Translations under genes and position numbers: made by a program | Notes under the pieces: model-generated | Seen by the model: the letters and a program-made list of their open reading frames with translations, nothing else | Told to the model about the DNA's origin: nothing | Databases searched by the model: none | From: a virus | DNA: 29,596 nt | IMG/VR virus record: IMGVR_UViG_3300044678_001279 | Span: 1 to 29,596 of that record | Reading direction: 5' to 3' (one strand) | Shown: piece by piece, positions 1-29,596 of the stretch | How the letters are laid out: every line of letters starts with the position of its first letter | How positions within the stretch are numbered: the stretch's first letter is position 1

Positions 1-2
1 AC

Positions 3-248
3 GTATTGAAAAATACTATTATAGGCATAAATAAAGCAGAAAAATATGTCAACTTGCTTTTAAAGTTAACAGAAGATATACCTTATCACCATTTAGCAGT
101 TACCATGTTTTTTTTAGTAAATAATTCAGATACCGATTTGAACTTTTTCAATAGTGAAACAGTTAAGGTGAGGGAGTTGATGCATGTAATTAATGAGCTT
201 AAAAAAATACACCCTAATTATATAAAAAAGTTTTGCGAGTGCAAATAA
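3..248 (+). CDS. Hypothetical protein, 5' end outside window
   Basis: The frame is open from the first bases of the window to a TAA at 246-248, so the true start is probably upstream. A TTG at position 6 is the only in-frame near-start candidate and is not convincing. The visible 80 or so residues look like a small soluble mixed protein with a hydrophobic stretch (HHLAVTMFFLV) and a lysine-rich, helical C-terminus ending in CECK. I do not recognise a family. It lies directly upstream of the methyltransferase-like genes on the same strand and is probably cotranscribed with them. Confidence 0.5.
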   Translation, partial: VLKNTIIGINKAEKYVNLLLKLTEDIPYHHLAVTMFFLVNNSDTDLNFFNSETVKVRELMHVINELKKIHPNYIKKFCECK

Positions 249-253
249 AAAAA

Positions 254-844
254 ATGCATGAAATAACCCTTGTGGAGTGGCAAAGGGTTTCACCTGTAAA
301 CAACTTAGTTCAATGTTGGTTTACCCATCCTTGTTTAGATTGGATGGAGCAGCAAGATTGGACTGATAAAAAAGTTCTGCAATATGGTAGTGGGTTAGGA
401 GATGCGTGGTTAGCAAAAAAATCAAAGTACTTAATATCTATTGAAAGAAATAATGAGTGGGCAATGCGAGTACAGGAGTACGTTAGTGAGAATAATATAG
501 ATAACTACGAACTGCATTACAGACCACTGAATGATGGAGAAAACCAACACGAAAGGTACATAAAGCTGCCTGTATCGTATAACACACAAGATGTTTTTGT
601 TCCTGATGTAATTATTGTTGATGATGCCTACCGATTGGAATGTATTAAGTATGCAATATCATTAAAAAGAAACTTGATACTTGTGGTTGATAATTGGATG
701 CAATCATACGTCTTTCTAAATACAGAGGCAAGAGATATATTAGAGCCTTACGAAAAATTAATATTTGAACAGAAAGACCATAAGGATAATGACGGTGTAA
801 ATAAATGGAAGACTGGCGTATTTTTCTTAAAACATAACACATGA
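254..844 (+). CDS. Class I SAM-dependent methyltransferase-like protein
   Basis: The start is placed at the ATG at 254, which follows an A-rich leader, in preference to an in-frame TTG at 233. The product is about 196 residues. A glycine-rich motif I (VLQYGSGLGDAWLA) near residues 41-54 is followed by ISIERNNEW, where an acidic residue ends strand 2 as in SAM-binding Rossmann folds. VPDVIIVDDAY further on fits strand 4 with its acidic residues. This order is that of small class I methyltransferases found in sugar or cell-surface loci. The substrate cannot be read from sequence. It overlaps the next gene by four bases (ATGA), and that gene is a second methyltransferase-like protein, so the two may act together or as a pair. 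The fold call is fairly secure; the activity is inferred. Confidence 0.6.
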   Translation: MHEITLVEWQRVSPVNNLVQCWFTHPCLDWMEQQDWTDKKVLQYGSGLGDAWLAKKSKYLISIERNNEWAMRVQEYVSENNIDNYELHYRPLNDGENQHERYIKLPVSYNTQDVFVPDVIIVDDAYRLECIKYAISLKRNLILVVDNWMQSYVFLNTEARDILEPYEKLIFEQKDHKDNDGVNKWKTGVFFLKHNT

Positions 845-1344
845 CAATAGCAGAATTGAACGAACCGAAAGAATGGATTAAACAAGGTGATTGGGGAAGC
901 CACTTGCCTTTACTTCATTTAGCCTTGACTAAAACAACAGGTGCAGTAGTTGAGTTGGGAAGTGGGCTTATCAGCACTCCTTTATTAAGAAAGTATTGTC
1001 TTGAAAATGAAAGGGAGTTTTATTCGTTTGATGCTAATAAAGAGTGGGCCGAAAAAACACAAAGCCATTGGATAGAGGATTGGCACACGACAGAAGATTG
1101 GGTAATACCCTGCGGATTGGTGTTAGTTGATGAATCTCCGGGCGAACACAGAAGAATATCCATTGAGGTTTACAGTAAGATTGCAGATGCTTTAGTTGTG
1201 CATGATACCGAAGTTGGTGCAGAGTATGTTTATGGTATGTCCGATATACTTTCAAAATGTAAATACAGGCTAGATTATCAGTCCGATTATTACCCAAGAA
1301 CAACATTAGTATCTAACAATTTTAATGTTACTGAATGGAGATAG
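841..1344 (+). CDS. Second SAM methyltransferase-like protein
   Basis: A 167-residue product that begins inside the stop of the previous gene (ATGA), implying translational coupling. Motif I reads VVELGSGLISTPLL at about residues 36-49, followed by YSFDANKEWAEK, where the aspartate would contact the SAM ribose. CGLVLVDESPG fits strand 4. The third glycine of motif I is replaced (GSGLIS instead of GSGxG), so SAM binding could be altered. The overall plan matches the preceding gene, including an 'xNxEWA' segment after strand 2, which suggests an old duplication or recruitment from the same family. The target may be a sugar, a lipid head group or a protein; none can be chosen from sequence. Confidence 0.55.
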   Translation: MTIAELNEPKEWIKQGDWGSHLPLLHLALTKTTGAVVELGSGLISTPLLRKYCLENEREFYSFDANKEWAEKTQSHWIEDWHTTEDWVIPCGLVLVDESPGEHRRISIEVYSKIADALVVHDTEVGAEYVYGMSDILSKCKYRLDYQSDYYPRTTLVSNNFNVTEWR

Positions 1345-1901
1345 TACCCAATATACTGTACGATGATAGGAGGTTAGAATATTTTCCTCTTATAGTTGAT
1401 GAAATGCAAAGACAGGGGATAGTTGATTACAAATGGGTAAGCCCAATCATGTCGAATAATGTTGTAAAATCTATTAACCTATCTCAAAAATCAATAGTAC
1501 AAAAGGCAAAAAATAACAATGAGGAAATGGTTTGTATTTTTGAACAAGATATACATTTCCCACATGAAAAAGGTTGGCAGTACTTTTTAGATAATATGCC
1601 AAAAGAATTTGACGTTTACATCGGAGGTTCGTATTTATTGGATAACAGGTACGAATATAAATTTCCCTTAGTAAAAGTAAATGAGTGGGTAGGAAACCAT
1701 TGCATAATTATTCACAAAAAGTATTACGATACATTCCTTTCACTTCCTGATGATAGGCACATAGATACAGAGAATAAAGGAAAAGGAGATTTTTATGTAT
1801 GTTTCCCATACGCAGCGTTACAAAGAGCAGGATTTAGCAGCAACAATATGTGCGAAGTAAATTACAACTCAATACTTACAGACGAATACATTTATAAATG
1901 A
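1335..1901 (+). CDS. Glycosyltransferase family 25-like protein
   Basis: The start ATG at 1335 lies 10 bases inside the previous gene. The 188-residue product has the layout of small GT-A enzymes of the LPS glycosyltransferase (family 25) type. A donor-binding segment VCIFEQDIHFP near residues 66-76 stands where the family has an 'LEDD'-like acidic motif (here EQD), and WVGNHCIIIHKKYYDTFL at about residues 118-135 matches the usual segment in which the enzyme presents its acceptor side. The likely role is sugar transfer onto a virion protein or a host surface glycan; this is inference. With the two methyltransferase-like genes upstream it forms a compact modification cassette at the head of the virion genes. 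Replacement of a canonical EDD/DxD by EQD leaves catalytic activity uncertain. Confidence 0.5.
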   Translation: MEIVPNILYDDRRLEYFPLIVDEMQRQGIVDYKWVSPIMSNNVVKSINLSQKSIVQKAKNNNEEMVCIFEQDIHFPHEKGWQYFLDNMPKEFDVYIGGSYLLDNRYEYKFPLVKVNEWVGNHCIIIHKKYYDTFLSLPDDRHIDTENKGKGDFYVCFPYAALQRAGFSSNNMCEVNYNSILTDEYIYK

Positions 1902-2227
1902 GTGATTTTATAACCTTTAGAGAACTTGATGCAGACGGTCAATTTGCTTATTACATATTACAAAAGGACTTTCCTCATTATGTAGGGGTTATATATCCAT
2001 TTCCTAAAAAGAAAGTAGTAGAACCATCGCCAATAGCAGGGTATAATCTTTGGGTTTCTTTTAATGGAACTTTAAGGGGAAACGCTATACCGTCATACAA
2101 CCATTTTTTAGAAGAAATTGTATTTATTTTAGACAGAATGGCTAATTGGTATCTCCAACAACGAATAATCCCTGATTATAAACGATATAAAAAATTTAAA
2201 ATAAATGATACAATCTCCAGCAAATAA
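1898..2227 (+). CDS. Hypothetical protein, 109 aa
   Basis: Starts in an ATGA overlap with the glycosyltransferase-like gene and overlaps the next gene by 23 bases. The N-terminal half is aromatic-rich (FAYYILQKDFPHYVGVIYPFP) and the C-terminal half is basic and helical. No signal peptide or membrane segment is evident. I do not recognise a family. Its tight coupling on both sides suggests it belongs to the same transcription unit, either with the modification genes or with the chaperonin-like gene that follows. Confidence 0.6.
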   Translation: MSDFITFRELDADGQFAYYILQKDFPHYVGVIYPFPKKKVVEPSPIAGYNLWVSFNGTLRGNAIPSYNHFLEEIVFILDRMANWYLQQRIIPDYKRYKKFKINDTISSK

Positions 2228-2852
2228 GGTAATAGTTCTCCCTGCGGCAAGATACACTAAGAACATAACAGACTTAATGAAGCGTTCTGCAATACAAAAT
2301 GGGGCTACCGTTGACCCTGCGGACTTGGTTAATATTGTTGGGGAGGTAATATCAATTCCAAGATACATAAGCCCTACTGCCGACTATAAAGGGTTTTCAA
2401 CTAAAGATATAAAGATTGGAGATGTTGCGATATTCTCGTATAAAGTAATCTACGATGTAATCATAAAGCAGGAAGGAGAAGAACCAATTTACAGAAATAG
2501 CCTACCCTACAATGGCAAAGAGTATTTTGCTTGTGATATAAGAAATCTATTTGGGGTTATCAGGGGTGAAGAAATAATCATGGTAAACGGATATGTGATG
2601 CTTGATGATTTTGAAGATGATAGGATAATTTTGCCAGCATCCCTAAAAAAACAAAAAAACGCTACACTTTCAAAAATACTATATATCGGGGCAAACAGAA
2701 CACATTTAAGAAGGATTGAAGCCCAACAAGGGGATGACGTTTTCTTTAACGCTAAACGGGCGCAGAGGTATCAGATAAATGACAAAAAGTTCGTAATACT
2801 CCAACAAGAAAAGATTTTAGGCAGGGTTACAGAAGAAACAAAAGTTAAATAA
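2205..2852 (+). CDS. Tandem-domain GroES-like co-chaperonin
   Basis: The 215-residue product reads as two GroES (Cpn10) domains in one chain. Domain 1 has KVIVLP (8-13), then a long loop, VGEVISIP (45-52), IGDVAIF (71-77) and the closing segment YFACDIRNLFGVI (107-119). Domain 2 has IMVNGYVML (125-133), an IIL tripeptide (141-143) placed like the IVL of the GroES mobile loop, SKILYIG (156-162), GDDVFFN (176-182) and KKFVILQQEKILGRV (194-208). GroES itself has RVIVKR, GEVLAVG, VGDIVIFND and EEVLIMSESDILAIV in the same order. Phage co-chaperonins such as T4 gp31 replace host GroES so that GroEL can fold the capsid protein; a similar role is inferred. A fused double-Cpn10 layout is known from chloroplast Cpn20. 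The first domain lacks an obvious IVL-like tripeptide, so the two domains may differ in GroEL binding. Confidence 0.68.
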   Translation: MIQSPANKVIVLPAARYTKNITDLMKRSAIQNGATVDPADLVNIVGEVISIPRYISPTADYKGFSTKDIKIGDVAIFSYKVIYDVIIKQEGEEPIYRNSLPYNGKEYFACDIRNLFGVIRGEEIIMVNGYVMLDDFEDDRIILPASLKKQKNATLSKILYIGANRTHLRRIEAQQGDDVFFNAKRAQRYQINDKKFVILQQEKILGRVTEETKVK

Positions 2853-2899
2853 TTTTTTTAGATATTATAGTTTATATATTTGGGAAATTCCCCTAATTA
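2843..2899 (+). promoter_or_regulatory. Promoter-like AT-rich leader
   Basis: The 47-base gap between the co-chaperonin-like gene and the first ring-protein gene holds AGTTAAATAATTTTTTTA followed by TATATTTG at 2875-2882. The latter matches the Bacteroidota -7 consensus TAnnTTTG. No clear -33 TTG is visible at the usual distance; the T-tract may serve in its place or as an UP-like element. A closely similar sequence lies at 23047-23086 before the scaffold gene, which supports function. A short GGGAAATTCCCC inverted repeat (2882-2893) follows, close to the expected transcript start. Confidence 0.4.
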
Positions 2900-3580
2900 A
2901 TGAACATTAAGGAGTGCGTAGATTTTATTAATTTTTGGATAAGAAAAGACAGAGGTGCTTTTCTTACTATTGAAGAAAGCGTAGCCGCTATTGATAGCGG
3001 TCAACTTGCTTATTATTCAGACATAAAGCCCAAGTACGCTACATCGCAACTGATAAAAGATACATTAGCCCCATTTAAAAAACAATACAATTTCACTCCC
3101 GCAAATACTATTTCTGGCTACATAGTTATTCCATCAAACGTTGATTACCTTGATTTATTAGACGTAGAAATACAGTTTAACATAAGTAATAGGACAGTTT
3201 ATGCGCCAGTTGAAATGACAAATGAAGATGAAAGGTCAAACAAACTTAACTCTCAAATAGACCCCCCCACAGTTACAAGTCCAGTAGGGGAAATGCAAAT
3301 TCCAAGATACATTAAACTATACCCACAGACAGGATATACAGGCACGGTTACATTTTTTTCAAGACCTAAAAAACCTGTCTATGCCTATAATGTTATTTCT
3401 GGCAGAGTTATTCAATACGATGCAGCCAACTCGGTACAACTTGAATGGAGAGATACGGAACACATCCCGATACTATTAAAAGCACTTGTAAGCGTTGGAA
3501 TTAACCTTAGTGATGCAGAAGTTTCGCAATTTGCACAATTAAAAACACAAGAAAACTATCAAGGAGTTAATCATCTATAA
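2900..3580 (+). CDS. Predicted neck/tail ring (head-tail connector) protein
   Basis: A 226-residue protein with a helical N-terminus (KECVDFINFWIRKDRGAFLT) followed by mixed beta regions (NTISGYIVIPSNVDYLDLL, YTGTVTFFSRPKKPVYAY) and a C-terminal helix with an LKTQENYQ segment. This two-part plan, helical base plus beta insertion, is that of connector or ring proteins stacked under podovirus portals. It is the first of a run of such proteins (with 3904-4596 and 4593-5345) that ends at the nozzle gene. The promoter-like leader in front suggests that it opens a transcription unit. The precise ring position cannot be assigned from sequence. Confidence 0.5.
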   Translation: MNIKECVDFINFWIRKDRGAFLTIEESVAAIDSGQLAYYSDIKPKYATSQLIKDTLAPFKKQYNFTPANTISGYIVIPSNVDYLDLLDVEIQFNISNRTVYAPVEMTNEDERSNKLNSQIDPPTVTSPVGEMQIPRYIKLYPQTGYTGTVTFFSRPKKPVYAYNVISGRVIQYDAANSVQLEWRDTEHIPILLKALVSVGINLSDAEVSQFAQLKTQENYQGVNHL

Positions 3581-3589
3581 TATTTTTTT

Positions 3590-3895
3590 ATGTTTTATCA
3601 ATCATTAATAGACGGTGTAAACGGGATGATTGGCAATCCACCAACGGAAGGTGAAGACCCAAGAGCAGAAAAGCGTAAGGCAAAGTTATTTGGGAAGAAA
3701 TTGCCCGGCACGTATAAAAAGTATAGTGCAATAATTGATGAAAAAGGGAAGACCATAAACAACCCAACTCAATTACAGGCAATAAGAACAATGATTCAGT
3801 ACTTAAACAACAACACTCCCGATTCAAATGTGTATAGACCCGAACACGCACATACATCGGTTGTTTACAAACCAAAACCACAGTCGCTAACTTAA
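3590..3895 (+). CDS. Hypothetical small basic protein, 101 aa
   Basis: Starts at an ATG nine bases after the preceding stop, behind a T-rich leader and without an evident Shine-Dalgarno sequence. The product is lysine-rich and polar (EDPRAEKRKAKLFGKKLPGTYKKY), with a helical middle (QLQAIRTMIQYLNNN) and an unstructured tail. It has no membrane segment. I do not recognise it. Its place between two ring-type genes suggests a minor virion or assembly protein. Confidence 0.6.
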   Translation: MFYQSLIDGVNGMIGNPPTEGEDPRAEKRKAKLFGKKLPGTYKKYSAIIDEKGKTINNPTQLQAIRTMIQYLNNNTPDSNVYRPEHAHTSVVYKPKPQSLT

Positions 3896-3903
3896 AATAA
3901 ATA

Positions 3904-4596
3904 ATGGCAACAACTATATATAGATTAGCGGAAATGGCTTTCAAACTTATTGAAGGAGGAACTCCTGGTGCAGCATCGTCTATAACATTTAATGAGTTAA
4001 AAATAGCTTGTCAAAACGTTGTCAATGCTTCATTAAAAACACAATACTTTTCCGTAAATGCAAAAATTGGAGAAACAATCCCCAATGGCACAGTTTTAGG
4101 ATTTTATGAAGGCATTGATGTTGTTTCTTATAATGGAAAGAGTAAAACGACATTGCCAATAAAGCCAATCATGCTTCCAAGAAACATAGGCATTTGGGCG
4201 ATATATCCAAAGTTTACAACAAAGGGAAACTACGAATTAGACAAAGAGTTTATTCCTATGCAAATGGGGCAAATAGGGTTAGTTCAATCGCAGCCATTAC
4301 TAAATGGAATACTTGGGCAGATAGCGTATGAAAATTACGGATTGGAATTGATTTTTAATAAAGACTTGAAATCGCTATTCCCTGAAATTAAGCTGGCAAT
4401 GAGATTGGCTATAATGGATATTTCTCTTTATAGTGATTACGATATTTTGCCAATACTTCCTGAAATGGAACATGAAGTAGTAACAGAGGTAGTTAAATTG
4501 TATAGCGCAGAACCAACAGGAGATAAAGTAGTTGATGCAACAGAAAAGGGTCAAAAGGGTGTTCCTATTAACCAACAAACGCAAAGCACTAAATGA
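3904..4596 (+). CDS. Predicted virion ring/neck structural protein
   Basis: A 230-residue product with an N-terminal helical region (FNELKIACQNVVNASLKTQ, about residues 28-46), a beta-rich middle (IPNGTVLGFYEGIDVV; LPRNIGIWAIYP) and a C-terminal helical part followed by a flexible polar tail (about residues 201-230). It overlaps the next gene by ATGA. Helices first, then beta domain, is the plan also seen in the neighbouring ring-type proteins. It is read as one of the stacked rings between portal and nozzle; this rests on context and general composition, not on a recognised motif. Confidence 0.45.
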   Translation: MATTIYRLAEMAFKLIEGGTPGAASSITFNELKIACQNVVNASLKTQYFSVNAKIGETIPNGTVLGFYEGIDVVSYNGKSKTTLPIKPIMLPRNIGIWAIYPKFTTKGNYELDKEFIPMQMGQIGLVQSQPLLNGILGQIAYENYGLELIFNKDLKSLFPEIKLAMRLAIMDISLYSDYDILPILPEMEHEVVTEVVKLYSAEPTGDKVVDATEKGQKGVPINQQTQSTK

Positions 4597-5345
4597 CACT
4601 TACCAACTTAGACATAATCGTTAGGCGTGGACTATTGGAGGCAGGACTTCCTATTCACTACTACTTTGAATACTTAGTACATAGTTCTACTTGTATTAGG
4701 GAACTTAGTTTTGATACTTTAAAGATTGTGAATACAGTAAGACTTCCAATAAATGAATACGGGGCTATTGATGTACCAAATGACTACGTTGATGATGTAG
4801 CATTATGTATCTCAAATTCAGGCATAATGCAGCCCATACCGCATCAAAAATACATAGACCCAATAAGAGTTCATAACCCAACAACAGGGGTATTTACCCA
4901 TCAACAAAGTGTATCAGATAATATTGAAAATGATTACTTATGGGGTAGTGCAGGGTGGATGTGGTTTTGGAATGTAAATGACTTTGGAGAACCAACAGGA
5001 AGATTTTTTGGCGCAACAGGAGGTACATCTATTGGGTATAAATTTATTAAGGAAAGAAGGCAAATACAAATGACAGGAGGCTTTACGTCAGGTAGTGTTG
5101 TATTGCAGTATATTTCAGACGGACAAAGCGTTGACAATGCAAGTCAAATTGATGTACAGGCTTTTCAATGTATCAGAGCATGGCAAGAATGGAAAAAATC
5201 GCCAAATGCAAACAACGGAAATTCACCAGAGGCATATTTGTTTTATAATGAAAAAAAGAAATTGAGAGCAAGGTTATCGGGTATGTCATTGGTTGATGTT
5301 AAAAACGTATTGCGTAGTTCTTACACAGCTTCAATTAAAAACTAA
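4593..5345 (+). CDS. Predicted tail tubular/ring protein (T7 gp11-like adaptor)
   Basis: A 250-residue protein starting in an ATGA overlap. The N-terminal half has a helical segment (LDIIVRRGLLEAGLPIHYYFEYL) and then beta strands (INEYGAIDVPNDYVDDVALCI). A glycine- and tryptophan-rich insertion (WGSAGWMWFWNVNDFGEPTG, about residues 116-135) leads to IKERRQIQMTGGFTSGSVVL and a C-terminal helix (VQAFQCIRAWQEWKK). This resembles the adaptor or tail tubular A proteins of podoviruses and the ring proteins of crAss-like phages. It ends in a TAATG junction with the next gene, implying coupled translation. Confidence 0.55.
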   Translation: MTLTNLDIIVRRGLLEAGLPIHYYFEYLVHSSTCIRELSFDTLKIVNTVRLPINEYGAIDVPNDYVDDVALCISNSGIMQPIPHQKYIDPIRVHNPTTGVFTHQQSVSDNIENDYLWGSAGWMWFWNVNDFGEPTGRFFGATGGTSIGYKFIKERRQIQMTGGFTSGSVVLQYISDGQSVDNASQIDVQAFQCIRAWQEWKKSPNANNGNSPEAYLFYNEKKKLRARLSGMSLVDVKNVLRSSYTASIKN

Positions 5346-5641
5346 TGGCTTTTAATACAGTATTTAAGGGAACAACAAGTGGCAGTATTGCATCTATACC
5401 CTTGAACAATTCATGCGTGATAAAGTCGTTTATAATAACAAGCGTAGGCGTAGCACAGTTTACAGTTTATATTGCATCAAATGAAGATGGTTCAGCCGTT
5501 AGAATAACAGCAATTGATACGGCTCTTGCAGAGAAAGGTAAATTAGAAGTAAACTTAGATATAAAAGTAAACCCTAATCATGCCATTTTAATAGTTACGG
5601 ATGCGGAAATTGATTACTATTTTACAATATCAGCAGAATAA
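5345..5641 (+). CDS. Small beta-rich virion-associated protein, 98 aa
   Basis: Coupled to genes on both sides through TAATG junctions. The product is almost all short hydrophobic strands (SCVIKSFIITSVGVAQFTVYI, residues in the first half; HAILIVTDAEIDYYFTIS at the C-terminus) with few charged residues, which suggests a beta-sandwich. It has no signal peptide. Small proteins of this type sit between tail genes in many Bacteroidota phages, but I cannot name a function. A minor tail or decoration protein is the simplest reading. Confidence 0.6.
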   Translation: MAFNTVFKGTTSGSIASIPLNNSCVIKSFIITSVGVAQFTVYIASNEDGSAVRITAIDTALAEKGKLEVNLDIKVNPNHAILIVTDAEIDYYFTISAE

Positions 5642-5901
5642 TGACAGTAACAGATTTTATATTAAAGAATAAGCAGATAATTATTACCGAAACAGGCAAT
5701 GATGCAGAATTTCAGCCTGATAATTCTGCTTTACTATTTGGAGAAGTAGTGGCAGTAAACGACTTGACTGAATTTTACACAGTTGGCGACAGGATTTATT
5801 TTGATGCAGGTGATTCAAGAAAGTTTTTATTAAATGATGTATTGTATTATTTAACAACAGAAGACAAGGTTTACTTAACATACCCATACGTAGCACCATG
5901 A
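5641..5901 (+). CDS. Small GroES-like-fold protein, 86 aa
   Basis: The product shows the order of GroES elements in compressed form: KQIIITET (11-18), GEVVAV (34-39), VGDRIYFD (48-55) and DVLYYLTTEDKVYLTY (66-81). The corresponding GroES segments are RVIVKR, GEVLAV, VGDIVIFND and EEVLIMSESDILAIV. The mobile-loop region between residues 18 and 33 is short and lacks an IVL-like tripeptide, so GroEL binding is doubtful and a structural use of the fold is possible. It lies between a small beta-rich protein and the nozzle gene, with TAATG and ATGA overlaps on either side. Together with the tandem protein at 2205-2852 the window would hold three GroES-like domains. Confidence 0.5.
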   Translation: MTVTDFILKNKQIIITETGNDAEFQPDNSALLFGEVVAVNDLTEFYTVGDRIYFDAGDSRKFLLNDVLYYLTTEDKVYLTYPYVAP

Positions 5902-8900
5902 GGCAAATGGAAAAAAAGGTTTTTGCGGATATTCAATCAGGCAGATTAAATTCTGATGATTCTCCATTTGTTGTGGGTACTAATGAGTGGGTAAACATGG
6001 AGAATTGCAGGACAGGAAGCACGGACTTAGGCGAAACAGGAGTAGTAGAAAGCATAGGTAGCAATGTTCTTATTTCAGTACCACAACCATCTGTAAATTT
6101 CATCACAATAGGTTCGGTAGAAGATATAGAAAATTCAAGGATTTGCTACTTTAAATTTAACACCACAGGACTTGGGCATAAGATAGTTTGTTTCTATACT
6201 GATACTAACACAGAGTACGATGTTTTACTTTCATCACAAGTAACAGGTGGGTTGAATTTTAGCAAACAAACAGTAATACATAGCGCACAAATAGTAAACG
6301 GTCTTTTGTATTGGGTAGAGGGAACTGTTAATCAGCCAAGAAAAATAAACATCGAAGCAGGAATAAAAGCCAATAATCCTTCATTTGTTACTACCGAAGT
6401 TGCGTACACATTCCCATTGAACTTTAGTGAGATAACAATAATAAAACCCTGTGCAATATATCCTCCAACAATAGCTAAGGGATATGATTCTATTTATTAT
6501 GCAAACCTAATAGAAAACACTTCTTTTCAGTTTGCGTATCAATATGTTTATTACGATGGAGAAAAATCAGTTGTAAGCGCATATAGTGTAGCATCAAGAA
6601 TTAATGAAGATGGTTCTACACTTAACTATATATTAGTTTCTATGAACGCAACGGAAAGAATACCAACATCCGTAAAAATAGTTAATTTAATATTCAGAAT
6701 AAACAATACAAACTTTGCCTTTATTGCAAAATCATGGAATAAAGATAATCCTACATCAGCAATAGAAATAAATGAACACAATGCTGGACTATTCTTACTA
6801 AGGCATTATTTTTATAACAATAACAATTACGAAGCAATAGCAGAAGACGATACGTTAAGACCATTTGATAATGTTCCTATTTATTCGCAAGCGTTATCTG
6901 CTGCTAAAAATAGAATTTTCTTAGGCAACAATACCGAAGGGTATAATACCCCACAGAAAACATCAATGGCTATATCTCAAACGTTATTTACACCTTCTAC
7001 GCTACCTTTATATCAATCGTTTGCGGCAGGTCAATATCAAACAGGTATTGTATTTTATGATTTTGCAATGAGGAAATGTGGAGTAGTAACAAACGAATAT
7101 CTTGTTAGTGTTGTTAATGAAAGAAGTTACGTTTACACCAACGCTGTTAGTTCAATAACTTGGACTTTAAATAATTTAACACCACTTACGGAAATACCTG
7201 ATTGGGCTTACTATTATGCGCCAGTAAGGACATTAAATAATAAGACAAGAAACTACATAGAATCATTTTGCAACACATTAAAGTATGCAACAAAAACGGC
7301 AACAGGTGACTATGATTTTGTTGCAACCTCTTTTACAAACAACGCAGTTGGAATTGCAATAGATACATCTGCTTTAGTGCAAACAAAATTAGGGTATGTA
7401 TTTACGCAAGGCGATATGTGCCGAATAGTTACACAGGGTAGTGTTGTGTATAGCCTTCCTGTAATTGGGCAATACGGAAACTATATAATTCTTAAACCGG
7501 TAGATATTGGATCGGTAGTTGGGCTAAGAATAATCTACAACATTTACACGCCTTACGGCAGTAATACGCAAGAGCCTTTTTATGAAGTAGGACAAATGTA
7601 CAAGGTAAATAATCCTACAACAAGCGTAAGAAGCTACTCTACATTATCAGGAAGTTTTGCTGCTGATAGTTATATATTGGCAAGGCAGTTCAAGCCATTT
7701 CCTGTAATATCGTATTACGCAAGTGCAATGTCGCCCAATGATAACTTATACCAAAATTGGTTCAATGATGCAGGGAAAATAAACTTAATTACGCTTCTTG
7801 GTCAATCTGTAAAAGATAGATATGTTTCATGGAGCGATACATACATACCAAATACAAACGTAAATGGGCTTTCTACATTTAGAGCATTAAACCAAACAAA
7901 TGTTCCTGATGATAGCGGAAGCATCACTAAGTTGCAGTTGACTTCTAAAATACAAAATGAAGGTTCTGTAATGCTTGCTATTTGTAAAGCTGAAACCAAT
8001 TCACTTTATTTAGGCGAAGTTCAAATTACAGATAGTACAGGCGCAACACAATTCTTTTCTTCTTCACAAAATGTTATCGGTACAATAAACGAATTGAAAG
8101 GGAACTACGGATGCATCAATCCTGAATCTGTATGCCAATACAGAGGTAACGTTTATTTCTTTGATGCAACAAATGGTAGATGGATACAATATTCCGCAAA
8201 TGGGCTTGATGATATTTCTTCGTACAAAATGACAAGGTTTTGGAGGTATTGGGCAAAGAAATATTTAAGCCTTACTTATTCTCAAATAGAAGCATTAGGA
8301 GATAGGCCCTTTGTGTTTGCTGCGGTAGATAGCGCACACAACGAGCTACTTATATCAATCCCAAAACTATCAAATACGCCACCAAAGGGCTATCTTCCTG
8401 ATTATCCTTCAACGGTATATCCATTTGATATTTTAGATTATCGTGGTAAAACAATAGTGTATAAAATTGGAATAGGTACAGAAATTCCGCATTGGCAAGG
8501 CGCAATGACTTTTACAACGGAATATTTCTGCACTATTCAAAATAGATTATTTTCATTCAGGAACGGACACTTGTACGAACACAATCAGACAACAAGTCAA
8601 AATAATTTTTATGGAGTTCAGTACACTTCTAAAATTATGGCTACGTCGAATATGTTTCCCCAAGTTCCAAAAGTGTACGATAATATACTTTCAGAATCAA
8701 ACATTTCGCCTATTTTCGTATATTTATACAATCAATATCCATATCAGCAAAGTTCTGATTTATTGGATAGCGATTTTTCGGATGTTGAAGGACTTTGGTA
8801 TGCAAGTATTTTAAGGAATAAACTTGTACCAACGTCTGATGGATTTAATACGGATGGATTATTAACAGGGGAAGTAATGAGGAACGTGAACATGATGTTT

Positions 8901-8987
8901 ATGGTTGAATATTCCCCAACAACTAAACCATTGCAATTAAGATTTATTCAAATATCCTTTGCCACAAGCAGGGGTCATATAGTTTAA
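5898..8987 (+). CDS. Tail nozzle ('muzzle'/stabilization) protein
   Basis: A 1029-residue, almost entirely beta-rich protein that starts in an ATGA overlap. The N-terminus (SGRLNSDDSPFVVGTNEWVN, then MENCRTGST) is the signature opening of large stabilization or nozzle proteins in Bacteroidota podophages, where a glycine-rich N-terminal arm is followed by a propeller-type body. The rest has many repeating short strands with aromatic residues and no enzyme motif. By position after the ring genes and before the internal virion proteins, it corresponds to the T7 gp12 / P22 gp10-type protein that closes the tail and carries fibres. The length fits the crAss-like versions. An alternative ATG three codons downstream would not change the reading. 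Confidence 0.65.
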   Translation: MRQMEKKVFADIQSGRLNSDDSPFVVGTNEWVNMENCRTGSTDLGETGVVESIGSNVLISVPQPSVNFITIGSVEDIENSRICYFKFNTTGLGHKIVCFYTDTNTEYDVLLSSQVTGGLNFSKQTVIHSAQIVNGLLYWVEGTVNQPRKINIEAGIKANNPSFVTTEVAYTFPLNFSEITIIKPCAIYPPTIAKGYDSIYYANLIENTSFQFAYQYVYYDGEKSVVSAYSVASRINEDGSTLNYILVSMNATERIPTSVKIVNLIFRINNTNFAFIAKSWNKDNPTSAIEINEHNAGLFLLRHYFYNNNNYEAIAEDDTLRPFDNVPIYSQALSAAKNRIFLGNNTEGYNTPQKTSMAISQTLFTPSTLPLYQSFAAGQYQTGIVFYDFAMRKCGVVTNEYLVSVVNERSYVYTNAVSSITWTLNNLTPLTEIPDWAYYYAPVRTLNNKTRNYIESFCNTLKYATKTATGDYDFVATSFTNNAVGIAIDTSALVQTKLGYVFTQGDMCRIVTQGSVVYSLPVIGQYGNYIILKPVDIGSVVGLRIIYNIYTPYGSNTQEPFYEVGQMYKVNNPTTSVRSYSTLSGSFAADSYILARQFKPFPVISYYASAMSPNDNLYQNWFNDAGKINLITLLGQSVKDRYVSWSDTYIPNTNVNGLSTFRALNQTNVPDDSGSITKLQLTSKIQNEGSVMLAICKAETNSLYLGEVQITDSTGATQFFSSSQNVIGTINELKGNYGCINPESVCQYRGNVYFFDATNGRWIQYSANGLDDISSYKMTRFWRYWAKKYLSLTYSQIEALGDRPFVFAAVDSAHNELLISIPKLSNTPPKGYLPDYPSTVYPFDILDYRGKTIVYKIGIGTEIPHWQGAMTFTTEYFCTIQNRLFSFRNGHLYEHNQTTSQNNFYGVQYTSKIMATSNMFPQVPKVYDNILSESNISPIFVYLYNQYPYQQSSDLLDSDFSDVEGLWYASILRNKLVPTSDGFNTDGLLTGEVMRNVNMMFMVEYSPTTKPLQLRFIQISFATSRGHIV

Positions 8988-8998
8988 AATAAAATAAA

Positions 8999-9745
8999 AT
9001 GCCAATACCATTATTAGGATTAGGGTTAGGGCTTGCAGGAGCATTAGGGAAGATGGCAGGCAGGAGCAAAGCCAATAAGAAAATGAACCGTCTTTTAGGC
9101 GAAGACCCTGTATATTCTGAAAACCCAATAGCAAGACAAAGGATGGGGCTTGCTCAAACTATGCTAAATGCCCGTATGCCAGGAGCACAAGCCGTAGAAA
9201 ACAACATCTATGGAAATCAAGCCAACACCCTATCTAACATACAAAGAGGGGCAACAGACAGCTCCCAAGCGTTAGCAATGGCATCAGGGGTGCAGGGTAG
9301 TACAAATGACGCATTTCAAAACTTAGGGATAACAGAGGCGCAAGACTATCAACGTAGGTACGGTAACTTATCGGATGCACAAGAAGGAGTAATTAGGGAA
9401 GGTGATAAAGTGTTCCAAGATAAAACAAGAAGGTTTGGAAATAAGATGCAGGTTAATGGTGCGATAAATGAAAATAGGCAAAATAATTGGGGCGATATCT
9501 CTAATATGGGATTTGGGTTAGCGGACTTTGCAATGAACGGTGGTTTTAATAGTTTGCAAGGTGGTGGTTCTCCAAGTTTAGGTAAAATGGGTATGCCGCA
9601 AGTTGGGGGATATCCTAATCAATCGGGAACGGTTGCAGGGGCTTATAATCCTATGGCGATGCGAAATATGAGTTTTATGGGTATGCCACAACAAGGTAAT
9701 TACAGAACACCAAGATACAATCCGTCAACAGGGCAAATGGAATAA
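8999..9745 (+). CDS. Predicted ejected internal virion protein, 248 aa
   Basis: Preceded by AAAATAAAATAAAATG. The N-terminus (PIPLLGLGLGLAGALGKMAG) is a glycine- and leucine-rich membrane-active segment, followed by a helical, glutamine- and asparagine-rich body (about residues 45-155) and a glycine-, methionine- and asparagine-rich tail. This is the plan of T7 gp14 or P22 gp7-like proteins, which leave the virion first and insert into the outer membrane during DNA entry. The two following genes are also predicted internal proteins of increasing size, as in the T7 gp14-15-16 order. The function is inferred from composition and order. Confidence 0.55.
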   Translation: MPIPLLGLGLGLAGALGKMAGRSKANKKMNRLLGEDPVYSENPIARQRMGLAQTMLNARMPGAQAVENNIYGNQANTLSNIQRGATDSSQALAMASGVQGSTNDAFQNLGITEAQDYQRRYGNLSDAQEGVIREGDKVFQDKTRRFGNKMQVNGAINENRQNNWGDISNMGFGLADFAMNGGFNSLQGGGSPSLGKMGMPQVGGYPNQSGTVAGAYNPMAMRNMSFMGMPQQGNYRTPRYNPSTGQME

Positions 9746-9757
9746 AACAAAAAAGAC

Positions 9758-11308
9758 ATGGCACTTGATTTACAAGGGTGGGTAACACCCGAACAAGATT
9801 TTAAAGGACTTTACAACTTGTCAGAAAATTTCCGTAGGCAAGGTGCTGAAAAAAAACGTGAAGACCAGATGGGCGCAGCTAAACAGGCAGGGCTATCTAC
9901 CTATCTGCAAGGGTTCTTAGACCCAAAGGAATATCTTACTGGAACAGTTTACGACCCACACATCACTAAAAGGATTTCAGAAATAATGATGAAGGGGATG
10001 GATTTGGCAAAGATGAAAGGGATGGATAACGCAACATTGTATGCGGCACTTTCTCCCGATGTAAATAAACTAACAAAAGAATCTTTAAATATCAGGGAAG
10101 TTGAAAGAAGGAGAAAAGAAGCAGAAGGAATACTGAAAGGACAGAAAGGAATTGACTTAGCAAAGGTGAATGACAGGGTACGCAGAAGGGCTTATTACAA
10201 TGAAGATGGTTCTCTAAAAGACGACTTATCATCAATAGACCCTACGATTGATTATGCTGATATGGTTCTTAGAAACGATGATGTGTACACTCCTGATGCA
10301 TTGGATGAAATAATCGCTAAGGCAGGAAAGAACTCACGAACACTTGACACAACAGTAACAGATGCAGACAAGCGTAGCAGAAGAACAAAGTTGCAGGTAT
10401 CTTCACCTGAATTTATGCAGCCTGTAATCGAAAACGGAACATTCCAAAATAGGTTTGAACCAAGATACGAATTTGCAACAGATAACGGTCAACCAATAGA
10501 AGAAGTTGTGATTGATGAAACAACAGGGTTGCCAAAGAAAGGTACTAACGGTCAACCTATAACACAGAAAGCAAAGATGCTTATGAAGGATGATTGGGAT
10601 ATGCTGTTAGACAACAAGGCTGCCGCTATGTATTTAAGACAAGAAATAAGAAAATACGCAAAAGAAATTGGTGTTGACCCGAACTCTACACAGGCAATAA
10701 ATTTCGGAAAAACTTTAGGATGGGATATGCTAAACAGGTCATCAAAAGGTAGTTCAACCTTTAGTGAAGTAGTAGAAAAGAAAGATGCTCCTATTGTTAT
10801 AAATGATAATAGAGGTTCAGGTGGTAAAGGAGGTTCAGATGCAATTATAAGGGATGTGTACAATGAAATTGATAGTAAGTTAAAAAAGGGTGCAGGGATG
10901 TTCCGTCAAGGAGAAACAACTCCCGCAGGTGATACATACCGCCTACCTGTAAACGAACTAAGTAATGCAGCACAAGGAGTAATTATAAAACAACTATCGG
11001 AAATTACGGGTGGTGATATTGAAAAACAGTCTAAATTTTACATAAAGTTAGACCCCGAAGACGGAATGATAAAAGCATACAAGGCAAGTGATTTAAAAAG
11101 TACAGGTAAAGATGGCAAACCTATTGGAACTATTGACTTTACAGGAACTAATTTAAGATCAGGGCAACCGAATACAAAAAGCAAAGTGGCAACGGTAGAG
11201 AAGGGGAAAGGTTTTTTTGATAAACTAAAAGGTTATATTAACAACTCTAAGCCACAAAAAGAAATGACATTAGCAGAAAGAATGAAGGCAGCAGCCAATA
11301 AAAGATAA
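9758..11308 (+). CDS. Predicted internal virion protein, 516 aa
   Basis: A hydrophilic, largely helical protein without signal peptide or membrane helix. The N-terminus (ALDLQGWVTPEQDFKGLYNL) is followed by charged helices (REVERRRKEAEGILKGQKG), a mixed middle, a glycine-rich linker (NRGSGGKGGSD, about residues 350-360) and a basic C-terminus (EMTLAERMKAAANKR). No enzyme motif was seen, including no lysozyme or transglycosylase motif. Its place between the short membrane-active protein and the 2315-residue protein suggests a T7 gp15-like internal core or cargo protein. A gap of only five bases leads to the next gene. Confidence 0.5.
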   Translation: MALDLQGWVTPEQDFKGLYNLSENFRRQGAEKKREDQMGAAKQAGLSTYLQGFLDPKEYLTGTVYDPHITKRISEIMMKGMDLAKMKGMDNATLYAALSPDVNKLTKESLNIREVERRRKEAEGILKGQKGIDLAKVNDRVRRRAYYNEDGSLKDDLSSIDPTIDYADMVLRNDDVYTPDALDEIIAKAGKNSRTLDTTVTDADKRSRRTKLQVSSPEFMQPVIENGTFQNRFEPRYEFATDNGQPIEEVVIDETTGLPKKGTNGQPITQKAKMLMKDDWDMLLDNKAAAMYLRQEIRKYAKEIGVDPNSTQAINFGKTLGWDMLNRSSKGSSTFSEVVEKKDAPIVINDNRGSGGKGGSDAIIRDVYNEIDSKLKKGAGMFRQGETTPAGDTYRLPVNELSNAAQGVIIKQLSEITGGDIEKQSKFYIKLDPEDGMIKAYKASDLKSTGKDGKPIGTIDFTGTNLRSGQPNTKSKVATVEKGKGFFDKLKGYINNSKPQKEMTLAERMKAAANKR

Positions 11309-11313
11309 TAATA

Positions 11314-14300
11314 ATGGACGAGAAACAACTTCAATTTTTATTTGATAATTACGGCAAATCAAAAGGGTTTGTTGACTTCAATGAATTTAAGTCTTTAATG
11401 CAAAACGAAGGAAGCAGAAAAGTATTTTTTGATGATAGCAATAAAGATTTAGGATTTAAAGACTACAATGATTTTGAAGCTACCATAGGAGTAAAAAAAA
11501 ACGGTGGCGGCAACGATGCTCCTCCACCTACGCCTTTGGGTATTGCATCACCTTCCGTTCCCCAATCACAATCAAAAAGTTGGGAAAGTAGTCCACTAAA
11601 CCCTGCATCTGGAAACTTTACACAAAAGCCAGAAGATAAAAAAGTAGATACATCAGGAAGAATCATTTTTGATCTAAATGATAAAGGGCAAATTGTAATG
11701 CCTACTAAAAAAGCAGACAACATAGAAGCCCATAAAGAAGCCGTAAAAAACAATCCTGATAACAGGGGTGGTTATATTGGGAATAAACTGTTAAGAGGTA
11801 TTGGTGAGCTTATAACAGGCGCATCCGACAATGTGATGAATCTTATGACTTCCGTACTTCCAGAATCAGTTATTGGTGGCACAAAAGAGGAGGCTATGAA
11901 GCAATGGAGAGAAGAAGTAAGCCCAATTAGTAGGGAGTTTTTTGAAAAGAACTTGGGGGATAAAACGGTAACAGAAAAACAAAAAGATAAATACGATAAC
12001 GAATTAATTACATCATCTATTGGCAGTCTTGCGCAAACTCTACCCGCTATACTATCTCCAAAAGGGGCAAAAGCTATTGCTTTAATTTCGCAAGCGGAAG
12101 ATGCTGCTTTGCAAAGTATTAATAGTACAGAACAAGGCAAGGCTCTTCCTGAAAGCACAAAGTCTGTATTTATTTCTGGGGTTGGTGTTGCGCATGGTCT
12201 TATTGATAAATTTGGACTTGATAAAATATTTGGCAAGCAATCATCTGCACTCTCACGTAAAATAGCAGGAAAGGTTTTTGCTGATTTATTAAAAACAGCA
12301 GATAGTCCTATAACAAAAGAAATGTTTGATGAGGCTTTAGAGGTATATACAAAGTCAGCAAAACAACAACTACTTAACGCAGTAAAAAAGTTAGGAACAG
12401 CAGGTGCGGTAGAGTTTGTTACAGGAACATTGCAAGAAGGCAGTACCATTTTTGCAGAAATATTATTAAATAAAGGAGTAGGCAAAGATATATTTGAACC
12501 GACATCATGGGGCAAGGCAATAGGCAGGTCAGCAAAAGCAGGATTACAAGAGGCTATTGGAGGTTTTGTATTAGGTGGGGTAACAGTTCCATTTTCTAAA
12601 GTAGATAATTACATTTCAGATAAAGTTTCGCAAGCAAAATCAAGCGAAGATATTGATGTGTTAAAAGTAGAACTTGAACAGGAAATGGATAGGTTAGGTG
12701 CTTTTGATGAAGATTCTAAAAATGAAGTAAGGAAATTAATAGATGATTACACAAGGGTAAATTCTAAAATTCCAGATTCCGTACCTAACAGAAAATTTGC
12801 AGCAGATAAAATAATTGAGAGAGAAAACATAGAACAGGAAATAGAAAGTAAAATTGCCGAAAAAGATTTAGTTGATGTTGCATTTCAGCCCGAAATTCAA
12901 ACAGAAATAGATTTACTTTCGAAAAAAGTGGAAGATATAAATAACGAATTGGTTAATCCTAATACCGTAACAGAAGATGGAATACCTAACACCACAACAC
13001 AAGAACCTGCACCAACAGTTGATAAGCCTATCATTGAGGCTACTACAACAGCCAAAGAACAAGGAGGTGAAGCAGCAGTACAACAAAGTACTGAACCAAC
13101 TGGACAAGGAACTACAAAAACTACCGATGCCGTTTTAGAAGAAGGTAAAGTAGAACAACTAAGGGCAGCAGAGCAAGCAGAGTATGATGCAATGCCTAAT
13201 CCAAACGACAAAGGAGCAAGACAAGAAATTTACGATAAGTACGATAAACTGATAACTCCTTTATTAGAAAAACAAAAATCAGAAACACCACCTGCATCAA
13301 AAGAGTACGTGGTTAAAAAAACAGACGACTATGTAAAAGATAAAACAGATAATATAAGTTTGGCTAAAGAAATATTAAATGACTTAGGAGTTGATGCCAC
13401 TTTTACTGGATTTTCAGACACTAATGGAGTATCAGTTTATTTCGAGGATGCAAACGGTCAAAAAATTAGAGTATCAGACCACGATATAACTAACAAGGAT
13501 AGGGTAAAAGATGAAATTAGTTTAAGGTTCGATAACAAAAGGTACGGTGGTGGCGTATATTCAAAATTTGAACAAAATAAAAAAGCAGTAGAATCCCTAC
13601 TATCTAATCAACAAGTAAATGAACCTACACCAACAGAAATTACTGCAAATAGCAAACATAGAGGTGTTATTAACGGGAAAGAAGCTACAATATCGGTTAG
13701 CAATATTATCACCGAAGGCAAATACAAGGGTAACGCAAATGTAAATGTAACGTACAATGACGGAAGTGGTGGGTTTGGAGGTAATATGACAGTTGCAGAC
13801 ATTCAAAGAGCAAAATCCCTACTATCTAAAGAACAATCACTTAAAACAGAAGTCAAGCCTATTGTACAAGAAAGTAAAGAAGTAGGTAAGAAAATAGTTC
13901 CTGCTTTAGAAAAAAAGCCTACAAGCACCAATGCCACAAATTCATCTATTGCGAAAGAGATATACAGAGAAGTAAACAAAATGGATGCAGGCACAAGTGC
14001 AGAGGAAATTGCTTTGCAGTATATTGCAGGAGGTGGAACTGTTGGAGGCAATGCCATAAACGAAGTAGTGGGTACGGTAAAAAGGGCTTCCTTAAATACA
14101 GGTAGAAAAGAAAAAAATACAAGGGAAGTAAGTGCAAGAGATTATTACAAACCTAATGATGAAACATTGGATGAAATTGCTCATAAGTTATGGGCAGACG
14201 GGGCTATTGAAGACGTAACCACGATGGATATCAAAAACGCATTAATGAATGTTATCCGTAGTTATAATACCAGATTAGATGCTGCAAAGGCTTATTTAGC

Positions 14301-17300
14301 AGAATATTCTCCAGAATACATAGAAAAACAAAGACAGGAAGAATTTTACCAACAGTATAAAGAAGAAGTTGAAGCAGAAGAAAGGGCTATACTTGAAATG
14401 CTTGAAAAAGAAAATACGGACATTGAAGAAGCAATGGCTGATGAAGATTACGTAACCAAATTAATCGAAAAATATGAAGCAGAAAACGAAGGACAGAATC
14501 AACAATCTGAATCCGAAACAGAAACAACAGTTAGTGAGGGAACTCGCAATAAAAAAAGTGCAAGCAAAAAAGAAGAATCAGAAAAAGGAAAAGTAGATAC
14601 TAAAAAAGAAGGTAAGTACGAAGCAAAAGCAAAGGCTATTGCTGAAAAGATAATGGCTGCAAAAGTAGTTCCCGATTGGTTAAAAATAGATGATGAAAAT
14701 GTTTCTACAAAGGGAAGTAGTGCCGAAGACTTAAAGAAGGTACTTGCTGATGCCGTTATTAATATGGGTAAGTTATTGGATAAGGGTGTAGAGTTTTCCC
14801 AAGCAGTAAGAGAATCAGTAAAGGGAATGATTGATATTCATGGTGAAGTGAAAAGAAAAGAAATAGAAGCAGGTTTTGAAAAATATTATCGGGAAAATGA
14901 GGCCGATGCTCCACCACCTAAAAAACCACCAGTAGAAACAGCCAATACAGAAGGAGAGGGAGAACTTTCTGAAAAGGGAATCATGAACAGGCTAAACAAA
15001 GCAAAAAATGTTTCTGATGAATCAAAAAAAGGCTATCAGGAAGCAGGGCTTAAATATGTAGTAGCAAGTAGGGAGGAAGCGCAATCTGTTGCCAAGTCCA
15101 TTATAGATGAATTTGGGATAGACCAAGCCGTTTTATTTGCTGATGCCAATAAGTTTAAAGGAGGCGTTAGTTCTGCCATATATGCAGAATCTTTAAACAG
15201 GCTATATGAGCAAGAGCAAAACGCTAAAACCCCAAAAGAAAAAGCAGATATAGCCGCAAAGTTCGCAGAGATTTCTATTCAGTATGATGAAACATCAAGA
15301 GAAAAAGGTAGGGATATTAGTTACATAGATTTCTTTTATAAAAAATCACCTTTGGGAATTGAGATGGCTGAAAACGCTAGGAGGAAGAAAGATTTTGATA
15401 AATGGTCAAAAAATAAAGAGCAGTCATGGAAAGAGGTTTTGGAAGAAATGAGAAAAGACACTGAATTTGAAGAAGCCTTTAATGAGGAAGTTAGGGAACG
15501 GATGAAAAAAGAAAGGGCTGAATCAAGAAAAGCAAGGATAGAGAAAGTAGATAAGATTTTTGATGACGCTATTGATAAATTTAAAAGTAGTGGTGCTACA
15601 TATTCTACTTTAATTCCACCGCCTGTAATAACTGCTGCTTTGAAAGGATTGAAGAAAGCCTATCATGCAGGCGAAAACATAGCAGAAGCAGTACAGCAAG
15701 CCATTGACTATATTTCAACAGAACTTAAAGGTGCTAATTGGGATAAGGAAAAGTTTAGGAAAGAGTGGGAGGAAAAACTTGCCGATGGCACTTCAAAGAA
15801 AAAATTAACTGATGAAGAATTAAAGGCAAAAGTACTTGATAGATTTAGGAAAAAATTAAAGGGATTGACTGAATCTCAAAAAGATGAAGTAATAAGACAA
15901 TCTTATAAAACTATCATTGAAAACGGAGGTTTGGAATTTGATGAATTTAAGAAAATTATTGCAAGGGTTACAGGTAGAGATGAAATGACACCTGAACAAT
16001 CAGCGAAATTAAAAGAGTTGGTAAAGGACTTGAATTCAGTTGATGAAGCCGGTAAAAAAGCGAGAGAAACAAGAACATCTCAATCACTAAAAGATTACAG
16101 AAATGCAGAAAAGAAAGCAGGTGCAGCACAAAGGGAACTTAGCATACTGTTAAATTCAAAGCCAGAGATATTAAAAAGGCTTACTTCAATAATGCAGTTA
16201 AATACTTTAGGCTTTGTTGCTTTGGTAAACAACCCTGCATATAACATAGTAAATCAGTTAGGCATACGACTTCCCGTTGGCGTTGTAAAATCAGGCATTG
16301 ATTTAGGTATAAATAAAGCAGGAAAACTTTTTGGAAAGGACTACAAAAGAGAAACAGATGTTTTTTCAGTTGGAGTGCAAAGAGAGTTTTTTAAGAAATT
16401 AGGATTAGGTGGGAGGGAGGCTGTGGGGCAGTTTCTCACAGGGCTAAATAGAATGGATTACATTCAAAAAGAAGTCAATTCACAACAAATAAGACCAATA
16501 ACGGCAATACTTGAACTTAAAGAAAAACTTCAAGGAAAACGAAATCTAACTAAAGCGCAAGTAGTTGATAAGTTATTAGAAGCAACGGCAGGTGTTCCCG
16601 CAGAAATTGTAGCAAGAACTTTAAACTTAGGCGATAAGCCTATGAGGTTTGCGGCAGATGCAGGACAATCGGCTGCTTTTGCAAAGGCATTAGGGTTAAA
16701 GGGAATTGATTACGATATGTTCATTCAGTTCCCAAGAGAAGAAGCATACAGAAGATACAAAGAACAGGGATTGTCTGATGCTGAAGCAGGAAAGAAAGCA
16801 GATTACATAAAAGACACGATTATTAAGGAAGGAGAAAGGTCAACATTCCAACAAGATAACATACTTAATGATGTATTAAGTAAGATATTTGGTGGCGATA
16901 AAAGCGGTTCAGGTGCGCTTGCAAAGTCAGTCGTGGTTTCTCCTTACATAAAAATACCATCAAATGCTTATTGGAGTTACTTTAATATTGTTAATCCAGA
17001 AGTAGCATTTTTACAAGGGTTATTGTATGCGGGAAAAGCAGCAGCAAAACAAAAAGGCATTTATAAAAGAGGGTTGTTTGACAAAGAAAACACATCAGCA
17101 GCAAAAGACTTGAATGAAGCAAAGTATTGGATTGCTCATGGTGTTGTTGGGATGGCTACCAAAGCTGTTATAGGCTCATTAGTTGCAGCAGGAATATTTA
17201 GATCATCGAATGATGAAGATGATACTAAGAAAGAAAGGGAAGGAGAGGCTTACTATGAACCACAAGGAACTATTAATATGGATAAACTGTGGACTTATAT

Positions 17301-18261
17301 GAAAGGGGAAGACCCAAACAAAATAAAAGGAGGGTTCACCATTCAAAACAGATGGTTTGGGCATTGGGGTTCTGTGGGAAATAGTATTGCTAAAAGGGAA
17401 GAAGATATGACACCTGAACAAAGAGAAAAACAACAAGATTTATTAGCGGAAGTATTTGATAGGATGTCTGCATCATTCCTACCTGAACTTGAACAAGGTA
17501 TATTTGGGAACAGTTCATCATTAGTTAAAGCAATGGCATCTAATGACTGGAAACAATGGGGCGTGAATACCATGAATATGTTTACCAACATAGTTCACCC
17601 TGCAACAGCAGCACAACTTTCTAAAGCGCAACTTCCATACTATTCAAAAGTTAAGTCTGATAGTTTTATGAAGGAGTTAAAAAACTCTATGCTTAACAGA
17701 AGTTCAACTTTGCGGAGATTAACAAACGAGTACCCTCCTTCAAAAATAGGAATATGGGGCGATGTTGTAGATAAGAAAGACAATGTGTTAATGCGAATGT
17801 TTGGCATAAGCAATACCAATGACGATAATTTTGCACAACCAATTTATGAAGATTATAAAAGGACAAACAATACAAAGTTTTTTCCAAGTGCAGTAAAGCC
17901 AGAAGTTTCATCAAATGGAGTAAGAGTAAAGTTGCCACCAGAAAAGGCTTTAGAACTTGAAAGATACATAGGTCAACAAAGAAAAAAATTGCTTGCTCCT
18001 TATGTAAACAACATGGCATTTTTTGAAGACAGCGAAGGTAATCAGGTTTATTATAAAGACTTAAAAAAGGACAAAGAAAAAATAAAAAAACTTGATATTA
18101 TTTACGATATGGGATTTGAGAGAGGAAAAGAATTGTTCTTGCAAAAACCAGAAAATAAAATATACGAAATAAAGGAAAAGACTGATGATGAAAAAAAACA
18201 AGACGAGAAAACAGAAGAATCAAACCTTAAATTTAAAGAACAATTATCAGAAATAAAGTAG
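11314..18261 (+). CDS. Giant internal/ejected virion protein, 2315 aa
   Basis: One uninterrupted frame of 6.9 kb ending in TAG. From the N-terminus: a short helical module (LQFLFDNYGKSKGFVDFNEF), a proline-rich linker (about 69-100), an alanine- and glycine-rich hydrophobic region (150-430), small beta modules separated by threonine- and glutamate-rich linkers (about 670-850), a long acidic coiled coil (about 1000-1060), two similar 50-residue modules (about 1150-1190 and 1438-1485, pattern 'G..F..AV......I'), a charged helical stretch, a hydrophobic region (1633-1665) and a likely membrane helix (about 1945-1962, VVGMATKAVIGSLVAAGIF). This looks like the cargo or 'large polyvalent' proteins packed in crAss-like virions. 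I see no clear transglycosylase, protease or polymerase motif. Roles in DNA ejection through the cell envelope are inferred. Confidence 0.6.
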   Translation: MDEKQLQFLFDNYGKSKGFVDFNEFKSLMQNEGSRKVFFDDSNKDLGFKDYNDFEATIGVKKNGGGNDAPPPTPLGIASPSVPQSQSKSWESSPLNPASGNFTQKPEDKKVDTSGRIIFDLNDKGQIVMPTKKADNIEAHKEAVKNNPDNRGGYIGNKLLRGIGELITGASDNVMNLMTSVLPESVIGGTKEEAMKQWREEVSPISREFFEKNLGDKTVTEKQKDKYDNELITSSIGSLAQTLPAILSPKGAKAIALISQAEDAALQSINSTEQGKALPESTKSVFISGVGVAHGLIDKFGLDKIFGKQSSALSRKIAGKVFADLLKTADSPITKEMFDEALEVYTKSAKQQLLNAVKKLGTAGAVEFVTGTLQEGSTIFAEILLNKGVGKDIFEPTSWGKAIGRSAKAGLQEAIGGFVLGGVTVPFSKVDNYISDKVSQAKSSEDIDVLKVELEQEMDRLGAFDEDSKNEVRKLIDDYTRVNSKIPDSVPNRKFAADKIIERENIEQEIESKIAEKDLVDVAFQPEIQTEIDLLSKKVEDINNELVNPNTVTEDGIPNTTTQEPAPTVDKPIIEATTTAKEQGGEAAVQQSTEPTGQGTTKTTDAVLEEGKVEQLRAAEQAEYDAMPNPNDKGARQEIYDKYDKLITPLLEKQKSETPPASKEYVVKKTDDYVKDKTDNISLAKEILNDLGVDATFTGFSDTNGVSVYFEDANGQKIRVSDHDITNKDRVKDEISLRFDNKRYGGGVYSKFEQNKKAVESLLSNQQVNEPTPTEITANSKHRGVINGKEATISVSNIITEGKYKGNANVNVTYNDGSGGFGGNMTVADIQRAKSLLSKEQSLKTEVKPIVQESKEVGKKIVPALEKKPTSTNATNSSIAKEIYREVNKMDAGTSAEEIALQYIAGGGTVGGNAINEVVGTVKRASLNTGRKEKNTREVSARDYYKPNDETLDEIAHKLWADGAIEDVTTMDIKNALMNVIRSYNTRLDAAKAYLAEYSPEYIEKQRQEEFYQQYKEEVEAEERAILEMLEKENTDIEEAMADEDYVTKLIEKYEAENEGQNQQSESETETTVSEGTRNKKSASKKEESEKGKVDTKKEGKYEAKAKAIAEKIMAAKVVPDWLKIDDENVSTKGSSAEDLKKVLADAVINMGKLLDKGVEFSQAVRESVKGMIDIHGEVKRKEIEAGFEKYYRENEADAPPPKKPPVETANTEGEGELSEKGIMNRLNKAKNVSDESKKGYQEAGLKYVVASREEAQSVAKSIIDEFGIDQAVLFADANKFKGGVSSAIYAESLNRLYEQEQNAKTPKEKADIAAKFAEISIQYDETSREKGRDISYIDFFYKKSPLGIEMAENARRKKDFDKWSKNKEQSWKEVLEEMRKDTEFEEAFNEEVRERMKKERAESRKARIEKVDKIFDDAIDKFKSSGATYSTLIPPPVITAALKGLKKAYHAGENIAEAVQQAIDYISTELKGANWDKEKFRKEWEEKLADGTSKKKLTDEELKAKVLDRFRKKLKGLTESQKDEVIRQSYKTIIENGGLEFDEFKKIIARVTGRDEMTPEQSAKLKELVKDLNSVDEAGKKARETRTSQSLKDYRNAEKKAGAAQRELSILLNSKPEILKRLTSIMQLNTLGFVALVNNPAYNIVNQLGIRLPVGVVKSGIDLGINKAGKLFGKDYKRETDVFSVGVQREFFKKLGLGGREAVGQFLTGLNRMDYIQKEVNSQQIRPITAILELKEKLQGKRNLTKAQVVDKLLEATAGVPAEIVARTLNLGDKPMRFAADAGQSAAFAKALGLKGIDYDMFIQFPREEAYRRYKEQGLSDAEAGKKADYIKDTIIKEGERSTFQQDNILNDVLSKIFGGDKSGSGALAKSVVVSPYIKIPSNAYWSYFNIVNPEVAFLQGLLYAGKAAAKQKGIYKRGLFDKENTSAAKDLNEAKYWIAHGVVGMATKAVIGSLVAAGIFRSSNDEDDTKKEREGEAYYEPQGTINMDKLWTYMKGEDPNKIKGGFTIQNRWFGHWGSVGNSIAKREEDMTPEQREKQQDLLAEVFDRMSASFLPELEQGIFGNSSSLVKAMASNDWKQWGVNTMNMFTNIVHPATAAQLSKAQLPYYSKVKSDSFMKELKNSMLNRSSTLRRLTNEYPPSKIGIWGDVVDKKDNVLMRMFGISNTNDDNFAQPIYEDYKRTNNTKFFPSAVKPEVSSNGVRVKLPPEKALELERYIGQQRKKLLAPYVNNMAFFEDSEGNQVYYKDLKKDKEKIKKLDIIYDMGFERGKELFLQKPENKIYEIKEKTDDEKKQDEKTEESNLKFKEQLSEIK

Positions 18262-18263
18262 TT

Positions 18264-18282
18264 ATGAGTGAAACAATAGAAA
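18264..18282 (+). repeat. Duplicated gene-start sequence, copy 1
   Basis: ATGAGTGAAACAATAGAAA forms the first 19 bases of this gene and recurs without change at 18575-18593 as the start of the terminase gene, 311 bases downstream. The two proteins share MSETIE and then diverge completely. Confidence 0.8.
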
Positions 18283-18578
18283 CATTAAAAGAGAAATTGT
18301 TATTGTATGAGCAGAATGGTGCTGCTAAGTTGTTCTATTCTCTCAATCGAAAAATGAATGAGATGGCTGATATAATGAACAAAACAAACTTATCGGACTT
18401 GACATTAGACGACCCTAAAAACAAAACATTTGAAAGGCTAAAGGTTATTTGGAATGACGCATCAAGCATAGCGACAGCCGTTAAAGATTTGGGAATTGCC
18501 GCAGGGGTTACAAATAACGAAAAGGAAGATATTAACAGAAAGCCATTTGTTGACACAATAGCTGATAGTAGGAAATGA
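18264..18578 (+). CDS. Small helical protein upstream of TerL; TerS candidate
   Basis: A 104-residue, helical, acidic protein two bases after the giant gene and in ATGA overlap with the terminase large subunit gene. The N-terminal half could form a coiled coil (ETLKEKLLLYEQNGAAKLFY). The C-terminal half has no recognisable DNA-binding helix-turn-helix. By position it could be the terminase small subunit, which usually lies just upstream of TerL, but the sequence gives no independent proof. Its first 19 bases are identical to those of the TerL gene. Confidence 0.45.
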   Translation: MSETIETLKEKLLLYEQNGAAKLFYSLNRKMNEMADIMNKTNLSDLTLDDPKNKTFERLKVIWNDASSIATAVKDLGIAAGVTNNEKEDINRKPFVDTIADSRK

Positions 18579-18593
18579 GTGAAACAATAGAAA
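18575..18593 (+). repeat. Duplicated gene-start sequence, copy 2
   Basis: Second exact copy of the 19-base start ATGAGTGAAACAATAGAAA (first at 18264-18282). It overlaps the stop of the upstream gene, so it also serves as an ATGA coupling site. Confidence 0.8.
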
Positions 18594-20647
18594 TATACGG
18601 CACTAAAATTAATATACCGAACTACAATGGCGTGGTAGAGGATTGGGGTACTGATATTCCAAGTGAACAATATTGGAGAAGGGAAGAACTGCCTTTATAC
18701 TTTAAGGATGTTGAGTACGATGTAAACGGAAATGCAATACTTGATGCACAACAGAGGGCGTATGCTTTAGAAGAAGTTAAAAGATGCAAAGAAGGATTTG
18801 CATTTATGAACAACGGAAAGAAAACAGTAATAACTGGGAAGCATTATTTTTATTTAAAATTTTGGAAATTAGAAAATGATGTCTATCCTGATTATCGAGA
18901 TACAGATAGAAGGTATTTTTTGTTTTTAAACCATTGGGAAAATACTTCGTGGTGTCTTGGTATTGTAAGGGGTAAAAAAAGAAGGGAGGGTGCAACATCA
19001 CAAGCGACATCTAATTTGATTTACGAATGTATATTTTTCAAGAATAGCTTTTGCGGCTTAACATCAAAAACAGAGAAAGATGCTAAGACGGCTTTTACAA
19101 GTATGGTTGCTTTTGGGTACAGGCAATTACCTGTGTTTCTAAAGCCTAAACAGTTAAATAATAAAGATAGCGTAACCGAATTGGTATTTGCGCATAAGTC
19201 AGTTGAAGTGAAAGGAGGTAAAGGGGGCGTTATAGATTCCGATACAGGCCATAGGTCTAAAATTGATTATCGTGCGCCCGGTAAAAACGCATACGATTCA
19301 GGGAGGTTATCAAGGCTATTGGCTGATGAGATGGGAAAATGGGCAATAGAAAATCCTGCATCTGAATTTTTGGCTATTGTAAGTAAAACATTAGTGCAAG
19401 GAACAAGGCGTGTAGGTTTTTGCGAACTGCCATCTACTGTAAACGAACTTTCAAAAGGTGGTGGTGCTGAATTTAAAAAAATATGGGATTTGTCAGACCA
19501 TTTTAAAAATGAAAGAACTACAAATAGAATAGTAAGATATTTTACTCCTTCATTTGATGGGTATGTTGGTTTTATAGACAAGCATGGGATGAGTGTAATT
19601 GAGCCACCTACGGAAGAACAATACAAGTACTTAGTAGAAAACTTTGTTGGTGCAGGTGATTTAACCGAAGAAGACGTAAAACTTGGAGCAAAGGGGTATC
19701 TTTTAAGCAAAAGAGTTGGGTTAGAGGGAACTGCCTTAGAAGAAGAAATAAGGATGAATCCATTTGACGAAAGAGAAATGTTTATGTCAGCATTGACAGG
19801 TAGCATCTTTAATTCGTTTAAAATAAATGAACAACTTGATTGGCTTTCATGGAATAAAATGACGGAAAGAGGAAATTTAGTTTGGGATGGCGGTCATAAA
19901 TACTATAAAGAAACTCAATTAGAAAGCGGTGAAGTAAAAATTGAATTGAATAAACTGATATGGGTTCAAAATGATAACGGAAAATATGAAAAAGTCATTG
20001 GGTGGTTTCCAAAACAAGAGAACGATGTATTTGAACGTAACGGGTACTTTGTTCCTAATTCAAAATATTCAGTAAGGATTGGATGCGACCCATTCAAGTA
20101 CGATAAAACAAAAGACAATAGAAAATCAAATTGCGCTGCTTACGCTTATCAAATGTCAGATAACATACATGAAGATTATCCGTTTAGCGACACATTTGTA
20201 ATGAGATACGTAGATAGACCATCTACAACTGATTTGGCAAATGAGTATGTGTTAAGGATGGCTTGGTATTGTGGTTGTCAGGTTCTTTTTGAGAGAAACG
20301 TAAACCATTGGAAGTCTTATTTTGCGGCACAAAAATGCAGTTCTTTTCTAATGTGGATTTCAGGAGAAGTAGAACCCGGTATTTATACAGATGGGAAAGG
20401 CGGTGTAGTTCAAACAATTTGCGACTATACTGAATCATACATAGAGAAGGATATATCAAAGGTTTATTTCCCTGAACTTTTAAGTGAAAAAACAGGCTGG
20501 CTTGGTTTTGAAGTTGGCGATACGCAAAAATATGATGATGCAATGGGAGCAGGTTTTGCACTTATAGCAGCAAAAGAAAAAAGAGGTTTCGGGAATGTAA
20601 AGAAAAGTAGCATAGATTCAGTAATGCCATATAGAAAAGCAGTTTAA
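18575..20647 (+). CDS. terL: Terminase large subunit
   Basis: A 690-residue packaging motor. The N-terminal ATPase has an atypical Walker A-like segment RGKKRREGATS (132-142, with the R-R-x-G-x-S arrangement used by many Bacteroidota phages), Walker B LLADE (248-252, DE pair) and a coupling motif near FCELPST (282-288). The C-terminal RNase H-like nuclease has IGCDPF with D505, CQVLFERN with E573, and KYDDAMGAG with D654/D655, which fit the acidic metal-binding residues. It cuts concatemeric DNA and drives it into the prohead through the portal, encoded next. It is coupled to the upstream small gene by ATGA. Arginine is almost always AGA/AGG (29 of 33 by hand count). Length is typical for crAss-like and related phages. 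Confidence 0.85.
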   Translation: MSETIEIYGTKINIPNYNGVVEDWGTDIPSEQYWRREELPLYFKDVEYDVNGNAILDAQQRAYALEEVKRCKEGFAFMNNGKKTVITGKHYFYLKFWKLENDVYPDYRDTDRRYFLFLNHWENTSWCLGIVRGKKRREGATSQATSNLIYECIFFKNSFCGLTSKTEKDAKTAFTSMVAFGYRQLPVFLKPKQLNNKDSVTELVFAHKSVEVKGGKGGVIDSDTGHRSKIDYRAPGKNAYDSGRLSRLLADEMGKWAIENPASEFLAIVSKTLVQGTRRVGFCELPSTVNELSKGGGAEFKKIWDLSDHFKNERTTNRIVRYFTPSFDGYVGFIDKHGMSVIEPPTEEQYKYLVENFVGAGDLTEEDVKLGAKGYLLSKRVGLEGTALEEEIRMNPFDEREMFMSALTGSIFNSFKINEQLDWLSWNKMTERGNLVWDGGHKYYKETQLESGEVKIELNKLIWVQNDNGKYEKVIGWFPKQENDVFERNGYFVPNSKYSVRIGCDPFKYDKTKDNRKSNCAAYAYQMSDNIHEDYPFSDTFVMRYVDRPSTTDLANEYVLRMAWYCGCQVLFERNVNHWKSYFAAQKCSSFLMWISGEVEPGIYTDGKGGVVQTICDYTESYIEKDISKVYFPELLSEKTGWLGFEVGDTQKYDDAMGAGFALIAAKEKRGFGNVKKSSIDSVMPYRKAV

Positions 20648-20668
20648 AAAAAAATAAAATAAGAAAAG

Positions 20669-23035
20669 ATGCAATATCAACAAATGAGTTCTGCGGCACA
20701 ACATCCTTATCCTAACCATGATATAGACCCTTCTAAGAAAGGCAAAGCTTGGTGTATGCAGTATGCGACAGCAGCCTATTATGATTGGCAGTTTGTCTAT
20801 CCTAAAGGAATATTTAGCGGTAACGGTGGAGATTATGCTAAGTTTAGGCTATACGCTTTAGGCAAGCAGCCAATTTCACAATACAAAAAGCACATGGGAG
20901 TTGATGAAACAACAAACAACACTCACCTTATTGTAGATTGGACTGTACGTGCTATTATTTCAGGTTATAGGGATAAGGCTATTTCCAGACTGATGAAACA
21001 AGACTACTCAATAGTTGCTACGCCAGTTGATATACTTGCAAAATCAGAAAACGAAAATTACTACGCACAATTAAAGTCAAAACTTGCTGTAAGGGAATTG
21101 ATGATGCAGCAAAATCCAGAGATGGCACAACATCCATTACTTGCTATGGGCAAGGGCGACCCAATGGATATTGAGGAATTGGAAATGAGAATGGAATTTG
21201 GCGAACAGTTTAACAGAAGCAAGGATGCGGAAATGGCTATATCACTTGCCTTTTATAACTGCGATTACAAAACAAAAAGAAGGCAGATATACGAAGACCT
21301 TTTTGACTTGGGTGTAAGTGGCGTTAAAGATTGGTTGAGTGATGATAACAAACCTATGTTTAGAGTAGTTGACCCTGAATGTGTAATAACTTCTTTTTCT
21401 AAAGACGGTGATTTTAATGACATTGTTCATGCAGGTGAAGTAATTGATGTTCCTCTTACAGAGTTGGCAACAGTAAAAGACGATGAAGGAAACTTAGTGT
21501 TTACCGAAAAGGAACTTACCGAATTTGCATCTACAATAGCAGGTCAATATGGTAATCCAAGATTATTAGGATTGGGTGCAGGGTTTATGAAGCCATACGA
21601 TAAATTCAAAGCAAAGGTTCTTGATATTGAGTTTTATACTTACGATGAAATTTCTTACAGAAGTGCTACTGATGAAGTAGGCAATACCGATTTTAGAAAA
21701 ATGGATTACGGTAGAGGTAAGACTTCACCAAAATACACAAGGAAAAAAATACAGTACGTTTATAAATGCAAGTGGATTATAGGTACTGAATATTGCTACG
21801 ATTTTGGAAAATGCTACGACCAAAAAAGAGGAAACGATGCGAGCAAAAAAGCTAAAACAAAATTATCGTATTCGTTCTTTGCCTACAACTTCTATCAGAT
21901 GAAGGCGCAAGGATTTATGGAAAGATTAGTGCCTTACATTGACGACTATCAACTAACAATGCTGAAAATACAGAACTTTAAAAACAGGGCTGTTCCTTCG
22001 GGTTGGTGGATAGACTTATCGGCATTGGAAAGAGTGGCAATGACTAAGGGCGGTGCAGACATGGAACCGAAAGAGTTGCTGCAAATGTTTATGGAAACAG
22101 GTGTACTTCTTGGAAGAAGCGATGAACTTGATGGAGGGCAACCACGTTCCCAAAATTGGAAACCTGTAATACCAATAGAAAACACAGCAGCAAGCGAACT
22201 GGCAATGTTCTATCAGGACTTAATTAACACCATAACGGCTATTGAAAAAATGACAGGGTATAATGATGCTACACTTGGGCAAGCATCTTCTAAAACCCTT
22301 GTTCCTGGATATGAAATGGCGCAACAAAGCACTAACGATGCGCTATACCCAATGGCTTTTGCAGAAGAAAATTTGACGCTAAGACTTGCAGAGGCTATGC
22401 TATGCAGAACGCAACAGGCACTAAGAAAAGGAGGCGTTTCAGGGCTTGCACCGGCAATTAATACTAATTCACTAACCTTTATAGAAATTGATTCATCTAT
22501 TGCATGGAGGGATTACGGTATTGAACTTGAAAAAAGAACAACAGACGACCAAAAAGCATGGTTGCTTAGTATGATGCAGATAGATATTCAAAACGGATAC
22601 TTAAATTCATCAGATGCCGTAACGCTTGTAAATACCCGAAATGCAAAACAAGCACAAATGATATGGGCGTACAAGGTAAAGAAAGAGAAAGAACGTATAT
22701 CCCAACAGAAAATGGCAGAAATTCAAGCCAACAATGAAGGGAATATGCAAGCTGCACAAGTCGCCCAACAAACAACTATGGGTATTAAGCAAATGGAGAT
22801 ACAGGCTGAATTGCAAAAAGAACAAATGCGAATTAACGGTGAATTAGAGAAAGAAAGGATGAGGGTTGAATCAGCAGAAAGAATAGCAATGGCATCCAAT
22901 ATGACTAAAATTCAAGTGGCAACAGATACAGGGGATGCTAAAGAAAGGTCAACTGATATTGCAGGAATACATAGTCAATTAAAGCAAGAAATAGCCAATC
23001 AGAAACCAACATCAAGTTCGCAAAATAAACAGTAG
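20669..23035 (+). CDS. Portal protein
   Basis: A 788-residue protein directly after TerL, behind an A-rich leader (AAAAAAAATAAAATAAG). The N-terminal region (about 40-130) and central parts (YRDKAISRLMKQDYSIVATP; KTKRRQIYEDLFDLGVSGVK; MFRVVDPECVITSF) match the clip and wing layout of phage portals. The segment around residues 515-565 (DLINTITAIEKMTGYNDATL) has the typical 'I..ItG......G.' portal helix. The C-terminus (about 670-788) is a long charged coiled coil with repeated Q/E/M/R residues (KEQMRINGELEKERMRVES), as in portals with a barrel extending into the capsid. It forms the dodecameric DNA gate and docks TerL and the ring proteins. Assignment rests on motif pattern, length and position between TerL and scaffold/capsid genes. 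Confidence 0.75.
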   Translation: MQYQQMSSAAQHPYPNHDIDPSKKGKAWCMQYATAAYYDWQFVYPKGIFSGNGGDYAKFRLYALGKQPISQYKKHMGVDETTNNTHLIVDWTVRAIISGYRDKAISRLMKQDYSIVATPVDILAKSENENYYAQLKSKLAVRELMMQQNPEMAQHPLLAMGKGDPMDIEELEMRMEFGEQFNRSKDAEMAISLAFYNCDYKTKRRQIYEDLFDLGVSGVKDWLSDDNKPMFRVVDPECVITSFSKDGDFNDIVHAGEVIDVPLTELATVKDDEGNLVFTEKELTEFASTIAGQYGNPRLLGLGAGFMKPYDKFKAKVLDIEFYTYDEISYRSATDEVGNTDFRKMDYGRGKTSPKYTRKKIQYVYKCKWIIGTEYCYDFGKCYDQKRGNDASKKAKTKLSYSFFAYNFYQMKAQGFMERLVPYIDDYQLTMLKIQNFKNRAVPSGWWIDLSALERVAMTKGGADMEPKELLQMFMETGVLLGRSDELDGGQPRSQNWKPVIPIENTAASELAMFYQDLINTITAIEKMTGYNDATLGQASSKTLVPGYEMAQQSTNDALYPMAFAEENLTLRLAEAMLCRTQQALRKGGVSGLAPAINTNSLTFIEIDSSIAWRDYGIELEKRTTDDQKAWLLSMMQIDIQNGYLNSSDAVTLVNTRNAKQAQMIWAYKVKKEKERISQQKMAEIQANNEGNMQAAQVAQQTTMGIKQMEIQAELQKEQMRINGELEKERMRVESAERIAMASNMTKIQVATDTGDAKERSTDIAGIHSQLKQEIANQKPTSSSQNKQ

Positions 23036-23046
23036 GTTACTATTTA

Positions 23047-23087
23047 AGTTAAATATTTTTTTTTAAGATAATGATATTGATATTTAC
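23047..23087 (+). promoter_or_regulatory. Promoter-like leader before the scaffold gene
   Basis: The 75-base gap after the portal gene holds AGTTAAATATTTTTTTTTAA followed by GATA and an AT-rich stretch. It is closely similar to 2843-2882 before the ring-protein genes (AGTTAAATA, T-tract, A, GATA). An exact TAnnTTTG is absent; GATATTTAC at 23079-23087 is the closest. It would be well placed to boost scaffold and capsid expression. Confidence 0.35.
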
Positions 23088-23106
23088 ATCACCAATTTAA
23101 AAATCA
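23088..23106 (+). repeat. Inverted-repeat element, left copy
   Basis: ATCACCAATTTAAAAATCA lies just before the scaffold gene start. Its near-perfect reverse complement (one A fewer) is at 26743-26760, just after the gene that follows the capsid gene. A shorter direct copy of the core ACCAATTTAAAA is at 25809-25820. All three are in intergenic gaps. Confidence 0.6.
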
Positions 23107-23110
23107 GTTT

Positions 23111-24352
23111 ATGACAGTAAGGAAATTTTATGATGCAGCAGTAGTAGATGAAGGAGCAGGAGGCACGGAAACGGCTGCGGTAGAACAACAACAAGCACCA
23201 AGCATAGCCGCTTTAATGGCTAAACACGGTGAGAATAACAACGGAAGCGAAATGGTTGCAAAACCAATTCAAATTGATAAAACAGGGGCAAAAATAGAAA
23301 CGGACAACAAAGTTGAAACTCCCGCTGCGACAGCGAAAGAAGAAACTAAAGGCGAGGAAACAAAAGTTACAACCCCTGTTGCTGATGAAGGAAATGGCGA
23401 AGTTATTAAAACTCAAAAAGAGAATCAACAGAAGCCTGTACAGAATTGGCAAGCCGCTTTAAAAGAGCAAAAACCCGATGCAGTTTTGAGAGCGTTAGGG
23501 TTCGATGATGAAAAGGTGTCTTTTGTAAATGAATTGAAAAGTCTTGACCCTAAAATGTTTGGACTTCTTAAAACATGGCAAGAGAAAGGAGATGTAAAGG
23601 AGTATTTAAAGGAACTATCAACTGATTACTCTAAAATGCCATCCGAAGAAGTGATGCGACATCAGCTTCGAAAAGAGTATCCAAAGGCAAGTGATAGCCA
23701 ATTAGAAGTTCTTTACAGAAAGGAAATTGCAGAAAAGTACAATCTGGATTCTATTGACGATGATGAAAAAGAAGAAGGTATGATTCTTCTTGACGCAAAG
23801 GCAGAGAAATACAGAGATGAACTAATCGCAAATCAAGAAAAATTCCTTATTCCTTCACCACCTGAAAAGACCGCAGAATCAACGGTTGACCCCGACTTGG
23901 AAGCAAGACGGGTAGCAGTAGAAAGAGTAACAGAGCAGTTCCATAACGACCCATACACTAAAGAAGTACTTTCAAAGAATGTTATTTCGATAGGGGAAGG
24001 GGAAGATAAGTTTAGTTTCCCTGTTAATGGGGAAGAATTGGCAAGCCTTGTAATGAATGGCGATGAAACAGGGGAGTTGATGTTTGATAAACAAGTTAAT
24101 TCGGAAGGAAACGAAGTATTAATTCCTAAATCAAAACATCAAATTCTTGTAGCAGCAGTCAATAAGTATGGGGAAAAGCTAATAACGGAACTTGCAAAAC
24201 ACTACAAGTCAATAGGCGGTAAATCAGCAATCGAACCAATAGATAACGCAAAGCCTACAAATACCAATAATACATCTACTGCCGAACAAGAGCCAAAAAC
24301 TCCCGCAGAATGGATGGCAAAAAAAGGGTACTTAAATTCAGGCGGTCAATAA
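23111..24352 (+). CDS. Capsid scaffold-like protein
   Basis: A 413-residue acidic, low-complexity and coiled-coil-rich protein between portal and major capsid genes, the classic position for a scaffold. The first 110 residues are rich in A, E, K, T and Q and probably disordered. The rest is charged helix (EEVMRHQLRKEYPKASDSQL; EVLYRKEIAEKYNL), and the C-terminus (EWMAKKGYLNSGGQ) is short and could dock the capsid shell. No protease motif was seen, so whether it is cleaved or released intact is unknown. It is predicted to guide capsid assembly and be absent from the mature virion. Confidence 0.6.
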   Translation: MTVRKFYDAAVVDEGAGGTETAAVEQQQAPSIAALMAKHGENNNGSEMVAKPIQIDKTGAKIETDNKVETPAATAKEETKGEETKVTTPVADEGNGEVIKTQKENQQKPVQNWQAALKEQKPDAVLRALGFDDEKVSFVNELKSLDPKMFGLLKTWQEKGDVKEYLKELSTDYSKMPSEEVMRHQLRKEYPKASDSQLEVLYRKEIAEKYNLDSIDDDEKEEGMILLDAKAEKYRDELIANQEKFLIPSPPEKTAESTVDPDLEARRVAVERVTEQFHNDPYTKEVLSKNVISIGEGEDKFSFPVNGEELASLVMNGDETGELMFDKQVNSEGNEVLIPKSKHQILVAAVNKYGEKLITELAKHYKSIGGKSAIEPIDNAKPTNTNNTSTAEQEPKTPAEWMAKKGYLNSGGQ

Positions 24353-24408
24353 ACTGTAAAGGGTTGTAACGATAAACAATATTTTTAAAATCTTACAATC
24401 TTATAACA
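24353..24408 (+). promoter_or_regulatory. Leader of the major capsid gene
   Basis: A 56-base AT-rich gap with two adjacent AATCTTA copies (24389-24404: AATCTTACAATCTTAT) ending just before the capsid ATG. No Shine-Dalgarno sequence is evident. TATTTTTA at 24380-24387 is one base from the Bacteroidota -7 consensus, but the only TTG upstream is too close (13 bases), so a promoter is not claimed with confidence. Confidence 0.3.
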
Positions 24409-25764
24409 ATGCCAGTAACACAAAACACAGTAATCAAATCATTCGTATCTGCGATTGATTTCTTAGACCAAAGGGATATAGACCCTAATATCTATGACCA
24501 ATCAAGGGACAGGGCGTTTACCGATATTATGAAAATCGTAAACCGTACCAAGCCCGCCACAATGTTCAGCTACCATAACTTCGTTAATGCGGATGTTTAT
24601 GAAGTAGGAACAATTAGTGCAGTATCTACTACTGGATTAGCACAAATCCAATTCACAATCAACACGGCTAACACATTTCCAAGAGTTGGTGATTTGATTA
24701 AAACAAACAACGTAAACAACGTAGGAAAGCAAGCACGTATCCAAGCCGTAACATTCGGTTCAGGAACAGCAGTAATTACTGCACGCAGCGTAGGTGGTAA
24801 CGCATCTGCTTTCTTTGCAACCGTAGGCGATAAAGTACAGTTTGGTTCAAACGCGTATGCTGAAAAATCAACTGCTCCAATTAACCGTAGGTATGACCTT
24901 GTTAAATACTACAACTTAATTCAAACATTCCGTGAAGTAGATGAAATTTCCGACATTCAAAAAGTAGCTAAAATTGAAGTGAATGTAGGTGGCGATTATC
25001 ATATCCTGCCTTACCAAACAGTTCAAAAAGTTATTAAATTGAATGGTGATATTTCAGTACAAATGCTTTGTGGTACGCAATCAAGTACATTGTACAATGA
25101 TGCTGCTCCATTTTTAGCAGATGCTACAAGCGGATTACCAATTCAAACATCAGGTGGACTTGATTGGTATTGCACTACCTATGGTATTTCTGATAGCGTA
25201 GCAAGTCTTGGCACATTTGGATTTACAGACCTTGACGAAATCATTGACAATTTCATTGCAAACAAAGCTCCAACTGATATGATGGTATTCATGGGTAGCC
25301 GTGCATATCGTATTATCAGCAAGTTCTTGAAGCAACTTGGTTCTGCAAGTGTGGATTCACGTAGGTTAAGTGTTGACGGAAAATCATTTGATTTTAATGT
25401 TGAACATTTAAGTTATGGTGGATACGAATTTGACTTTGTTCACGTTCCTATCTTTGACCATCCGCAGTTGTTTAGCGCAACACTTGTTGCTGATGTAAAC
25501 GGTTCTGCATACTTTGTTCCAAAAGACCAAGTTGATACCGTTGATAATGGTCGCCAACCACGTATCCAAATCCGTTACACAGCAACTCCCTTCACAGGAA
25601 GTTCTGCAAACAAATCTTCTAACGGAATGGTTACAGAGTGGAGGACAGGTGCGCTTGCAGAAATCCCAACCGATAGCACAATGCAGTTGCATACTGACTG
25701 GCAGACTGCACAAGGTTTGGAGTGTCTTGCAGTTAAGCACTTCCAAAAGTATCGTATAGCATAG
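24409..25764 (+). CDS. Major capsid protein (HK97 fold)
   Basis: A 451-residue protein after the scaffold gene. The order of elements fits the HK97 fold: a helical N-arm (QSRDRAFTDIMKIVNRTKPA), a beta-rich domain with a glycine-rich turn (SVGGNASAFFATVGDKVQFG), a long spine-type helix region (YYNLIQTFREVDEISDIQKV), the A-domain segment (DLDEIIDNFIANKAPTDMMV, then FMGSRAYRIISKFLKQLG) and a C-terminal strand-rich part (FDFVHVPIFDHP). It would form the icosahedral shell in many copies. Codon use supports very high expression: 12 of 19 arginines are CGN, against 4 of 33 in TerL. A strong terminator follows eight bases after the stop. Confidence 0.75.
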   Translation: MPVTQNTVIKSFVSAIDFLDQRDIDPNIYDQSRDRAFTDIMKIVNRTKPATMFSYHNFVNADVYEVGTISAVSTTGLAQIQFTINTANTFPRVGDLIKTNNVNNVGKQARIQAVTFGSGTAVITARSVGGNASAFFATVGDKVQFGSNAYAEKSTAPINRRYDLVKYYNLIQTFREVDEISDIQKVAKIEVNVGGDYHILPYQTVQKVIKLNGDISVQMLCGTQSSTLYNDAAPFLADATSGLPIQTSGGLDWYCTTYGISDSVASLGTFGFTDLDEIIDNFIANKAPTDMMVFMGSRAYRIISKFLKQLGSASVDSRRLSVDGKSFDFNVEHLSYGGYEFDFVHVPIFDHPQLFSATLVADVNGSAYFVPKDQVDTVDNGRQPRIQIRYTATPFTGSSANKSSNGMVTEWRTGALAEIPTDSTMQLHTDWQTAQGLECLAVKHFQKYRIA

Positions 25765-25771
25765 TTTTTAA

Positions 25772-25805
25772 AAGGTAGGGAGGCTGGACTTCCCTACCTT
25801 CTTTT
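25772..25805 (+). terminator. Intrinsic terminator after the capsid gene
   Basis: Perfect 10-bp stem AAGGTAGGGA (25772-25781) / TCCCTACCTT (25791-25800), extended by a G-T and a G-C pair to leave a five-base loop CTGGA, followed by CTTTTAT. This is a strong Rho-independent terminator and lies immediately after the capsid stop codon. Confidence 0.8.
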
Positions 25806-25808
25806 ATA

Positions 25809-25820
25809 ACCAATTTAAAA
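25809..25820 (+). repeat. ACCAATTTAAAA core copy
   Basis: A 12-base direct copy of the core of the element at 23088-23106, between the terminator and the next gene. It merges with the A-rich leader ending in AAATAAAATG at 25830. Confidence 0.5.
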
Positions 25821-25829
25821 TTAAATAAA

Positions 25830-26738
25830 ATGTCGTTAGAAAATTTTGCACAATTCAATGACTTGTCGCCTAAATTAAGACAAGAATTAGAAGACAAAGT
25901 AGCAGGTTTTGGAAAGACGGTTCGCTATAAATTTGATATAGTAAAGCCAAACCCAGACCCAACAAAGTACAATGGAGAATTTGTTTATCCTAATATGTAC
26001 ACGCTTGACCCTACAAAATTTACCATACAAGACCCGTATGAAGATAGAGCAGGAAAAAGCAAATCAAAGAATATTGCTCTTGTAAACGATGCTTTTTTGA
26101 ATGACAGAGGAATACCTGAAAGATTCATAAAAGTAAAAGTTTTATCAGTAGATAAAGGTATTTTGAAACTAAATGTTTCAGAAAAAACGGAAGATAAATA
26201 TGTAGCAATGTTTCTTGAATTACATCCTAAATTAACCAACGGTAAGTTTGCAGACAAAAACGCCTACCAAGTAATAAAAAGGATTGATGAAAAGGTGGCT
26301 GCAAATACAGAAAGAACAGAGAGAACTGCAAAAGTGAAAGCGTTAAATATAGCACTTGGCATGAGTGATGAAGAACTTGTAAATTTTGCTGATGCTATGG
26401 GATGGGATAGTACAGAGGATGCAGAAATCATAAGAAACCAAGCAGAGAATTTAGCAGAAAACGAACCTGTTTATTTCAATGATATGGTTGGTGGTAAGAC
26501 AATGGAGTATTTATCAGTAATTAAACAAGCGACAGATAGAGGTTTAATATCTTTCAACCCAGCAGAATACAAATACATTTGGGAAGGTAATAAGCAAGCA
26601 ATAGCCGTTCTTTCTCCTACTGGCGAAAAAGCAGAAAATGAGAAACTTGCAGAGTGGTTTCAGGTAGGAGGGGATAAGGCAGATAAAGTATTTAAGAAAT
26701 TAAAGTCATTATTGAAAGGGGAAAAAGAACCCGCTTAA
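25830..26738 (+). CDS. Unrecognised virion-block protein after the capsid gene, 302 aa
   Basis: Starts behind AATTAAATAAAATG. The N-terminal half is beta-type with a proline-, asparagine- and tyrosine-rich segment (KPNPDPTKYNGEFVYPNMY) and a strand pair (FIKVKVLSVDKGILKLNVS, about residues 99-117). The C-terminal half is helical and acidic (SDEELVNFADAMGWDSTEDA; KADKVFKKLKSLLKGEKEPA). No membrane segment or enzyme motif is seen. Proteins in this place often decorate or cement capsids or help assembly, but I recognise no family. The terminator ahead and hairpins after make it an almost isolated unit; read-through or a promoter not visible to me must supply its mRNA. Confidence 0.55.
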   Translation: MSLENFAQFNDLSPKLRQELEDKVAGFGKTVRYKFDIVKPNPDPTKYNGEFVYPNMYTLDPTKFTIQDPYEDRAGKSKSKNIALVNDAFLNDRGIPERFIKVKVLSVDKGILKLNVSEKTEDKYVAMFLELHPKLTNGKFADKNAYQVIKRIDEKVAANTERTERTAKVKALNIALGMSDEELVNFADAMGWDSTEDAEIIRNQAENLAENEPVYFNDMVGGKTMEYLSVIKQATDRGLISFNPAEYKYIWEGNKQAIAVLSPTGEKAENEKLAEWFQVGGDKADKVFKKLKSLLKGEKEPA

Positions 26739-26742
26739 CTTT

Positions 26743-26760
26743 TGATTTTAAATTGGTGAT
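26743..26760 (-). repeat. Inverted-repeat element, right copy
   Basis: Read on the minus strand this is ATCACCAATTTAAAATCA, the same as 23088-23106 except for one missing A. It lies five bases after the stop of the preceding gene, in opposite orientation to the left copy. Confidence 0.6.
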
Positions 26761-26774
26761 TAGCCGAAAGGCTA
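26761..26774 (+). other. GNRA-tetraloop hairpin
   Basis: TAGCC (26761-26765), GAAA, GGCTA (26770-26774): a perfect five-bp stem closed by a GAAA tetraloop, not followed by a T-tract. It lies directly after the right inverted-repeat copy. It may be a processing or stability element; a terminator role on its own is unlikely. Confidence 0.5.
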
Positions 26775-26778
26775 TGAC

Positions 26779-26815
26779 GGCAAGTTGGATACATTCGTAT
26801 TACTGCCCTTTATTT
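26779..26815 (+). terminator. Terminator-like hairpin with interrupted stem
   Basis: GGCA-A-GT (26779-26785) pairs with ACTGCC (26802-26807) with one bulge; the stem resumes as ATAC/GTAT around loop ATTC, and CTTTATTTTT follows. This is a plausible weak intrinsic terminator. It makes the TTG at 26785 an unlikely start for the next gene. Confidence 0.45.
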
Positions 26816-26829
26816 TTAAAACAAATAAA

Positions 26830-27360
26830 ATGCCATTAGTTCCAAATTTCACAGCATCGCAAGTTCCAGGGAATCCGTCAAATGTAACTTTTACAGACGT
26901 AAGTACTGGCTCTGATGTTGCTATTACACAAAGACGAGTTTATATACAAGACGCTTTTGGTGTTTTTTTAGTGGAAGAAGGAACTACTACCGAATATGAA
27001 CAATGGGCTATTGGTGATACGTCAATAGCCCTTGATTTGTTTAGTAAAGATTATGCCGTTCAAGTTGTAGTGCAATGGCTTAATGTTTCCAATGTTGTAC
27101 TTTATTCAAAGACGCTTGTATTTTCATTCACGCAATACAATGAAAACTTTGACTATCAACTTACAACATTGATGGCATCTAACCCGAAACTGATTGAGGA
27201 CAATTCATTTTATTCCAATAAGTCAAAATTGAGGGTGTTTCTTGATGGGGGCGACTTAGCAGTATCAAATGTAGGAGATATTTACGCAGCACAACTTTGT
27301 TACGACCAAGCAACATTATTAAGGTTAAGTTCCCAATACTATTTTAATGCCAACAGTTAA
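26830..27360 (+). CDS. Virion structural protein with Ig-like N-terminus, 176 aa
   Basis: The start is placed at the ATG at 26830, preceded by AAAACAAATAAAATG as in other genes here, not at an upstream in-frame TTG inside a hairpin. The N-terminus (PNFTASQVPGNPSNVTFTDV, then STGSDVAITQRRVYI) has the look of a PKD or Ig-like beta-sandwich; the C-terminus is helical (GDIYAAQLCYDQATLLRL). Proteins with this plan occur with tail or capsid-surface genes in Bacteroidota phages. The exact role is unknown. It overlaps the next gene by 14 bases. Confidence 0.55.
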   Translation: MPLVPNFTASQVPGNPSNVTFTDVSTGSDVAITQRRVYIQDAFGVFLVEEGTTTEYEQWAIGDTSIALDLFSKDYAVQVVVQWLNVSNVVLYSKTLVFSFTQYNENFDYQLTTLMASNPKLIEDNSFYSNKSKLRVFLDGGDLAVSNVGDIYAAQLCYDQATLLRLSSQYYFNANS

Positions 27361-27877
27361 TGAAATCATAGGGTACGCAAAGATAGCCGAATACTTATCA
27401 CTAAACGATAAGAGTAGAGCAGGACTATACTTTGATGGAAATCCTGATAGGCTTCCTGAATTAATATACTTGGTAAGAAAAGGTGTTGAGTTAAGAAATC
27501 AGCAAGACCCAGCAGATGATACACTAACAAATACGGCTAATTACTTACTTACTTTATGTGGTAAATATTGGTTGCAATCAAGGTTTGTTTCAGGAACAGC
27601 AGGGTTAGTTGTAGTTCCTTCTTTAACTCCAACCGTACAATCACCAATAAGAATAACAAGTACAAACTTTGCGGATGCTACTAATTGGCAAGGAAATAAT
27701 AGTGATAACATTGCAATACTTTCATCTTATACATTACAAGTGTTTGCAAACTTTGTAGCAAGGTATCTTGAAGAAGGCGTTGAATGGCAAAGAACATCAA
27801 GCGGAGTGGAGATACTAATTCCGGGCTTTGATGCAATAACAAATGATTACGAATTTTATATTTTTATAAGCGTTTAA
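27347..27877 (+). CDS. Predicted virion structural protein, 176 aa
   Basis: Starts inside the previous gene. The product has a helical N-terminus (EIIGYAKIAEYLSLNDKSRA), a middle segment with PELIYLVRKGVELRNQQDPA, and a strand-rich C-terminal part (GVEILIPGFDAITNDYEFYI). No signal peptide or enzyme motif was seen. It is four bases from the fibre-like gene that follows and coupled to the Ig-like gene before, so all three may form an appendage or its attachment site. I do not recognise the family. Confidence 0.55.
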   Translation: MPTVNEIIGYAKIAEYLSLNDKSRAGLYFDGNPDRLPELIYLVRKGVELRNQQDPADDTLTNTANYLLTLCGKYWLQSRFVSGTAGLVVVPSLTPTVQSPIRITSTNFADATNWQGNNSDNIAILSSYTLQVFANFVARYLEEGVEWQRTSSGVEILIPGFDAITNDYEFYIFISV

Positions 27878-27881
27878 TAAT

Positions 27882-29596
27882 ATGAAAATAATATTAATAT
27901 TTATTCTTTCTTGTTTTTCCTATTTTATTGGGAGTTCGCAGCCTGTTATTCAAAGGTCAACAGCGACAAATACCGTTCGGGATGCAAGGTGGATGGGGCA
28001 ATTTAATATGTTTGTTCCAAGATACAATGATACTACGGCTGCAAATCTTCAAAAAGGTATTGATAGTTGTGGTGCAATGATTTTTACTTATGATTATAAT
28101 GGATATTGGTTTAGGGCTTGCAATCCTAAGCGTTGGCTTCAAATTATACCAAGTGGAAACCCAACAAAAGATACCCTTTATTGGAAAATAGGCGGTAATA
28201 ATCTTAGTACACTTGCATCAGATAGACCACACTTGGGAAGTACCGATTCATCAGAGGTGAATTTTATAACAAACAATCAAATAAGAATTGTAATTCCACC
28301 AAACGGGATTATAAGAAACAGCAACGCAAACCTTAAAAACATTAAATACGATACCACAACTAAATTGCTTTACTATTATGATGATGGTGGTTCTGGCGGT
28401 GGCGGTGGGATTGATTCGCTTAGAAGGATTGGTGTAAATGTTAGTGCATTAAAAAACGGAGTTTGGACTAACCAATTTACCGATAGTGTTGGTTCGGGTG
28501 GTGGTTCGCAAAACCTTGACCAGACTTTAGCAATAGGGAATAATACCGACACAACCATAAATTTTGTTGATACACTTTCAGCAAATGAAGGGAAGCAATT
28601 TGTTACTATCTATCCGAAAGGGTATGGGCAAACAGGTTATCCGAATGGCAGACCTGCAATGTTTAGCGGATTAGGTTATCAGCGTTATCCGGGCGTAAAT
28701 GCAGACGGAAGACCTAACGTAGTTGGTTTACTATGGGGGTATAATGGTGGCTTCAATACGCCTACAATAGCCAATGAAGCTACATGGGGAGTAAGAACGG
28801 AAACGTGGTATCAGATAGGCGGCTCTGGACACAGCGAGTTTCACGGTGTCATGCCAGAATTTAAAGCAATAAATGGTTCTGCACGAAGGCTTGCAACTGC
28901 TTATGTGAATAATTTAACAGGTTATACCAACTATAATTTAGGTATCGACAACATGAATGTAATGAGAGGAGCAAGTGATACACCGCAGCTTGCTTCATCA
29001 TTGAATAGGTTATTAGCAGGCTTCAAGGGCGTAGGTGATATTACTTTGAAAAATCAAGATAGTGCAACAAACACAGCGCAAATAGTACTTGCGTTAAACG
29101 GAACATTGTTTAATAACAGCGTATCAGCAGGAGCGCAGCCTTTAAATTCCTTTGGCTTTAATTCAGTTGTAAACGTACAGCCCGGCACTTCTTACGGCAG
29201 CAGCTCTACCTACACAGGGCTTGTAAATACTACCGTTGCCGTTGCTAATAAGTATGGATTTTCCACAGTATCATCAGGGCTAACAACACAGAACTGGGGA
29301 GGGATAAGCCTTGATGGAAACACGACAGGAACTATCACAAGTCTATATACAAGGCAGTTAGGTTCTAACGGAACGGTTGAAACGTGGCTTGCAGCAGCAA
29401 ACGGATCAACGGCACAATATGCAATGACTGATGTAGGCAACGGAATTAAATGGAGATGGTATTTAAAGTCAGGTGATACAGATAGGGAAATGGCTATTGG
29501 GTTTGGAACAAGCAGTTTTGATTCATTGATGAAGTTCAGAGGTACAGATGGCAAGGTTCAGATTAGAACAAACCTAAATGTAGGTTCTACCGCTTA
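27882..29596 (+). CDS. Fibre-like surface protein with apparent signal peptide, 3' end outside window
   Basis: Open from the ATG at 27882 to the window edge (571 codons seen). The first residues, MKIILIFILSCFSYFIGSSQ, have one positive charge, a hydrophobic core of about 14 residues and a GSS-Q site, as in Bacteroidota Sec signal peptides, which are often cut before Q. The body has two glycine-rich linkers (DGGSGGGGGID, about residues 168-178; VGSGGGSQN) and a repetitive beta-rich region with many N, T, G and S residues and fibre-like strands. A pattern of LRRIGVNVSALKNGVWTNQF between linkers is typical of fibre-type proteins in Bacteroidota phages. Likely a receptor-binding fibre or spike; the signal peptide is odd for a virion protein. 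The C-terminus, which would hold the receptor domain, is not in the window. Confidence 0.6.
   Translation, partial: MKIILIFILSCFSYFIGSSQPVIQRSTATNTVRDARWMGQFNMFVPRYNDTTAANLQKGIDSCGAMIFTYDYNGYWFRACNPKRWLQIIPSGNPTKDTLYWKIGGNNLSTLASDRPHLGSTDSSEVNFITNNQIRIVIPPNGIIRNSNANLKNIKYDTTTKLLYYYDDGGSGGGGGIDSLRRIGVNVSALKNGVWTNQFTDSVGSGGGSQNLDQTLAIGNNTDTTINFVDTLSANEGKQFVTIYPKGYGQTGYPNGRPAMFSGLGYQRYPGVNADGRPNVVGLLWGYNGGFNTPTIANEATWGVRTETWYQIGGSGHSEFHGVMPEFKAINGSARRLATAYVNNLTGYTNYNLGIDNMNVMRGASDTPQLASSLNRLLAGFKGVGDITLKNQDSATNTAQIVLALNGTLFNNSVSAGAQPLNSFGFNSVVNVQPGTSYGSSSTYTGLVNTTVAVANKYGFSTVSSGLTTQNWGGISLDGNTTGTITSLYTRQLGSNGTVETWLAAANGSTAQYAMTDVGNGIKWRWYLKSGDTDREMAIGFGTSSFDSLMKFRGTDGKVQIRTNLNVGSTA

Follow-up and report, generated by a model that had tools for sequence, protein, structure and literature searches.

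Covarying pairing of the leader and 3' end of the gene behind capsid in a crAss-like phage lineage suggests an RNA switch rather than a mobile element

Analysis of a 29,596-nt stretch of viral DNA (positions 1 to 29,596 of IMG/VR record IMGVR_UViG_3300044678_001279, here called the window) showed that an inverted repeat around its scaffold-capsid block is real and belongs to a set of covarying RNA pairings. Tighter and more general than the outer repeat pair, on which the original prediction was centered, is the pair formed by the leader of g3, the gene after the capsid gene, and an element directly behind the g3 stop codon (here named T). Complementarity of the two strands is kept while their letters change within a crAss-like lineage, which points to an RNA switch acting on g3 rather than to a mobile element.

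The outer repeat pair encloses three open reading frames on the plus strand, at 23111-24352, 24409-25764 and 25830-26738, as originally described. The first is conserved between the portal and capsid genes and is named scaffold by its position, as its product matched no Pfam or PHROG family. The second encodes the major capsid protein (Pfam SU10_MCP, 2e-11). The third, g3, which the predicted helix would enclose in a loop, encodes 302 amino acids and corresponds in position to crAss001 gp33. At a threshold of 0.001, neither Pfam nor PHROG families matched the g3 protein; an NCBIfam match reached only 0.048, far under the cut-off, and no solved structure matched below 0.3. Weak PHROG matches were obtained for 3 of 15 members, the best (4e-5) being to a family of unknown function. 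An AlphaFold model of the g3 protein of the relative L028 (pLDDT 85) yielded BFVD matches to crAss-like phage proteins, and another g3 model was poor (pLDDT 63.6). No PDB fold was matched by the g3 model at an E value of 0.001, and matches to RecA C-terminal regions were rejected (Z 7.7 over 64 residues, a range that the tool calls common). Crassvirales markers were present, namely, phrog_6547 (portal) and phrog_6681 (terminase), which we take to be crAss-type PHROGs, and the Pfam family crAss_MUZ_C (muzzle). A tblastn search of a phage collection with the capsid protein and g3 gave no match.

The three motif copies were found where they had been predicted. The first, ATCACCAATTTAAAAATCA, occupies 23088-23106 on the plus strand, 5 nt upstream of the scaffold start codon; 26743-26760, directly after the g3 stop codon, holds the inverted copy, whose reverse complement ATCACCAATTTAAAATCA is shorter by one A; and a direct copy of the core, ACCAATTTAAAA, lies at 25809-25820, just upstream of the g3 start codon. 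With up to three mismatches, the 19-mer has four sites in the window, one of which (25134-25152) falls within the capsid gene, and four or more sites occurred in none of 100 shuffled sequences (mean, 0.06). The 12-mer CACCAATTTAAA occurs exactly twice and, with two mismatches, is not rarer than chance (7 observed, 9.4 expected). Few copies were found elsewhere in the record, so the prediction withstood this check on scattered copies. Relatives bore out the arrangement but not the literal motif; what is conserved among them is complementarity.

The leader strand of the long-range helix (25809-25825, plus strand; ACCAATTTAAAATTAAA) ends 4 nt before the g3 ATG. T (26741-26757, plus strand), the strand just after the stop codon, is complementary to this leader and to that of the scaffold gene, and 25809-25825 can form 17 contiguous pairs with it, one of them G-U. 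For comparison, 43 distinct contigs were met, including the window, of which 27 were used and 16 were left out, either because they stop short of the region behind g3 (L006, L008, L012, L013, L027, L030, L033, L035, L036, L037, L039, and L121) or inside the capsid gene (L149, L154, L170, and L173). In L030, a stop was read about halfway through g3, 8 nt before the end of the contig. Tests on 17 or 23 phages refer to earlier sets, before later contigs were added.

Each of the 27 phages that could be read on both sides has a leader:T complement of 9 to 23 contiguous pairs, with widely differing letters. Leaders formed 13.1 Watson-Crick pairs with their own T and 8.4 with swapped ones (0/50,000 permutations), using a post-stop window of 40 nt for 25 phages and of 100 nt for L147 and L040, the latter set after their complements had been seen. 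Among 19 representatives with less than 65% g3 identity, the values were 12.95 and 7.63 (0/50,000 permutations; windows of 34 and 100 nt, the longer one likewise set after the complements had been seen). For 15 of the 19 representatives, no other T matched the leader as well as the own one; over all 27 phages, the own T was best or joint best in 15, and in 5 of 23 phages the T of the nearest relative paired as well as or better than the own one. The leader strand ends 0 to 15 nt upstream of the start codon in 22 phages and overlaps it in the other 5. For the majority of phages, T is rich in U, contains UUGG, and faces an A-rich leader. Single phages departed from the common picture: the complement of L147 lies 74 nt past the stop codon, beyond the fixed window, L171 has a 9-bp helix reached by 2% of shuffles, and the contiguous helix of L015 was equalled by 6%. 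Of four contigs found after the pattern had been fixed, two passed the fixed-window energy test, and in the other two the complement was found otherwise. Counted in distinct contexts, transitions between the arms were G-U compatible in 10 cases and not in 2 (P = 0.019); transversions, in 18 distinct contexts, exceeded the 10 G-U-compatible changes.

In 23 phages, the leader:T duplex reached -20.1 with the own and -14.7 with swapped partners (0/50,000 permutations), and in 21 of them at most 1.5% of shuffles matched the own energy. Energies within the shuffle range were seen for the other two, L120 (7.5%) and L040 (12%), and, in the later fixed-window test, for L147 (39%) and L171 (41%). Unguided folds of about 1 kb joined the ends of g3 in 20 of the 23 phages, the helix being absent from the minimum-energy fold in L007, L014, and L034, whereas scaffold and capsid genes, folded in the same way, had their ends joined in 2 of 46 cases. 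A shuffle-based z below -3.2 was obtained for 14 of 17 g3 genes versus 23 of 882 other genes. By raw energy between leader and post-stop region, g3 ranked first among all genes of its contig in only 10 of 17 cases; the shuffle-based z was preferred because strong hairpins add energy to other genes. For scaffold, capsid, and portal genes, pairing of the leader with the own post-stop region was about the same as with swapped ones. The pairing of the g3 leader with T is thus strongly supported by sequence comparison and folding. Of the original suggestion that the ends of the capsid mRNA pair, the end-to-end pairing stood, and the unit it brackets turned out to be primarily g3.

T also appears to fit a second leader. 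In the window, the scaffold-leader copy (23088-23106) is predicted to form a duplex with T of -19.5 kcal/mol, compared to -19.7 kcal/mol for the g3 leader. Across 23 phages, scaffold leader:T energies were -17.4 with the own and -13.0 with swapped T (0/20,000 permutations), while the capsid leader showed no match (-8.8 and -8.7; 7,332/20,000 permutations). Of the two leaders that fit T, that of the scaffold gene is the weaker partner. When the T complement was searched against its own contig, the best other match was the g3 leader in 10 of 17 cases, the scaffold leader in 3, and a site elsewhere in 4 (L003, L014, L029, and L040; the L040 query missed T). Leaders show an enrichment of the hexamer AACCAA (34 of 330, versus 3 for its reverse complement and 9.5 after shuffling); with the g3 leader as the most frequent best match, the motif was rejected as a general late leader or promoter.

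Three hairpins flank g3 in the window. One, hp0 (25772-25800, plus strand), lies between the capsid stop codon and the g3 leader and is terminator-like with a T-rich tail; a terminator scan called it, the scan total being 3 sites versus 3.0 in shuffles. Behind T follow hp1 (TAGCC-GAAA-GGCTA; 26761-26774, plus strand), which is missing in some close relatives, and hp2 (26779-26807, plus strand), with a 2-nt UG bulge and a C(NUUN)G apex. Analysis of hp2 by RNAalifold and pair counts revealed covariation: among 16 sequences, 5 of 8 pairs have changed on both sides, 97.7% of cells are paired, and the covariation score exceeds that of 500/500 shuffles. Strong hp2 matches were found in 18 phages, one per phage, and nowhere else in the searched contigs. 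Rfam gave no match up to an E value of 2 for positions 22900-27000. Bacteroidota promoters carry the boxes TTG and TAnnTTTG. A role of hp2 as such a promoter was rejected, as its TAnnTTTG-like letters vary with compensation in the stem and an upstream TTG does not stand at a constant distance (by eye).

We estimate a probability of roughly 60% that T is a 3'-UTR element that pairs with the g3 and scaffold leaders and shuts off their translation, sparing the capsid gene; repression itself is what we infer from the pairing. T, the first ~20 nt past the g3 stop codon, would be antisense to a leader ending a few nucleotides upstream of the g3 start codon. Once both strands are present in the mRNA, they would form a helix of 9 to 23 bp, with the g3 reading frame as the intervening loop, as supported by comparison and folding. 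Initiation in Bacteroidota uses an unstructured, A-rich leader, so the helix should block initiation. A ribosome terminating on g3 would cover T, and an initiating one would cover the leader; since T lies mostly at or just past the stop codon, translation and pairing should be mutually exclusive. Fresh, busy mRNA would be open and idle, full-length mRNA closed. Because T matches the scaffold leader and not the capsid leader, scaffold and g3 would fall relative to capsid late in infection. T might do so within its own mRNA, in cis, or after release as a 3'-UTR RNA that has hp1 and hp2 at its end. A wider version, which we regard as tentative and rather doubtful, makes T, hp1, and hp2 an RNA governor of the assembly gene cluster that pairs with leaders in cis and in trans and, once mRNAs are complete, lowers scaffold and g3, as well as the terminase-side gene in one clade, relative to capsid; the switch would be set by a protein of phage or host origin for which hp2 is the receptor.

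A real but lesser possibility is that T is released with hp1 and hp2 as a small RNA derived from the 3' UTR, whose targets in trans would be the scaffold and g3 leaders and, in a close clade, the leader of the gene before the large terminase. More than one leader matches T, and a run of at least four T follows hp2 in the 18 phages that have it (read by eye); OppZ and CarZ provide precedents (PMC7398697). However, the best and most general partner of T is g3's own leader, and the terminator scan did not call hp2. The terminase-side leader, tested in 15 of the 17 contigs, fits T in 8 of 15 (z of -2.5 or lower) and is not supported over the whole set as a full third partner, as the own T was not clearly above swapped ones (1,354/20,000 permutations). 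We consider it unlikelier still that the helix serves in mRNA processing or stability, its strands and hp0, hp1, and hp2 delimiting a g3 mRNA that is cut by RNase III or another nuclease or protected at its ends, with initiation not directly controlled. Such a role would suit the hairpins that flank the g3 unit on both sides in most phages and the tRNA-Met gene in place of hp0 in L146, which would also be excised from the transcript, and the icaR pairing yields an RNase III substrate (PMC3868564). It leaves unexplained the scaffold leader:T match and the end of the leader strand near the start codon (22/27) or within it (5/27), and hp0 is missing in L038.

Explanations at the DNA level are very improbable. 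In favor of a mobile or invertible unit, or of paired operators for a DNA-binding regulator, is that the inverted repeat sits at gene borders. In 13 contigs searched on both strands, however, g3 gave forward matches only, it occupies the same place in the 27 phages used, and transitions between the arms lean toward G-U-compatible changes; the proposed mobile or recombination unit is therefore not supported. Regulator binding sites, also proposed originally, have become less likely, since the arms are rewritten between phages yet remain complementary. Compensatory changes in the adjoining hp2, which are typical of RNA, also speak against both. A chance likeness of A-rich leaders together with a single inverted copy could be argued from the frequency of the 12-mer core with two mismatches, which is that expected by chance in the window, and from the self-complementarity of AATTTAAATT. 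The permutation and shuffle tests and conservation despite changed letters refute it, which makes it extremely improbable.

The switch proposed for g3 was missing from three named crAss-like phages. The genes for crAss001 gp33, Cellulophaga phage phi14:2 gp101, and ProJPt-Bp1 PJPA_028 likewise follow the gene at the capsid position, and Foldseek matched the g3 model to proteins of phi14:2 and ProJPt-Bp1 that, by length (294 and 234 amino acids), are probably gp101 and PJPA_028. A hairpin after the capsid gene is also visible in crAss001 and phi14:2. In all three phages, however, the next gene follows immediately, so that there is no 3'-UTR module, and leader and post-stop region reach -8.9 to -10.5 kcal/mol (raw energies). 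As these phages share the gene order and lack the pairing, it is not needed for crAss-like assembly generally. A limited search of open-licence papers found no report of such pairing in crAss-like phages. With 27 natural versions, rewritten yet complementary, at a fixed site beside the capsid gene, posttranscriptional control of capsid assembly in crAss-like phages becomes directly testable. These versions also show a way in which pairing could control genes in hosts that make little use of Shine-Dalgarno sequences.

The small toxin gene hok is known for a full-length mRNA silenced by fold-back and, unlike g3, for 3' trimming. In hok mRNA of plasmid R1, it is the 3' end that folds over the initiation region at the 5' end, as outlined in PMC3868564, and the proposed g3 3' element would likewise close on the initiation region of a full-length mRNA, here for a 302-amino-acid phage protein and not a small toxin. 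OppZ and CarZ are described in PMC7398697 as autoregulatory 3'-UTR-derived small RNAs that base-pair with their own transcript and inhibit translation; similarly, a 3'-UTR segment pairs here with leaders (g3 and scaffold) of its own gene cluster, presumably on a shared transcript, while the short RNA from g3 is putative and the involvement of Hfq or RNase E should not be taken for granted. According to PMC3868564, few examples underlie 5'-3' UTR pairing in bacterial mRNAs. One is icaR of Staphylococcus aureus, in which a 3'-UTR UCCCCUG motif pairs with the Shine-Dalgarno region and blocks initiation. Both systems have a 3'-UTR complementary to the initiation region of the same mRNA, the block being shown for icaR and predicted for g3. 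In the phages, unlike in icaR, an A-rich leader pairs with T, which is mostly U-rich and located at the stop codon, instead of a UCCCC-type motif with a Shine-Dalgarno sequence; the letters covary across the lineage, and the scaffold leader provides a second candidate partner.

Protein family matches to portal, large terminase and muzzle identified the 29.6-kb window, an IMG/VR virus record, as DNA of a crAss-like phage, and its capsid gene matched SU10_MCP. The original prediction had described an inverted repeat around the scaffold-capsid block (23088-23106 and 26743-26760, with the core repeated at 25809-25820), and all three copies were recovered at exactly these positions. They are located directly 5' of the gene in the scaffold position, directly 5' of the gene following the capsid gene (here named g3; 25830-26738) and, in reverse orientation, directly 3' of the g3 stop codon. 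A set of 19-mer matches of the observed size was found in 0 of 100 shuffles, and this result and the tests in relatives described below place the repeat above chance.

Scans with the capsid and g3 proteins yielded 43 distinct contigs including the window, 27 of which were readable on both sides of g3. The order portal, scaffold, capsid, g3 is kept in the loci annotated for gene order (in L146, L147, L157 and L171, capsid and g3 alone were placed), with small additional genes possible between capsid and g3 or 3' of g3. Six contigs (L004, L005, L007, L009, L011 and L014) carry at least one small inserted gene between the capsid gene and g3, and a GGGGAAG...CTTCCCC-type hairpin occurs in them at two places, behind the capsid gene and ahead of the g3 leader, resembling cassettes with a repeated hairpin. 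Short capsid-region contigs of this phage have also been binned in cellular genomes, namely, L120 (a MAG titled Thaumarchaeota), L121 (a Bacteroidota MAG) and L122 (a Bacteroidia MAG); the archaeal label of L120 looks like mis-binning.

In all 27 phages, 9 to 23 contiguous complementary pairs connect the g3 leader near the start codon with a segment located close to the stop codon or downstream of it (here named T), while the letters vary. In the window, ACCAATTTAAAATTAAA (leader strand, 25809-25825) pairs with TTTGATTTTAAATTGGT (T, 26741-26757); the corresponding helices are ATCAATCAATCA with TGATTGATTGAT in L028, TCAACAATCAAAAAA with TTTTTTGATTGTTGA in L032 and ATCAACTTTTATG with CATAAAGGTTGAT in L146, where the start codon is spanned, and the helix of L038 reaches 23 pairs. 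The leader strand ends 0 to 15 nt 5' of the start codon in 22 of 27 phages and extends into it in the other 5. T starts at -8 to +23 nt relative to the last stop-codon base, with the exception of L147 (+74).

Leaders formed 13.1 Watson-Crick pairs with their own T versus 8.4 with the T of other phages (0/50,000 permutations, 27 phages). The own T was joint best in 15 of 27 phages, since close relatives have T in common; with one phage per 65% g3 identity cluster, the values were 12.95 versus 7.63 (0/50,000), and the own T was strictly best for 15 of 19 representatives. Energies behaved likewise in 23 phages (own, -20.1; swapped, -14.7; 0/50,000), and the own T outperformed that of the nearest relative in 18, the exceptions being L003, L007, L010, L011 and L116. 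Compared with shuffles, the energy lay within 1.5% in 21 of 23 phages but not in L040 (12%) or L120 (7.5%, interrupted helix).

Among 899 genes on 17 contigs, a z score below -3.2 was reached by 14/17 g3 genes versus 23/882 others. Window gene 2205-2852 likewise has a leader and post-stop region complementary beyond shuffles (z, -5.3). Unguided minimum-energy folds of about 1 kb contained at least seven leader:T pairs in 20/23 g3 units, compared with 2/23 for scaffold and 0/23 for capsid. No own-partner gain was observed between leader and own post-stop region for the scaffold (-9.7 own, -8.7 swapped), capsid (-6.0 and -6.5) or portal (-7.1 and -7.2) genes. Four contigs were found only after the pairing pattern had been written down; L146 and L157 passed the fixed-window energy test, and L147 did not, because its complement (13 pairs including one G-U) sits 74 nt 3' of the stop. 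L171 was weak by energy (41% of shuffles), with its 9-pair helix at 2%. Differences between arms in distinct contexts comprised 10 G-U-compatible changes, 2 other transitions and 18 transversions (15, 2 and 22 with each phage counted); 10 versus 2 departs from even (P = 0.019), with relatedness removed in part only.

T also pairs with the scaffold leader (own, -17.4; swapped, -13.0; 0/20,000; z < -3 in 10/23, compared with 19/23 for the g3 leader) but not with the capsid leader (-8.8 and -8.7; 7,332/20,000; z < -3 in 1/23). In the close clade, a T-matching leader additionally precedes the gene before the large terminase (z ≤ -2.5 in 8/15), with own not clearly above swapped (1,354/20,000). The outer repeat pair drew attention because, in the window, the scaffold leader (-19.5) and the g3 leader (-19.7) are equally good partners of T. 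The original prediction had proposed the remains of a mobile unit, regulator sites or pairing of mRNA ends. Letters that are free to change while pairing is kept are the mark of RNA-RNA pairing. The mobile element was not upheld, and the repeat is best read as an RNA element of g3 whose strands covary and pair, scaffold being the second partner.

With the A-rich initiation region inside the helix, initiation on the complete mRNA would be expected to be blocked. T mostly starts at the stop codon, where a terminating ribosome would keep it open, so that such a switch would favor a busy mRNA and silence an idle one. T could act by cis fold-back or as a released 3'-UTR RNA. Because it matches the scaffold leader and not that of capsid, control may be unequal within one assembly cluster.

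Hairpins flank the g3 unit in most phages. A strong one (hp0; 25772-25800) lies between the capsid stop and the g3 leader and is present in 22/23 folded phages, L038 being the exception. Inspection by eye also showed it in three of the four later contigs. In the fourth, a tRNA-Met gene (L146:5429-5500) takes its place, an indication that hp0 marks a site where the RNA is processed or ends. T is followed by hp1, missing from some close relatives and with a GNRA-type loop by eye in eight phages (window, L009-L011, L029, L031, L034 and L122), and then by hp2. The UG bulge, G-U pair and C(NUUN)G tip of hp2 are near constant, and adjacent pairs vary on both sides, one being CG (6), GC (5), AU (2), UA (2) or GU (1) among 16 sequences. 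Percentage paired, cells changed on both sides and covariation score were each reached in 0/500 shuffles; numbers of double-change pairs (60/500) and pair types (154/500) were unexceptional. An hp2 model search, which did not include L146, L147, L157 and L171, gave 18 matches at E ≤ 2.3e-5 (16 building sequences plus the near copies in L005 and L011), one per phage and all 3' of g3. No second strong copy occurred in the contigs searched (eight weaker matches, E ≥ 0.28), and a strong match was absent from L040 and L115-L118, the latter four carrying a different hairpin there. By eye, the capsid leader of the window (24361-24399) and of most divergent relatives (L028-L038) seems to have its own hairpin (GGTTGTAA ... 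TTACAAT), which was not seen in L004-L013. Separately, a 40-nt imperfect direct repeat (75%; 2842-2881 and 23046-23085), 5' of the genes at 2900 and 23111, has ATATTT-type ends like the stretch 5' of scaffold in relatives and is possibly a shared late promoter.

A g3 model from a relative matched uncharacterized proteins of Tenacibaculum phage Gundel_1, phi14:2, ProJPt-Bp1 and crAss-like viruses. Perhaps g3 is no lasting component of the virion: its crAss001 counterpart by position, gp33, goes unmentioned in the main-text passages of the structure paper on that phage, and the proteomics-based structural annotation of phi14:2 does not include gp101, which holds the same position. In crAss001, phi14:2 and ProJPt-Bp1, the gene in the g3 position is followed immediately by another gene, and a helix of the leader:T type was not seen. 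The nearest mechanism is icaR, in a paper that also describes hok (PMC3868564), and the 3'-UTR RNAs OppZ and CarZ target the transcripts they come from (PMC7398697).
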